A stretch of 64,000 nt of DNA from Polynucleobacter sp. UK-Kesae-W10 (GTDB lineage Bacteria; Pseudomonadota; Gammaproteobacteria; Burkholderiales; Burkholderiaceae), in NCBI RefSeq assembly GCF_018881575.1, contig NZ_JACVQB010000001.1, positions 420,986 through 484,985 on the forward strand, written 5' to 3'. Of this stretch, positions 1 to 64,000 are shown in pieces (the stretch's first letter is position 1; the number at the start of each line of letters is the position of its first letter). The position numbers were made by a program, and so were the translations under genes. The notes beneath the pieces were generated by a model. The model did no database searches and was not told the origin of the DNA. It worked only from the letters and a program-made list of their open reading frames with translations.

Positions 1-939
1 AAAGTGTTGAATGCATTCCAGCGCCAAGTCTGCTTCACGCTTTGCGGCTGTTTGGGTGTATTCCAAGGCGCCAGAGCTTTGAACGGCTGCCAGAATTTGT
101 GCAAAGACATCATCTGGTAAATCTTGATTTTGTTCAATGGCGGCGCGCACTAACAGGCGCTCTTCATTGCTACCATTTTCTAGGAGATAGATCAGTGGCA
201 AGGTTGGCTTGCCCTCGCGCAAATCATCGCCTGCATTCTTGCCCATCTGAGCAGCGTTTGCGGTGTAGTCCAATAAGTCATCCATGAGTTGGAATGCAGT
301 TCCAATATGACGTCCAAAGGCGGCTGCTTGCTCGCGTTGTGCTGCTGATGCATTGGCAAGAATTGCGCCTAGTTCTGTAGATGCTTCAAACAGTTTGGCG
401 GTTTTATAGCGAATCACCTGCAGATAGCTTGCTTCATCTACTTCTGGGTCATTCATATTGAGCAGTTGCAGCACTTCACCTTCAGCAATGGTATTAGTGG
501 CATCCGAGAGAATTTGCATGACCCGCAGATCATTGGGGCCGACCATCATCTGGAATGCTCGGGAATAGAGAAAATCGCCAACTAAAACACTGGCAGCGTT
601 GCCAAAAGCAGCATTAGCAGTCTCCCGCCCCCTTCTGAGGGTGGATTCATCGACCACGTCATCATGTAAGAGGGTGGCGGTATGGATAAATTCCACAACC
701 GCAGCCATTTCTAGGGCGTGTGGGGTAGCTTGGCCCTTGGCTAGGGCCTTGGCAACCAACATCAATAAGGCCGGTCTGACCCGTTTTCCACCCGCCTGGA
801 TGATGTAACTGGAGATTTGGTCAATTAAGGCAACTTTTGAGGCTAATCGCAGGCGTATCACCTCATCTAAGCCCTTGAAATCTAAGGCGATCGGGGCCAG
901 AATCTGGCTTAATTCATTGATTTTGACAGTGCTCGTCAT
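1..939 (-). CDS. ispB: Polyprenyl (octaprenyl) diphosphate synthase, 3' end outside window
   Basis: Trans-isoprenyl diphosphate synthase that elongates farnesyl diphosphate to the long side chain of ubiquinone. Translating the minus strand from the ATG at 939 gives 313 uninterrupted codons that run off the left edge. The substrate-binding GGKRVRP stretch, the first Asp-rich motif (LLHDDVVDES) and the second (LMDDLLDY) are all present, so only the last few residues are missing. The gene is divergent from rplU, as is common in proteobacteria. The rplU promoter lies inside its first codons. Octaprenyl chain length is inferred from the family. Confidence 0.93.
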   Translation of the reverse strand, partial: MTSTVKINELSQILAPIALDFKGLDEVIRLRLASKVALIDQISSYIIQAGGKRVRPALLMLVAKALAKGQATPHALEMAAVVEFIHTATLLHDDVVDESTLRRGRETANAAFGNAASVLVGDFLYSRAFQMMVGPNDLRVMQILSDATNTIAEGEVLQLLNMNDPEVDEASYLQVIRYKTAKLFEASTELGAILANASAAQREQAAAFGRHIGTAFQLMDDLLDYTANAAQMGKNAGDDLREGKPTLPLIYLLENGSNEERLLVRAAIEQNQDLPDDVFAQILAAVQSSGALEYTQTAAKREADLALECIQHF

Positions 940-951
940 GCAAGATATAAT
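923..951 (+). promoter_or_regulatory. Consensus sigma-70 promoter for rplU-rpmA
   Basis: A perfect TTGACA at 923-928 is separated by exactly 17 bases from a perfect TATAAT at 946-951. Transcription would start near 958 and read into rplU. The -35 element lies inside the first codons of the divergent ispB. Both hexamers match consensus exactly, which fits a highly expressed ribosomal protein operon. Confidence 0.85.
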
Positions 952-960
952 AATGGGCTT

Positions 961-983
961 AGCTTATCCAGGGTGGATTAGCT
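961..983 (+). promoter_or_regulatory. Hairpin in the rplU 5' leader
   Basis: The arms AGCTTATCCA (961-970) and TGGATTAGCT (974-983) pair at 9 of 10 positions around a 3-base GGG loop. The hairpin would sit at the very 5' end of the rplU mRNA. It could be a leader regulated by a ribosomal protein or a stabilising 5' stem; neither role is shown by the sequence. Confidence 0.4.
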
Positions 984-1014
984 TAAATGTAGATATTAAT
1001 TGAGGTTTCAAACC

Positions 1015-1326
1015 ATGTACGCGGTCATAAAAACCGGTGGCAAACAGTATAAAGTTGCTGCAGGCGAAAAATTGAAAATAGAACAGATACCAGCGGAAAT
1101 CGGCAGCGAAATCACTCTTGACCAAGTCCTCGCCGTTGGCGAAGGCGCTTCACTGAAATTAGGTGATCCATTGGTTAATGGTGCAGCTGTGATGGCCACT
1201 GTCGTCTCCCAAGGACGTCACGATAAAGTGACAATCTTTAAGATGCGCCGTCGCAAGCATTATCAAAAGCACCAAGGCCATCGTCAGAATTTCACTGAAA
1301 TTTTGATCAACACGATTAAAGCCTAA
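1015..1326 (+). CDS. rplU: 50S ribosomal protein L21
   Basis: L21 binds 23S rRNA in the large ribosomal subunit. The 103-residue product starts [14 protein letters not shown] and contains the conserved [19 protein letters not shown]-binding stretch, the standard length and sequence for the family. The ATG at 1015 is preferred over an in-frame TTG at 1000 because it gives the canonical N-terminus and has GAGG nine bases upstream. It is followed 19 bases later by rpmA, with which it forms an operon driven by the consensus promoter at 923-951. Confidence 0.98.
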
Positions 1327-1345
1327 TTCAGGGTAGGAGAAAGAT

Positions 1346-1606
1346 ATGGCACAGAAAAAAGGCGGCGGCTCAACACGAAATGGCCGCGACTCAGAATCGA
1401 AACGCTTAGGCGTTAAAGTATTCGGCGGCGAGCATATTAATGCTGGCAGCATCATTATTCGTCAACGTGGCACACGTGTTCATCCGGGCGCAAACGTTGG
1501 TATTGGTAAAGATCACACTTTGTTCGCCTTAATTGACGGCCAAGTGGAATTCGGCGTTAAGGGTGCTTTGAAGAAGGCCCAAGTTTCAGTCTTGCCTCGT
1601 TCATAA
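1346..1606 (+). CDS. rpmA: 50S ribosomal protein L27
   Basis: L27 reaches its N-terminus toward the peptidyl-transferase centre. The 86-residue product begins [16 protein letters not shown] and carries the conserved GVKVFGGE and IIRQRGT segments; there is no N-terminal extension of the type that is cleaved in Firmicutes. The SD-like sequence AGGAG lies just upstream. It is the second gene of the rplU operon and is followed by an intrinsic terminator at 1664-1689. Confidence 0.98.
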
Positions 1607-1663
1607 GGCGCCTGACTGAGACTCGTTTGATTCAGATTTATTCCGAATTTAACTCTTAGGAAC

Positions 1664-1689
1664 AGGCCTCGCTAAGCGAGGCCTTTTTT
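1664..1689 (+). terminator. Intrinsic terminator after rplU-rpmA
   Basis: The 9-bp perfect GC-rich stem AGGCCTCGC / GCGAGGCCT (1664-1672 and 1676-1684) has a TAA loop and is followed by T-rich sequence. It ends only four bases before the obg ATG at 1694. The only SD-like bases for obg (GAGG, 1678-1681) are inside the 3' arm of the stem. Confidence 0.88.
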
Positions 1690-1693
1690 ATTC

Positions 1694-2782
1694 ATGAAAT
1701 TTATAGACGAAGCACGCATTGAAGTCATAGCCGGCCAGGGTGGCGCCGGGAGCGCCTCTATGCGCCGTGAAAAGTTTATTGAATTTGGCGGACCGGATGG
1801 CGGCGATGGCGGCAAAGGCGGAAGTGTTTGGGCTACTGCTGATCGCAACATCAATACGCTGATTGATTACCGCTACGCAAAAACCCACACCGCAAAAAAT
1901 GGTGAGCCAGGTCGTGGTGCCGATTGCTATGGCCGCGCTGGTGACGATATCGAATTGCGAATGCCCGTGGGAACCATTATTTCTGACTACGAAACTGGTG
2001 AGCCTATTGCTGACCTTACTACCCATGGCGAGCGTCTTTGCTTGGCGCAAGGTGGTGTTGGTGGCTGGGGCAATATTCACTTTAAGAGCAGTACGAATCG
2101 TGCACCACGTCAAAAGACAAACGGTAAGCCTGGTGAGCGACGTAAATTAAAGTTGGAACTCAAGGTATTGGCTGATGTTGGTTTGCTGGGTATGCCCAAT
2201 GCAGGCAAATCCACCTTGATCACTGCAGTTTCCAATGCGCGTCCAAAGATTGCCGATTACCCATTTACTACCTTGCATCCGAATTTAGGTGTGGTGCGTG
2301 TGGGTAATGAGCGTAGCTTTGTGATTGCTGATATTCCAGGGCTAATCGAGGGTGCGGCTGAGGGCGCGGGTTTGGGTCATCGTTTCTTACGTCACTTACA
2401 GCGTACCGGCGTACTGTTGCATTTAGTCGATCTTGCTCCATTTGATGAGAATGTCGACCCTGTCGCAGAAGCAAATGCCATTGTGAATGAGTTGCGCAAA
2501 TACGATGAAGCCTTGGTAGAAAAGCCACGTTGGTTGGTTTTAAACAAGGTCGATATGATTCCGGAAGAGGATCGCAAAAAGGTTGTCGCTGACTTTGTAA
2601 AGCGGTTTAAGTGGAAAGGCCCTGTATTTGAAATTTCCGCTTTAACGGGACTCGGTTGCGATAAGCTTTGCTACTCACTTCAGGATTATTTAGATTCCGT
2701 ACGTCGTGATCGAGATGACGCTGAAGAGCGTGCTGCAGATCCGCGTTACCAAGATCAAGCTGAAGATAAAACCCCCGATTAA
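1694..2782 (+). CDS. obg: GTPase Obg/CgtA
   Basis: Essential GTPase that associates with the 50S subunit and takes part in ribosome maturation. In this 362-residue protein, residues 1-159 form the glycine-rich Obg fold ([12 protein letters not shown] near 32-43). The G domain follows, with G1 GMPNAGKST at 166-174, G3 DIPG at 213-216 and G4 NKVD at 284-287. There is a short acidic tail and no OCT domain, as in most proteobacteria. It lies downstream of rplU-rpmA, but a terminator separates them by four bases, so the start codon is unusually close to a strong hairpin. Confidence 0.96.
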
Positions 2783-2806
2783 AGTATCGATTGAGCGCCT
2801 CTTTTT

Positions 2807-3598
2807 ATGAGTCTTAAAAACACTAAACGGATCGTTGTCAAAGTAGGTTCTAGTCTGGTCACCAATAACGGTGAAGGCTTGGACCATGCTGCCATTGCGC
2901 TTTGGGCAGAGCAAATTGCGGATTTATTAAAGGCGGGCCATGAAGTATTGATGGTGAGCTCAGGCGCAATTGCTGAGGGTATGCAGCGATTGGGTTGGGC
3001 TAAGCGCCCCCAAGAAATTCATCAACTCCAAGCTGCCGCCGCAGTGGGGCAGATGGGCTTGGTTCAGGTATATGAAAGTTGTTTTGCGCGCTTTAATTTA
3101 CGCAGTGCCCAGATTTTGTTGACTAACGCAGACCTGGCGCACGCCGAGCGCAATGCTAATGCCAAAGCAACTTTAGATACTCTCTTGAAGTTGGGAGTTG
3201 TTCCCATCATCAATGAGAACGATACCGTGGTCACCGATGAGATTAAGTTTGGTGATAACGATAGCCTGGCCGCCTTAGTAACCAATTTGGTTCATGCGGA
3301 TTTACTCATTATCTTGACGGATCAAGGTGGATTATTCACTGCAGATCCTCGCAATAACCCAGATGCTACTTTGTTGACCCAGGCGGTAGCCGGTGATCCT
3401 GCCTTAGAAAAAATGGCCGGGGGAGCAGCTAGCGAGCTGAGCAAAGGCGGGATGTTGACTAAGGTGCTCGCTGCCAAAATTGCTGTGCAAACCGGGGCAT
3501 CTACGGTGATTGCTTCTGGACGTGAACCACAGGTTTTAACTCGCCTATTGGCAGGCGAAAAGATCGGTACTTGTTTAGTGCCGCCAGCGACCCATTAA
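2807..3598 (+). CDS. proB: Glutamate 5-kinase, kinase domain only
   Basis: Phosphorylates glutamate in the first step of proline synthesis; the next enzyme, proA, is at 45041. The 263 residues cover the whole amino-acid kinase fold: KVGSSLVT near the N-terminus, SSGAIAEG, the substrate loop [17 protein letters not shown] and LTDQGGL. The protein stops where the E. coli enzyme (367 residues) continues into a C-terminal PUA domain. No PUA-coding remnant lies between the stop and the convergent gene at 3617, so the domain is absent, not frameshifted. It is 24 bases after obg, likely the same transcript. Confidence 0.93.
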
Positions 3599-3616
3599 AA
3601 CCGATAAGCCCCGACT

Positions 3617-4186
3617 TTAGTTGGCAATAATGCCAAATGAATTGCTAGGCTGACTACCGCCAGTAAAGGCATTCGGATTAAGAGACTTCAAAATCGTGTT
3701 GACGTCTTTTACTTGAGTATCAAAATTGCAAATTGCTCCTTGCGCTAAAGAGGCTTGGTAGCGGTTGGGAACATTGCTCTGAATTGTTTTCCAAGTAGAG
3801 AGAGGGTTTTCTCTCCAGGCGCTATTTTCAAGTGTTCCATAGAGTCTCCACTGAAATGAATCGCAACGAATACCCTCGTACTGCGCCTGTTGGCTGCCAT
3901 TGGGACTGGTAAGAACGACGATATAGCGCGTCACACCATCGGCGCCAATCAGAATGGAGTCTGTGTCAATTGCAAACTTAAAGACCGTGTGTTGTGATAC
4001 ATAGAAGGGTAGTAGCTTAGACGGATTGGGTGGATTGAGGGGCATTGTCGTTGTCCCTTCCTTAAACACCATTGGTGCAAATGGATCTAAGCCACTCTCT
4101 ATTGGGTCTCCTGCGCAAGCAAACAGCATGCCCGTCATTGCAGCGCAAATGGTGTAACGACGAAATTGATGCAGGTGTGAGTTCAT
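3617..4186 (-). CDS. CNP1-like family lipoprotein
   Basis: A 189-residue protein resembling the CNP1-like family that sits beside rppH in many betaproteobacteria; its function is unknown. The N-terminus has a hydrophobic signal with a lipobox-like LFAC (Cys near residue 24), so it is probably a lipoprotein. The body contains the family-like run SILIGADGVTRYIVVLTSP followed by YEGIRCDSFQWRLYG. Its start is one base after the rppH stop, so the two are probably translated together. The family assignment is from memory of conserved segments and context. Confidence 0.75.
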   Translation of the reverse strand: MNSHLHQFRRYTICAAMTGMLFACAGDPIESGLDPFAPMVFKEGTTTMPLNPPNPSKLLPFYVSQHTVFKFAIDTDSILIGADGVTRYIVVLTSPNGSQQAQYEGIRCDSFQWRLYGTLENSAWRENPLSTWKTIQSNVPNRYQASLAQGAICNFDTQVKDVNTILKSLNPNAFTGGSQPSNSFGIIAN

Positions 4187-4187
4187 A

Positions 4188-4787
4188 TTATTTTGGCTTA
4201 TCCGATTTGGAGGATTCTTTGGGGTTCTCTTCTGCTTTGGGGTAGAAAGATTGCAATAAATCTAGTGGAGAGCCCCAAGCGAGCTGTTGCATGCGCACTC
4301 CTTTGGATAGGTAGCGGGCAAGTTCAGACAATGCCAGTTGGTAAACCTCACGTTTAAATCCAATCACCGCATCCAATTGAATCCAGAAGGGTACCCAACG
4401 CCAGGCATCAAACTCGGGATGCTCAGTTGCCCTCAATTGAATATCGCTATCAAGACCAACCATACGCAGAAGAAACCAGATTTGTTTTTGGCCACGGTAT
4501 GCGGCCCGATGAACGCGGGTGGCGTGTTGCCGGCGTAAATATTCCTCAGGGACGTCGTAGCGAAGCCAGTCCCTGGTCCGTCCAATAATTTGGACATGTT
4601 CCGGCAGCAAGCCTACCTCTTCATGCAATTCGCGGTACATTGCCTGCTCAGGGCTTTCGCCATGAGCAATCCCACCCTGTGGGAACTGCCACGAATGCTG
4701 CCCAACGCGTTTTCCCCAGAAAACCTCGTTACGGCTGTTAAGGAGGACAATGCCGACATTGGGTCTATACCCTTCACGGTCAAGCAT
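4188..4787 (-). CDS. rppH: RNA pyrophosphohydrolase (Nudix)
   Basis: Removes pyrophosphate from mRNA 5' ends and so triggers decay. The 199-residue protein begins [17 protein letters not shown] and has a complete Nudix box: G38, E44, R52-E53, E56-E57 and G59. The [16 protein letters not shown] run just before it is typical of RppH/NudH. The C-terminal tail after about residue 160 is variable and charged. It is divergent from proS with 48 bases between the starts, and that gap holds a 13-bp palindrome. Confidence 0.95.
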
Positions 4788-4808
4788 GATCGTGCCCCAA
4801 ATCCTTTA

Positions 4809-4821
4809 AAATCAATGATTT
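4809..4821. promoter_or_regulatory. 13-bp palindrome in the rppH/proS divergent promoter region
   Basis: AAATCAATGATTT is a perfect inverted repeat (AAATCA / TGATTT) around a central A. It lies between the divergent starts of rppH and proS. The identical 13 bases form the core of a longer palindrome at 33830-33852. This could be an operator; the binding protein is unknown. Confidence 0.35.
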
Positions 4822-4835
4822 GATTATATCCATAC

Positions 4836-6578
4836 ATGAAAGCATCACAATCATTTCTCGCCACGCTCAAAGAAGCCCCCTCTGACGCAGAGGTGGTCTC
4901 GCACAAACTCATGGTGCGCGCTGGTTTAATCCGCAAGCTGAGTGCTGGTGTTTATAACTATTTGCCACTTGGTCTGAAGGTCATTCGCAAGGTGGAAAAC
5001 ATCATCCGCGAAGAAATGAGTCGTGCTGGCGCAATTGAGTTGTTGATGCCAATGATTCAGCCTGCCGAATTGTGGCAAGAAACCGGTCGTTGGGAAAAGA
5101 TGGGTCCTGAGTTGTTACGTATTAAGGATCGCCATGATCGCGACTTTTTAATTCAGCCAACCTCAGAAGAAGTCATTACCGATTTAGCTCGTAATGAAAT
5201 CAAGAGCTATAAACAATTGCCAGTCAATTTTTATCAAATTCAAACGAAGTTCCGTGATGAGCGTCGTCCGCGCTTTGGCATCATGCGTGGCCGCGAATTC
5301 AGCATGAAAGATGCGTACTCATTCGATCGTGATGCTGAAGGTCTGAAAAAGTCATACCAAATCATGTTTGATGCGTATACCCGTATCTTTAAGCGCATGG
5401 GACTGCAGTTCCGTGCAGTCACTGCTGATAATGGTGCTATTGGTGGCTCTGGCTCTCAGGAGTTTCATGTGATTGCCGATACCGGCGAAGATGCGATTGT
5501 GTATTGCCCCAGTTCCGATTACGCAGCGAATTTAGAGGCTGCCGAGTCCTTGGCCTTGATTGCCGCCCGTGCTGCTGCAAGCCAGACAATGGCTAAAGTT
5601 CCAACGCCAGATCAAACCAATTGTGCTGACGTTGCTAAGTTCCTCAACATTCCACTTGAAAAGACTGTGAAGTCCTTATTGTTTGCTGCCGACCAAGAAA
5701 ATGGACCAGCGAAACTCTTTATGTTGTTGGTACGTGGTGATCACGAATTGAATGAAGTGAAGGCAAGCAAGATACCCGGAATGGCGGAATCTCGTTTTGC
5801 AACTGAAGCAGAAATTAAACAAGCCTGTAATGCTCCCGCTGGTTATCTCGGGCCTGTAGGTGTTAGTGCTGATGTAACCGTGGTGGCCGATCGTACCGTT
5901 GCCAATATGTCTGATTTTGTCTGCGGCGCAAATGATGCTGGTCACCACCTGACTGGTGTTAATTGGGCGCGCGATTTACCTGAACCATTAGTAATGGATA
6001 TTCGTAATGCCGTCATCGGTGATCCTTCTCCTGATGGCAAGGGCGTAGTGGATATCTGTCGCGGAATTGAAGTGGGTCACGTATTTCAACTGGGTACTCG
6101 TTACTCAGAGGCAATGGGTTGTACGTACTTGGATCAACAGGGTAAAGCGCAGCCGATGGTGATGGGCTGTTATGGCATTGGTGTAACGCGCTTGCTTGGC
6201 GCTGCCATTGAACAAGGTCATGACGATAAAGGCATCATCTGGCCTATTTCGATGGCGCCGTTTGAGGTGGTCATCTGCCCAATGGGCTATGAAAAGTCAG
6301 AGGCAGTAAAGGCCGCATGCGATCAATTGCATGAGGAATTGCAAGCTGCTGGGATTGACGTCATTTTGGATGATCGCAATGAGCGTCCTGGTGCCATGTT
6401 TGCTGACTGGGAGTTGATTGGTGCGCCATTCCGTGTAGTGATCGGAGATCGCGGATTGGCAGATTCTCAAGTGGAGTTTAAGGGTCGTACTGATGCGGAG
6501 TCACAAAATATTCCGCTGGCGCAAATTAAAGACGCTGTGATCGCCGCCGTTCAGACAGCAAAGCGTTCAGTCAACTAA
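4836..6578 (+). CDS. proS: Prolyl-tRNA synthetase, bacterial type
   Basis: Class II synthetase charging tRNA-Pro. At 580 residues it has the bacterial-type layout: class II motif 1 near the N-terminus, motif 2 around [17 protein letters not shown], an inserted editing domain at about 220-400 that deacylates Ala-tRNA-Pro, motif 3 ([17 protein letters not shown]), and the C-terminal anticodon-binding domain. The N-terminal [20 protein letters not shown] matches the family start. It is divergent from rppH and convergent with ffh, whose stop is 16 bases away. Confidence 0.97.
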
Positions 6579-6594
6579 GTTTTTACCAACGGTT

Positions 6595-7977
6595 TTATTT
6601 TTTGAAGAGTCCGCCAATTCCTTTGGCGGCTCCTTTGGCGGCCATGGCGGCCATGGTACGCGCCATCTTTCCACCTTTGAATTGTTTCATCATGGTTTGC
6701 ATTTGCTCAAATTGAGCTAGCAAGCGATTGACCTCTTGTACCTCTACGCCTGCACCAGCGGCGATGCGTCGCTTGCGGCTAGCCTTTAGGAGTTCTGGCT
6801 TGCTGCGCTCACGCGGTGTCATGCTGTCAATAATGCCGCGCATACGTTTGGTTTGTTTATCGGCGTTACTCAAGTTTGCTTTGGATGCTGCTTGTGCAAC
6901 TTGACTAGGCAATTTATCCATTAAGCTGGCCATGCCACCCATCTTTTGCATTTGCATGAGCTGATCACGAAAATCTTCAAGATCAAACCCGCCCTTAGAA
7001 ATCTTGCTTGCTAATTTTTCTGCTTTTGCAACATCTACATGTTGTTGCGCTTGCTCTACTAAGGCAAGAATGTCGCCCATGCCCAGAATGCGGTTTGCCA
7101 TGCGCTCAGCATCGAAGGCCTCAAGGCCATCCATTTTTTCAGCAACGCCAATAAACTTCAGGGGCACCCCGGTTACCTGGCGAACAGAGAGTGCTGCGCC
7201 ACCACGGGAATCACCGTCTAACTTGGTAAGGATGACGCCAGTCAGCGGTAATGCTTCATGGAAGGCTTTGGCCGTGTTGACGGCATCCTGCCCGAGCATT
7301 GCATCCACCACAAACAGGGTCTCAATAGGATTGAGGCTGGCGTGCAAGGTTTTAATCTCTTGCATGAGTGCTTCATCAATGCCTAGACGTCCTGCGGTAT
7401 CGACCAGAACAACATCAAAATAATGACGACGTGCCCAATCTAGGGCCGCTACTGCAATGTCATTCGGCTTTTGATTGACATTACTCGGGAAAAATTCTGC
7501 GCCCACTTGTTTTGTCACAGTCTCTAACTGCTCAATAGCGGCAGGGCGATATACGTCACAAGAAACCGTCAGAACTTTCTTTTTCTTTTTCTCCTGCAAC
7601 CATTTAGCCAGTTTTCCGACAGAAGTAGTTTTACCTGCACCTTGTAGGCCCGCCATCAAAATCACTGCAGGCGGCTGTGTCGCCAGGTTGAGTTCGCCAC
7701 TTTGATTGGTGTCACCCATCATGACCTGGGCTAACTCGCGCTGCACCACGCCAACAAGTGCTTGGCCTGGGCTGAGGCTGCCGACAACCTCTTCGCCTAG
7801 CGCCTTAAACTTAATTTGTTCTAGTAAAGACTTGACTACTGGTAGGGCTACGTCAGCCTCCAAGAGCGCCAAGCGGATCTCGCGCAGCATCTCTGCGGTA
7901 TTGGCTTCCGTAAGGCGGGCTTGACCCCGCATTGTTTTAACAACACGAGATAGGCGGTCGGTGAGGTTTTCTAGCAT
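6595..7977 (-). CDS. ffh: Signal recognition particle protein Ffh
   Basis: SRP GTPase that, with 4.5S RNA, delivers inner-membrane proteins co-translationally. The 460-residue product has the N domain helices, the G domain with G1 GLQGAGKT at 110-117, DTAGRLGID and TKLDGDSRGG, and the methionine-rich M domain from about residue 300 (MQKMGGMASLMDK, MQTMMKQFKGGKM). A run of lysine codons lies just after the G1 helix. Only 20 bases separate its start from the divergent gene at 7998, so the two promoters must overlap coding sequence. Confidence 0.97.
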   Translation of the reverse strand: MLENLTDRLSRVVKTMRGQARLTEANTAEMLREIRLALLEADVALPVVKSLLEQIKFKALGEEVVGSLSPGQALVGVVQRELAQVMMGDTNQSGELNLATQPPAVILMAGLQGAGKTTSVGKLAKWLQEKKKKKVLTVSCDVYRPAAIEQLETVTKQVGAEFFPSNVNQKPNDIAVAALDWARRHYFDVVLVDTAGRLGIDEALMQEIKTLHASLNPIETLFVVDAMLGQDAVNTAKAFHEALPLTGVILTKLDGDSRGGAALSVRQVTGVPLKFIGVAEKMDGLEAFDAERMANRILGMGDILALVEQAQQHVDVAKAEKLASKISKGGFDLEDFRDQLMQMQKMGGMASLMDKLPSQVAQAASKANLSNADKQTKRMRGIIDSMTPRERSKPELLKASRKRRIAAGAGVEVQEVNRLLAQFEQMQTMMKQFKGGKMARTMAAMAAKGAAKGIGGLFKK

Positions 7978-7997
7978 TTATCGATTAGACTTTCCAG

Positions 7998-8846
7998 ATG
8001 GATATTTTAGGTCACTCAAGTTACGGATTACTTCCTCCCGCACTTTATTTGCTTCTTTTGCTCTTTTTGAGCGCGAGATCAAGGGGTGGCGTCGAGTCAC
8101 CAAGCTCCTCAGGCTTGATACAAATCTTCATTTTGCTGATTTTGGTGATTCATGGGGTTGATTTGCATGAGTCCGTCTTCACTCCCCAAGGCTTTGTATT
8201 TGGTTTTGCCCAAGATTTGTCTTTGATTGCTTGGGTTGGCTTAGCTTTTTATTGGTTTCAGTCTTGGTTTTTGCCAATTTCTAGTCTGCGTTGGCTTGCT
8301 GTCCTCTTTGCCTTGATCTGTTCTTTGTTGCCAAGTCTTTTTCCTGGCACATTGATTTCACCTAAAGCGGTATCGGATCCTTGGTTTAAGGGGCACTTTA
8401 TCGTCGCAACAATTGCTGTTGGCTTGCTGAGTCTGGCGGCGATGCATGCGATGTTGATGAGCGTACAAGACCGTGCACTGCACCGCCAGCTCGCTATTGT
8501 TCCTAATAGTCGCGTGGCTCACTGGTTAGAGGATTTGCCACCATTGATGACAATGGAAAGCCTGTTGTTTAATTTGCTCTATGTTGGTTTTGCGCTCCTG
8601 AGTCTGACCGTATTTTCCGGCTTGTTGTTTTCGCAAACTCTGTTTGGTAAGCCTTTGGTGTTTGATCATAAGACCATCTTTGCGCTGGTTTCTTGGTTTT
8701 TATTTGCTGGACTCTTATTGGCGCGTTGGCGCGTTGGCCTGCGTGGCCGTGCTGCAATTCGATGGGTGCTCAGTGCATACACTGCGCTGCTATTAGCCTA
8801 TGTTGGCAGCCGTTTTGTTTTAGAAGTCATTTTGCAGAGGGTATGA
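7998..8846 (+). CDS. Cytochrome c assembly-family inner-membrane protein (CcsA/YpjD-like)
   Basis: A 282-residue polytopic membrane protein with about eight hydrophobic segments and a short N-terminal segment starting MDILGHSSYGLLP. Conserved histidines in the loop DPWFKGHF and in DHKTIFAL match the CcsA/YpjD-type cytochrome c assembly family, members of which handle haem. In betaproteobacteria a copy of this family beside ffh is common. Whether it acts in cytochrome c maturation itself is not known. The stop is three bases before the TTG start of the AmpD fusion. Confidence 0.8.
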   Translation: MDILGHSSYGLLPPALYLLLLLFLSARSRGGVESPSSSGLIQIFILLILVIHGVDLHESVFTPQGFVFGFAQDLSLIAWVGLAFYWFQSWFLPISSLRWLAVLFALICSLLPSLFPGTLISPKAVSDPWFKGHFIVATIAVGLLSLAAMHAMLMSVQDRALHRQLAIVPNSRVAHWLEDLPPLMTMESLLFNLLYVGFALLSLTVFSGLLFSQTLFGKPLVFDHKTIFALVSWFLFAGLLLARWRVGLRGRAAIRWVLSAYTALLLAYVGSRFVLEVILQRV

Positions 8847-8849
8847 CCC

Positions 8850-9659
8850 TTGTTTAAGTGGCTTTTATTATTCGCGCTCGGATATTTTTTCTATCGTTGG
8901 CTTCAGCTGCAAAAGCGGTCTAAAGAGACTTTAAAAAAAGCCCCAGAGCCCAGCCCCCAAAAGGCTCTAGAGCCTGAGCCAGTGGTGCAATGCCATCACT
9001 GCAAAGTCCATCTTCCTAGCTCTGAAGCCATTGCTAACGATGCTCGCTTTTATTGCTCACAAGAGCATCTGCAGAGTTTGGATGAGCAGGGTTGGGTGGG
9101 CAATGCTGCGTGGCGCTTATCTCCTAATTACGACGCTCGACCCGAGGGTGTGAGACCAGATGTGGTGGTGATTCATCACATCAGCCTGCCGCCAGGCGAA
9201 TTTAAGTATCAAGAGTCTAGTCGGTACATCGTTGATTTTTTCCAAAATCATTTGGATCCTGGCGCTCACCCCTATTTTGCAGAGATCGCCGGACAACAAG
9301 TATCAAGTCACTTTTTAATTACCCGGTCTGGGAGATTGATTCAGTTTGTTTCTACGCAAAATAAGGCATGGCATGCTGGCCTGTCTTCATTTCTGGGCAG
9401 AGAAAAATGCAATGACTTCTCTATTGGCATTGAGTTGGAGGGCGATGGAGAGTCAGCTTTTGAGGAGGCGCAATACCAGGCATTGGCAAATTTGGTAAAG
9501 ATATTGGAGGGAAATTATTCCCCACTCCAGTTTGCTGGCCATAGTGACATTGCACCCAACCGAAAAACAGATCCTGGAATCTTTTTTGATTGGAAAAAGT
9601 TCCAAAAAGAGACAGGAATTTCTTCTGAAAAACTGCCTTACGGGCTGACTTCGCGCTAA
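8850..9659 (+). CDS. ampD: AmpD-type 1,6-anhydro-N-acetylmuramyl-L-alanine amidase fused to a PP0621-like N-terminal segment
   Basis: Cleaves the muramyl-peptide bond of recycled anhydro-muropeptides. Residues 1-19 are one membrane segment followed by Arg/Lys. Residues 48-73 hold a small zinc-finger-like CHHC...YCSQEH (C48, C51, C69, perhaps H73) resembling the PP0621 family. The amidase domain runs from about 84 to 260 with Zn ligands H109, H231 and D241 and the catalytic glutamate E195 in IGIELEG. The TTG at 8850 is used, with AGAGG nine bases upstream. AmpD is normally a soluble protein of about 185 residues; this one is probably tethered to the membrane facing the cytoplasm (positive-inside inference). 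Confidence 0.88.
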   Translation: MFKWLLLFALGYFFYRWLQLQKRSKETLKKAPEPSPQKALEPEPVVQCHHCKVHLPSSEAIANDARFYCSQEHLQSLDEQGWVGNAAWRLSPNYDARPEGVRPDVVVIHHISLPPGEFKYQESSRYIVDFFQNHLDPGAHPYFAEIAGQQVSSHFLITRSGRLIQFVSTQNKAWHAGLSSFLGREKCNDFSIGIELEGDGESAFEEAQYQALANLVKILEGNYSPLQFAGHSDIAPNRKTDPGIFFDWKKFQKETGISSEKLPYGLTSR

Positions 9660-9793
9660 TCTTTTTTTGTATGTGAGCGTACGCTTACTTTGTTAGCCTT
9701 TACCTAAAAAGGGCTAAAAATTACGCACCAAAATGACTCCCAAATTACTGAATTACTTAGTAAAAATACTTATAAGTTTTTGCCAGAAAAAGC

Positions 9794-9822
9794 TTACCAA
9801 AGACTCAATATTTCCCTATACT
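9794..9822 (+). promoter_or_regulatory. Probable nrdAB promoter
   Basis: TTACCA at 9794-9799 is followed after 17 bases by TATACT at 9817-9822. The -10 element lies inside the upstream NrdR-type box (9813-9828), so NrdR binding would block RNA polymerase directly. This places the mRNA start near 9829 and leaves about 100 bases of leader before nrdA. The rest of the 273-base gap (9660-9932) shows no gene. Confidence 0.6.
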
Positions 9823-9828
9823 TAGTGC
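9813..9828. promoter_or_regulatory. NrdR box 1 (imperfect)
   Basis: TCCCTATACTTAGTGC matches the published NrdR box pattern (acaCwAtATaTwGtgt) at about 12 of 16 positions. It starts exactly 31 bases before box 2, that is a 15-base spacer or three helical turns, the usual arrangement of paired NrdR boxes. Confidence 0.65.
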
Positions 9829-9843
9829 CTAATGCGCTTCGAA

Positions 9844-9859
9844 ACACTAGATGTAGTGT
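9844..9859. promoter_or_regulatory. NrdR box 2
   Basis: ACACTAGATGTAGTGT is a near-perfect 16-bp palindrome that fits the NrdR box consensus closely. NrdR is the ATP/dATP-sensing repressor of ribonucleotide reductase genes. The nrdR gene itself is not in this window. Confidence 0.8.
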
Positions 9860-9932
9860 TTGAATCTAGCAATACCCCATTGTTTTTTAACGATTTTTTG
9901 TCCAAATAACTATATATAAGAGCAGGAGCAAC

Positions 9933-12914
9933 ATGACATACGCTAATCCACAGACAGCAGGCCAAGCACCTGGAGTAAATAACCCAGGAATGAGCCCTGC
10001 AGGGGCAGTCAATCAAGCCCCTTCTGCCAGCTTTGTAGCTGGTGGTGTTGGTGGTACTCAGGCAACTCAATTGTCTGATTACAAAATTATTCGCCGGAAC
10101 GGCTCAGTGGTGGCATTTGAGCCATCCAAGATTGCCATTGCCGTAACGAAAGCATTTTTAGCAGTTAATGGTGGCCAAGGTGCTGCATCTGCGCGCGTGC
10201 GTGAACAAGTTGAGCAACTCACTCACTCAGTGGTGCGCGCTTTACTGCGTAGCCGCCCAAATGGTGGAACATTCCACATTGAAGATATTCAAGATCAGGT
10301 TGAATTGGCTTTGATGCGCAGCGGTGAGCACAACGTTGCCCGCGCTTATGTTCTTTACCGCGAAAAGCGTAATCAGGAGCGAGCCGCCCAGCAAGAGGTT
10401 TCCCAAGAAGCACAATCTGCTAATCAGGCCGCTGAATCTGGCATCAAAGTCACCGATAACGGCGTTGAAAAGTGGCTCGACATGGCCGCTTTGCGTACTG
10501 TCATTGAGGCAGCTTGCGAAGGCTTGGGCAATCACATTGATGCCACACCCATCATCACTGAAACTATTAAGAATTTGTATGACGGTGTACCAATGGCACA
10601 AGTCTATGACTCAGCTATTTTGGCTTCCCGTACTTTGATTGAAAAAGATCCTGCATACAGCCAAGTAACTGCTCGCATCCTGATGCACGTGATTCGTAAA
10701 GAGATCTTGGGTAAGGAAGTATTGCAAGGCGATATGCAAGCGGAGTACAGCACTTATTTCGCGAAGTACATCAATGAAGGTATTTCTGCAGAATTGTTAG
10801 ATCCACGTATGCGTGAGTTTGACTTGCCACGCTTGGCCGCTGCTCTAAACGCAAGCCGTGACTTGCAGTTCAACTACCTCGGTTTACAAACTTTGTATGA
10901 CCGCTATTTCTTGCACATTGAAGACCGTCGTATTGAAATGCCACAAGCATTCTTTATGCGCGTTGCAATGGGCTTAGCTTTGAACGAGTTGGACCGTGAG
11001 CGTCGTGCAATTGAGTTCTATGAAATCCTCTCTACATTTGATTTCATGTCCAGTACCCCAACACTGTTTAATTCAGCAACAACTCGTCCACAGCTCTCTA
11101 GCTGCTACTTGACCACAGTTGAAGATGATCTGGATGGCATTTACGAAGCGTTGAAAGAAAATGCTCTGTTGTCTAAGTTTGCTGGCGGCTTGGGTAATGA
11201 CTGGACTAATGTTCGTGCATTAGGCAGCCATATCAAAGGCACTAACGGTAAGTCACAAGGTGTTGTGCCTTTCCTCAAAGTGGTCAATGACACTGCCGTT
11301 GCAGTAAACCAAGGTGGTAAGCGTAAGGGTGCGGTATGCGCCTACTTAGAAACTTGGCACTTAGATATCGAAGAGTTCTTGGAGTTGCGCAAGAACACTG
11401 GTGATGACCGTCGCCGTACCCATGACATGAATACCTCTAACTGGATTCCTGACTTGTTCATGAAGCGCGTTATGGAAAACGGTGACTGGACCTTGTTCTC
11501 ACCTTCCAATACACCGGATTTACATGACAAGTTTGGTAAGGATTTCGAAGCTGCTTATGTTGCTTATGAGCAAAAGGCAGATCGTGGTGAGCTCAAGCCG
11601 TTCCGCAGAATTCCAGCGCAGCAATTGTGGCGCAAGATGCTCGGCATGTTGTTTGAAACAGGCCACCCATGGATTACTTTCAAAGATCCTTGCAACATCC
11701 GTAGCCCGCAACAGCACATCGGCGTTGTTCACTCTTCTAACTTATGTACTGAGATCACTCTCAATACAAACGAAGACGAGATTGCAGTTTGTAACTTGGG
11801 TTCTGTGAACTTAACTGCTCACATGACTACTGATGCAAACGGTAAATTGGTTTTGGATCATGAGAAGTTACAAAGAACTGTGCGCACTGCAATGCGCATG
11901 CTCGATAACGTGATCGATATCAACTACTACGCAGTTGCTAAAGCACGTAACTCAAACCTCAAGCACCGTCCAGTTGGTATGGGCATCATGGGCTTCCAGG
12001 ACTGCTTGCATATGCAACGTATTCCTTACGCTAGCGATGAAGCTGTGAAATTTGCTGATTCTTCTATGGAAGCAGTTTGCTACTACGCCTATCAAGCTTC
12101 TAATGAATTGGCTGAAGAGCGCGGTGTTTACAGTACCTATAAGGGTTCCCTGTGGGATCGCGGCATCCTGCCACAGGACTCAGTTGCTTTATTGGCTGCT
12201 GAGCGTGGTGGATACCTGGAAGTAGACAGCTCATCCACTATGGATTGGAATAGCTTGCGTGCCCGTATTAAGCAGCACGGCATGCGTAACTCCAATTGCG
12301 TAGCGATTGCACCTACAGCAACTATTTCCAACATTATTGGCGTTTCTGCTTGTATCGAGCCAACATTCCAGAACTTATTCGTGAAATCGAATCTTTCTGG
12401 CGAGTTCACGGTGGTGAATGAGTATTTGGTCCGTGATTTGAAAGATCGCGGCTTATGGGATGAAGTAATGATTGCTGACTTGAAGTACTTTGACGGTACT
12501 TTGTCCAAAATTGATCGCATTCCGCAAGATTTGCGTGATTTGTATGCGACTGCCTTTGAAGTCGAGCCAAGCTGGTTGGTTGAGGCGGCCTCCCGTCGTC
12601 AGAAGTGGATTGATCAAGCTCAGTCATTGAATATTTACATGGCTGGTGCATCTGGCAAGAAATTGGACGACACTTATAAGTTGGCTTGGTTGCGCGGTCT
12701 CAAAACCACGTATTACCTCCGCACTATGGCTGCAACTCACGTTGAGAAATCTACGGTTGCTAGCGGCCAATTGAACGCGGTTTCCAGTGGCGGTGGCGTA
12801 AACGGTACCGATGCAGCGGCCGCTGGTCCAGCTGGCGGCGTTGAAGCAGATGGTCCAGTTTGCACAATGCGCCCAGGTGATGCTGGATTTGAAGAATGTG
12901 AAGCATGCCAATAA
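9933..12914 (+). CDS. nrdA: Ribonucleoside-diphosphate reductase alpha subunit, class Ia
   Basis: Reduces ribonucleoside diphosphates for DNA synthesis with NrdB. At 993 residues it is longer than E. coli NrdA (761) because of an N-terminal low-complexity Gly/Ala/Gln/Pro extension (about 1-45) and inserts. An ATP-cone allosteric domain follows (IIRRNGSVVAFEPSKIAIAV onward). Catalytic features are visible: the first redox cysteine in PQLSSCYLT, the N-C-E triad in SSNLCTEIT, the second cysteine in AVCNLGSVNL, and the C-terminal swinging-arm pair CEAC two residues from the end. The ATG follows AGGAG. Two NrdR-type boxes precede it, and nrdB follows 45 bases later. Confidence 0.96.
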   Translation: MTYANPQTAGQAPGVNNPGMSPAGAVNQAPSASFVAGGVGGTQATQLSDYKIIRRNGSVVAFEPSKIAIAVTKAFLAVNGGQGAASARVREQVEQLTHSVVRALLRSRPNGGTFHIEDIQDQVELALMRSGEHNVARAYVLYREKRNQERAAQQEVSQEAQSANQAAESGIKVTDNGVEKWLDMAALRTVIEAACEGLGNHIDATPIITETIKNLYDGVPMAQVYDSAILASRTLIEKDPAYSQVTARILMHVIRKEILGKEVLQGDMQAEYSTYFAKYINEGISAELLDPRMREFDLPRLAAALNASRDLQFNYLGLQTLYDRYFLHIEDRRIEMPQAFFMRVAMGLALNELDRERRAIEFYEILSTFDFMSSTPTLFNSATTRPQLSSCYLTTVEDDLDGIYEALKENALLSKFAGGLGNDWTNVRALGSHIKGTNGKSQGVVPFLKVVNDTAVAVNQGGKRKGAVCAYLETWHLDIEEFLELRKNTGDDRRRTHDMNTSNWIPDLFMKRVMENGDWTLFSPSNTPDLHDKFGKDFEAAYVAYEQKADRGELKPFRRIPAQQLWRKMLGMLFETGHPWITFKDPCNIRSPQQHIGVVHSSNLCTEITLNTNEDEIAVCNLGSVNLTAHMTTDANGKLVLDHEKLQRTVRTAMRMLDNVIDINYYAVAKARNSNLKHRPVGMGIMGFQDCLHMQRIPYASDEAVKFADSSMEAVCYYAYQASNELAEERGVYSTYKGSLWDRGILPQDSVALLAAERGGYLEVDSSSTMDWNSLRARIKQHGMRNSNCVAIAPTATISNIIGVSACIEPTFQNLFVKSNLSGEFTVVNEYLVRDLKDRGLWDEVMIADLKYFDGTLSKIDRIPQDLRDLYATAFEVEPSWLVEAASRRQKWIDQAQSLNIYMAGASGKKLDDTYKLAWLRGLKTTYYLRTMAATHVEKSTVASGQLNAVSSGGGVNGTDAAAAGPAGGVEADGPVCTMRPGDAGFEECEACQ

Positions 12915-12959
12915 GCCATTCGCTTATTGGCCATAAATAAAAGAAATTAGGAGAAAGTT

Positions 12960-14138
12960 ATGTTGAATTGGGAAGAGGAAGTTGCTCCAGCACTAGCGAA
13001 AGCTGGTCTTGCACCGCAGCCGGTTGCAGTGGAGCCACAACGTCCACAGCCAGATCAAGTGGCGATGGCGCCTCAAACTGCTGCGCCTGTAGCTGCTGCC
13101 AGTTTGTCTGGTGGTGCAGCTTTGCGGGTAAATGCTGCTGACAAGCGCGTGATTAATGCCAAGACTGACGTTAATCAGTTAGTTCCATTTAAATATAAGT
13201 GGGCTTGGGAGAAATATTTGGCTGGTTGTGCAAACCACTGGATGCCACAAGAGATCAATATGAACCGCGATATTGCGCTTTGGAAAGATCCTAATGGCCT
13301 GACAGAAGACGAGCGTCGCATTATTAAACGCAACCTTGGTTTCTTTACAACAGCCGACTCTTTAGCTGCGAACAACATTGTTTTGGGTACTTATCGCCAC
13401 ATTACTGCTCCAGAATGCCGCCAATACCTATTGCGCCAGGCTTTTGAAGAGGCAATTCACACCCATGCATACCAATATATTGTGGAATCTTTGGGTTTAG
13501 ATCAGTCCGAAATCTTCAATGCGTACCACGAGATTGACTCGATTCGCGCTAAAGATGAGTTCTTGATTCCTTATATTGACGTCCTAACCAATCCAAATTT
13601 CAAGACTGGCACCTTAGAAGCCGACCAAACATTGCTCCGTTCACTGATTGTTTTTGCTTGCGTAATGGAAGGTTTGTTCTTTTATGTTGGTTTTACGCAA
13701 ATACTTGCGATGGGTCGTCAAAACAAAATGACGGGTGCTGCCGAGCAGTATCAATACATCCTTCGCGACGAGTCAATGCACTGCAATTTTGGCATCGATT
13801 TAATTAACCAAATCAAGCTGGAGAACCCGCAGTTATGGACTTCCGCGTTCAAAGACGAGATCAAATCGATCTTCGAAAAAGCGGTCGAATTAGAGTACCG
13901 TTATGCCGAAGATACGATGCCTCGTGGAGTGCTCGGATTGAACGCTCCGATGTTCAAAGGGTACCTAAGATACATCTGTAATCGCAGATGTTTGCAAATA
14001 GGACTTGACGCGATGTTCCCAAATGAAGAGAATCCATTTCCATGGATGTCAGAAATGATTGATCTGAAAAAAGAAAGAAACTTTTTTGAGACACGCGTTA
14101 TTGAGTATCAAACTGGCGGTGCGCTAAGTTGGGAGTAG
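12960..14138 (+). CDS. nrdB: Ribonucleoside-diphosphate reductase beta subunit, class Ia
   Basis: Houses the di-iron tyrosyl radical cofactor that starts NrdA catalysis. All cofactor residues can be placed in the 392-residue protein: D133, E164, H167 and the radical tyrosine Y171 (seven residues after E164, as E115/Y122 in E. coli), then a Glu in ACVMEGLFF and Glu/His in [10 protein letters not shown]. Residues 8-55 are an Ala/Pro/Gln-rich extension not found in E. coli NrdB. AGGAG lies eight bases before the ATG. Transcription probably ends at the UUCG-loop terminator at 14285. Confidence 0.96.
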
Positions 14139-14469
14139 TTAGCAGTAAGTAAGCGCATAGCCGGCTAAATAGGAGATTAGACGGTTGGATAGTTTAAGTA
14201 GTCAGCAAAAACAGACTCAAATCCGAAAACCCTTGCTCAAGGGTGCCTGGGCTATTCTCTCTATTTTTTCCAGCACATTTAAGAAGCCGTTGTCCTTCGG
14301 GGCCACGGCTTTTTTTCCAGGATTCATTAGCGTGCAGCACTTAGCTTCAAGCCGCGCGCCGATGAATGGCTCGCTCGCCAGATCCAAAAGGTTGCAAAAC
14401 CCCGCGGAAATGAGTGGTCGGGTCTTCTTAATGTAGTTTGTACTAATCCTCACGTGAAGGAGCAATACT
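14139..14469 (+). other. Intergenic region between nrdB and the histone H1-like gene
   Basis: This 331-base gap holds the nrdAB terminator (14285-14316) and, at its right end, the AAGGAG ribosome-binding site for the histone-like gene. An 83-codon TTG-started reading frame (14185-14436) runs across it but has the terminator in its middle and no recognisable motif, so it is not called. No tRNA or other RNA gene is seen. Confidence 0.6.
14285..14316 (+). terminator. Intrinsic terminator after nrdAB
   Basis: Stem AGCCGT / ACGGCT (14285-14290 and 14305-14310) continues, after one mismatch, through GTCC / GGGC to a C-G-closed TTCG tetraloop (14296-14299). Six T follow (14311-14316). Confidence 0.88.
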
Positions 14470-14778
14470 ATGGCAATCGCCAAGAAAAAACCTGCTGCAA
14501 AGAAACCAGCTGCTAAGAAAAAAGTAGCTGCAAAGAAACCAGCTGCTAAAAAAGTAGCTAAGAAGCGTCCTGCTGCTAAAAAAGCTGCTGCTAAAAAGCC
14601 AGCTGCTAAAAAAGTAGCTAAGAAGCGTCCTGCTGCTAAAAAAGCTGCTGCTAAAAAGCCAGCTGCTAAAAAAGTAGCTAAGAAGCGTCCTGCTGCTAAA
14701 AAAGCTGCTGCTAAAAAGCCAGCTGCTAAAAAAGCAGTTAAGCGCGTAGCAAAAAAGCGCGTAGCAAAAAAAAAGTAA
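14470..14778 (+). CDS. Histone H1-like Lys/Ala/Pro-rich DNA-binding protein, apparently frameshifted
   Basis: A 102-residue protein made almost wholly of PAAKK, VAKKR and AAAKK units, like the eukaryotic-H1-tail-like nucleoid proteins of betaproteobacteria and AlgP; it should bind DNA non-specifically. Three copies of a 60-bp repeat encode the middle. The frame ends AAA AAA AAG TAA at 14767-14778 inside a run of nine A. In the -1 frame a further 38 codons of matching type continue (VSKPAAKKAG...), ending WPFPTGTRP and TAA at 14889-14891. Either a base was lost or gained in the A run (mutation or sequencing error), or the ribosome shifts -1 on A AAA AAG. The start has AAGGAG nine bases upstream. 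Confidence 0.8.
   Translation: MAIAKKKPAAKKPAAKKKVAAKKPAAKKVAKKRPAAKKAAAKKPAAKKVAKKRPAAKKAAAKKPAAKKVAKKRPAAKKAAAKKPAAKKAVKRVAKKRVAKKK
14539..14734 (+). repeat. 60-bp perfect tandem repeat, about 3.3 copies
   Basis: The 60 bases at 14581-14640 recur exactly at 14641-14700, with perfect partial copies on both sides (from 14539 and up to 14734). The unit encodes 20 residues of Lys/Ala/Pro. As 60 is a multiple of three, copy-number changes by recombination or slippage would keep the frame. Confidence 0.95.
14769..14775 (+). other. Slippery heptamer A AAA AAG directly before a stop codon
   Basis: The heptamer lies in the correct phase (X XXY YYZ) for tandem -1 slippage, as in E. coli dnaX, and the next in-frame codon is TAA. 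A 7-bp GC-rich inverted repeat GCGGGCT / AGCCCGC (14799-14805 and 14818-14824, 12-base loop) lies 23 bases downstream, farther than a typical stimulator. See the histone-like gene for the -1 product. Confidence 0.55.
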
Positions 14779-14891
14779 GTAAGCCTGCTGCGAAGAAAGC
14801 GGGCTCTGCTGTAAAAAAGCCCGCGGCTAAGAAAGCTGCACTAGCAACATCCGCCGCTGCTTGGCCCTTCCCAACTGGCACACGTCCTTAA
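14779..14891 (+). pseudogene. Out-of-frame 3' continuation of the histone H1-like gene
   Basis: In the -1 frame relative to the annotated gene this stretch encodes SKPAAKKAGSAVKKPAAKK and then AALATSAAAWPFPTGTRP before TAA. Composition and repeat units match the upstream protein, and the aromatic/proline tail looks like a genuine C-terminus. It is either the remnant of the original C-terminus or the product of -1 frameshifting. Confidence 0.7.
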
Positions 14892-14910
14892 TTGGACGGG
14901 TGTTACTAGA

Positions 14911-14937
14911 AGGGGTCTCTCACGAGACCCCTTTTTT
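14911..14937 (+). terminator. Intrinsic terminator after the histone H1-like gene
   Basis: GGGGTCTC / GAGACCCC (14912-14919 and 14924-14931) with a TCAC loop and six following T. It lies 19 bases after the -1 frame stop at 14891, which supports that stop as the original end of the gene. Confidence 0.93.
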
Positions 14938-14959
14938 ATTGCCTATCGTTTTGAAATGC

Positions 14960-15919
14960 TCAGAAGCTAAAGCCAAATGCAGTTTTAAACTGTTCGGCGA
15001 TCTGTGCTTTGCTCAATTGATGATTTTGTGGTCCCTGATGGGTGATCTTGATTGAGCCCAGCAAGCTCGCTAGACGACCGGTAGTTTCCCAATCCATGCC
15101 GTTTTCCAATCCGAATAGCAATCCGCCGCGGAAGGCATCGCCACAACCGGTTGGATCAACTACTTTGGCTGCCGGTACCGGCGGAATGGAGATGCATTTG
15201 CCGTCGCTATAGATATCTGCCCCCTCTGCGCCTTTAGTCACAATCAAGGCTTTGACACGTTCAGCAACTTTTGCCAAGCTCAGCCCCGTTCTTTGTGAAA
15301 GCATTTCTCCTTCATAGTCATTCACTGCCAAATAGCTAGCGATATCGACTAATTCCAATAATTCCGGGCCATTAAACATGGGAAGACCTTGGCCTGGATC
15401 AAAAATAAATGGGATATTCGCTTCAGCCAGTTGGTGGCAGTGCTCCCACATGCCTTGACGTCCATCCGGGGCAACGATGCCAAATTTAGCCGCCCCTTTT
15501 CCATTTTTGCTGCGCTCAGTCACTACTGCGGCCACTTGATTAAGGTGCGATTCGCCCATTGCACCAGGGTGGAATGCGGTGATTTGATTGTTTGCCTGGT
15601 CGGTGGTGATCATGGCCTGTGCAGTAAACGCATGATCAATTTGTCGAATATGGCTTGCATCGATCTTGAGGTCCTTGAGTCGATTCAAGTACGGTGCAGC
15701 ATCCCCGCCAACCGTTGCCATGATGATCGGATCTCCCCCTAGCAAGTTGAGGTTGTACGCAATATTGCCAGCGCAACCTCCAAATTCACGGCGCATGGTG
15801 GGGACCAAGAAGGCTACATTCAATATATGAATCTGCTCGGGCAGAATTTGATCGGCAAATTTGCCTTCAAAGTTCATGATGGTGTCGTAAGCGATAGAGC
15901 CGCAGATCAAGCTAGCCAT
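14960..15919 (-). CDS. PfkB-family carbohydrate (or nucleoside) kinase
   Basis: A 319-residue ribokinase-fold kinase. The C-terminal PfkB signature VVDPTGCGDAFRGG contains the catalytic Asp and anion-hole glycines, and the N-terminal GGCAGNIAYNL matches the sugar-binding signature. The substrate cannot be told from sequence; such betaproteobacterial members are often annotated as adenosine kinase- or ribokinase-like. It is the last gene of the aroQ-accB-accC-prmA cluster, 38 bases after the prmA fusion. Confidence 0.88.
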   Translation of the reverse strand: MASLICGSIAYDTIMNFEGKFADQILPEQIHILNVAFLVPTMRREFGGCAGNIAYNLNLLGGDPIIMATVGGDAAPYLNRLKDLKIDASHIRQIDHAFTAQAMITTDQANNQITAFHPGAMGESHLNQVAAVVTERSKNGKGAAKFGIVAPDGRQGMWEHCHQLAEANIPFIFDPGQGLPMFNGPELLELVDIASYLAVNDYEGEMLSQRTGLSLAKVAERVKALIVTKGAEGADIYSDGKCISIPPVPAAKVVDPTGCGDAFRGGLLFGLENGMDWETTGRLASLLGSIKITHQGPQNHQLSKAQIAEQFKTAFGFSF

Positions 15920-15957
15920 AAATTACTTTCTAAGAGGGTGGGGGTGGTCAAAAAGGA

Positions 15958-17478
15958 TTATTGAGGGTAGAGAACGTGCACACGATACCCTGCAGCATTG
16001 GGCGGCAAGACAATGGGGAGCTCTACTTGGATGATTTCTCCGGCAGGTGCACCCAGTTTTGAAAAATCGGGATGCGCTGCTTGCCAGGTATTCGGTAGCC
16101 ATTCTTGTGGCTCAAATTGAATCAACTTCACTTCTGCTTCTTCAGCATCCGTGAGAGAAACTTCTAAATTAGGGAGCAAAACTGGAACAGCAAGTCTATT
16201 TTGTATTTCAACTTGCAGCATAGATTGATTTGCAGCGCTTTTAAGGCCTTCTCGCGCGCTTTCGGGCGATAGAGTAGCTGAAGTTATTTTCCATGCAGAA
16301 AAATCGCTCACAGAGCGATTAAAGCAGCCTAGCGCCTTACATAATTTTTGATCAATCGCTTGCAGCAGTGCAAATGCTTTTACAGCAACGACAGAGGAGC
16401 TGCCATCAACCCGTGGCGCGAGTGCCGGAAGCAAGGTGTTGCGAGAAAGGTGCTCACCAAAGACAAGCAAGATCAAAAGGAGGCCGGTCAGGGCGAGGAA
16501 TTTAAGACTTTTTTTTTGAGCAGGTGCAGCAAAAGCAGTTTGTTTTTCTGCTGTTAGGGTGCCATGTAAGCAAACCCAGCCTTCACTTTCCTTCCAAACT
16601 GAGAGTGTGAGCCATTGGCTGTAAGTGGCAATAACTTCCTCTGCTTGTCTTGCAAGCACGCCAGATAAAACAATTTGACCACCAGGGCGCATCTTGTTGA
16701 CCAGTGCTGGAGCAAGCACTTGAAGAGGATTGGCCAAAATATTGGCCATCACGATGTCATATTTGGTTTCGGCTGCAAGTTCGGGCGCCCCTTCGGTCGG
16801 CAGAACAAAGCGAATGATGGTGTTGTTGATTTCTGCGTTACTTCGGGCAGCAACCATTGCTTGAGGGTCAATATCAGTGCCAACTACAGGATTGCAACCC
16901 AGTTTTGCGGCAGCAATTGCCAAAATACCTGAACCACAACCGTAATCGAGCAAACTTTGATTTGTTAAATTGGTGTGCTCTTCAAGCCAAAGTAGACATA
17001 GATGTGTAGTGGGGTGGCTACCGGTGCCAAACGCTAATCCCGGATCCACAGCCAAGCAAATAGCATTGGGATCGGTTGGAGCATCGTGCCATGAGGGCAC
17101 TACCCAGATGCGTTTACCAATCTGAATGGGAGCAAATTGACTTTGCGTCAGCCTTACCCAATCTTGCTCTTCAACCGTTTTTTCTTGGGGTGGCGCCAAG
17201 TTAAAGCCAGATTCCTTGAGAGCAGAAAGCAGTTCTGGAATAAAGTTGGCGCTTCCTGAAGCATCTATCTCTGGATTGAATAAGGCGGTAACCGCTGAGC
17301 GATCCCATGCTTGCACTTCGGGAGAAAGGCCGGGCTCTCCGTATAACGGATTTTCATCATAGCCACCAGCTGCGTCATCTTCCACCGTAACAGAGAGTGC
17401 GCCTAATTCGAGTAAGGCATCACCCAGAGGTTCGGCAGTTTCAGCAGCTACCGTGAATACGAGTTCACGATAGGACAT
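15958..17478 (-). CDS. prmA: Ribosomal protein L11 methyltransferase fused to a DUF3426 membrane domain
   Basis: Residues 1 to about 307 form a complete PrmA, which trimethylates L11 using SAM: DPGLAFGTGSHPTT, the SAM site LLDYGCGSG (177-184) and MANILANPL (244-252). Residues 326-340 are one membrane helix, and about 341-506 match the DUF3426 domain that is normally encoded by the next gene, but without its usual N-terminal zinc ribbon. The domains are joined across nine A on the coding strand (16509-16517). A -1 slip there reads AAG TCT TAA, giving a PrmA ending near residue 325. The gene sits 16 bases after accC. Confidence 0.9.
   Translation of the reverse strand: MSYRELVFTVAAETAEPLGDALLELGALSVTVEDDAAGGYDENPLYGEPGLSPEVQAWDRSAVTALFNPEIDASGSANFIPELLSALKESGFNLAPPQEKTVEEQDWVRLTQSQFAPIQIGKRIWVVPSWHDAPTDPNAICLAVDPGLAFGTGSHPTTHLCLLWLEEHTNLTNQSLLDYGCGSGILAIAAAKLGCNPVVGTDIDPQAMVAARSNAEINNTIIRFVLPTEGAPELAAETKYDIVMANILANPLQVLAPALVNKMRPGGQIVLSGVLARQAEEVIATYSQWLTLSVWKESEGWVCLHGTLTAEKQTAFAAPAQKKSLKFLALTGLLLILLVFGEHLSRNTLLPALAPRVDGSSSVVAVKAFALLQAIDQKLCKALGCFNRSVSDFSAWKITSATLSPESAREGLKSAANQSMLQVEIQNRLAVPVLLPNLEVSLTDAEEAEVKLIQFEPQEWLPNTWQAAHPDFSKLGAPAGEIIQVELPIVLPPNAAGYRVHVLYPQ
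16509..16517 (-). other. A9 tract at the prmA-DUF3426 junction
   Basis: On the coding strand the codons are CAA AAA AAA AGT CTT, containing the in-phase slippery heptamer A AAA AAA. The -1 frame stops two codons later (AAG TCT TAA) and +1 stops a few codons on. Slippage would therefore split one 506-residue fusion into a stand-alone PrmA. Confidence 0.55.
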
Positions 17479-17494
17479 GGGGTACTCGCATCAA

Positions 17495-18859
17495 TTAAGG
17501 TTTTCCGCGGCTTGCAGCTTGCTCTTCTAGGCGATGCTCTAGGTAATGGATGCTGGTTCCGCCCTCAATAAAGTTGGGATCTAGCATGAGCTCGCGATGC
17601 AAGGGAACATTAGTAGTGATGCCATCAATCACCATCTCAGACAGTGCAATTTGCATACGGCGGATCGCTTGTTCGCGGGTATTGCCGTAAGAAATCAGCT
17701 TGCCAATCATGGAATCGTAGTTGGAGGGAACCATGTAGCCGCTATAGGCGTGAGAATCGACGCGAATACCGGGGCCGCCCGGCATGTGAAAGGAGCCAAT
17801 GCGACCAGGACTTGGAGTGAATTTAAAAGGATCTTCTGCGTTGAGACGACATTCAATCGCGTGACCACGGAAAACAATATCTTTTTGGCGATAGCTCAAC
17901 TTAAGACCAGCTGCAATGCGAATCTGTTCTTGAACGATGTCAACGCCGGTAATCATTTCTGTGACGGGATGCTCCACTTGAACACGGGTATTCATCTCAA
18001 TAAAGAAAAATTCACCGTTTTCATAGAGGAATTCAAAGGTGCCCGCACCACGATAGCCAATTTTTCTACAGGCTTCAGCACAGCGCTCACCAATTTTGGC
18101 GATGAGGCGACGATCAATTCCTGGGGCAGGGGCTTCTTCAATCACTTTTTGGTGGCGGCGCTGCATTGAGCAATCACGCTCACCTAACCAAATGGCATTG
18201 CCGTGGGTATCAGCCAGAATTTGAATCTCTACGTGGCGAGGTTTCTCTAAAAACTTCTCCATATAGACTTCAGGGTTGCCAAAGGCGCGGCCAGCTTCTT
18301 CGCGGGTCATATTGACGGCATTAATCAAGTGCGCTTCGGTATGCACCACGCGCATGCCGCGTCCACCACCACCGCCGGCAGCTTTAATGATGACTGGATA
18401 GCCAACCTTTTTGGCCGCAGCAATAATTTCCTTGGGATCATCCGGCAACGCGCCCTCAGAACCTGGAACACAAGGAACGCCTGCTTTGATCATGGCGCGC
18501 TTAGCAGAAACTTTATCGCCCATTAGGCGAATCGAAGCTGCTGTGGGGCCGATGAATGCAAAACCAGACTTTTCAACACGCTCTGCAAAGTCAGCATTCT
18601 CGGAGAGAAAGCCATAACCCGGATGAATCGCTTCTGCATCGGTGACCTCGGCTGCAGAAATAATTGCAGGCATATTGAGGTAGCTCAGTGGAGAGGGCGC
18701 AGGTCCGATGCATACTGCTTCATCAGCTAGCTTTACGTACTTGGCTTCTTTGTCTGCAGTGGAATAGACCACAACAGTTTTAATTCCCAACTCGCGGCAT
18801 GCGCGTTGGATGCGGAGAGCAATTTCTCCCCGATTGGCAATCAGAATCTTATCGAACAT
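17495..18859 (-). CDS. accC: Acetyl-CoA carboxylase, biotin carboxylase subunit
   Basis: ATP-dependent carboxylation of biotin on AccB, the first half-reaction of malonyl-CoA synthesis. The 454-residue protein has the N-terminal [16 protein letters not shown], the ATP-grasp glycine loop [12 protein letters not shown], the catalytic [14 protein letters not shown] and the C-terminal domain, all at normal length. It is 47 bases after accB, the usual accBC operon. Confidence 0.98.
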
Positions 18860-18906
18860 GTCGGCTCTGAGTTAGGTAAAAAGGATTAAAAGGAAACGCG
18901 AACAGA

Positions 18907-19371
18907 TTAAGCAATGACGAAGAGCGGCTGATCAAATTCAACGCCCTGACCGTTTTCGCAGAGAATTTCTTTAATAACTCCCGCTTTTTCTGATTCGATT
19001 TCATTGAGCAACTTCATAGCTTCAATGATGCAAAGGGTTTGTCCAACCTTCACGGTGTCGCCTACGTTGACGAAGTTTGGAGATTCTGGATTTGGTGCGC
19101 GATAGAACGTACCCACCATTGGAGATTTTGCAATAAAGCCGGTTTCAGCCGCAGGTGCTTCTGGTACTGGTGCGGCAGCAGCAGGAGCTGGAGCAGCAGC
19201 AGGTGCGCTAGCAGCTGCGGGTGCTGGGTTTGCATAAACCACTTGACCTACTGGGGCAGGGGATCCCGCATTCACAATTCGTACGCGGTCCTCACCTTCG
19301 TTGACCTCTAATTCAGAGATGCCTGATTCAGAAACTAGGTCGATTAGGGTTTTGAGTTTTCTTAGATCCAT
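18907..19371 (-). CDS. accB: Acetyl-CoA carboxylase, biotin carboxyl carrier protein
   Basis: Carries the biotin prosthetic group between AccC and the carboxyltransferase. The 154 residues show an N-terminal helix, an Ala/Pro-rich flexible linker (about 48-76) and the biotinyl domain with K120 in the canonical IEAMKLLNE. It lies 36 bases after aroQ and before accC. Confidence 0.98.
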
Positions 19372-19407
19372 GTGAGTATGTCCTCTCTTGCGATTCTTTA
19401 AGTAAGC

Positions 19408-19857
19408 TTATTTTTGTAAACGAGCAATGGCTGCTTGCAGTGCTAATTCGTAGCCAATCACGCCAAGACCACAAATCACTCCAGTTGCAATGTCTGACAA
19501 ATAGGAGTGTTTGCGAAACTCTTCGCGTTGGTGAATATTCGACAGATGAACCTCTGTAAAGGGGATGGCAACGCCTGATAAGGCATCACGCAGCGCAACA
19601 CTGGTGTGGGTAAAGGCGCCTGGGTTAATGATGATGAAATCAACACCATCTTGCTTGGCCTTTTGAATGCGATCAATGAGTTCGCCTTCGTGATTGCTTT
19701 GGTACGTACCAAGGTCAACGGACTGGGCTTTTGCCAAGGCTGCTAGTCTGGCATGGATATCTTCTAGGGTAGTTTTTCCGTAAACCTCGGGTTCACGGGT
19801 GCCCAATAGATTGAGATTTGGGCCCTGAATTACGAGAATTGAAGCTTTTTTAGACAT
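19408..19857 (-). CDS. aroQ: 3-Dehydroquinate dehydratase, type II
   Basis: Dehydrates 3-dehydroquinate in the shikimate pathway; a later enzyme, aroE, is at 25752. The 149-residue protein has the type II signature [21 protein letters not shown], the [11 protein letters not shown] substrate loop and [14 protein letters not shown] with the catalytic histidine. It is the first gene of the acc operon, as in many betaproteobacteria. A G10 tract lies about 106 bases upstream in the candidate promoter. Confidence 0.97.
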
Positions 19858-19949
19858 AGATCCCTATTTTTAGAGGCAGTTAGGTGTCAATTGTTTAATT
19901 TGGCTGTTAGCCGCCCGTATACAAACATGCTTCACTTGCGATGTCTGAA

Positions 19950-19977
19950 AGTATACCCTCTAGGGGGGGGGGAACAA
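19950..19977 (-). promoter_or_regulatory. Candidate promoter for aroQ-accBC with a G10/C10 tract in its spacer
   Basis: On the minus strand TTGTTC (19977-19972) is followed after 16 bases by TATACT (19955-19950). Nine of the ten C (19963-19972) lie in the spacer, so gain or loss of one base would change the -35/-10 distance. The predicted start near 19943 leaves an 85-base leader before aroQ. The -35 is weak (TTG only), and a TTGACA at 19890-19885 is an alternative but lacks a good -10. Confidence 0.45.
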
Positions 19978-20051
19978 ACTAAAAAAGAGGGCCTAAAAAA
20001 AGATTTTTCTCTGCTTTTAATGACAATTATTGAAAATTATCGTTATTAATG

Positions 20052-20078
20052 CCCAATATTTAGGCAATAAATATTGGG
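20052..20078. repeat. 11-bp perfect inverted repeat downstream of the TlpA-like gene
   Basis: CCCAATATTTA and TAAATATTGGG flank a 5-base loop, 30 bases past the stop of the minus-strand gene at 20109. Downstream sequence on that strand is AT-rich but has no continuous T run, so it may be a weak terminator, a 3'-end stabiliser or a protein site. Confidence 0.5.
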
Positions 20079-20108
20079 ATGAATTTCGCTATCATGAGTC
20101 AAATTAAT

Positions 20109-20636
20109 CTATAAGGCCGAATTTATTGCCTTTTTGAGTTCATCTTCGCTTATTTTCCCTAATTTGGTGTAGATTGATTTTCCTTGTGGATTGATGATGA
20201 CCGTGTATGGGAGTGCGCCTTGAGTATTCCCCATTTGTTTTGCGAGATTGCTGCCTTCTAATCCACCAATCACAATAGGATATGAAATCGGTGTTTTTTG
20301 AAGAAATTCACGTATGTTAGAAGGTGAATCGATACCGATGCCAACAATTAATACATTTTTATCGGCATATTCCTGTGCAATTTTGTCTAAAGCAGGCATT
20401 TCCTCAACACAGGGTGGGCACCAGGAGGCCCAAAAGTTCACAACCAGTACTTTATTGCGCCAATTTTCCGAATTAGCCGGTTTTCCATCTGGAGTTTGCC
20501 AAGAGTTGGCAAAAAAGGCCTTGATTGAGGGATCGCTTGCCAGACCCGTTTGAGAAATCCAGTGAGAGGAAAAGACTCCAGCAAGGAGCGCCAAAAGACT
20601 AATTCCGCTGATGATGATCCACTGTCTTCGGTTCAC
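20109..20636 (-). CDS. TlpA-like membrane-anchored thioredoxin-fold protein
   Basis: A 175-residue thiol-disulfide reductase of the TlpA/ResA type. Residues 6-24 form an uncleaved membrane anchor that exports the domain to the periplasm. The active site is WASWCPPC with C73 and C76, and a cis-Pro region follows (GALPYTVII). Such proteins reduce disulfides in apocytochromes or other exported proteins; the partner here is unknown. The start is GTG with AAGGAG upstream. It is divergent from mpl with only 26 bases between the starts. Confidence 0.9.
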   Translation of the reverse strand: MNRRQWIIISGISLLALLAGVFSSHWISQTGLASDPSIKAFFANSWQTPDGKPANSENWRNKVLVVNFWASWCPPCVEEMPALDKIAQEYADKNVLIVGIGIDSPSNIREFLQKTPISYPIVIGGLEGSNLAKQMGNTQGALPYTVIINPQGKSIYTKLGKISEDELKKAINSAL

Positions 20637-20662
20637 TGCAACTCCTTCGCTAAAATTCGCAG

Positions 20663-22063
20663 ATGCATATACATATCTTGGGCATTTGCGGTACTTTCAT
20701 GGGCGGCATAGCCGCAATCGCTCGGCAAGCGGGACATCGCGTTACGGGATGCGACGCCAACGTCTATCCACCAATGAGTACGCAGCTGCAAGCACAAGGC
20801 ATCGAACTGATTGAGGGATTCTCGCCGGATCAATTATTACAGTTTGAGACCATGCCTGATTTATTCGTGATTGGCAATGTGGTTTCTCGAGGCAATCCTT
20901 TGATGGAGGCCATTCTCAATCAAGGTCTACCTTATATTTCTGGCCCCCAATGGTTGGGTGAGCAAGTTTTATATGGCCGGCATGTGTTGGCAGTAGCAGG
21001 TACGCATGGCAAGACAACAACATCGGCAATGCTCACTTGGGTTTTGGAGTTTAATGGTTACAAGCCGGGATATTTAATTGGTGGTGTTCCCTTGAATTTC
21101 ACGGTGTCTGCGCGCCTAGGCGAAAGTAAATATTTTGTCATCGAGGCCGATGAATATGACACCGCGTTTTTTGATAAGCGCAGTAAGTTTGTGCACTACA
21201 GACCTCGCACGGCTTTATTAAATAATTTGGAATTTGATCACGCTGATATTTTTGCTGATTTAGCAGCTATTGAGACCCAATTTCACCATTTAGTTCGCAC
21301 TGTTCCAGGCGATGGTTTATTGGTGGTGAATGGCGAAGAGCCTGCGTTAGAGCGTGTGGTTGCGCGGGGAGCCTGGGCTCCAGTAGAGCGCTTTGGTCAG
21401 GATGCCGCGAATGCATGGTCTTTGATTTCGCAAGACGCCGATGGTTTTATTGTGAAGCACCTTGGCAAGGAAGTGGCAACTGTGATGTGGGCACCCGATT
21501 CTGGTGTGATGGGTAGGCATAATCAACTCAATGCCTTGGCTGCAATTGCTTGTGCAAATCACATTGGTATTTCTCCGGCGGATTCTGCGCGTGCTTTGGC
21601 TGCCTTCAAGAATGTGAAGCGTCGTTTAGAAACGATTGGCGTTGCCAAAGACATTACGGTTTACGATGATTTTGCGCATCACCCTACTGCCATTACAACT
21701 ACAGTCGATGGTTTGCGTCGTCGTGTTGGTCAGGCAAGAATCTTGGCGGTCTTAGAGCCCCGTTCAAATACTATGAAACTGGGCGTGATGAAGGCGCAGT
21801 TACCGGCAAGTTTGGAGCGGGCTGACAAGATCTTTGCTTTTGGTGCCAATGCTGGCAAAGAGTCGCTTGGCTGGGACTTGGCTCAAGTACTGGCGCCACT
21901 GAATGCAAAAGAGCGCGATCGAGCGCAAGCCTTTGATGATTTAGACGTATTGGTGAATGCAGTTGCCCAAGAGGCAAAGCCAGGGGATCACATTCTGGTG
22001 ATGAGTAATGGTGGATTTGGCGGCGTCCATCAAAAAATATTAAAAGCTGTAGCGTCACAATAA
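20663..22063 (+). CDS. mpl: UDP-N-acetylmuramate:L-alanyl-gamma-D-glutamyl-meso-DAP ligase
   Basis: Recycling enzyme that joins tripeptide from old peptidoglycan to UDP-MurNAc. The 466-residue Mur ligase begins [15 protein letters not shown], the Mpl hallmark, and has the P-loop [10 protein letters not shown] at 112-121, [16 protein letters not shown] and the C-terminal [10 protein letters not shown] and EPRSNT motifs. Together with ampD and mtgA it places cell-wall turnover genes in this region. The gene is followed 16 bases later by an SDR reductase. Confidence 0.96.
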
Positions 22064-22079
22064 ATACAGAAAGCAAAAC

Positions 22080-22814
22080 ATGGGCGATAGATTAAAAGGC
22101 AAAGTAGCGATTGTTACTGGAGCAGCAAAGGGTATCGGCTTTGCAACCGCACAACGATTTGCTCAAGAGGACGCGATTGTCATCATTGCGGACATGAATG
22201 CGCAGGCCGTGCAAAGCGCAGCAGCCCAAATATCCAATGCCGAAGCCTATGCGATGAACGTGACAGATCGTGCCAGTATTCAGGCGGTGGTTGATCAAGT
22301 AATGCAGAAGTATGGTCGTATCGATATTTTGATTAATAACGCTGGCATTACTCAGGATGCCCGCTTGATCAAAATGACTGAAGCGCAATTTGATACGGTG
22401 ATTGATGTCAATCTCAAGGGTGTATTCAATTGCACACAATTGATCGTGCCGCATATGCTGGAGGCTGGCTCTGGGGCCATTGTCAATGCTTCTAGCGTAG
22501 TGGGACTCTATGGCAATTTTGGCCAAACCAATTATTCCGCCACTAAATTTGGTGTGATTGGCTTTACAAAAACGTGGGCGCGCGAACTTGGTCCAAAGGG
22601 GATACGAGTCAACGCAGTGTGCCCTGGCTTTATTGCTACCGAAATGGTGAAGGCCATGCCTGAAAATATTCTGCAGGATATTGAAAAACGCAGTTGGCTT
22701 GGCCGCCTTGGCACCCCTGAAGAAATGGCCAATGTATATTTATTTTTGGCGAGCGATGAGGCGAGCTATGTCAACGGAGTCGCTTTAGAAGCTAGTGGCG
22801 GGATCTCGCTCTAA
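22080..22814 (+). CDS. Short-chain dehydrogenase/reductase, FabG-like
   Basis: A 244-residue SDR resembling 3-oxoacyl-ACP reductase. It has the cofactor motif [12 protein letters not shown] in [11 protein letters not shown], the catalytic Ser in NASSVVG and the YSATK Tyr-Lys pair, followed by PGFIATEM. The main fabG normally sits in the fab cluster, so this may be a second reductase with another acyl or ketone substrate. It is between mpl and the RNB ribonuclease gene, with two bases before the next start. Confidence 0.88.
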
Positions 22815-22816
22815 GC

Positions 22817-24832
22817 ATGAATCTTTTATACGAAGAAGGTGGCGATATCAAAATCGCTACGGTGCAGTCAGCCACCGGCTCTGGAGATGCAGAGTCCTGG
22901 CAGGCAACCAGTCTCTCGGGCAAGAAAATCAAACTCAAAGCCAAAGAAGTATGGCTGCGTTTTGAGAAGCCGGAAGCGCAAGCGGTCATGAATGAGGCGA
23001 CTACCTTATCTCAAGATATCGATTTACAGCTGCTGTGGGATTGCGCTCCCGACGAGGAGTTTGGGTTAATAGAGGTATCACTCGAATACTTTGGCGCACA
23101 AGCCACTATCCCTCAGCAAGTGGCTTTGGCCATTGCTTTACAGGGTGCCCCTGTCTTTTTCCGTCGCAAGGGTCGCGGTCGTTTTCAGCGGGCGCCACTA
23201 GAGCAACTTCAGGCAGGCTTAGCTGCCCTAGAGCGCAAACAAAAAGAGCTAGAGCAGCAATCGGTTTGGCAGCAAGAGTTTGTTGCTGGCACGTTTCCGG
23301 AGGCTTTAAAGTCATCAGCCAAACCATTGCTTTTTTCGCCTGATAAAAATACTAGCGCTTACAAAGCCCTCGTGGCTGCCTGTACTGAAACGGGCGAGTC
23401 TGCCGCTCAACTGATGATTCGTTGCGGTGCCTTAGATTCTCCATTGGCCTATCACCAAGGTTTATTTCTAAAGGCCCACTTTCCACAAGGGGCGGCGCAT
23501 CAAGATATCGTAGTGGAGCAAGCGAGCTTTGATGCAGCGATTGCGGATTTACCTTTAGCGCAAGTGAGCGCCTTTTCAATTGACGATTCCGGCACTACTG
23601 AAATTGACGATGCCTTATCAGTTACCGAATTAGCGGATGGTGCCCATCGTATTGGTATCCATATTGCAGCTCCTGGATTGGCTATTGCCAAGGATGATCC
23701 TCTAGACAAGGTCGCGCGTAATCGCATGTCAACGGTCTATTTTCCAGGCGACAAAATCACCATGTTGCCCAATGCAGTCATTGAACGGTTTTCTCTAGAC
23801 GAGGGCGCACCACGGCCGGCCTTGTCGATATATGTCGATATCGATGCCAGCGGCGTGGTGAATCGTGATTCTTTACAAATGCGCGTAGAGAAGGTCCCGA
23901 TGGCTGCAAACTTGCGCCTAGAAAATATCGAATCCCTGGTAAGCGAGGAGAGCCTTGCTGATGATGGCGCTCAATACCCTTTCCACCGAGAGCTGGCAGT
24001 TTTGTGGCAAGCCGCAAAGCACCTGCATGCTGGCCGTCAAGAAAAACGCGTTGCCAATGGCCTGCGCGCTGAGCAGTTAGGCTTAGTTGATCCCAATGCC
24101 TTGGCAAGAGACTTTCATTTTCAAATAAAAGATGTTGATGGAGTACAGCGTGTTGAGATCACGCCTCGTCAGCGGGGCTCTATTTTGGATACGATTGTTG
24201 CGGAGTGGATGATCTTTTGTAATAGCGCATCTGGTCAGTTGTTGGCAGATCATGGTCTACCTGGCTTATTTAGAACCCAAAAAGGTTGGGGACCATTGCG
24301 CACACGCATGCAAACTACACCTGGCCCGCATGAGGGCCTCGGTTTGGATTACTACGCTTGGTGCACCTCTCCCTTGCGTCGCTATTCTGACTTGGTAAAT
24401 CAATGGCAATTAATTGCCTTGGCAAAACATGGAGTAACAGCCAAGATGGTTGCCCCCTTTCCGCCCAGAGATGCCGGTTTGATGGGCATTGCTGCCGATT
24501 TTGAATCTTGTTATCAAGCCTATGGCGAATATCAGGACCGCTTGGAAAAGTATTGGTGTTTGCGTTGGATTGCACAAGACGGGGATTCTAAAAATCTCTA
24601 TGTACGTCATTTGAAAGAAGGCATGTCTCGGGTGGAGCAAGTACCGCTGCATTTGCCAATCCCAGAATTAATCAGCCAGCCTCGCATGACCCGCGCACAA
24701 GTGACAGTATCTGATGTGGATTTATTGCAATTAAGCGCTGCTGTTAGGGTGATCGAGATTGAGGCTAAGGTAGAGGCAGAGCCTGCTACCCCACCAGCTG
24801 GTGATACTGAAGAAGATGCTGGCTCGGATTAA
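22817..24832 (+). CDS. RNB-domain exoribonuclease (RNase II/R-like)
   Basis: A 671-residue protein of the RNase II superfamily, 3'-5' exoribonucleases. The catalytic RNB domain is recognisable from FSIDDSGTTEIDDALSV (metal-binding aspartates) through YFPGDKITMLP to WCTSPLRRYSDLVNQ. In the DDSGTTEIDD motif one position that is Asp in E. coli RNase II is Glu. Cold-shock-type RNA-binding domains are not obvious, so this is a divergent subfamily commonly found upstream of a TonB-like gene and aroE in Burkholderiales. The 3' end overlaps the next start. Confidence 0.88.
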   Translation: MNLLYEEGGDIKIATVQSATGSGDAESWQATSLSGKKIKLKAKEVWLRFEKPEAQAVMNEATTLSQDIDLQLLWDCAPDEEFGLIEVSLEYFGAQATIPQQVALAIALQGAPVFFRRKGRGRFQRAPLEQLQAGLAALERKQKELEQQSVWQQEFVAGTFPEALKSSAKPLLFSPDKNTSAYKALVAACTETGESAAQLMIRCGALDSPLAYHQGLFLKAHFPQGAAHQDIVVEQASFDAAIADLPLAQVSAFSIDDSGTTEIDDALSVTELADGAHRIGIHIAAPGLAIAKDDPLDKVARNRMSTVYFPGDKITMLPNAVIERFSLDEGAPRPALSIYVDIDASGVVNRDSLQMRVEKVPMAANLRLENIESLVSEESLADDGAQYPFHRELAVLWQAAKHLHAGRQEKRVANGLRAEQLGLVDPNALARDFHFQIKDVDGVQRVEITPRQRGSILDTIVAEWMIFCNSASGQLLADHGLPGLFRTQKGWGPLRTRMQTTPGPHEGLGLDYYAWCTSPLRRYSDLVNQWQLIALAKHGVTAKMVAPFPPRDAGLMGIAADFESCYQAYGEYQDRLEKYWCLRWIAQDGDSKNLYVRHLKEGMSRVEQVPLHLPIPELISQPRMTRAQVTVSDVDLLQLSAAVRVIEIEAKVEAEPATPPAGDTEEDAGSD

Positions 24833-25703
24833 AACATTCCAGATGCCGCGCTCGGCTAAGTTGGAGCAAGTCATTGCGTACTTCCAAAATGCCTGGCGGC
24901 ATCATCCATTTCGTCTGGCGCTGTGTGCTTCCCTCCTGATCCACATTATTTTTTTATCATTTCGTTGGGGGTTTGGCGAGATACAAAGCCGCCGACTTAA
25001 TACGCCCTTAAGCGTAGTGTTGGTCAATGCAACCAATAAAGTGCCACCACAACAGGCAAATAAACTAGCTCAAGCAGACTTGCAAGGGGGTGGTAAATCC
25101 CAAGATCAGGACGCCACTGCTTTGCATCGCGCAAGATTAGGGGCTGAGGCACGCTTAGAGGTTCTGGAGAAACAGCAAAAGCAAATGCTTGCTAAGCTCG
25201 ATGAGCAGCGTGCGCGCTCTGGCGGTCGCAAGAGTGGGGATGAACAAAAAATTGCCTCACAGTTAAATTCATTAGAGGCTGAATTGGCCAAACGGCTCCA
25301 GACTGATGGTCGTGAGCCGCGACGCAAAGTATTGACTGGTGCCAATACCAAATCCGTGACCTTTGCACATTATTACGATGCGATGCGACAAAAGATTGAG
25401 GCTTACGGCAGCGCTTTTTTCCCGCGCGCCAATGGGCGCCCACTGTATGGCAGCTTAATCATTGTTGTTAGCGTAGACGCACAAGGTAGGATTACCTCGA
25501 ATGCCCAAGGCAAGGATGGTTTAGCAATTGGGCGTAGCTCAGGCAATCCAGAATTAGATCGTCAGGCTTTAGCAATTGTGCGGGCTTCGGCTCCCTTTGG
25601 CCCCTTTCCTTCAGAGATGCGCAATCAAATCGATATTCTCGATTGGGTTTCTACTTTTGAGTTCACACGCGAGGGAAATGATCGTCTGGAATTACGCCAT
25701 TAA
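24816..25703 (+). CDS. TonB-like energy transducer C-terminal domain protein
   Basis: One membrane helix near residues 33-50 (LALCASLLIHIIFLSF), then a charged coiled-coil region (RLEVLEKQQKQMLAKLDEQ) and a C-terminal domain (about 190-295) of TonB type with GSLIIVVSVDAQGRI and ELDRQALAIVRASAPFGPFP. TonB proteins pass proton-motive energy to outer-membrane receptors, but this gene has no ExbB/ExbD beside it, so the role is uncertain. The ATG at 24816 overlaps the RNB gene by 17 bases; GTG at 24801 or ATG at 24843 are alternative starts. Confidence 0.8.
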   Translation: MLARIKTFQMPRSAKLEQVIAYFQNAWRHHPFRLALCASLLIHIIFLSFRWGFGEIQSRRLNTPLSVVLVNATNKVPPQQANKLAQADLQGGGKSQDQDATALHRARLGAEARLEVLEKQQKQMLAKLDEQRARSGGRKSGDEQKIASQLNSLEAELAKRLQTDGREPRRKVLTGANTKSVTFAHYYDAMRQKIEAYGSAFFPRANGRPLYGSLIIVVSVDAQGRITSNAQGKDGLAIGRSSGNPELDRQALAIVRASAPFGPFPSEMRNQIDILDWVSTFEFTREGNDRLELRH

Positions 25704-25751
25704 TCATTTTTTAGAAAACTAGTCCAGAAATTCGCTTATTCTTTAGCCATC

Positions 25752-26657
25752 ATGACTTCCTCTGCCTCCATCGCTTTGCATACTGATCCTAGTTTATTTC
25801 CAGACTTGGAGGTATATGCCGTTGCTGGTAATCCCATTGGGCACAGTAAATCACCTTTGATTCATCAGCGTTTTGCAGAGCAAGCCCAACAAGCAATGCA
25901 CTATGGCCGCTTACAGCCGGATTTGAATGGGTTTGCAAAGGCTGCCAAAGCCTTCTTTGCTGCTGGTGGCAAAGGTATGAATGTCACAGTGCCCTTTAAG
26001 TTAGATGCCCAAGAGTTTGCGGACGAAGTGAGTGCGCGTGCTCGTTTAGCAGGTGCAGTGAACACGCTTTGGATGCGCGACGGAAAAATTTACGGCGATA
26101 ACACTGATGGTGCAGGTTTAGTGCGCGATCTGTTGGCGCAAGGTATTGCACTTGAGCAGGCACGTATTTTGCTGATTGGTGCTGGCGGAGCCGCGCGTGG
26201 TGTTATTGGACCTTTGCTAGAACAGTCTCCAAAATGTTTAGTCATCGCAAATCGTTCCAGCGCAAAAGCAGATGAATTAGTCAAATTGTTTGCTAACCTT
26301 GCGGCTAGCCAAGAGGTTGCCTTGGAGTCGCGCACGTTGGCTGATTTGGAGGATGTCAGCAAAACGCCTTATCCATTTGACGTGGTGATTAATGCAACTG
26401 CTGCTGGCTTGTCAGGGGAGTCTCCTTTGACCACAAAAGCGGTGAGCAATATTTTCACACCAAGTTCATTTGCTTATGACATGGTTTACGGAAAGACCAC
26501 GGTCTTTATGCAGCAGGCATTGCAACGTGGTGCGCGTATCAGCGATGGTCTTGGCATGCTGGTTGAGCAGGCGGCAGATGCATTTTTGCTTTGGCGTGGC
26601 GCAAAGCTCGCATCTTGCATTGATCCCCGCGCTGTACTGGCTAAATTACGCAGTTAA
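25752..26657 (+). CDS. aroE: Shikimate 5-dehydrogenase
   Basis: NADPH-dependent reduction of 3-dehydroshikimate. The 301-residue protein has AGNPIGHSKSPLIHQ (shikimate site), GMNVTVPFK with the catalytic lysine, the NTDGAGL motif and GAGGAARGV for NADP binding. It lies 48 bases after the TonB-like gene and 17 bases before mtgA. Confidence 0.97.
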   Translation: MTSSASIALHTDPSLFPDLEVYAVAGNPIGHSKSPLIHQRFAEQAQQAMHYGRLQPDLNGFAKAAKAFFAAGGKGMNVTVPFKLDAQEFADEVSARARLAGAVNTLWMRDGKIYGDNTDGAGLVRDLLAQGIALEQARILLIGAGGAARGVIGPLLEQSPKCLVIANRSSAKADELVKLFANLAASQEVALESRTLADLEDVSKTPYPFDVVINATAAGLSGESPLTTKAVSNIFTPSSFAYDMVYGKTTVFMQQALQRGARISDGLGMLVEQAADAFLLWRGAKLASCIDPRAVLAKLRS

Positions 26658-26674
26658 TTGACGAGATCCTGTAG

Positions 26675-27421
26675 ATGCGTTGGCTTCTATATCCCCTGAA
26701 GTGTTTCTTATGTGGGATTGTGGTTATGCAGCTCTACTTTGCTATTCAGATTGCTTTGTGGATTAGCCTAGATCCCAGTAGCACGGCATTTCAGCGGGCT
26801 GAGCATTGGCGTCTTTGTAGTTGGCATTGGTCCTGTGCAGTGGAATCCTCGTGGACGCCTTATAGCAAAATTTCCAATAACCTCAAGCGCGCTGTTCTTG
26901 TTAGCGAGGACGATATTTTCTTTCAGCATAAAGGCGTGCGGGTAGAGGATATGCAAAAGGCTTGGGAAAAGAATCAACAAAAACTACAATCGAGTGGTAA
27001 GCCCAAAACAGCATTGCGAGGTGGCTCAACCATTACCCAGCAATTGGCGAAGAATTTATTTTTATCCTCCGAGCAAAATTATTTTCGCAAAGGGCAAGAG
27101 CTCATCATTACTGGTCTTCTAGAGCTCATCCTATCTAAGCAAAGACTCTATGAGATTTATCTCAATTCAGTAGAGTGGGGCGAGGGCATTTTCGGAATTG
27201 GAGCAGCAGCAAATCATTACTATGCGACCAGTCCTGCAAACTTAGACCGAGATCAAGCCGCTGCCTTGGCTTCCGCTTTACCTGCGCCCAAGTGCTTTGA
27301 TAAGCAACACTATTGTTTAAGAGGTAGTATTAATTACACCGCGCGCCAAGAATTTATTTTGGACAATATGGAGCGCGTCGCTTTAGCGCCCATACCCAAC
27401 CCAAGCAAGAAATCTAAATAG
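26675..27421 (+). CDS. mtgA: Monofunctional biosynthetic peptidoglycan transglycosylase
   Basis: GT51 enzyme that polymerises glycan strands from lipid II in the periplasm. The 248 residues begin with a membrane anchor (about 7-30), followed by the GT51 motifs [12 protein letters not shown] with the catalytic Glu, [16 protein letters not shown] and [16 protein letters not shown]. There is no transpeptidase domain. Its last eight bases overlap the end of the convergent pyrF. Confidence 0.96.
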
Positions 27422-28253
27422 CGGCCCTCAGGGCATCGCGTGTAGTTTGGGTAACTGCTCTAGCGGCTTGCGCGAAATCATTGCCGGAGCTGGCATACAA
27501 AATCGCGCGAGAAGAGTTGATGATCATGCCGGTGCCTGGTTTTCCCGGAACACTGCCAGCTTTCACTGTGGCCTCGATATCTCCACCTTGAGCCCCGATG
27601 CCAGGAATCAATAGAGGCATCTCACCCACAATTGCTCGCACCTTGGCAATTTCCTCTGGAAAGGTTGCTCCCACCACAAGCCCAATTTGACTGGATGCAT
27701 TCCATTGGGTAGCTGCCAGTTTCGCAACATGTAAGTAGAGCGGTTCGCCACTTGGAGCAATATTGAGAAATTGCAAATCCGAGCCGCCAGGATTAGAGGT
27801 GCGACAGAGAACAATGACGCCTTTACCTGAATGTTTGAGGTAAGGCTCAATGGTATCAAAGCCCATATAGGGATTGACGGTAATAGCATCCGCACCATAG
27901 CGTTCAAAAGCCTCTAGAGCGTAGTGGTCGGCTGTGCTGCCGATGTCCCCCCGCTTGGAATCGAGGATGACCGGGATATGGGGATACCGATCTTTGAGGT
28001 GACGGATCAATTTCTCCAGTTGGGCTTCGGCTCTTTGTGAGGCAAAGTAGGCGAACTGGGGTTTAAAGGCGCAAACCAAATCCGCAGTGGCATCAGCGAT
28101 ATCACGGCAGAATTCAAAGATTCCTTCAGGCCTACCTTGTAGGGGTGTGGGTAGACGCTGAGGATCTGGGTCAAATCCTACGCACAGCATGCTGCCTTGG
28201 GAAGCCCATGCAGACTGGAGTTGCTGGTTAAAGGTATTTGAGCGTGAGTTCAT
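27414..28253 (-). CDS. pyrF: Orotidine 5'-phosphate decarboxylase, type 2
   Basis: Final step of UMP synthesis. At 279 residues it belongs to the longer type 2 subfamily, with [11 protein letters not shown] near the N-terminus and the catalytic DSKRGDIG (D98, K100, D103). The C-terminal phosphate-binding part includes [17 protein letters not shown]. It is convergent with mtgA and divergent from corA with 73 bases between the starts. Confidence 0.95.
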
Positions 28254-28326
28254 TGGATTTGGCTTATTTTAGTGAAACTGACATGTTCTATAGGATAAAC
28301 TAGCGCACATTCCTAAGGAGTTCACC

Positions 28327-29292
28327 ATGATCAACTTGTTCGTCCTGCAAAATGGCCGCCTCTCTCAAGAGCAAGTAGAAGATCGCAATGAATTATTGCA
28401 ATACGCCAATCCTATCTGGATTGACGTAGTTGATCCAGAGGAAGAAGAGCTTATTTGGATTAAAGAGGCGTTTGGCGTGCTTTTGCCCGAGTTGGATGAC
28501 TTGGGTGACCTAGAAGCTTCCGCGCGTTATTTTGAGGCCGATGATGGCCACCTCCATATTCGTACTGATTTCTTATTGGATGAGGAAGAAACCTCTCGTA
28601 ACGTACGAGTTGCATTTGTGCTCACCAAGCAAGTCTTGTTTTCGATCCATGACGAAGATTTACCAGTATTCCGTTTGGTGCGCTTGCGGGCGCGCTTGCG
28701 TCCGGGATCAGTCAGTAATGCAAAAGATGTGTTGCTCGATTTGTATTCAACCGACGCTGAATATTCTGCTGATGCTTTGGAAGAGGTTTATGAAAACCTG
28801 GAGCAGGCTGGAAAACGTGTTTTGCAAGACGACATTAATGATGCTGATGCTGAGCAAGTGCTCGAGACAATTGCAAAAGAGGAAGACACGAATGGGCGTA
28901 TTCGTCGCAATGTGATGGATACCCGCCGAGCCTTATCTTTCCTGATGCGTAGCAAGCTCTTGTCGGATGAGCAACAAGAAGAGGCGCGTCAAATTTTGCG
29001 CGATATTGATTCTCTAGAAAACCATACTGCATTCCTGTTTGATAAGATCAACTTCTTAATGGATGCAACGGTCGGTTTTATTAATTTGAATCAGTCCAAA
29101 ATTATTAAGATCTTCTCGGTGGTATCTGTCGCCTTAATGCCGCCAACCTTGCTGGCAAGCGTATGGGGCATGAACTATAAACACATGCCAGAGCTAGATG
29201 CGACTTGGGGTTATCCAATGGCCATCATTGCGATGGTGATTTCCGCCATCATCCCGCTGTGGTACTTCCATCACAAAGGCTGGATGAAATAA
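28327..29292 (+). CDS. corA: CorA-family magnesium/cobalt transporter
   Basis: A homopentameric inner-membrane Mg2+ channel family. The 321-residue protein has a long acidic cytoplasmic domain and two C-terminal membrane helices, with the signature GMNYKHMPEL between them. The first helix starts near SVVSVALMPPTLLAS and the second near PMAIIAMVISAIIPLW. AAGGAG precedes the ATG. It is convergent with pncC, whose stop is one base away. Confidence 0.95.
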   Translation: MINLFVLQNGRLSQEQVEDRNELLQYANPIWIDVVDPEEEELIWIKEAFGVLLPELDDLGDLEASARYFEADDGHLHIRTDFLLDEEETSRNVRVAFVLTKQVLFSIHDEDLPVFRLVRLRARLRPGSVSNAKDVLLDLYSTDAEYSADALEEVYENLEQAGKRVLQDDINDADAEQVLETIAKEEDTNGRIRRNVMDTRRALSFLMRSKLLSDEQQEEARQILRDIDSLENHTAFLFDKINFLMDATVGFINLNQSKIIKIFSVVSVALMPPTLLASVWGMNYKHMPELDATWGYPMAIIAMVISAIIPLWYFHHKGWMK

Positions 29293-29293
29293 T

Positions 29294-29791
29294 TTAGTCT
29301 TCGAGAAGCTTTGCCAATTCAGACAGTACGTATTGGCAAGCCTGCTCGCGAATCGCTTGGCGATCTCCTACAAAGTGCATTGTTTTGCTGAGTACTCTGT
29401 TTTCGCCCGCATCATTTTGAATAGCCCAAGCAAAACAGACGGTACCCACCGGTTTTTCTGCTGACCCACCGCTTGGGCCAGCAATGCCCGTGATGGAAAT
29501 GGCCGCATTCACCCCGGCATTGAGTTGAGCCCCTTTAGCCATGGCTTGGGCTACTTGCTCGCTAACAGCCCCAACAGATTCAATCAGCTCGACTGGTACG
29601 CCCAAACTATCTGCTTTGGCTTCGTTGCTGTAGGTGATAAAGCCACGCTCAAACCAATCGCTTGATCCCGGTAGTTCAGTGAGTGCTGCGCAGACTAGTC
29701 CACCGGTACAGGATTCAGCTGCTGCCATCTGCCAATGTTTAGCGCGCAGAATTTCCGCTAAGGTTTTGACGGTATCCATAGAAGTCATCAT
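29294..29791 (-). CDS. pncC: CinA-family nicotinamide-nucleotide amidohydrolase
   Basis: Converts NMN to nicotinate mononucleotide in NAD recycling. This is the stand-alone C-terminal CinA domain with AAESCTGGLVCAALT, GFITYSNEAK and ITGIAGPSGGSAEKPVGTV. I use the ATG at 29791, which forms an ATGA overlap with the pgpA stop, instead of an upstream TTG. The product has 165 residues, typical for the family. It is last in thiL-pgpA-pncC. Confidence 0.94.
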   Translation of the reverse strand: MMTSMDTVKTLAEILRAKHWQMAAAESCTGGLVCAALTELPGSSDWFERGFITYSNEAKADSLGVPVELIESVGAVSEQVAQAMAKGAQLNAGVNAAISITGIAGPSGGSAEKPVGTVCFAWAIQNDAGENRVLSKTMHFVGDRQAIREQACQYVLSELAKLLED

Positions 29792-30360
29792 GCGCCCCAA
29801 CCCAGTTGTTGCATCAGCACTTGCGCGATCGCGATGAGCAAGAGCGTGAAAAATGCTGCCGCAAGATCGTCAACCACTATGCCAAATCCACGCCACAGTA
29901 TTTGGAGCAGACTCGATGGGGTATTGGCACCCTCTTGTTTTTTAAAATGGCGATCAATTATGCCAATCGGGCCTGGCTTTAGAGCATCAAAAAAACGAAA
30001 GAGCAAAAAGGCAGAGACTTGCAACCAAATGCTGGATGGTGTGATGAAGACAAGTACTAGCCAAAATGCAACCATCTCGTCCCAAACAATGCCACCAAAA
30101 TCTTTTTTCCCCAATTCTTCACTGACATGTCCGCAGATCCAGCAGCCCAAGAAAATGCCGCCGCCGATGATCCACACAAAATCTTCCGTACTTAAAAAAT
30201 ATTCGCCAATCAAAAATGCTGCCCAGGCCCAGAGGGTACCAGCTGTACCAGGTGCGACGGGGCTTAGACCACTACCAAAGCCAAACGCCAGGGTACGGCT
30301 GGCTGTTTGAAACATCCACTTTAGGTTTGGCTGGGTTTCGATAGGGGCGTTGGTAGTCAT
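29788..30360 (-). CDS. pgpA: Phosphatidylglycerophosphatase A
   Basis: Dephosphorylates phosphatidylglycerol phosphate in the inner membrane. The 190-residue protein has several hydrophobic helices and the family signatures GFGSGLSPVAPGTAGTLWAW, DEMVAFWLVL and FFDALKPGPIG. Both ends overlap neighbours by four bases (ATGA with thiL before it and pncC after it), indicating translational coupling. Confidence 0.95.
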   Translation of the reverse strand: MTTNAPIETQPNLKWMFQTASRTLAFGFGSGLSPVAPGTAGTLWAWAAFLIGEYFLSTEDFVWIIGGGIFLGCWICGHVSEELGKKDFGGIVWDEMVAFWLVLVFITPSSIWLQVSAFLLFRFFDALKPGPIGIIDRHFKKQEGANTPSSLLQILWRGFGIVVDDLAAAFFTLLLIAIAQVLMQQLGWGA

Positions 30361-31367
30361 TTTGCAAAGTGATCAAATGATTTCATGAGGGCAGCTGTCT
30401 CAGATTCGCTTAAGTAATGATCGTCATTCTTCATGAGGCGCACCTGAGGCAGATGATGTCGTTTTGGGGTAATGCTACCAATACAAGTGAGTGCAAGATG
30501 GATGGATTGACTAATTGCGAGGATGGCGCCCCGTTGATTTTTGGGTGCAGTAAAACACAGCTCATAATCATCACCACCGCTAGCAGCAAACAAATCTTGA
30601 ATGGCAACACTTTGTTTTTGTAAAACACTCGATTTGGGGAGAAGGTCTAAAGCGATTTCTGCATCGACTTGAGATTGATCTAGGACGTGTTGCAGATCAC
30701 CCAAGAGACCATCGGAAATATCTAAAGCAGCCGTGGCGATTCCTCTGAGCTGGAGCCCAAGTTCAATCCGCGGAGTGGGTTGATGCATGCGGTGACCAAT
30801 GTCTTGTAGATCGTTTTCTGACAAAGAAAGTTCATGACGCAGTGCAGCAAGAGTGAGCCTGGCATCCCCTAATGAACCGGAGACCCAAACATCATCTTCG
30901 GGTTTTGCCCCTGATCTGCGAATGGATTTTCCACTCGGTACCGAGCCAATCGCGGTAATAGAGAGTGTGAGTGGGCCGGCGGTAGTATCGCCACCAATAA
31001 GGGGGCATGAATACTGATTTGCAAGGCTAAATAAGCCCTTGGAGAAGCTTTCTAGCCACTGGGTATCAGTTTGAGGAAGTGCAATTGCTAAGGTGAATCC
31101 GAGCGGTTTGGCCCCCATGGCAGCTAAGTCTGAAAGATTGACTGCTAGGGCTTTACGGCCTAGTGCTTCGGGATCTGTGCCAGCGAAAAAATGCCTGCCT
31201 TCCACCAACATATCGGTGGTGATGGCCATTTCTTCGCCAGGATTTGGATTTAGGAGTGCACAGTCATCTCCTATCCCCAGGCTAATCGCTGGATTGGGGT
31301 GAGAGCCTGTTTTGAAAAAACGTTCAATCAGGTCAAATTCGCCTAGAGGGTTGCTGTGAGATTGCAT
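30357..31367 (-). CDS. thiL: Thiamine-monophosphate kinase
   Basis: Makes thiamine pyrophosphate from thiamine monophosphate with ATP. The 336 residues show GEFDLIERFF, the Mg-binding GIGDDCALL, AVNLSDLAAMGAKPLG, IGGDTTAGP and ALDISDGLLGDL, all typical of the PurM-like fold. It is first of a coupled thiL-pgpA-pncC set and divergent from maeB with 93 bases between the starts. Confidence 0.96.
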   Translation of the reverse strand: MQSHSNPLGEFDLIERFFKTGSHPNPAISLGIGDDCALLNPNPGEEMAITTDMLVEGRHFFAGTDPEALGRKALAVNLSDLAAMGAKPLGFTLAIALPQTDTQWLESFSKGLFSLANQYSCPLIGGDTTAGPLTLSITAIGSVPSGKSIRRSGAKPEDDVWVSGSLGDARLTLAALRHELSLSENDLQDIGHRMHQPTPRIELGLQLRGIATAALDISDGLLGDLQHVLDQSQVDAEIALDLLPKSSVLQKQSVAIQDLFAASGGDDYELCFTAPKNQRGAILAISQSIHLALTCIGSITPKRHHLPQVRLMKNDDHYLSESETAALMKSFDHFAK

Positions 31368-31460
31368 ACCCCATTTTATGGCTCTTGGGATCCCAATGTC
31401 TGAGAGGAATAGAATAAATGTCTTATAAGTCTTAGATAAAACGAATTAGCGAGCGAGTGA

Positions 31461-33782
31461 ATGAGCAAAGAGAATAGTAAAGAACAGCAAATTGCAGCCC
31501 TCAGAGAGGCCGCCCTTCAGTATCACGAGTTTCCTGTTCCTGGAAAAATCGAAATTGCGCCAACTAAGCAATTAACAAACCAGCGCGATTTAGCGCTTGC
31601 TTATACCCCCGGTGTTGCAGCGCCTTGCGAAGAGATTGTTAAAGATCCAGCTAACGCATTTAAGTACACTGCTCGTGGAAATTTAGTCGGTGTGATTACA
31701 AACGGCACTGCTGTGCTCGGTTTAGGAAATATTGGTCCATTGGCAAGTAAGCCGGTGATGGAAGGTAAGGCAGTTCTCTTTAAGAAATTTGCAGGCATTG
31801 ATGTTTTCGATATTGAAGTCAATGAAAACGATCCCGATAAATTAGTGGAAATTATTGCCGCACTTGAACCCACTTTTGGCGGTATTAATTTAGAAGATAT
31901 TAAAGCGCCAGACTGTTTCGTTGTAGAGCGTAAGTTGCAAGCGCGCATGAAGATTCCAGTCTTTCATGATGATCAACACGGTACAGCGATTGTGGTTGCA
32001 GCCGCCATCCTTAATGGTTTAAAGGTCGTTGGTAAAGAGGTTGGTGATGTAAAGCTGGTGACCTCTGGTGCTGGTGCAGCTGCTTTAGCTTGCTTGGATT
32101 TATTAGTCGATTTAGGTATTGCGCGTAAAAATATCTGGGTAACAGATTTAGCTGGTGTTGCCTATAAGGGCCGCAAAGAATTGATGGATCCCGAGAAAGA
32201 GCCATTCTGTCAGGAAACCGATTTGCGCACTTTGGATGAGGTGATTGCAGGAGCCGATATTTTCTTGGGCTTATCTGCTGGCGGCGTCTTGAAGCAAGAC
32301 ATGGTGAAAAAAATGGCAGACAAGCCATTGATCTACGCCTTGGCAAATCCCACTCCAGAAATTTTGCCGGAAGAGGTCAAAGCAGTTCGCCCAGATGCGG
32401 TGATGGCTACGGGCCGCACTGATTATCCAAATCAAGTGAACAACGTTTTGTGTTTCCCATTTATTTTCCGTGGTGCTCTAGATGTTGGTGCTACGACCAT
32501 CACGCGTGGCATGGAAGTCGCTGCCGTGAAGGCGGTTGCGGAGCTGGCGCAAGCAGAGCAAAGCGAAGTAGTGACTTCAGTCTATGGAATAGAAAACCTA
32601 TCCTTTGGCCCTGAATACTTGATTCCAAAGCCGTTTGATCCTCGTTTAATTACCGTGATTGCTCCGGCTGTTGCAAAAGCAGCAATGGATGATGGTGTTG
32701 CTTCTCGCCCAATTAAAGATTTCGATGCCTATCGCAATCAATTGCAACAATTTGTGTACCACTCTGGTACTTTGATGAAGCCACTCTTCAGTATTGCGAA
32801 GAGAGTCCCTGCAAATCAAAAACGCATTGTGTTTGCTGAAGGCGAAGATGAGCGCGTCTTGCGTGCGGTCCAGATCATTCTTGATGAACATCTAGCAACC
32901 CCAATTCTGATTGGCCGCCCAGCAGTGATTGAGCATCGCATTGAAAAATTTGGCCTGCGTATGAAAGCGGGTGATGACTTTGAGATCGTTAATCCCGAGA
33001 ACGATTCTCGCTTCCGTGACTTCTGGCAAACCTACCTCGGACTCACAGAGCGTAAGGGCGTCACCCAATCATTCGCTAAGCTGGAAGTACGTCGCCGCAA
33101 TAGTTTGATCGGCAGCCTCTTGATTCAAAAGGGCATGGCTGATGGCATGATTTCTGGCACGGTAGGCAATTTAGCTACGCACCTCAAGTATGTCGATGAA
33201 GTGATTGGCCGTGAGCCGGGTGCTAATGTTTATGGCGCAATGTCTGGTTTGATTCTTCCAGGTCGCCAAGTGTTCTTAGTCGACACTCACATCAACATTG
33301 ATCCAACTGCAGAGCAATTGGCCGAGTTAACTTTGATGGCTGCTAGCGAAATGCGTAAATTGGGACTCGTTCCTAAAGTTGCGCTCTTATCGCACTCAAA
33401 CTTTGGCTCAAGTAATGCCCCATCGGCAGTCAAGATGCGTGAAGTGTTGGCTTTATTGAAAAATACCGATCCAACCCTCGAGGTGGATGGTGAGATGCAT
33501 GGTGATAGCGCATTGGACGCAAGTATTCGTGAAGGTGCCGTATCTTCATCCTCCCTGAAGGGTGATGCCAACTTATTGGTATTGCCGAATATTGATGCGG
33601 CCAACATTTCCTACAACTTGTTAAAAACTGCTGCAGGAAATGGAATTGCGATTGGGCCACTCCTTTTGGGCGTTGCTAAACCAATTCATATTTTGACTCC
33701 GGCTGCGACTGTTCGCCGGATTGTGAATGTGACGACTTTGGCCGTTGTTGAGGCTGCAAGCAACGCCAGAGGCATTTCTTAA
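31461..33782 (+). CDS. maeB: NADP-dependent malic enzyme with phosphotransacetylase-like domain
   Basis: Oxidatively decarboxylates malate to pyruvate. Residues 1 to about 430 form the malic-enzyme part ([43 protein letters not shown]). From about 435 to the end is a phosphate acetyltransferase-like domain ([26 protein letters not shown]), which in MaeB enzymes is regulatory. The 773-residue length is normal for this hybrid. Two inverted repeats follow the stop. Confidence 0.96.
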
Positions 33783-33790
33783 GTCCTGTT

Positions 33791-33824
33791 AATTTCTGTA
33801 AGTTAGTAATAACTTACAGAAATT
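33791..33824. repeat. 15-bp perfect hairpin with GTAA loop after maeB
   Basis: AATTTCTGTAAGTTA (33791-33805) pairs fully with TAACTTACAGAAATT (33810-33824) around GTAA, a GNRA-type tetraloop in RNA. It lacks a following T run on the plus strand, so it is either a poor terminator or an mRNA 3'-end stabiliser. Confidence 0.6.
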
Positions 33825-33829
33825 ATTCC

Positions 33830-33852
33830 TATATAAATCAATGATTTATATA
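33830..33852. promoter_or_regulatory. 23-bp palindrome upstream of the barstar-family gene
   Basis: TATATAAATCA and TGATTTATATA flank a central A, with every base paired. The central 13 bases are identical to the palindrome between rppH and proS at 4809-4821. It lies 58 bases before the start at 33911 and could be an operator. Confidence 0.45.
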
Positions 33853-33910
33853 AAATGCACTGTATTTGGGCTTGATTTGATGGCGTGTTAAGGGTAACCT
33901 AGCACCCATC

Positions 33911-34531
33911 ATGAATAATCGCTCTGAAAACACCAATACAGCCAGCTTCGATGAACATAGCCGCGCTGAAAGTTGGGACAGCAATGATCGTCTAGAAACC
34001 GAATCTTCCGCTGCCAACGTTTACGCTCAGGGCGGTTTATCTCGTTTACAAACCTATGCAGCAAATCAAGTTTCGGGGAAAAAAGTGACAGCTTCTTGGC
34101 GTGCCGCTTTGGCCGTTCGCGATGCCGGACCGCCGGCTATGTTGCGCAGTGTGCGCACGAACATCGTGCAATCAATCCGTGCTTTCCGTACTCCAGACTT
34201 ACAGGAGGCGGCTACTGAGCTAGGTCAGCATTTTATTTATGCCAATTGCGTGAATGCAACGACTAAGGGCGAGGTTTTGGAGGCGATTGCGATTGCTTAC
34301 TCCTTTACTAAGCAGCAAGCTAAAAACTTTGATCCACTTTTAGATGCCCTCACAACTACTACTGATAAGGCGGGTCAACAGCCTGGATTTGTTGTTGTGC
34401 TCGAAGGTTTGCCTTGCACTCAGAAGTTTGACAAGGAAGCACGCGAAACATTGTTGGATGTTTTCCGTGATGCTGTAGATTACTGGGCTGAGCGTCGCAC
34501 ACCCTATCGTGTGTTCTACTCTTTTGCTTAA
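33911..34531 (+). CDS. Barstar-family protein
   Basis: A 206-residue protein whose C-terminal ~90 residues resemble barstar, the intracellular inhibitor of barnase-type RNases: FVVVLEGLPCTQKFDKEA, then DVFRDAVDYWAERRTPYRVFYSF. The first 110 residues are a hydrophilic N-terminal region with no recognised domain. No barnase-like RNase is encoded in this window. The copy beside maeB and rsmE appears to be conserved in Burkholderiales, which argues against a simple toxin-antitoxin pair; its real partner is unknown. Confidence 0.75.
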   Translation: MNNRSENTNTASFDEHSRAESWDSNDRLETESSAANVYAQGGLSRLQTYAANQVSGKKVTASWRAALAVRDAGPPAMLRSVRTNIVQSIRAFRTPDLQEAATELGQHFIYANCVNATTKGEVLEAIAIAYSFTKQQAKNFDPLLDALTTTTDKAGQQPGFVVVLEGLPCTQKFDKEARETLLDVFRDAVDYWAERRTPYRVFYSFA

Positions 34532-34554
34532 GTCTTAAGACTCGCAGTCCCTCT

Positions 34555-34579
34555 AAATCGCCTCTATCTGAGGCGATTT
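34555..34579. terminator. Bidirectional terminator between barstar gene and rsmE
   Basis: AAATCGCCTC / GAGGCGATTT (34555-34564 and 34570-34579) with a 5-base loop lies between convergent genes and overlaps the rsmE stop codon. The A/T ends provide a short T run on either strand. Confidence 0.75.
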
Positions 34580-35325
34580 TGCATTTCAGGATTCCAGATG
34601 CTGTGTACTGCTGTAATGGCGACCACGCCAGCAGTTTCAGTGCGCAGCACTCTCTCCCCGAGGGACACCAGTTGGTAGCCAGCAGCCTGTGCTTGCGCCT
34701 CTTCTTCGGGTGAATGGCCGCCTTCGGGTCCAATCATCAGAACGATGTCTTGAGGATCGGATTGGATTAATACTGAATACATACTTTTTGTAGCATCTGG
34801 ACTGAGGAGTAGTTTGAGTCCTGGTTTGGTGGTTTCTTTGAGGTAGGCCTCAAAAGTTTGAATCGGTTCCAATTTAGCCAGAACAGTTCGATCACATTGT
34901 TCGCACGCTGCCTGAATAATTCCTTCCCAGTGCGCAAGTCGTTTTTGCGCTCGTTCCTGGTCGCTGGAGCGGGTTAATTTCAGAATAGAGCGTTCGCACT
35001 GCATCGGTGCAATGATTTGAGCGCCGGTTTCCACAGCTTTTTCCACAATCCAATCCATTTTGTCGCCGCCAGCAAGTCCTTGAGCCAAAGTGATTGCATA
35101 AGGGGTCTCTCGATGGATATCTGTGCGGATATTGCTCAGTTGGGCCAAACCGCTTTTTCCGCTCAAAGAGAGGAGCTCGGCATGGGCAACCTGGCCTTTT
35201 CCATCAAATACGGGGAATGATTCCCCGGCTTGAATACGCCTAACGCGCAAATGATGGGCTACCTCGGGAGTGAGGGCTGTTGGCTTTTGGGACTCCCATG
35301 GTCCGGGAAGATAAAATTGAGGCAT
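34564..35325 (-). CDS. rsmE: 16S rRNA m3U1498 methyltransferase
   Basis: SPOUT-family enzyme methylating U1498 of 16S rRNA. The 253-residue product starts MPQFYLPGPWES. It has the N-terminal PUA-like part (HHLRVRRIQAGE) and the C-terminal knotted SAM site (MIGPEGGHSPEEE and LGERVLRTETAGV). I use the ATG at 35325 over a GTG at 35361 because it gives the family N-terminus. It is divergent from tkt with 43 bases between the starts. Confidence 0.95.
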   Translation of the reverse strand: MPQFYLPGPWESQKPTALTPEVAHHLRVRRIQAGESFPVFDGKGQVAHAELLSLSGKSGLAQLSNIRTDIHRETPYAITLAQGLAGGDKMDWIVEKAVETGAQIIAPMQCERSILKLTRSSDQERAQKRLAHWEGIIQAACEQCDRTVLAKLEPIQTFEAYLKETTKPGLKLLLSPDATKSMYSVLIQSDPQDIVLMIGPEGGHSPEEEAQAQAAGYQLVSLGERVLRTETAGVVAITAVHSIWNPEMQNRLR

Positions 35326-35368
35326 TACTGAAATATAGTCAATTAATTTTCCAGAGACCACTTTTACG

Positions 35369-37372
35369 ATGTCAAACCTTCAAATTCGTATGGCCAATGC
35401 CATTCGTGCCTTATCCATGGATGCTGTTCAGCAGGCAAATTCAGGTCACCCTGGTATGCCAATGGGCATGGCAGATATTGCTGTTGGATTATGGAATGAA
35501 CATTTAAAACACAACCCCACCGATCCACATTGGATCGATCGTGATCGTTTTGTTTTGTCCAATGGTCATGGTTCGATGTTGCTGTATTCCTTATTGCATC
35601 TTTCTGGCTATGACTTGCCGATTGAGGAATTAAAAAATTTCCGTCAACTGCATAGCAAGACTCCAGGACATCCTGAATATGGAATCACGCCTGGCGTTGA
35701 AACCACAACAGGCCCACTTGGTCAGGGAATTTCGAATGCCGTAGGTATGGCATTGGCAGAAAAACTACTTGCCGAAGAATTTAATCGCCCTGGCCATAAC
35801 ATTATCGATCACTACACCTATGTTTTTCTAGGTGATGGTTGTTTGATGGAAGGCATTAGTCATGAAGTATGTTCTTTGGCTGGAACACTCAAGCTCAACA
35901 AGTTGATTGCACTCTGGGATGACAATGGCATCTCCATCGATGGCAAAGTGGTTTCTTGGTTTAATGAAGATACGCCAAAGCGTTTTGAGGCCTATGGTTG
36001 GAACGTCATTCGTGCAGTAGATGGACACGATGCAGAGGCGGTATCGGCTGCGATTACAAAAGCGAAGAAGAGCGATAAGCCAACCCTAATCTGCTGTAAG
36101 ACCGCGATTGGCCAAGGCTCGCCCAATATGGCTGGTAGCGATAAGGTTCATGGTTCACCACTAGGTGCTGCTGAAATTGCTGCTACCCGTGTCGCTTTAA
36201 ATTGGCCGTATGCGCCATTTGAAATTCCAAAAGATATTTATGCGGCTTGGGACTTTAAAAAGCGTGGTCAAGCAGCTGAGCATGATTGGAATAAAGAGTT
36301 CCAGAAATACAAAAATAAATTTCCGCAGCTCGCTTCTGAGTTGCAACGCCGTATGCAGGGCGACTTGTCAGAAGATTTTTCAAGCACGCTCAATGCCTAT
36401 CTCAAAACTTGCCAATCAAAAGCAGAAACAGTGGCAACTCGTAAAGCCAGTCAAAATGCGATTGAGGCACTGGCCCCAGCATTGCCAGAATTTATGGGCG
36501 GCTCTGCAGACTTAACGGGTTCTAACTTAACCAATTGGTCAGCATGTAAGGCGGTTCGAGCAGACCAATGGGGTAACCATATTAATTATGGTGTGCGTGA
36601 GTTCGGTATGAGCGCCATCATGAATGGCATTGCGTTGCATGGTGGTTACATTCCATTTGGCGGCACTTTCCTAACTTTCTCTGATTACAGTCGCAATGCA
36701 ATTCGCATGGCCGCTTTGATGAAGTTACGCAGCATTTTTGTCTTTACCCATGACTCTATTGGTTTGGGTGAGGATGGTCCAACCCACCAATCTATCGAGC
36801 ATGTGGCCAGCCTGCGCTTGATTCCTAATCTGATGGTCTGGCGCCCGTGTGACACCACGGAGAGCGCTGTAGCCTGGGGCGCGGCGATTGAGCGTAAGAA
36901 TGGCCCAAGCGCCTTAATCTTTAGTCGTCAAAATTGTCCATTTGTTCCTCGCAATAGCCAGCAAATCAAAGATATTGCCCGTGGTGCTTATGTATTGCGC
37001 GAGCCTGCGTCTGGTAAGTTCAATGCAGTGATCATGGCAACCGGCTCTGAAATTGCTTTGGCATTGCAAACTGCTGAACGTCTGGAGAAAGAAAGTTCAG
37101 GCAAGGTTGGTATTCGCGTTGTCTCCATGCCATCAACAACGGTTTTTGATCAGCAAGATGCTGCTTATAAAGCAAAAGTATTGCCACCCAATATTCCGCG
37201 CATTGCAGTTGAAGCGGGTGTGACCGATTTCTGGTGGAAGTATGGTTGCGCTGCGGTACATGGTGTGGATACCTTTGGTGAGTCCGCGCCTGCAGGGGTG
37301 TTGTATGACCACTTTGGTTTAACGGTTGATGGCATTGCTAAAACGGTTCAGAAATGCATCGCGCAGAAATAA
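35369..37372 (+). CDS. tkt: Transketolase
   Basis: Thiamine-diphosphate enzyme of the pentose phosphate pathway. The 667-residue protein has [28 protein letters not shown], the ThDP/Mg motif GDGCLMEG continuing to the [10 protein letters not shown] region, and the Pyr-domain [15 protein letters not shown]. The length is normal. It is followed 25 bases later by gap, so pentose phosphate and glycolytic steps are probably co-transcribed. Confidence 0.97.
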
Positions 37373-37397
37373 ATTCAATATTAGTAAGGGGAAATAA

Positions 37398-38426
37398 ATG
37401 ACAATTCGTGTCGCAATTAATGGTTATGGACGTATTGGCCGCATGGTATTGCGCGCCTTGTATGAAGATCAAGTCAATGGCAAGCCACGCCGTGATATCA
37501 AGATTGTCGCGATTAATGCGATGGGTGATATCGCCATCAATGCGCATCTGACGCAGTATGACTCTGCGCATGGTCGCTTTCCTGCAGAGGTTTCTGTAGA
37601 CGGCGATTGCATGGTAGTAAATGGCGATCGCATCAAAATGTTCTGCACTCGTAATCCAGCGGAAACCCCATGGGGTGAGTTGGGCGTTGATTTGGTTTTG
37701 GAGTGTACTGGTAAGTTCACTTCAAAAGAAAAGGCGATGATTCATATTCAGCAGGGCGCAAAGAAGGTATTGATTTCTGCTCCTGGTGAAAAAGATGTGG
37801 ATGCCACTATTGTGTATGGCGTCAATCAAAATGTATTGAAGCCAAGCGATGTAGTGGTATCAAATGCAAGTTGCACCACAAACTGTTTGGCGCCATTGGT
37901 AAAACCATTGCTCGAAAAGATTGGTATTGAGTCTGGATTAATGACTACCATCCATGCGTTTACAAACGATCAAGTATTAACGGATGTGTATCACAAGGAC
38001 ATGCGTCGTGCGCGTTCTGCTGTAACCAGCATGATTCCTACTAAGACTGGTGCTGCTAAGGCGGTAGGTTTGGTATTGCCAGCATTGGCAGGGCGCTTTG
38101 ATGGCTTTGCAATGCGCGTACCCGTGATTAACGTTTCTGTAGTGGATCTCACATTTGCAGCTAGTCGTGCTACCAGCGTAGATGAAGTGAATGCGATTTT
38201 GAAGACAGCCAGCGAAGGTGAGCTTAAAGGTATCTTGGGATTCAATACTCTCCCGCTCGTGTCAATCGACTTTAACCACGATCCTCGCCCAAGTATTTAT
38301 GACGCCTCACAGACCCGCGTTTCTGCTGATGGCAAACTAGTCAAAGTATTGGCTTGGTATGACAACGAATGGGGCTATTCAGTGCAAATGCTCAACGCAG
38401 CAGAAGCATTAATGGCTGTAAAGTGA
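37398..38426 (+). CDS. gap: Glyceraldehyde-3-phosphate dehydrogenase, type I
   Basis: Phosphorylating oxidation of glyceraldehyde 3-phosphate. The 342-residue protein has the Rossmann NGYGRIGR motif, the catalytic C159 in SNASCTTNC, and DNEWGYS. At the end of the second beta strand it reads VAINAMGD, where NAD-dependent relatives usually have Asp (INDL), so A41 replaces the residue that selects against NADP. The gene follows tkt and ends at a strong bidirectional terminator. Confidence 0.96.
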
Positions 38427-38465
38427 GTAAAAGTTGTTAAAAGTGGCTAAATGTCACTAAAAAGT

Positions 38466-38494
38466 AAAAAAGACCTCAATTTGAGGTCTTTTTT
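38466..38494. terminator. Bidirectional intrinsic terminator between gap and fur
   Basis: GACCTCA / TGAGGTC (38472-38478 and 38482-38488) is flanked by six A on the left and six T on the right, giving a U tract on both strands. It lies between the convergent gap and fur genes. Confidence 0.92.
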
Positions 38495-38549
38495 ATTGCT
38501 CTGCAAAGATCAATATTCACTAAATTACTCTAAAAAGCGATAACTGCGC

Positions 38550-39005
38550 TTATTTTTGTTTATTTCGACAGTTTTTCTTCTGGCAATGGCCGTACATCGC
38601 TAAAGCATGCTCTTGGAGCTTAAATCCTAGGGATTTAGCGATATCTCGCTGCCTTTTCTCAATGGCTTCATCCACAAACTCCTCCACATGGCCACAATCA
38701 AGGCATACCAAGTGGTCATGGTGCCGACCCTCGTTTAGTTCGTAGATTGCCCTGCCATCGCCCTTGCTTGACTCAAAATGGCTGCGCAGGAGAAGTCCAG
38801 CCTGTTCAAACTGGGTAAGGACTCGGTAGACAGTTGCCAGGCCAATCTCTTGGTCATCCTTGGCCAGGGCCATAAAGACATCCTCAGCGCTAAAGTGAGT
38901 GCCCCCGTTTTGATGAAAAAAATCCAGGATTTTCATACGAGGACCGGTAGCCTTGAGGCCAATATCGCGCAAATTTTCAGGAGTGGGGTTTTGGTTCGTA
39001 TTCAT
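38550..39005 (-). CDS. fur: Ferric uptake regulator Fur
   Basis: Fe2+-responsive repressor of iron-uptake genes. The 151-residue form starts [27 protein letters not shown]. It contains the winged-helix DNA-binding region with the recognition segment [15 protein letters not shown], the metal-binding [16 protein letters not shown] and a C-terminal Cys/His tail. I use the ATG at 39005; a longer frame to 39212 runs through the divergent bamE coding region and is not plausible. Divergence from bamE is the classic arrangement. Confidence 0.96.
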
Positions 39006-39048
39006 GGCTTTGGGAGCTAAAATCAATGTCTTAATGATACGGCCAGCC

Positions 39049-39786
39049 ATGCAAAATTGCCTTGAACTTTTTAGTCGTTTTTTTCGCCCGCTTTTGAAGG
39101 GGGTCTTGACTCCTTCCAGGGGTGGAATACTGGCCATTGTGGCGTTTGGCTTATTGGGCCTTAGTGCCTGCTCTACCGCTGTTGACAATACGCAGCGCGC
39201 CTGGATGAACAAAATCTTTAGACCTTATGTTCCAGATGTAGTGCAAGGCAACTTCATCTCAAGTGAGCAATACGCAAAATTAGAGTTGGGTATGACTCGT
39301 GAGCAGGTACGTCAAATTTTGGGCACACCCTTATTGGCTAGTTATTTCCACGCCAATCGTTGGGACTATGTATTTGAATTTAAACGCTCTGGCCAAAGAG
39401 TGGGCAAAGAGCGTCATGTCACCGTTTATTTTGACGGCGATAAATTGGTGAAGTTTGAGGGCGATGCTCTCCCAACAGAAGTGGAGTTGGTTGCTGAGAT
39501 TGATAACTACTCCAAAACCAAGCGTTCATTCTGGGATGTTGTAACCGGCTCCAATAAGCCGCCAGAGACCCCGCCTTTGCAACAGCCAGAGTTAATGGTG
39601 CCAAGCAAAACAGATAATTTGCCGGCAGGAGCGCCAGTGCCTCCAGTGCCAGCTGCAAGCAAAAGTTCCTTTTGGGACTTCTTTAGTTTTTCGAATAAAT
39701 CGTCCGATGGCGTACCCACTCCTCAAGCAGAGACTCTGGGGCCTGGTGCTTTGAATGTCCCACCGGCTAGCGAGACTAAGCAGTAA
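39049..39786 (+). CDS. bamE: Outer-membrane assembly lipoprotein BamE with long C-terminal extension
   Basis: Component of the BAM machine that inserts outer-membrane proteins. A signal sequence ends in the lipobox LSAC (Cys 41 from the ATG at 39049). The BamE/SmpA domain follows with [19 protein letters not shown] and [10 protein letters not shown]. The remaining ~80 residues are a Pro-rich extension with two similar blocks, [16 protein letters not shown] and [20 protein letters not shown]. coli BamE has 113 residues; this one has 245. The start is uncertain because the n-region is long; ATG at 39034 is an alternative. Confidence 0.92.
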
Positions 39787-39859
39787 TAGTGATTTTGGTG
39801 CTGATGTCTAAAGAAGTTCTAGGCATCTCAAGTAAATTTAATTTGAAGCGAAGAAATAC

Positions 39860-43382
<3,523 letters not shown>

Positions 43383-43402
43383 TTAACAGAGATCATCACG
43401 AT

Positions 43403-43930
43403 ATGAGCGTAAATTCACTGCGACGTACCCTTCTAGGCTTCATGGTCAGTGCGCCATTGAGTGGTTTACTCGCCTGTGGCTATCGCATGCGTGGCATGGT
43501 GGACTTACCATTTAAGGCAATTGCAATTACCGGCAGCCCATCGCCTCCACTGCGTGCAGATATTCAAACGGCTATCTTGACTGGTACAGATGTAAAAGTG
43601 GCAATTAATCCTAAAGATGCTGACTTAATCCTAGAGGTCACCAATGATTTAAGTGGTCGAGAAATCTTGGCATACAACTCCGCCGGTCAGGTATCAGCGT
43701 ATCGTTTGAATATCCGGGTTGGATTCAGGGCTTACGATACTTCCGGCGCAGAAATTGTTCCTGATAGTGAAATCTACATGACGCGCGACATGGACTTCTC
43801 CAATACCACTGTTTTGGCAACCGATGTTCAGCAGCAACAATTCGTATCCTTGATGCGCAAAGATTTGGCTGTACAAATTTTGCGTCGTGTTTCTGCGGCT
43901 GCAAGAGCCCCACAAACCAAAGCGTTCTAA
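43403..43930 (+). CDS. lptE: LPS-assembly lipoprotein LptE
   Basis: Partner of LptD in the outer-membrane LPS translocon. The 175-residue protein has a signal ending in the lipobox LLAC (Cys near residue 25), followed by GYRMRG, the typical LptE start. The SPSPPLRADIQTAIL and YNSAGQVSAYRLNIRV segments and the final coiled C-terminus fit the family. It is encoded between leuS and holA as in most proteobacteria, with 20 bases on the left and 18 on the right. Confidence 0.92.
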   Translation: MSVNSLRRTLLGFMVSAPLSGLLACGYRMRGMVDLPFKAIAITGSPSPPLRADIQTAILTGTDVKVAINPKDADLILEVTNDLSGREILAYNSAGQVSAYRLNIRVGFRAYDTSGAEIVPDSEIYMTRDMDFSNTTVLATDVQQQQFVSLMRKDLAVQILRRVSAAARAPQTKAF

Positions 43931-43948
43931 AAAGAGATCTAGACTCGC

Positions 43949-45010
43949 ATGGTTAAAGTAGATGCCCTGCAAGCGCACCTCAAATCCTTAAGCTCTGGCA
44001 ATGCAATGTCACCCCTCTATGTATTTAGTGGGGATGAACCTCTTTTAATGATGGAGGCCATGGATCAGTTACGTTTAGCAGCCAAGAAGCAGGGATTTAC
44101 TGAGCGCGAGGTCTTATTGCAAGAGCGCGGATTCGATTGGAGCGCCCTGCTTAATGCAGGTCAAACCATGTCTTTGTTTGGTGATAAGCGCTGGGTTGAG
44201 TTGCGTATTCCGACTGGTAAACCTGGGCGTGATGGTGCAGATGCTCTAAAACAATTTGCAGCTCAAGTCGCCTCTCAAATGAGTGGACCTGATGGTCCTG
44301 ATACTGTCGTGTGTATTGTCTTGCCGCGCCTAGATGGCAAAACTAAAACTTCTGCTTGGTTTAGCGCTTTGGATGAGGCGGGTATGGCGATTCAGATTGA
44401 TTCTTTGGACCGTAGCCACTTGCCCCATTGGATTGCTGCGCGCCTAAAAAAACAAAACCAAGAAGTTGAAGCGGGGCCGGGTCATCAGCGCGCTCTGGAA
44501 TTTATGGCAGACCAAGTAGAGGGCAATTTGATTGCGGCTCACCAAGAAATTTTGAAGCTGGGTCTGCTGTATCCCACTGGTGTGTTGACTGAAGAGCAAA
44601 TTCGCACCTCAATTTTGAAGGTGGCTCGCTATAACGTATTTGAGTTAACCGAGGCGATGCTTGCCGGTGATTTGCCACGATTAAATCGAATGCTCGATGG
44701 CTTGAAGGGCGAAGGTGAGCCTTTGGTCTTAATTCTCTGGAGCGTGACAGAGGAGCTTAGGCTACTATCTAAATTAAAGGCCGCCAGTGATGCGGGTGAG
44801 TCTGTGCAGCAGTTGATGCGTGCCAATCGCATATGGGGCAATAAGGAACGGCTGTATCCAAATGCTCTAAGGCGTGTACAGCCTCTGAAATTGCGTAGAG
44901 CTATCCAGGTAGCCGCAGGCTTGGATCGCCAAGTCAAAGGCTTATCGGCCGCTGAATTACCTGCAGACCCATGGGATGGCCTGCGTTTAGTTGGAAATTT
45001 ATTGCGTTAA
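43949..45010 (+). CDS. holA: DNA polymerase III delta subunit
   Basis: Clamp-loader subunit that opens the beta clamp. The 353-residue protein has the delta N-terminal PLYVFSGDEPLLMMEAMDQLR, a degenerate AAA+ fold (VVCIVLPRLDGKTKTSAWF), the DQVEGNLIAAHQEILKL region and the C-terminal collar domain. It is followed 30 bases later by proA. Confidence 0.94.
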   Translation: MVKVDALQAHLKSLSSGNAMSPLYVFSGDEPLLMMEAMDQLRLAAKKQGFTEREVLLQERGFDWSALLNAGQTMSLFGDKRWVELRIPTGKPGRDGADALKQFAAQVASQMSGPDGPDTVVCIVLPRLDGKTKTSAWFSALDEAGMAIQIDSLDRSHLPHWIAARLKKQNQEVEAGPGHQRALEFMADQVEGNLIAAHQEILKLGLLYPTGVLTEEQIRTSILKVARYNVFELTEAMLAGDLPRLNRMLDGLKGEGEPLVLILWSVTEELRLLSKLKAASDAGESVQQLMRANRIWGNKERLYPNALRRVQPLKLRRAIQVAAGLDRQVKGLSAAELPADPWDGLRLVGNLLR

Positions 45011-45040
45011 GAACACAATAGTGAATTAGAGAACCAAAAA

Positions 45041-46318
45041 ATGAGTACAGAGATTCAGAAAATGATGCAAGACATTGGCCAGCGAGCGCGCAGCGCATCG
45101 CGCGCAATGGCGCGGGCATCTAGCGAGCAGAAAAATCAAGCGCTATTACATATAGCTAAAGCCGTACGTCAACAAGCAGCGCAAATCCAAGCAGTGAATC
45201 AAATTGATGTAGAGCGTGCAAAAGCCAATGGTCAAGATGCCGCCTTTGTTGATCGCTTAACGATGACTCCTAAAACCATTGAAACGATAGCATTAGGTTT
45301 AGAGCAAATTGTGAGCCTAGAAGATCCTATTGGGAAAATAACGCCTCTACAAAAACAAGCCTCTGGTATTGAGCTCGGGCAAATGCGTGTGCCATTGGGT
45401 GTGATAGGTATCATTTATGAATCTCGTCCAAACGTCACGATTGATGCAGCAGCGCTTTGCTTGAAATCAGGCAATGCTGTTATTTTGCGTGGTGGTTCAG
45501 AAGCGATTGATTCCAATACTATGTTGGCCAAAATTATTCAGGAAGGGCTGGCTGCTGCTGGCTTGCCTCAGGATGCAGTACAAGTGGTTACCACTACAGA
45601 CCGAAGTGCTGTCGGAGAAATGATCACCATGACGCAATATATTGATGTGATTGTTCCTCGTGGTGGTAAAAGCTTAATTGCCCGTCTAATGGCAGAGGCT
45701 CGGGTACCAATGATTAAGCATTTGGATGGCATCTGCCACACCTATATTGATGCGGATGCAGATGTTGCTATGGCAATCAAGGTGTGTGATAACGCCAAGA
45801 CCCAACGCTATGCACCTTGTAATGCGATGGAAACCTTATTGGTCAATCAGGCAATTGCAGCTCAGGTATTGCCAAGCCTGTGCCAAATTTATCAAGACAA
45901 AGGTGTAGAGCTTCGTGTAGATGCATTAACGCGCGCTACGCTCGAGGCCAATGGCTTTAAAAACTTGGTTGATGCAACCGAGGAAGATTGGCAAACGGAG
46001 TACCTTGCCCCAATCCTATCAATTAAGACGGTTGCCGATATTAATGAAGCAATGGACCATATCGAGCGCTACGGTAGTAAGCATACCGATGCCATCATTA
46101 CAAATAACACGTTACAAGCCAATCGTTTCTTGCGTGAAGTGGATAGCGCTAGTGTGATGGTGAACGCCAGTACACGGTTTGCCGATGGTTTTGAATACGG
46201 TCTTGGCGCAGAAATTGGTATTTCAAACGACAAGTTGCATGCGCGTGGCCCAGTTGGCCTTGATGGCTTAACTTCTTTGAAGTATGTGGTGATGGGTCAC
46301 GGCGAGATTCGTACTTAA
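45041..46318 (+). CDS. proA: Gamma-glutamyl phosphate reductase
   Basis: Second step of proline synthesis, using the product of proB (2807). The 425-residue protein has the family signatures [29 protein letters not shown] core (seen at about 125-150), the catalytic Cys in [17 protein letters not shown], and [22 protein letters not shown] near the C-terminus. It is complete and of normal length, in contrast to the shortened ProB. The proB and proA genes are 42 kb apart here, not in one operon. Confidence 0.96.
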
Positions 46319-46350
46319 ACAATGATCATGGTATCTAAGGCAAACAATTG

Positions 46351-46776
46351 ATGACGAACGCTTACCTTTGGGTAAAAACCTTTCACATTGTGTTCATTAC
46401 CTCCTGGTTTGCGGGCTTGTTTTATCTGCCTCGCATCTTTGTGAACTTGGCCGATGAAAAGCATCCCGAGGCTTTAGTGCGATTACTCGGTATGGCCGAT
46501 CGCCTGTTTCGATTTATGACGATTCTGGCGGTACCTGCAATCTTGCTTGGCCTAACACTCTGGCAAGTTTTTGGTGTTGGCGCCGGAGACATCTGGATGC
46601 ACGCCAAATTATTCTTAGTGGTGCTAGTGATCGGTTATCACCATGCATGCTGGAGCTTGCTCAAGAAGTTTCGTGCTGGTGTCAATACCAAATCCGGTGT
46701 TTGGTATCGCTGGTTCAATGAGGTTCCTGTTATTTTGTTGATCGCTATTGTTGCTTTGGTGATTTTGAAGCCATAG
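46351..46776 (+). CDS. hemJ: HemJ-like/CopD-family membrane protein
   Basis: A 141-residue protein with four membrane helices. The N-terminal WVKTFHIVFITSWFAGLFYLPRIFV is characteristic of the HemJ (UPF0093) protoporphyrinogen IX oxidase family, and a second conserved His-Lys pair lies in DIWMHAKLFLV. HemJ oxidises protoporphyrinogen to protoporphyrin in haem synthesis; hemL at 48534 acts earlier in the same pathway. I use the ATG at 46351, not the TTG just before it. The gene follows proA by 32 bases. Confidence 0.85.
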   Translation: MTNAYLWVKTFHIVFITSWFAGLFYLPRIFVNLADEKHPEALVRLLGMADRLFRFMTILAVPAILLGLTLWQVFGVGAGDIWMHAKLFLVVLVIGYHHACWSLLKKFRAGVNTKSGVWYRWFNEVPVILLIAIVALVILKP

Positions 46777-46822
46777 GCCTCGCTGATTTATTCCCCCTTT
46801 CCCTTTTAAGACTGTTAGCCCC

Positions 46823-48289
46823 ATGAGATTTTTTGTTGTTTGCCCAGGCGGTTTAGAGATTCCGCTCGCACAGGAGCTCGCAGAGATTGCTGGGCGCCCA
46901 GACGCTAAGGCGCTAGGTACTTGGGTCATTGATCCTACTCCTACTAGCCCTACAGGCGGCGTTGGATTAGCAGGACCATTGTCTGCTGCAATGGCGCTCA
47001 ATCTCCACTCGAGAACGGCTAGTCGCGTCTTATTGCAAATGGCCCAGGGACCTTATCGTCAAGAAGATGACTTATATAAGCTCGCCAGTGGTCTCGCATG
47101 GGAAGATTGGTTTACCTCAAAGCAAACCTTGCGCGTCGATGTAACTGCACATCGCTCACCGTTAAAAAGTTTAAATTTCGCTACCCTCAAAATTAAGGAT
47201 GCGATTGTCGACCGCTTACGTGATGTGACTGGCGATCGTCCTAGTATTGATACCGCATTTCCAGATGTCCGGGTACAGGCGCATTTAACTGCAACCCAAG
47301 TCACCATTTATTTGGATACCTCCGGTGAAGCCTTATTTAAACGGGGCTGGCGCGATGAAAAAGGTGATGCTCCTCTAAAAGAAAACTTAGCTGCTGGTAT
47401 TTTGTCGATTACAGGCTGGAAGCCGGGGCAGACTTTATTTGACCCGATGTGTGGCAGCGGTACATTTTTAATTGAGGCTGCCCAGAAACTCTTGGCAATT
47501 CCTCCGGGGGCCATTCGCGCAGGCATGTATGGCGATGATGCAAAGCCCAGTAGATTGGCCTACCGCCCATTAGTGACCTCAGCACATGGCTTTGGTTTTC
47601 AAAGGCTCAAGCCATTTAATGAAGCGGCCGAACAAAAACGTTGGGCTGCACTAAAAGAGTCCTCGCTCAATGAGATTCTAGAAAAGCGTAAGCGCTATCC
47701 CAATGTCGAGGCGTTGGAGATTAGTGGCGGTGATATTAATGAAAAACTAGTCTCGATGTGTAAAGGTAACTGGCAGCGGGCGCAGTTGCCTGACCAGCCA
47801 GCAGTTCGTCAGATTGATGCCTTGGCTAGTAAGCCGCCTGCTAATACCAAAGAGGGCGTAATGTTATTAAACCCCCCTTACGGAGAGCGCTTGGTCATTA
47901 AAGGTGGACGGGGGCAAGATCGCTCCTCACGGGATTCGAACGATGCTAGCTATGAAACAGAAGAGCCTGAAAATCGCTTTGAGCTCAATTTAGAAACGGG
48001 ACGCCAAAGCGCCAAACGCTCTAGCCGTGAGTCTCTTAAAAAGCTACAGGCTCAAGAAGAGCAAGATCCAAAATTTATCGAGTTCTTACGGCAGTTTGGT
48101 CAGCATTTGAAAGATACGTTCGGTGGTTGGAACGTTTTTGTTTTGACGGCAGACATGGCTTTACCTGGGCAACTCAGAATTAAAGAATCCAAGCGCACAC
48201 CTTTATTTAATGGCCCCTTAGAGTGTCGTTTATTTAAGTTTGAGATCCATGCAAAACGTGCGCCCGAGAATGAGTCGAAAAACCCATAA
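46823..48289 (+). CDS. THUMP-domain 23S rRNA methyltransferase, RlmL N-terminal type
   Basis: A 488-residue SAM-dependent RNA methyltransferase. Residues about 1-160 contain an N-terminal ferredoxin-like/THUMP region that binds RNA. The catalytic part has FDPMCGSGTFLIEAA for SAM and the base-flipping LLNPPYGERL, matching the m2G2445-type half of RlmL/YcbY without the second methyltransferase half. A charged insert (about 370-415, RSSRDSNDASYETEEPENRF onward) interrupts the C-terminal part. The exact target base is inferred from the family. Confidence 0.88.
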   Translation: MRFFVVCPGGLEIPLAQELAEIAGRPDAKALGTWVIDPTPTSPTGGVGLAGPLSAAMALNLHSRTASRVLLQMAQGPYRQEDDLYKLASGLAWEDWFTSKQTLRVDVTAHRSPLKSLNFATLKIKDAIVDRLRDVTGDRPSIDTAFPDVRVQAHLTATQVTIYLDTSGEALFKRGWRDEKGDAPLKENLAAGILSITGWKPGQTLFDPMCGSGTFLIEAAQKLLAIPPGAIRAGMYGDDAKPSRLAYRPLVTSAHGFGFQRLKPFNEAAEQKRWAALKESSLNEILEKRKRYPNVEALEISGGDINEKLVSMCKGNWQRAQLPDQPAVRQIDALASKPPANTKEGVMLLNPPYGERLVIKGGRGQDRSSRDSNDASYETEEPENRFELNLETGRQSAKRSSRESLKKLQAQEEQDPKFIEFLRQFGQHLKDTFGGWNVFVLTADMALPGQLRIKESKRTPLFNGPLECRLFKFEIHAKRAPENESKNP

Positions 48290-48344
48290 GCGTTTTAAAA
48301 TGAACCCATGAGTTCAATGTAGCAATACAGCGGAGAATCAAGCA

Positions 48345-48515
48345 ATGGAATTTAAAACCTATATGTGTCTAATTTGCGGTTGGGTGTATGACGAGGCCGC
48401 TGGCTTGCCCGATGAGGGTATTGCACCCGGAACACTGTGGAAGGATGTCCCAATGAATTGGACATGTCCTGAGTGTGGTGCTCGTAAAGATGATTTTGAA
48501 ATGATGGCAATTTAA
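48345..48515 (+). CDS. Rubredoxin
   Basis: A 56-residue electron carrier with the two CxxCG knuckles, MCLICGWVYDEAAG and WTCPECGARKDDFE, that bind one iron with four cysteines. GLPDEGIAPGTLWKDVP between them is the typical rubredoxin core. GGAG lies upstream of the ATG at 48345. It ends 18 bases before hemL and is probably co-transcribed with it; the rubredoxin-hemL neighbourhood is common in betaproteobacteria. Confidence 0.97.
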   Translation: MEFKTYMCLICGWVYDEAAGLPDEGIAPGTLWKDVPMNWTCPECGARKDDFEMMAI

Positions 48516-48533
48516 AAGACGATTGAGGCAAAA

Positions 48534-49829
48534 GTGAATCAAAACGACGTTTTATTTGAGCGTGCACAAAAGACAATTCCCGGAGGTGTGAACTCTCCAG
48601 TACGCGCATTTCGTCAAGTAGGCGGGACGCCTCGTTTTGTTACTAAAGCTAAAGGCCCATATTTCTGGGATGCTCAGAATCAGCGTTATATCGACTTAAT
48701 TATGTCGTGGGGCCCTATGATTGTTGGGCATGCCCATCCAGAGGTAGTGGAGGCCGTCCAAAAAGCTGCCGAAACCAGTTTTAGTTATGGCGCCCCTACA
48801 GAAGGTGAAATTGAGTTAGCTGAGCGCATTTGCGCTTTGATGCCTAGTGTTGAGCAAGTGCGTATGGTCTCGAGTGGTACTGAGGCAACCATGAGTGCTT
48901 TACGTTTAGCGCGTGGCTATACCGGCCGCGATCTGATTATTAAGTTTGAGGGTTGTTATCACGGCCATGCGGATAGTTTGCTGGTTAAAGCAGGCTCTGG
49001 CTTGCTCACATTTGCAGACTCAACGCAAAACGCACCCTCTTCTGGCGGAGTTCCTCAGGATTTAGTGAAGCACACCTTAGTGTTGCCCTATAACGATGTG
49101 GCTGCTATTGAAGCCGTGTTTCAGCAGCAGGGTGATCAAATTGCTGCTGTGATTCTGGAACCTATTGCAGGCAATATGAACTTGATTCAACCGTCCAAAG
49201 CATTCTTAAGTGCGATACGCCAGCTGACTACTCAATATGGAAGTGTATTGATTTACGACGAAGTAATGACGGGTTTTAGAGTCGCTCTAGGCGGCGCACA
49301 ATCATTACAAGGTATTACCCCAGATTTAACGTGCTTAGGTAAGGTGATGGGTGGCGGTATGCCGATGGCTGCATTTGGTGGCAAAAAAGAAATCATGTCT
49401 AAATTGGCTCCCCTGGGTAATGTCTATCAGGCGGGAACTTTGTCTGGTAATCCGGTAGCGGTGGCTGCTGGCTTAAAAACCTTAGAGATTATTTCTAGGG
49501 AAGGCTTCTATGACTGCCTTACGAAACAAACTCAAAAGTTGATGGCTGGTTTACAGCAGGCTGCAGATAAAGCAGGCGTTCCATTTGCAGTCGATAGTGT
49601 TGGCGGGATGTTTGGTTTTTATTTTGCCAATGCTGTTCCGACCTCTTTTGAAGCCGTAACCAAAACAGATATCGAGGCGTTCAAGAAATTCTTTCACCTC
49701 ATGTTGGATCAAGGCGTGTATCTTGCGCCGTCAGCGTACGAGGCAGGCTTTACTTCCATTGCACACGATGATGAAGTACTTCAGGCAATTATTGCTGCTG
49801 CAGAAAAATCATTTCAGCAATTAAAGTAA
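48534..49829 (+). CDS. hemL: Glutamate-1-semialdehyde 2,1-aminomutase
   Basis: PLP enzyme that makes 5-aminolevulinate for haem. The 431-residue protein starts at GTG (GAGG upstream) with [20 protein letters not shown]. It has [16 protein letters not shown], the cofactor Asp in [15 protein letters not shown], the PLP lysine in [12 protein letters not shown] and [14 protein letters not shown]. Length and motifs are normal. Confidence 0.97.
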
Positions 49830-49849
49830 ACAAAAACCAATAGAGTTTT

Positions 49850-50689
49850 TTACATTCTCAGTGGGTGGTCATAACCATCCACCTGAATAATCTCTAACTT
49901 ATTGGAGTCTTTATTCGTTTCGGAGACTTCCATTGCAGTGAGTTTTCCGCCCCAGACGCAACCAGTATCAAGGCTAATGACGTTTTGCTCTCTCAGTAAG
50001 CCCAAAGTGGACCAATGCCCAAAGTAGATTAAAGTGTCGCGGGTTTTGCGCTTAGTCACTTTAAACCAGGGAATATAGCCTTTAGGACCATCCTGCAAAC
50101 CCTCTTTACTTTCAAATTCCATACGCCCGCCTGGAGTGCAAAAACGCAATCTGGTGAGCGCATTTGTAATCACTCGAAGACGCTCATACCCTTTTAGCGT
50201 ATTACTCCATTGGTTGGGAGTATTGCCATACATGTTGCCTAAAAATTCTTTATACGATTTTTTGCGCAGTGCTTTTTCTACTTCCTGGGCGCATTCAATG
50301 GTTTGTTGTAAATCCCACTGAGGCAGTACGCCAGCATGCACTGTTAATACTTTGCCATTACTTAAGGCGAGTGGGCGATGACGCAGCCAGTCAATTAATT
50401 CGGCACGGTCCGGGGCCTTCAAGATATCTTGAACAGTATCGAGCCCTTTTGTTTTTCGAATGCCTGCATCAATGGCGAGTAGGTGAAGATCATGGTTGCC
50501 CAAAATACATTCAGCACGTCCAGACTCTTGCAGTTTTTTGAGTTGCCTTAGGGCGCCAAGCGAGTTTGGTCCGCGATTGACGAGATCTCCCAAAAAAATC
50601 ATCTTCGATTCTTTCGGAAGCTTCTTGACGAGGTTTTTCAGTGAGGGCGCACATCCTTGAACGTCCCCTACAGCGTAGATCTTGCTCAT
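49850..50689 (-). CDS. apaH: Diadenosine tetraphosphatase, symmetrical
   Basis: Cleaves Ap4A to two ADP; also implicated in RNA decapping in E. coli. The 279-residue metallophosphatase starts MSKIYAVGDVQGCAPSL and has the metal-binding GDVQG, GDLVNRGP and GNHDLHLLA motifs plus the C-terminal FGHWSTLGL and DTGCVWGGKLTA. It is convergent with hemL, 20 bases apart, and stands alone between hemL and phr. Confidence 0.96.
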   Translation of the reverse strand: MSKIYAVGDVQGCAPSLKNLVKKLPKESKMIFLGDLVNRGPNSLGALRQLKKLQESGRAECILGNHDLHLLAIDAGIRKTKGLDTVQDILKAPDRAELIDWLRHRPLALSNGKVLTVHAGVLPQWDLQQTIECAQEVEKALRKKSYKEFLGNMYGNTPNQWSNTLKGYERLRVITNALTRLRFCTPGGRMEFESKEGLQDGPKGYIPWFKVTKRKTRDTLIYFGHWSTLGLLREQNVISLDTGCVWGGKLTAMEVSETNKDSNKLEIIQVDGYDHPLRM

Positions 50690-50728
50690 GCCCTATCTTA
50701 AAACGGATTGTTGGTAGATAAGCCTGGT

Positions 50729-52201
50729 CTAAGCGATTTTTTTAACAACGCTGTAACGCACTAAGGTTTTCTTGCGGGCTTCATCATGATCTACGATTGG
50801 CAGGGGGTAGTCCTTGCCGAGGGTGATGCCTGCTGCCTCAAGCTCAATATGCCCCGCCGTCCAAGGGGCGTGAATGGTTTTTTTGGAGAGCTTTTCTAAT
50901 TGGGGTAAATAACGTCGGATAAATTTACCTTCGGAATCAAATTTTTCCGACTGGGTGATGGGATTAAAGATGCGGAAATAGGGCTGTGCATCGCAGCCAG
51001 AAGAAGAGGCCCATTGCCAGCCGCCATTATTTGATGAAAGCTCAAAGTCATTGAGATGCTCAGCAAAGTAGGCTTCGCCCCAGCGCCAGTCAATTCCTAA
51101 ATCTTTCGTTAAAAAGCTCGCTACGACCATCCGTAGGCGATTATGCATATAGCCACTTTGATTGAGTTGATGCATGGCTGCATCGACAAGTGGGTAACCC
51201 GTTTTACCTTCGCACCAAGCGGTAAATAATTTTTTGGCTTGGGCACCACTTTCCCAAGCAATATTGTCATAGTCAGGCTTGAAGGAGACGCCATCTGCTA
51301 AGCGAGGATGGTTTGACAAAATCATGAAGTAAAAATCACGCCAGATGAGCTCGCTTAACCAAATGGTTGCGCCCATACTGCCTGCCAACATGCGTCGATG
51401 TGCTTCTCGTACCAAACCTCGAATTGACAACATGCCAAAGCGTAGGTGGGTTGATAAATAGCTGACACCTTTGATGGCTGGAAAGTCCCGCCCAATTTGG
51501 TATTGATCAATGCGCGCCAGAAAGTCCTCTAAAAAAGCTTGACCACCCTCAGAGCCTGGTGGGAGGTAGCTTTCAATACCGGTAGAGCAAAAACCCATGG
51601 AATCCAATGAAGGAAATGCTAAATCCAGCTTCTTGGGAATTGGAGTAAATTGCCCTGGTTTAGCAGTGCACTCGTATGCAGCAAGATCCTTTTCTTGAAG
51701 TGTTTTGAGCCAGTTATTTTTATAAGGGGTGAAGATCGAGAAGACGGTATTGGAATTGGTGAGAATTTCTTTTTTCTCAAAAATCACTTGGTCTTTAAAG
51801 CTTTCAAATGCAATGCCTAATTTTTCAAGTGCATTGCTCACTTTTTGATCTCGTGCAATCGCTGAAGGTTCGTAGTCATGATTGGTCAATACCGCCTCTG
51901 CACCCAGCTCTTGAGCAATCTTCGGAATGCATTCAATAGGTTTTCCAAAGCGCACGATCAGGCCACCGCCTTGTTGGCGCAGGGATTGATCAATCTGAGC
52001 TAGACCTTGCCAAATAAAATCGACTCGGCGATCATGTTTTAAGCCATTTGCATCGAGTTCACCCTTCAATAAAGGCTTAAGGATATCGGTATCAAAAACA
52101 AAGGCAAGCCAGACTTGCTTGCTCTCTTTGAGGGCGTGGGAGAGTGCCGCTTGGTCATAGAGGCGGAGGTCACGACGGAGCCAAACAAGTGCTTTTTGCA
52201 T
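50729..52201 (-). CDS. phr: Deoxyribodipyrimidine photo-lyase
   Basis: Blue-light DNA repair enzyme of the CPD class I photolyase family. The 490-residue protein has the N-terminal antenna domain (ALVWLRRDLRLYDQAAL), the FAD-binding domain with LSTHLRFGMLSIR, LIWRDFYFMIL and TGYPLVDAAMHQLNQSGYMHNRLRM, and WQWASSSGCDAQPYFRIFNP. All expected parts are present, suggesting exposure to sunlight, as in surface fresh water (inference). Confidence 0.96.
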   Translation of the reverse strand: MQKALVWLRRDLRLYDQAALSHALKESKQVWLAFVFDTDILKPLLKGELDANGLKHDRRVDFIWQGLAQIDQSLRQQGGGLIVRFGKPIECIPKIAQELGAEAVLTNHDYEPSAIARDQKVSNALEKLGIAFESFKDQVIFEKKEILTNSNTVFSIFTPYKNNWLKTLQEKDLAAYECTAKPGQFTPIPKKLDLAFPSLDSMGFCSTGIESYLPPGSEGGQAFLEDFLARIDQYQIGRDFPAIKGVSYLSTHLRFGMLSIRGLVREAHRRMLAGSMGATIWLSELIWRDFYFMILSNHPRLADGVSFKPDYDNIAWESGAQAKKLFTAWCEGKTGYPLVDAAMHQLNQSGYMHNRLRMVVASFLTKDLGIDWRWGEAYFAEHLNDFELSSNNGGWQWASSSGCDAQPYFRIFNPITQSEKFDSEGKFIRRYLPQLEKLSKKTIHAPWTAGHIELEAAGITLGKDYPLPIVDHDEARKKTLVRYSVVKKIA

Positions 52202-52273
52202 AGGCCCTATATTAAGGTCAATTGCAAGATTATGTTGAAGGCGCTTGGCACAAACCGGTTAAGATCTTGACTC

Positions 52274-53095
52274 ATGACCGATACGATCTTTTTTATTCTT
52301 TCGAAGTTCATGCAGTTCTGCATTGAGCCCCTCAATTGGGTGATCATATTTGTAGTATTTAGCCTTTTATTTTTGTCTCTGCGCAAGCCAGCACTGTGCA
52401 AGCGCTTTTTAATTCTGGCGTTGATTGATCTCTTGGTGGTCGGATGGTTACCCACATCCCAAGTGGTGTTGAGGGTCATGGAAGAGGCTGTCCCTAAAAC
52501 CAGTATTGCTACGATTCCAGAGGGCGAGCTTGGCGGCATCATTATTTTGGGCGGTGCGATTGAAGGTGGGCAGATTTCAGTTGATAGAGCTGAAGTTTCG
52601 CTTAGATCCTCTGCGGAGAGAGTCACCAAAGCGTTCGAATTAATACGCAAGTACCCAGATTTACCATTTATTTTTAGCGGTTACTCAGGCCGCATTAATC
52701 CCAAGGGGATTTCAGAAGCGGATGCATTTAAGCAATTGCTGATCGAGCAAGGCTTTGATGAAAAAGCGCAGCTACTAGCGCATTATGAAAACCAGTCGCG
52801 CAATACTTATGAAAATGTTCTGTATATGAAGCCGATGATTGCAGAATACGGCCTGAAATCCGATGCAGGAGCGCAAAAGCCATGGTTGCTCATTACCTCC
52901 GCTAGTCATATGTATCGCTCTGTGAAAATCTTCCAAAAGCAGGGTGTTGAGGTAATAGCGGTGCCGGTGGACTATCAGACAGGCCATCACTTGCAGTGGA
53001 CCTCGTTTGATCTAGAAGATGGGGCTTACAACTGGAATCGTTTGGTCCATGAGCTAGTTGGCTTGCTGGCATATTGGATTACCGGAAAAATCTAG
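52274..53095 (+). CDS. YdcF/ElyC-family membrane protein (DUF218)
   Basis: A 273-residue protein with two N-terminal membrane helices followed by a periplasmic DUF218 domain: GGIIILGGAIEGG, FIFSGYSGRINP, ENQSRNTYENVLYMKP and LITSASHMYRSVKIFQKQG. E. coli ElyC has the same layout and affects lipid-carrier and peptidoglycan metabolism; this role here is an inference. It is divergent from phr with 72 bases between the starts and precedes algH. Confidence 0.85.
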   Translation: MTDTIFFILSKFMQFCIEPLNWVIIFVVFSLLFLSLRKPALCKRFLILALIDLLVVGWLPTSQVVLRVMEEAVPKTSIATIPEGELGGIIILGGAIEGGQISVDRAEVSLRSSAERVTKAFELIRKYPDLPFIFSGYSGRINPKGISEADAFKQLLIEQGFDEKAQLLAHYENQSRNTYENVLYMKPMIAEYGLKSDAGAQKPWLLITSASHMYRSVKIFQKQGVEVIAVPVDYQTGHHLQWTSFDLEDGAYNWNRLVHELVGLLAYWITGKI

Positions 53096-53117
53096 ATATT
53101 CGGTAAAATGGGGTGAT

Positions 53118-53750
53118 ATGACTACGGCCAATAAAGCCCCCCATGATTCAGACTCCGGGTCTTTGATTTCCTATTCCGCCGATCATTTAGCAAATCAATT
53201 TCTCATTGCCATGCCAGGCATGGTAGATCCTAATTTTGCTGGTTCAGTCATCTATTTGTTTGAGCACAATGAGCGCGGGGCAATGGGCCTCGTCATCAAT
53301 AAGCCTACTGAAGTTAATCTCGGTAAATTATTTGAAAAGATTGATCTCAAGCTGGAGATTGCGCCATTGTTAGATCAGCAAGTCTATTTTGGCGGCCCAG
53401 TGCAGATTGAGCGTGGGTTTGTTTTGCACGAATCTAACTCCCAACTTTCTTATAGCTCCTCTTTGATTATTCCTGGCGGCCTGACGATGACGACCTCCAA
53501 AGATGTGCTCGAAGCGGTAGCGATTGGTAATGGCCCCAGAAAGTTCTTAATGACGCTGGGCTATGCGGGCTGGGGTGCTGGCCAGCTCGAGGAAGAGATC
53601 ACCTTAAATGGTTGGATGAATGTTCCCATGTCGCGCGAACAAATGATGGAGATCATTTTTAATACGCCCTCTAGTCAGCGCTATGAGAGGACGATGCGGC
53701 ATTTGGGTTTTGATTTATCGGATTTATCGGGAGAGGCGGGGCATGCCTAG
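53118..53750 (+). CDS. algH: YqgE/AlgH-family protein
   Basis: A 210-residue member of the UPF0301 family, function uncertain (AlgH was linked to alginate regulation in Pseudomonas). It has NQFLIAMPGMVDPNFAGSVIYLFEHN, the GAMGLVINKPTEV motif, VYFGGPVQIERGFVLH and LGYAGWGAGQLEEE. The ATG at 53118 gives the family N-terminus; an upstream in-frame start at 53058 would lie in the previous gene. It overlaps ruvX by eight bases, the common algH-ruvX pair. Confidence 0.94.
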   Translation: MTTANKAPHDSDSGSLISYSADHLANQFLIAMPGMVDPNFAGSVIYLFEHNERGAMGLVINKPTEVNLGKLFEKIDLKLEIAPLLDQQVYFGGPVQIERGFVLHESNSQLSYSSSLIIPGGLTMTTSKDVLEAVAIGNGPRKFLMTLGYAGWGAGQLEEEITLNGWMNVPMSREQMMEIIFNTPSSQRYERTMRHLGFDLSDLSGEAGHA

Positions 53751-54192
53751 TTCAAGCCCGATATCTGGTGAGCGATCCATTACGGTAATGGCTTTTGACT
53801 ATGGAACGCGTCGCATAGGCGTGGCTGTTGGTAATTCAGTGAGTAGATCAGGACAAGCATTAAAGACTATTGCTGCCCCCAATCTCGACATGCTCTTTCA
53901 GGAGATTGCGGCTTTAATACAGGAATGGCAGCCCGATCAGTTGGTGGTGGGGCGTCCGCTACACCCCGATGGTACCGAGCATGATATGACTGCAAAAGCG
54001 ACCCGATTTGGCAATCAACTTCATGGACGCTTGCATTTGCCGGTCGCATGGGTAGATGAGCGTTATTCCTCGGTGGTTTTGGAGGGTGATGCCAAGATGC
54101 ACGACAATCTAGATGCGCATTCTGCAGCCCTGATTTTGGAGCAATTTTTTGCAGAACTCGCATCACCAAAATCAGATGCAACAAGAATGTAA
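53743..54192 (+). CDS. ruvX: Putative pre-16S rRNA nuclease YqgF/RuvX
   Basis: An RNase H-fold protein that processes the 5' end of 16S rRNA. The 149-residue form from the ATG at 53743 contains MAFDYGTRRIGVAVGN (first catalytic Asp), QLVVGRPLHPDG, and WVDERYSSVVLEGD. A longer frame from 53683 overlaps algH extensively and is not used. It continues the algH-ruvX-pyrR-pyrB order. Confidence 0.94.
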   Translation: MPSSSPISGERSITVMAFDYGTRRIGVAVGNSVSRSGQALKTIAAPNLDMLFQEIAALIQEWQPDQLVVGRPLHPDGTEHDMTAKATRFGNQLHGRLHLPVAWVDERYSSVVLEGDAKMHDNLDAHSAALILEQFFAELASPKSDATRM

Positions 54193-54212
54193 TGAAGTGT
54201 TGGAACTAAATC

Positions 54213-54713
54213 ATGAATGCTGAATTGTTATACGGAAAATTGCTAGAAGCCTTGCGCAAAAGAGTGCAAGAAGGCAGCTTTGAGCTTGCGGGCTTGGCTA
54301 TGGGTGGCGCGTGGATCGCCGAGCGTTTAGCGCATGATTTGAATCTTCCGCACTATGGTGTGATTAACGTTGCCTTTCATCGTGATGATTACGCTGAAAA
54401 AGGCATGACGGCTTTGCGAACTGCAAGCACGATGACTACACATTTACCTTTTGAGGTAAATGGAGCCAATATTATTTTGATTGATGATGTTCTATTAACC
54501 GGTAGAACCGTGCGCGCAGCGTTAAATGAGTTATTTGATTTTGGTCGTCCCGCACAAGTGGAGTTAATGGTGTTGGCCGATCGTGGTAACCGCGAGTTAC
54601 CGGTTGCCGCTAACTTTGTAGGTGAGCAAGTCCAAGTTCCGGATGACCAGGTGCTGGTCTTAGAAAAAGATGCCGCTGGAAAATTCAGTTTTCAGCTTGA
54701 GGAGCGTGAATAA
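54213..54713 (+). CDS. pyrR: PyrR uracil phosphoribosyltransferase/regulator
   Basis: A 166-residue phosphoribosyltransferase of the PyrR family, with the PRPP-binding loop [18 protein letters not shown] and [18 protein letters not shown]. In Firmicutes PyrR regulates pyr mRNA by attenuation; in proteobacteria its regulatory role is unproven. Here no attenuator hairpins are visible upstream. Its stop overlaps the pyrB start by one base (TAATG). Confidence 0.93.
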
Positions 54714-55681
54714 TGAGTTCTGGAGCAAATGTAGTGAACCAATTTAATGCTGCCGGCGAGCTAACGCATTTATTGACTCTGGAAGGCCTTCCTAAAGAGC
54801 AGATTTTGCATATTCTCGATACTGCGCAGCAATTTGTCAGCGTGACTGATCCCGCAAGAGAGGTTAAAAAAGTTCCTTTATTGCGGGGTAAGAGTGTTTT
54901 TAATCTCTTCTTTGAAAACTCTACCCGCACTCGAACGACTTTTGAGATTGCTGCTAAGCGTTTATCTGCAGATGTGATCAATTTAGATATTTCTACCTCC
55001 TCTACTGCTAAAGGCGAGAGCTTGCTAGATACGATTGATAATCTGGTCGCCATGCAAGCGGATATTTTTGTGGTGCGCCATAGCGTTTCTAGGGCGCCAA
55101 TCGAGATTGCTAATCATGTTCCCGCACACGTACACGTAGTAAATGCGGGCGATGGTAGTCATCAGCATCCCACGCAAGGTTTACTAGACATGTACACCAT
55201 GCGTCACTTCAAACAACACTTTAAAGGCTTAAAAGTGGCGATTGTTGGTGATATTGTGCATAGTCGAGTTGCAAAATCCAATATTCATGCCTTGACGACT
55301 TTAGGTTGCGAAGATATTCGTGCAATTGGTCCAGAAAGCTTGTTACCGAGCGATCTGGATATGTTGGGTGTCAAAGTATTCCACAGCATGGAAGAGGGCT
55401 TAAAAGATGTAGATGTTGTGATGACCTTGCGCATACAAAAAGAGCGCATGGAAGCCGGACAGGTTCCAGAAGGTGATGCATTCTTTAAGCAATATGGCCT
55501 AACGCCATCACGTTTAGCCTTAGCAAAATCAGATGCGATTGTGATGCACCCAGGCCCCATGAACCGAGGGGTAGAGATTGATTCAATCGTTGCCGATGGA
55601 CCGCAATCAGTCATCTTGAATCAGGTAACCTTTGGCATCGCAGTGCGTATGGCAGTGATGTCGATTGTTGCTGGTAATTAA
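54713..55681 (+). CDS. pyrB: Aspartate carbamoyltransferase catalytic subunit
   Basis: Condenses aspartate and carbamoyl phosphate. The 322-residue chain has the carbamoyl-phosphate motif [19 protein letters not shown], the [12 protein letters not shown] loop, [16 protein letters not shown] and [12 protein letters not shown]. There is no pyrI beside it. It is translationally coupled to pyrR. Downstream, 22 bases later, the glycan locus begins instead of the dihydroorotase gene that often follows in relatives. Confidence 0.96.
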
Positions 55682-55702
55682 CTGAGCCTATTGGATTTCT
55701 GA

Positions 55703-57058
55703 GTGAGCATCGATATTCCCAAGGTAGCGGATAAGAAGCGTTGGTTGATCATTTCACACGCTTTTAATATGGATGGTCGTGCTGCTAGTCTGACAATTAC
55801 CGACAAGATTCCTTATTTCCTCGAGGCTGGGGTTGAGCCTATCGTATTTAGTGCGATTACTGGTCTAAAAGACCAGCGTTTTCCACATTACCAATTTATT
55901 GCCTGGGGCCCATCTGGATTTCGATTTGATTTCCGGCATTGGATTGCCAACAAATATGGTCGTGGCTGGTTTTACAAAGTCACTACGCGTTCTGTTTCAA
56001 TCCTGTTGGCTCCGCTGATTGCTATTGAAAAATTGTGCCTGGGTTATTCCAGTCAATGGTCATGGGCGTTACCTGCTTTTTTGCACGGCTACCGAATGAT
56101 TCGTGCGGGCAAGGTCGATGTCGTACTATCGGTCGGAAGTGCATGGTCGGCACACTTGGCGGGTGTATGGCTCAAGCGCGCCACAGGAATCGAATTGATC
56201 TCAGAAGTGCATGATCCTCTGGTGATTCGTAAGGACCCCAATGATCAAGGATTTGAGAAGCCGAAAAATCGGGATGCGCGTTTCAGACACTATTTAGAAA
56301 ATCAACTGACTCGTTACTCTGACAAAGTATGGTGGTTTACAGATGGTGCTTTGCATTACGCTAAGGTGCGCAATCCTAATCTCAACACTCCAGACAATGC
56401 CCATGGTTTTGTAGTGACCCCAGGCGCTCACCCGCCAGGGAGTTTGGGTGCCAATCGGGCGCATCAATATACGAATCAATTAAATCTATGTCACTTCGGC
56501 TCCTTGGCTAATGATCGTTCACTCTCTACGATCTTAAAAGCCTTAGTGCCGCTGTTTAAAAAGTATCCACAGGCGCGCGAATTGATTCGTGTTCATGCTT
56601 ATGGTGCGCCATTGGATTCTTTGTCGCTAGAAGCTATTGAGAAGCTCGGATTTGCCGATGTACTCTTGGCGCATGGACGCCTGGAGATTGATCTAGTCAC
56701 TGGAAAATCCGGTCGCCAACGTGTCGCAGAAAAAATGCAAGAGGCAGACGTATTGATTCTGCTGCATGGTAACGATGAATGGTGCGCTGAATACATTCCC
56801 TCCAAGTTTTACGATTATCTTTGGACAGGCAGGCCTATTTGGGGCATTACCCATCGCAATCCGCAATTGGATCAAATGCTACTTGACCGAGGAGCCTACT
56901 TAAGCGCAGAGGGCGATTCTGAGGGGATTGCCATGGCCTTAGAGAGAATTTGGTTAGACTGGCAGTCAAAGCGGCTGATTGAGCCTATTTGGAAGCCAAT
57001 TGGCGTGGACCAGGCAGTAAATACGATATTGACTCAAGTGCAGGCGCGCACAAAGTAA
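55703..57058 (+). CDS. Glycosyltransferase, GT4-like (GT-B fold)
   Basis: A 451-residue protein beginning RWLIISHAFNMDGRAASLTITDKIPYFLEAG, a typical GT-B N-terminal domain, with the C-terminal sugar-nucleotide part containing DVLILLHGNDEWCAEYIPSKFYDYLWTGRPIWG; the IPSKFYDYLWTGRPI run corresponds to the GT4 donor-binding E/P-S-x-x-Y-x-L-x-x-G-x-P-I pattern. Donor and acceptor are unknown. It starts at GTG. It opens the glycan locus and reads on to the DUF6492-type gene 14 bases later. Confidence 0.75.
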   Translation: MSIDIPKVADKKRWLIISHAFNMDGRAASLTITDKIPYFLEAGVEPIVFSAITGLKDQRFPHYQFIAWGPSGFRFDFRHWIANKYGRGWFYKVTTRSVSILLAPLIAIEKLCLGYSSQWSWALPAFLHGYRMIRAGKVDVVLSVGSAWSAHLAGVWLKRATGIELISEVHDPLVIRKDPNDQGFEKPKNRDARFRHYLENQLTRYSDKVWWFTDGALHYAKVRNPNLNTPDNAHGFVVTPGAHPPGSLGANRAHQYTNQLNLCHFGSLANDRSLSTILKALVPLFKKYPQARELIRVHAYGAPLDSLSLEAIEKLGFADVLLAHGRLEIDLVTGKSGRQRVAEKMQEADVLILLHGNDEWCAEYIPSKFYDYLWTGRPIWGITHRNPQLDQMLLDRGAYLSAEGDSEGIAMALERIWLDWQSKRLIEPIWKPIGVDQAVNTILTQVQARTK

Positions 57059-57072
57059 TTACAGGAATTCAT

Positions 57073-57972
57073 TTGAAAGATTTTGTTCTCTATTGCAAAT
57101 CCTACTCCAGGGATTTTTTGCGCCTCAAGCGCCTACTAGAGTCCATTCGTCAATTCAATGTCGACCAACTCGATTTTTATATTTCCACTCCCGCATCAGA
57201 AAAGACGCTGCTGATCGAAGTCTTGGGGGGTGAAGGCTATCGTTGGGTTGCAGATGAGGATATTGTGGCTGCTAACCCTCGTGCAAATGTAGTTCAATAC
57301 CAAGCGATGCCCGGTGGTTTGTCTCAACAAATCATTAAGTCAGAATTTTGGCGTCTTGGAATTGCAGAAAATTATTTGTGCCTTGATTCCGATACCCTCT
57401 TTATTCGCAAGTTCTTTAAGTCCGATTTCCTGATGTCTGATGGTGTGCCTTATACGGTTCTCCATCAAAATAAAGAATTATTTCAGTTAGCCATTGATCG
57501 TGGCCATGAAAAATTCGTACATGAATTAAAAGCTGAGTCTGAGCGCGTGAAAGCCGTCTTTGGTCGTCAGGGGCCTAATTTTTATTGTGCCCCGGCACCA
57601 TTTATCTGGTCAGCGAAGGTCTGGCAGTCTTTGGATACGCAGTATTTGCAGCCTCAAGGCATCAGTTTGTGGGACCTTATTAGCCCAACACTGCCTGAGA
57701 CTTTGATTTACGGTGAGGCGCTCCTAAAATACCGCGCTATCCCTTTAATAGCGATTGAACCCTTGTTCCGGACCTATCATTACGACTGGCAGTATTTCTT
57801 GATGAAACGCTTAGGTGAGACTGAGCCCAAGGTGGCGCAAAACTATTTAGGCATTATTTATCAGTCAGCTTGGGAGTCGGAGCTCACTCTCGGTCAATCT
57901 CATAAATCGATCCCCTCACAATTGCTAAAACGTTTGAAGCGCTTTGGTCGTTACTTGCAAAGCTTTATTTGA
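57073..57972 (+). CDS. DUF6492-like putative glycosyltransferase
   Basis: A 299-residue protein that resembles the DUF6492 group, thought to be GT-A-like glycosyltransferases. The N-terminal FVLYCKSYSRDFLRLKRLLESI resembles a nucleotide-sugar domain, and YLCLDSDTLFIRKF contains a D-x-D motif for metal and sugar nucleotide. TTG at 57073 with ACAGGA seven bases upstream is the best start. Its stop overlaps the ATG of the next gene (TGATG). The sugar is unknown. Confidence 0.65.
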   Translation: MKDFVLYCKSYSRDFLRLKRLLESIRQFNVDQLDFYISTPASEKTLLIEVLGGEGYRWVADEDIVAANPRANVVQYQAMPGGLSQQIIKSEFWRLGIAENYLCLDSDTLFIRKFFKSDFLMSDGVPYTVLHQNKELFQLAIDRGHEKFVHELKAESERVKAVFGRQGPNFYCAPAPFIWSAKVWQSLDTQYLQPQGISLWDLISPTLPETLIYGEALLKYRAIPLIAIEPLFRTYHYDWQYFLMKRLGETEPKVAQNYLGIIYQSAWESELTLGQSHKSIPSQLLKRLKRFGRYLQSFI

Positions 57973-58934
57973 TGACTCAGATTGCATCAAGCCTTGCAGT
58001 TAATTCTATGACCAAGCCTCTCATTAGCGTCTTAATGCCCGCCTTCAATGTTGAAAAATACATTGCTGCTGCGATGGATAGTATTCTGAATCAAAGCTAT
58101 AGCAATTTTGAATTCATTGTTTTAGATGATGGTTCTGCCGATGGAACTGCACAAATTATCGAGGGGTATTCAGACCCGCGTCTTAAGAAAGTGATGTTGT
58201 CTGAGAACAAGGGTCTAGTCAGCGCCAGAAATACTCTGGTGGGGATGGCACAAGGGGAGTACATTGCCTTTTTAGATTCGGACGACTTGGCGGATCCAAG
58301 GCGTCTAGAGCTCCAACTCCAGTACTTACAAGCAAATGGCTTGGACCTTTGTGGAACCGACCATTGGGTATTGCATCAGAGCTCTGGCAAACGGAAACGC
58401 TCGAAGCAGCGTCATTCTGATGCGGATATTCGAGCGATGATTTCAGTATGTAGCCCGTTATGCAATCCCTCAGTCATGGGGCGTACAGCAGTATTTCAAA
58501 AGGTTCCCTATCTACCGGGTAATGATGGCGCAGAAGATTATGTGATGTGGGTGAATCTCGCAATTGCAGGGTGTAAATTTGGCAACGTTCCGCAGAACTT
58601 AATTACTTATCGCGTCCATGACAGTCAAATTAGCCAAGTACAAAACTCAAAAGTAAATCATATCTTTGATGAGCGTAGGGCAATGTATCTGATTGCACTG
58701 GGAATCGATAGCACCCTCATCCCGAGAAGACTGGGGTGGATACAAAGACTGAAAATAGGTAGCGATTTTTTATTGACCCTGAATAAAAAGATCCCCGGTA
58801 TTTCGGTCGGAGCCAACTATCAAATCTATTCGCGTTTTCAGTTTCGCGGCAATGGAATTTGGACGCCGCTAACACGTCTGGAGCGCTTGTTGATGGCGAT
58901 ATTCGCCTCCCTGCGCGGTCAATTCGCTCGTTAA
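57972..58934 (+). CDS. Glycosyltransferase family 2
   Basis: A 320-residue inverting GT-A enzyme. It has SVLMPAFNVEKYIAAAMDSI, FIVLDDGSADGT (first nucleotide-sugar Asp pair), EYIAFLDSDDLADPRRLE (DxD) and a conserved ED in NDGAEDYVMWVNL. The C-terminal 100 residues carry a basic amphipathic part. Start at 57972 overlaps the preceding stop. Its stop codon shares four bases with the convergent fucosyltransferase gene (58931-58934). Confidence 0.9.
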   Translation: MTQIASSLAVNSMTKPLISVLMPAFNVEKYIAAAMDSILNQSYSNFEFIVLDDGSADGTAQIIEGYSDPRLKKVMLSENKGLVSARNTLVGMAQGEYIAFLDSDDLADPRRLELQLQYLQANGLDLCGTDHWVLHQSSGKRKRSKQRHSDADIRAMISVCSPLCNPSVMGRTAVFQKVPYLPGNDGAEDYVMWVNLAIAGCKFGNVPQNLITYRVHDSQISQVQNSKVNHIFDERRAMYLIALGIDSTLIPRRLGWIQRLKIGSDFLLTLNKKIPGISVGANYQIYSRFQFRGNGIWTPLTRLERLLMAIFASLRGQFAR

Positions 58935-59812
58935 ATTCTTTGCCATTGGGGCGGCAGCAGATCATCCCAGGATTTATCGCGATCATTGGTCCAGTTCTGG
59001 GGCGCAATCACCTGGGGGTTGGAGCTCTTGCTGAGCCATGCCCCCCACCAGCTTAATGAGCTATTGGCAATCAGGTGCTTTTGACATTGCGACATTAAAA
59101 AGAGTTCCTGTACCGGTGCACTCTTCTCGCTAGCGCTTTCGATAAAGCAGATTCTTTCAGGGTAGGGGAGATTAGCCTTGGCCCACTCAAGATCGTCTGA
59201 GAAAACATAAAATCGAATGTCTGGATTTGTTTCTAGGAGCAAACGCATGCCCTGTTGGTAATACTCTAGACCTAAAAAGCCATGCACTTTAGCGGCAACG
59301 GGTAGATGTACATAATCCCCTCGGCGTACGTGCACCATGGCAGAGACGTTGTTCTGAATCTGATGGAGGTAGTCTTGATAGTGAGCGGATATCAGAGTCT
59401 TGGGTTTGATTTCATTGAGTAATTCAGTACGAATGGCATCAAGGTAACGATAGGATTGCCAATAACCCATTAAATAAACGTCTTGACTGGCATAAGGCGT
59501 GAATTGATTGAGTTGAGCATTAAAGCGAAATGGCCTATCACTAAGGATGTAGGGGTTTAAGGGTAGAAGTGCTTGCGCGATACGACGCCAACGCTTAGGA
59601 GATTTCGTTATTGGAGCATTTGCGCTGACTTGGTAGTGAAGAGCAAGCTCAGGCAATAAAAAGTGTCTTGGTGTGACGTCTTCCCAGCCGTGATTAAACC
59701 AGTCGATATCCAGCTCTAACGACCCTTTTAGGCGAGCGCTAAGGGCTTTTCCAGTGGCGTATTGGAAAAGTTGATTTCCGAGGCCGCCTTGGATTTGGGT
59801 CGTAATCTTCAT
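58931..59812 (-). CDS. Alpha-1,2-fucosyltransferase, GT11 family
   Basis: Transfers fucose from GDP-fucose, probably in alpha-1,2 linkage, to a surface glycan. The 293-residue protein begins with the GT11 hallmark GGLGNQLFQYATGKAL (9-24) and has the GDP-fucose motif HVRRGDY at 161-167, FSDDLEWAK, and NSSLSWWGAWLS near the C-terminus. It lies on the minus strand, opposite to every other gene of the locus, which suggests separate acquisition or its own promoter (inference). Confidence 0.9.
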   Translation of the reverse strand: MKITTQIQGGLGNQLFQYATGKALSARLKGSLELDIDWFNHGWEDVTPRHFLLPELALHYQVSANAPITKSPKRWRRIAQALLPLNPYILSDRPFRFNAQLNQFTPYASQDVYLMGYWQSYRYLDAIRTELLNEIKPKTLISAHYQDYLHQIQNNVSAMVHVRRGDYVHLPVAAKVHGFLGLEYYQQGMRLLLETNPDIRFYVFSDDLEWAKANLPYPERICFIESASEKSAPVQELFLMSQCQKHLIANSSLSWWGAWLSKSSNPQVIAPQNWTNDRDKSWDDLLPPQWQRI

Positions 59813-59908
59813 ATCCCTATAATTAAAGCATTAGATGGGAAATCACTCCCAATTTGTGTGAAGAGTCCAGCATCTGGACCTTACCAAGCTTTGCTGAATG
59901 GGTAATTT

Positions 59909-60985
59909 ATGCTGACTGGCAGTATTTATGGGTGGGAGAACGGCAAGGACGATATTTTTAATCCGCTGAGCCTTCGCAACCGTGATGATTGCTTGGAGCC
60001 TATGCGATTAATGGAGGTCCTTGGGCGACAGCATGGCATCGCACTACATACTGCCGATGTCAATGAAGATCAACATGTAAAGCCCGATTTCTCTTTGTAC
60101 GTTGAATCGATTGACTTTGTACCCAGTGGCGCCCAAAAAAATTACCTCATCCTATACGAGACCCCCTTAACTGTTCCAAGAAATCTAGATCTAAGTTACT
60201 TAGCGTATTTCGATACGATCTTCACTTGGAATACAGAATATGTTGAGCATGGTCTAACGGATGCACAAGGCAAGCATCTTTCTGCAGGCCACTTTACTAA
60301 AATTTGGTACCCCAATCCTATTCCCCAGGAGTGCGGCGCTGCTTTTCAAAGCCCGACTTTTGATCGGCGACCAGATAGGGTGTGTTTAATTGGCAGCAAT
60401 CGTCATGCCAATGTATTTGATGGTCGTGAGCTGTACTCAGAGCGAGTCAAAGCCATTCGCTGGTTTGAAGCGCATGCGCCACAGGACTTCAAGCTCTATG
60501 GCAATGGTTGGAAAGTGCCGCAAAAACGTTTGGGCTCACTCGGCAAACTCCGTTACCGTCTTGAAAAGATCTTACCCTGGATCTTAGGTAAGCCAGTGTT
60601 TACAAGTTATCAAGGGCCTGCAAAAACGAAATATGAAGTTTTGAGTAAAACCCAGTTTTGCATTTGTTTTGAAAACGCACGCGATATTCCAGGCTACATC
60701 ACTGAGAAAATCTTCGATTGTTTTTTTGCAGGATGTATACCCATTTATTGGGGGGATGCCGATATTGCGCAATCTATTCCGGCAGAATGCTTTATAGACT
60801 TTCGCCAATTTGCTTCCTATGAAAAATTGCATCAATACCTATCGTCACTGACTGCGGAACAATTTGCAGCTTATCAAGCGGCAGCGCGTCAGTTCTTAAT
60901 GGGCCCCCAGTTTGCCCCATATAGCTCTCAGAACTTTGCTGCTACGGTAGTGCAGAAAATTTCTCGTGATTTTGGCTTAGCTTAG
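59909..60985 (+). CDS. Glycosyltransferase family 10 (alpha-1,3/4-fucosyltransferase-like)
   Basis: A 358-residue protein with the GT10 C-terminal signature at about 250-282: FCICFENARDIPGYITEKIF followed by FAGCIPIYWGDADI, matching the FEN...YITEK...GxxPxxxG pattern of alpha-1,3-fucosyltransferases. The N-terminal half is poorly conserved, as expected for the acceptor domain. GT10 enzymes usually use GDP-fucose. The gene is divergent from the GT11 gene with 96 bases between the starts. Confidence 0.85.
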   Translation: MLTGSIYGWENGKDDIFNPLSLRNRDDCLEPMRLMEVLGRQHGIALHTADVNEDQHVKPDFSLYVESIDFVPSGAQKNYLILYETPLTVPRNLDLSYLAYFDTIFTWNTEYVEHGLTDAQGKHLSAGHFTKIWYPNPIPQECGAAFQSPTFDRRPDRVCLIGSNRHANVFDGRELYSERVKAIRWFEAHAPQDFKLYGNGWKVPQKRLGSLGKLRYRLEKILPWILGKPVFTSYQGPAKTKYEVLSKTQFCICFENARDIPGYITEKIFDCFFAGCIPIYWGDADIAQSIPAECFIDFRQFASYEKLHQYLSSLTAEQFAAYQAAARQFLMGPQFAPYSSQNFAATVVQKISRDFGLA

Positions 60986-61022
60986 CCATTGTTTGAGCGA
61001 AAGTTCCGTGTAAGATGTCTGT

Positions 61023-61964
61023 ATGTCCTTAATTAATATACTAAAAAAGTCCAGAAAGCCAATTGCTGACTCAAGCGTTTTATTGGCGGGACCTGTTCGA
61101 AATGCCTCTGCGCAAATCGAAAATGACTTTGGCAAGCTGCTAGCAAGCTTGGATCAGTTTAAGCAAGTGCATTGCTTGGTGATCGAGAGTGACTCTAGTG
61201 ACGATACCCTCCTCAGGCTCGAGAAATTCTCTCAACAGTTTCCGAATTTTTCATATGTGAGCGTGGGGCAACTGAGTAAAACGATGCATAAGCGGACTGA
61301 TCGGATTGCGTATTGCCGAAATCTGATTATTGATGCAGTAGCTAATGATCCAAAGTATCGAGATGTTGATTACATCGCGATGGCTGATATGGACGGCATG
61401 AATGGACTTGTAACGCGTGAAAAAATTGCCCAGTGCTGGGAATTGAAAGAGCCTTGGGATGTGGTGACTGCCAATCAACTGGGTGAGTACTACGATGTAT
61501 GGGCATTGAGTCATCCCTACTGGAATCCGATTGACTGCTGGGAGCAAAAGCGTCAATTGGAAAACATCTTGGGCGATAAGACGGCGCAAAATATTGCTGT
61601 AGGTTGCAAGCAAGCAGCCATTGATCCCCGCGCAGATTTGATCGAGGTGGATTCTGCTTTTGGCGGCCTTGGAATCTATGCCCGCGAAGCTTTTTTAGCC
61701 GGTAGGTATGCAGGCACCGATGATCAGGCTGGCGGTATTGATGTGGCCGACCATATTCCATTTCATCGAGACCTACGTCAAAAGGGCTACCGTATTTTTA
61801 TTAACCCAGCGTTGATTAATTGCGATAAAACTCCTGGCGGCACTGTGGAAGAGGCGCCACTGCCTAAGCCTAGGGGTGCGCTAAAATTAGTACAAAAATT
61901 TGGAATCTTTTTATTCGGTAAAAAGCGCTTCAATAAATATCTTCAATTAATGCAAACGCCCTAA
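61023..61964 (+). CDS. Putative glycosyltransferase, CAP59/GT69-like
   Basis: A 313-residue GT-A-like protein. It contains [32 protein letters not shown] and [15 protein letters not shown], with a DxD motif. The combination of an R-x-x-R-I-A-x-x-R-N element before the D-x-D resembles the CAP59/CMT1 (GT69) mannosyltransferase group known from fungi and some bacteria. The resemblance is from memory of motifs, so the family is uncertain. It follows the GT10 gene by 37 bases and precedes rmlB by 31. Confidence 0.55.
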
Positions 61965-61995
61965 TTACTTGGGTGTAATAGAAAACGATAGAACA

Positions 61996-63057
61996 ATGAT
62001 CTTGGTAACTGGTGGCGCAGGCTTTATTGGAGCCAATTTTGTATTAAATTGGCTCGCCGACTCTGGCGCAGAAGGGATTGTGAATATCGATAAGTTGACC
62101 TATGCAGGCAACTTAGCCAATCTACAAACATTACAAAATGACGCTAGGCATATTTTTGTGCATGGCGATATTGGTGACAAGGCGCTGATTGCAAAAATAT
62201 TGGTTGAATACCGTCCGCGTGCCATTGTGAACTTTGCAGCGGAGAGTCACGTAGACCGCTCGATTCATGGTCCGGCAGAGTTTATTCAAACCAATATTGT
62301 GGGCACCTTTAATTTATTGGAATGTGCTCGTGAGTACTGGGGTGCTTTGCAGGGCGGTGATAAAGAGCGGTTTCGCTTTCATCATGTCTCTACTGATGAG
62401 GTCTACGGCTCACTGTCTTTAGCGGATCCCGCGTTTACGGAAACCAATCCCTATGAGCCCAATAGTCCTTATTCGGCGTCTAAGGCAGCTTCAGACCATT
62501 TGGTCCGCGCTTGGTTTCACACTTATGGGTTCCCGGTAGTCACCACCAATTGCTCTAACAATTATGGTCCTTACCATTTCCCGGAAAAGTTGATTCCATT
62601 GGTGATTTTGAATGCACTCAATGGCAAGCCATTACCAGTCTATGGCGATGGTCAACAGATTCGGGATTGGTTATATGTTGGCGATCATTGCTCGGCCATT
62701 CGTGAAGTATTGGATAAGGGGCGCCTCGGCGAGACATACAACATTGGCGGTTGGAATGAAAAAGCAAATCTGGATGTCGTGAAAACGATTTGCGGTATTT
62801 TGGATGAGCTCAGACCGCGGGCCGATGGCAAACCATATGCAGAGCAAATTACATTTGTTACGGATCGCCCTGGTCACGATCGCCGCTATGCCATTGATGC
62901 CAGCAAAATTGAAAAAGAGTTGGGTTGGCGTCCTGCAGAAACGTTTGATACGGGTATTCGTAAGACGGTGCAGTGGTATCTCGATCAACCAGAGTGGGTT
63001 GAGGGCGTCGTCACCGGTTCTTATCGTGACTGGCTTGAAAAACAATACCGTCATTGA
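61996..63057 (+). CDS. rmlB: dTDP-glucose 4,6-dehydratase
   Basis: Second enzyme of dTDP-L-rhamnose synthesis. The 353-residue extended SDR has [12 protein letters not shown] (5-16), [20 protein letters not shown] (catalytic Asp-Glu), [10 protein letters not shown] and the substrate loop [14 protein letters not shown]. The ATG at 61996 is used over an upstream in-frame TTG. It is followed 18 bases later by rmlD, so the glycan likely contains rhamnose or a related deoxysugar. Confidence 0.95.
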
Positions 63058-63075
63058 TTCGAGACTAATTAATCT

Positions 63076-64000
63076 ATGAATATTCTGGTCTTTGGAAAAG
63101 ATGGTCAACTTGGCCGTGCGTTTCAGGATCAGCTTCTGTGCGCACCTTTTCAGAATGGCAACACCATTACTTTTGTTGGGCGCAATGAATGTGATTTGAG
63201 TAATGCAGAGCAGCTGCGCGATATCTTAAAAGTACATTCCCCCAAGCTGATTATTAATGCTGCTGCATATACTGCCGTCGATCAGGCGGAATCTGAGGCA
63301 GACTTGGCATTAGCTATTAATGCCACCGCCCCAGAATTAATGGCCCAGTACGCTGTCGCACAAGGCGCAACTTTGCTACATTTTTCTACCGATTATGTTT
63401 TTGATGGCAGTAAGCAAGGCATCTATCAAGAGAGTGACACTTGCAATCCATTGGGTATCTACGGCAAAACGAAGGAAGCGGGGGAGCGCGCCATTACCCA
63501 AGCGTTCGCAAATAGTATGGATGCTCGTTATGCTATTTTAAGGACGAGCTGGGTCTATGGCGAAGGCGCTAACTTCATCCGCACAATTTTGCGATTAGCC
63601 AAAGAGCGTCCCACTTTGCGAGTGATTGCCGATCAATATGGTGTGCCTACTAGTGCGAATTGGTTAGCAGAGCTAGGCCTGCAATTGGTTTTGGATGGTA
63701 CCCAGTTGCGCCCCTTGACTTCAGGTATTTACAACGCAGTGCCCCGTGGTGAGACCACTTGGTATGGTCTGGCCTCTTTAGCTGTGCAGGCAGCTGTTGA
63801 TTCGGGTGCAGTGTTGCAGGTTGATCCCAATGCCATCACCCCCATCTCCGCAGCCGAATACCCTTTACCGGCCCCAAGGCCAATGAATTCCCGTTTATCG
63901 ACTCAAAAGCTGCAATTTGAGCTTGAGCGTTTGGGTCTTGTGTCAAAATTGCCCCATTGGAATACGCCATGGGATGAGCAAGTGATTGCTTACGTTAAGC
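63076..64000 (+). CDS. rmlD: dTDP-4-dehydrorhamnose reductase, cut by the right edge
   Basis: Final reduction to dTDP-L-rhamnose. The open frame runs from the ATG at 63076 to the window edge (308 codons). It begins MNILVFGKDGQLGRAF with the NADP site GKDGQLG, then INAAAYTAVDQAE, STDYVFDG, and YGKTKEAGE (catalytic Tyr-Lys). Almost the full length (about 300 residues) is inside the window. Confidence 0.95.
   Translation, partial: MNILVFGKDGQLGRAFQDQLLCAPFQNGNTITFVGRNECDLSNAEQLRDILKVHSPKLIINAAAYTAVDQAESEADLALAINATAPELMAQYAVAQGATLLHFSTDYVFDGSKQGIYQESDTCNPLGIYGKTKEAGERAITQAFANSMDARYAILRTSWVYGEGANFIRTILRLAKERPTLRVIADQYGVPTSANWLAELGLQLVLDGTQLRPLTSGIYNAVPRGETTWYGLASLAVQAAVDSGAVLQVDPNAITPISAAEYPLPAPRPMNSRLSTQKLQFELERLGLVSKLPHWNTPWDEQVIAYVK

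Follow-up and report, generated by a model that had tools for sequence, protein, structure and literature searches.

The window analysed here is a 64-kb stretch of Polynucleobacter DNA. Between nrdB (12960-14138) and a gene for a PfkB-family kinase on the opposite strand (14960-15919), it carries an open reading frame (ORF) encoding a repeat protein rich in Lys, Ala and Pro (Table 1). The product scored 42 bits against the Pfam HC2 family (PF07382), just over the cut-off of 40, which is a weak test because the score is driven by composition; the putative DNA binding of the protein rests on this resemblance to HC2. Against NF038053 (hist_H1_lk_Burk), the tail-less form, which was the one scored, reached 37 bits and stayed below the cut-off of 80. 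A protein search with the zero-frame product, in which the 8000 candidates with the most shared words were scored, was uninformative and gave low-complexity, lysine-rich members of unrelated families. By eye, positions 14470-14740 are built of repeats of about 20 codons.

The ORF ends with GCA AAA AAA AAG TAA, and the sequence AAAAAAGTAA is unique in the window, both strands counted. The -1 frame is open from GTA at 14775 to CCT at 14888 and is closed by a stop at 14889-14891. Behind it, the terminator showed a folding energy of -19.7 kcal/mol over 50 nt (z -3.2, equalled by 1 out of 200 shuffles). A preliminary description of this DNA had reported a nine-A run and a stop at the end of a histone H1-like gene, a 38-codon tail in the -1 frame ahead of a terminator, and a heptamer in the phase suited to -1 frameshifting. 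The coordinates held, the tail and its terminator were borne out, and A_AAA_AAG was found in the same phase across the genus.

Table 1. Features of the histone-like gene and its 3′ region, in coordinates of the 64-kb window.
Feature	Position	Strand	Basis
Shine-Dalgarno-like AAGGAG, 7 nt upstream of the ATG	14457-14462	+	Read from the sequence
Short form, 102-residue histone H1-like (HC2-type) protein, zero-frame ORF	14470-14778	+	ORF; PF07382, 42 bits against 40
Nine-A run, possible RNA polymerase slippage site	14766-14774	+	A9 in -1 phase at 130 of 144 signature loci
Candidate slippery heptamer A_AAA_AAG, in zero-frame phase	14769-14775	+	AAA AAA AAG followed by TAA at 128 of 132 loci
Zero-frame stop TAA, adjoining the heptamer on its 3′ side	14776-14778	+	Sequence, orthologues
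Second TAA, closing the +1 frame	14780-14782	+	Invariant in 44 distinct aligned sequences; lost in L264
-1-frame tail, 38 codons to WPFPTGTRP, plus stop TAA	14775-14891	+	Sequence, orthologues, dN/dS
Predicted 3′ stimulatory hairpin	14778-14810	+	Folding; pairing conserved without covariation
Upper stem of the hairpin	14782-14789 with 14798-14805	+	Folding
Lower stem of the hairpin	14778-14781 with 14807-14810	+	Folding
Inverted repeat GCGGGC...GCCCGC, competing with the 14778-14810 hairpin	14799-14824	+	Repeat listing (- strand), sequence
Intrinsic terminator stem, followed by a T run	14908-14935	+	Folding

The tail was searched as a degenerate DNA pattern in 186 Polynucleobacter genomes and matched exactly in 169 of them, with 3 more at one mismatch. 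From 172 genomes, 173 loci were extracted; 172 formed the scripted set, while L264, without an ATGGC start, was read by hand. A signature, defined as an A tract followed by GTAA.[TC]AA ahead of the tail, was present at 144 out of 172 tail-bearing loci. To reach the tail, a -1 shift was needed at 140 of these, a +1 shift at two (L020 and L050, both A8) and none at two (L035 with A7, and L167 with A9 after an extra base), the zero frame of 12 loci without a visible start being inferred from composition. Among the 140 loci in -1 phase, the tract was A9 in 130, A8 in 9 and A10 in 1. The other 28 loci belonged to other clades and were in frame, or were fragments at contig ends; L052 and L055 were the two odd cases. 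This comparison of sister species, which the preliminary description had proposed, showed the A tract and the stop to be mostly kept in -1 phase and favours programming. Of the 17 genomes without an exact match, 5 matched with one or two mismatches; those of G033, G050 and G125 represent the same gene, and two loci with two mismatches (L267 and L268) failed the narrower pattern and were left uncounted. Of the remaining 14 genomes, three had a contig that ends within an apparent start of the gene, with ATT for ATG in one of them, and 11 showed nothing, including G134 (99% complete) and G161 (92%). Loss of the tail was not seen at any locus that reached the tail region.

A start was visible at 132 signature loci, and 128 of them were in -1 phase. 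All 128 end with AAA AAA AAG TAA, preceded by GCA (103), GTA (16), GCT (8) or GAA (1). The constant fit between indel length and phase in this set is partly circular, since the loci were chosen by phase, and 128 out of 132 is the fair count. Ahead of the site, the ORF spanned 49-122 codons and took 49 different lengths. In the same 128 ORFs, none of the other 412 Lys-Lys-Lys triplets read AAA AAA AAG; the heptamer by itself was not absent from the rest of the gene, since 17 of the 128 loci carried further in-phase copies of A_AAA_AAG, 19 in all. In a tree of the flanking sequences (flank tree, 118 loci), the three lysine codons of the site showed no synonymous step, and the other lysine codons of the tail showed from 0 to 9.

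Homopolymers are prone to sequencing and assembly errors, and L052, which is sister to an in-frame locus, and L004 may be such cases. For the genus, an error of this kind is refuted and has next to no probability left, the same A-tract phase being common to 92 loci from isolates and metagenome-assembled genomes (MAGs) of many records. Specifically, 75 of these were confirmed from the start codon, 15 had no visible start and 2 were assigned otherwise; the 80 listed among them came from Polynucleobacter or from betaproteobacterial or Burkholderiaceae MAGs. Neither an error nor an isolated mutation accounts for the frame arrangement. Homopolymers of nine are also usual in contingency loci, and variants with A7, A8 and A10 exist, so a phase-variable switch was considered, in which replication slippage in the tract would toggle the tail within populations. 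Such a switch would leave mixed phases among genomes, whereas 140 out of 144 loci, with one genome per species, shared a single phase; we consider it very improbable.

No internal stop was found in the -1-frame tails of the 128 loci; in L168, which the codon alignment does not include, TTA stands at the usual tail end with no stop. The dN/dS ratio was 0.24 (pooled NG86, 99 distinct tails) and 0.30 when the nine codons used in the search pattern were removed, both being pooled pairwise values that ignore phylogeny. The conservation of the last nine codons is partly built in, because they belong to the search pattern. Judged from these substitutions, the data show the tail to be under purifying selection, and decay of the tail was rejected. 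Re-initiation inside the tail is unlikely, since an in-frame ATG was lacking in all 128 tails and alternative starts were few: 26 of the 128 had no ATG, GTG or TTG at all, and only 6 had one within the first 12 codons. The shifted-frame product was thus conserved between species and under selection, with one exception. L004, a contig-end piece from G002 without a start, has an intact A9 site and an extra A in a later run of the tail, because of which the -1 frame fails to reach WPFPTG; this extra A is either a real second mutation or an assembly error.

Stimulators usually lie 5-9 nt downstream of a slippery heptamer. The preliminary description had pointed to an inverted repeat 23 nt downstream as a stimulator lying too far away; this is superseded by a more stable predicted stem, in which 14778-14789 pairs with 14798-14810 and the 8-bp upper stem begins 6 nt after the heptamer. 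In the window, this hairpin reached -17.1 kcal/mol, with z -3.86 against dinucleotide shuffles (0 out of 200 as stable) and z -2.46 against synonymous shuffles. The synonymous-shuffle z averaged -1.16 (median -1.39) across 52 distinct sequences, which, given their relatedness, is no independent test. The energy of the site window averaged -12.1 kcal/mol in 45 distinct sequences, with a median rank in the lowest 4.3% of windows from the same gene. The 12 in-frame A10 relatives had weaker structures on average (-2.9 to -13.7, mean about -6.7 kcal/mol), although L051, L118 and L145 also reached -10.5 to -13.7. The hairpin was weak or broken in several loci, for example L005, L018, L113, L114 and L168, and L025, L116 and their relatives, which make up a second subclade, fold into another stem. 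Of the hairpin cells, 80.8% were paired versus 27-46% when the structure was slid; covariation amounted to one compensatory cell, not above shuffles, and RNAalifold predicted no consensus structure at the site.

Synonymous variation was also reduced just after the site: over the first 20 columns of the alignment dS was 0.21, rising to 0.70 over the 18 that follow, in a comparison that used every column outside the search pattern. Synonymous steps were fewer near the site than later (Mann-Whitney p 0.006, 10 versus 14 mostly fourfold columns), the counts being entered by hand with columns 12, 25, 26, 32 and 44 omitted, of which column 12 (17 steps) runs against the result. Because of these omissions, the claim of synonymous constraint rests on the dS comparison.

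The tail could be reached by a slipping ribosome or by a slipping polymerase. In the second case, RNA polymerase would add an A within A9, and ribosomes would read the A10 mRNAs into the tail unshifted. A conserved homopolymer of about 8-9 or more, as expected for such a slippage site, was found apart from L264 (A6) and the in-frame L035 (A7): the tract measured A8-A10 in the 128 loci, and the longest A run elsewhere in the ORFs was 5-7. According to the accessible part of PMC5009743, runs of nine A slip efficiently in vivo, and the available text of PMC4256274 provides a worked example in tssM, where an A11 tract yields two required forms. Polymerase slippage would also fit the second TAA closing the +1 frame, which was invariant in 44 out of 44 distinct sequences even though that place encodes S, T or I, and the preserved tails of L020 and L050. 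Lying in +1 phase, these tails are beyond a -1 ribosomal shift and reachable by a polymerase; the A8 locus L197 (Polynucleobacter hirudinilacicola) has its tail in the same +1 phase. Finally, no AGGAG-like word, the upstream Shine-Dalgarno-like stimulator of a ribosomal shift, was seen by eye in the 24 nt before the stop among the loci listed.

One argument for the ribosome is the direction of the shift. Polymerase slippage would serve the +1 phase equally well, and yet 140 of the 142 out-of-frame signature loci were in -1 phase. Nine loci carry only A8, and neither the hairpin nor the low synonymous change after the site would be needed by a polymerase. The first A of the tract, the third base of an Ala or Val codon, was informative in part. 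In the flank tree (118 leaves) it changed once, versus six changes at the preceding second base, which fits polymerase slippage and counts against a pure heptamer mechanism, since the heptamer does not require that A. In the protein tree (41 leaves) the same comparison gave 2 versus 3 steps, and the flank tree included just 4 of the 8 GCT loci, so the constraint is uncertain. L264 (G033, 1.6 Mb) needs a -1 shift and keeps the heptamer with the tract broken to A6, which speaks against the polymerase, though several Lys-to-Glu changes, WPSPTG in place of WPFPTG and the loss of the second TAA make the gene look degraded, as under relaxed selection. Taken together, slippage by the polymerase as the sole source of the long form is possible, and we regard it as a minority explanation. 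The ribosome is most likely the leading machine, and both may act.

The origin of the arrangement was examined in 15 other genera of the family, in which 33 loci were read. Thirty had 142-250 Lys/Ala-rich codons open upstream in the frame of the WPFPTG tail. Two divergent loci, L338 and L345, had short single frames (71 and 56 codons), and L354 was discarded as a chance match. Within the genus, 12 loci carry an in-frame A10 followed by GTA at an apparently homologous place, as judged from context without formal alignment. In a FastTree phylogeny of NrdB and the kinase, where many inner nodes were weakly supported, the in-frame A10 loci included were mostly basal to the shifted clade. These basal relatives and the single open frame of other genera indicate that one A was lost. 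The preliminary description had set a base change in the tract against the production of two forms; the change stands, as a historical loss of one A, and the opposition falls away in that the shifted state was then kept. L051 (A10, in frame) was sister to a shifted subclade, and L003 with its relatives, a clade that is in frame and lacks an A tract, nested inside the shifted group. With these placements and the weak inner nodes, one origin followed by losses and two origins fit about equally. An in-frame A10 was also observed at a similar place in a related gene of the Burkholderiaceae MAG SJ678 (L232, GTAACGACAAAAG), where 157 codons form a single open frame. In L055 (and at the corresponding place in L369), the tail is put in the -1 frame by another A_AAA_AAG, which has no more than A6 and precedes TAG; the lineage of L055 is sister to in-frame loci, and the arrangement is either a second origin or an assembly error.

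Such a loss could also have been merely tolerated, chance leaving a broken frame in which leaky slippage suffices and the short form has no function. Four loci inside the clade, L033, L035, L115 and L167, are in frame, L033 and L115 without the site, so the short form appears dispensable in some lineages; in-frame relatives likewise live without it, and it is the tail that is the conserved part. These four cases were, however, single tips in the trees. Gain of one A at a homopolymer should be a frequent mutation, and one more A from A9 would restore the same protein in a single step, and yet an in-frame A10 was found at none of the 144 signature loci. This absence, together with the lack of synonymous change in the three lysine codons across the 118 flank-tree loci, argues that the site is programmed rather than tolerated. 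We consider toleration unlikely, though less so than a phase switch.

We therefore favour a gene recoded by programmed -1 frameshifting, which would make a tail-less and a tailed histone-like protein, and place the probability of this reading at roughly 60%. Ribosomes reading straight on would stop at TAA and release the 102-residue short protein. A fraction, paused by the stop codon and by a hairpin that starts 6 nt further on, would shift back by one base on A_AAA_AAG as the only tRNA-Lys(UUU) re-pairs from AAA AAG to AAA AAA. The shifted ribosomes would continue in the -1 frame and add the 38-residue tail, giving about 140 residues in total. When all 40 tRNA matches of the genome were typed, one tRNA-Lys was found, with the anticodon UUU, and none with CUU. 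Slippage by RNA polymerase on A9 may also contribute some of the long form, because the protein is unchanged when one A is added. Slippage itself, its rate and the slipping machine are what we infer from these patterns.

The short form would be a plain lysine-rich DNA-binding protein and the long form the same protein with the conserved tail, and their ratio might act as a regulator of nucleoid packing. Since a very lysine-rich protein would be made by a slip on lysine codons that a single tRNA reads, the proportion of tail-less to tailed protein could follow the supply of lysyl-tRNA, or the rate of translation, and so couple nucleoid packing to growth, an extension that we hold to be improbable.

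A_AAA_AAG slippage is established for dnaX, according to the accessible part of PMC5009743. The site described here shares with Escherichia coli dnaX, as outlined there, the heptamer, a stop close behind it, a downstream stem-loop and two products from one gene. It differs in that the shift leads to the longer product, in that a Shine-Dalgarno-like stimulator was not apparent and in its A9 tract. The same portion of that source describes candidate dnaX genes of other bacteria with a zero-frame stop directly after the site, as here, and the Thermus dnaX slippage gene with nearby stops in both other frames, which this locus also has. The dnaX gene of the genome studied here (L388) reads as a single open frame of 562 codons in which no run of A reaches 6; a gamma product, if made, would not come from such a site.

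Another frameshift, that of cso2 (CsoS2), has reportedly been demonstrated experimentally, in a protein unrelated to the histone-like product. Like the present gene, cso2 encodes a bacterial structural protein, and the part of PMC5009743 that covers it reports frameshifting as retained in many species, predicted in 79 of 162, with a stem-loop 3′ of the site and, it appears, no Shine-Dalgarno sequence 5′ of it. Citrobacter rodentium tssM resembles our locus in a poly-A tract just before a premature stop and in long and short forms, both needed there; its tract is A11, polymerase slippage was shown and one further species was named (available text of PMC4256274). Unlike tssM, the histone-like gene combines A9 with an in-phase heptamer and a predicted hairpin in a whole clade of species. 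The HC2 and hist_H1_lk_Burk proteins share its Lys/Ala/Pro repeats and, in other genera of the family, its C-terminal tail, and differ in being encoded by a single open frame in the other genera sampled.

In the open-licence literature, searched by record lists and the opening parts of abstracts, no report was found of a frameshift in a Polynucleobacter histone-like gene. The word histone was absent from the main texts of PMC3711429 and PMC4066793, and the accessible part of PMC5009743 contained one mention, concerning acetylation. Recoding in Polynucleobacter is not new in itself, since chlD frameshifting is discussed with Polynucleobacter duraquae as a case in the available portion of PMC9227772.

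If the reading is correct, a bacterial histone-like protein would join the chromosomal genes that yield two forms by recoding, and the genus, a common one in freshwater, would offer more than 100 natural variants of one frameshift site. By default, automatic annotation presumably calls only the short form, in which case the conserved tail would be missing from annotated proteins. The locus provides a direct test of the role of the WPFPTG tail and of why a broken frame persists despite its repair by a single A.

The window contains only two runs of at least eight A, both strands counted. Besides the one described above, the other is an A9 run at 16517-16509 on the minus strand, just before the DUF3426 part of a minus-strand gene (15958-17478) in which PrmA is fused to a DUF3426 domain in one open frame.
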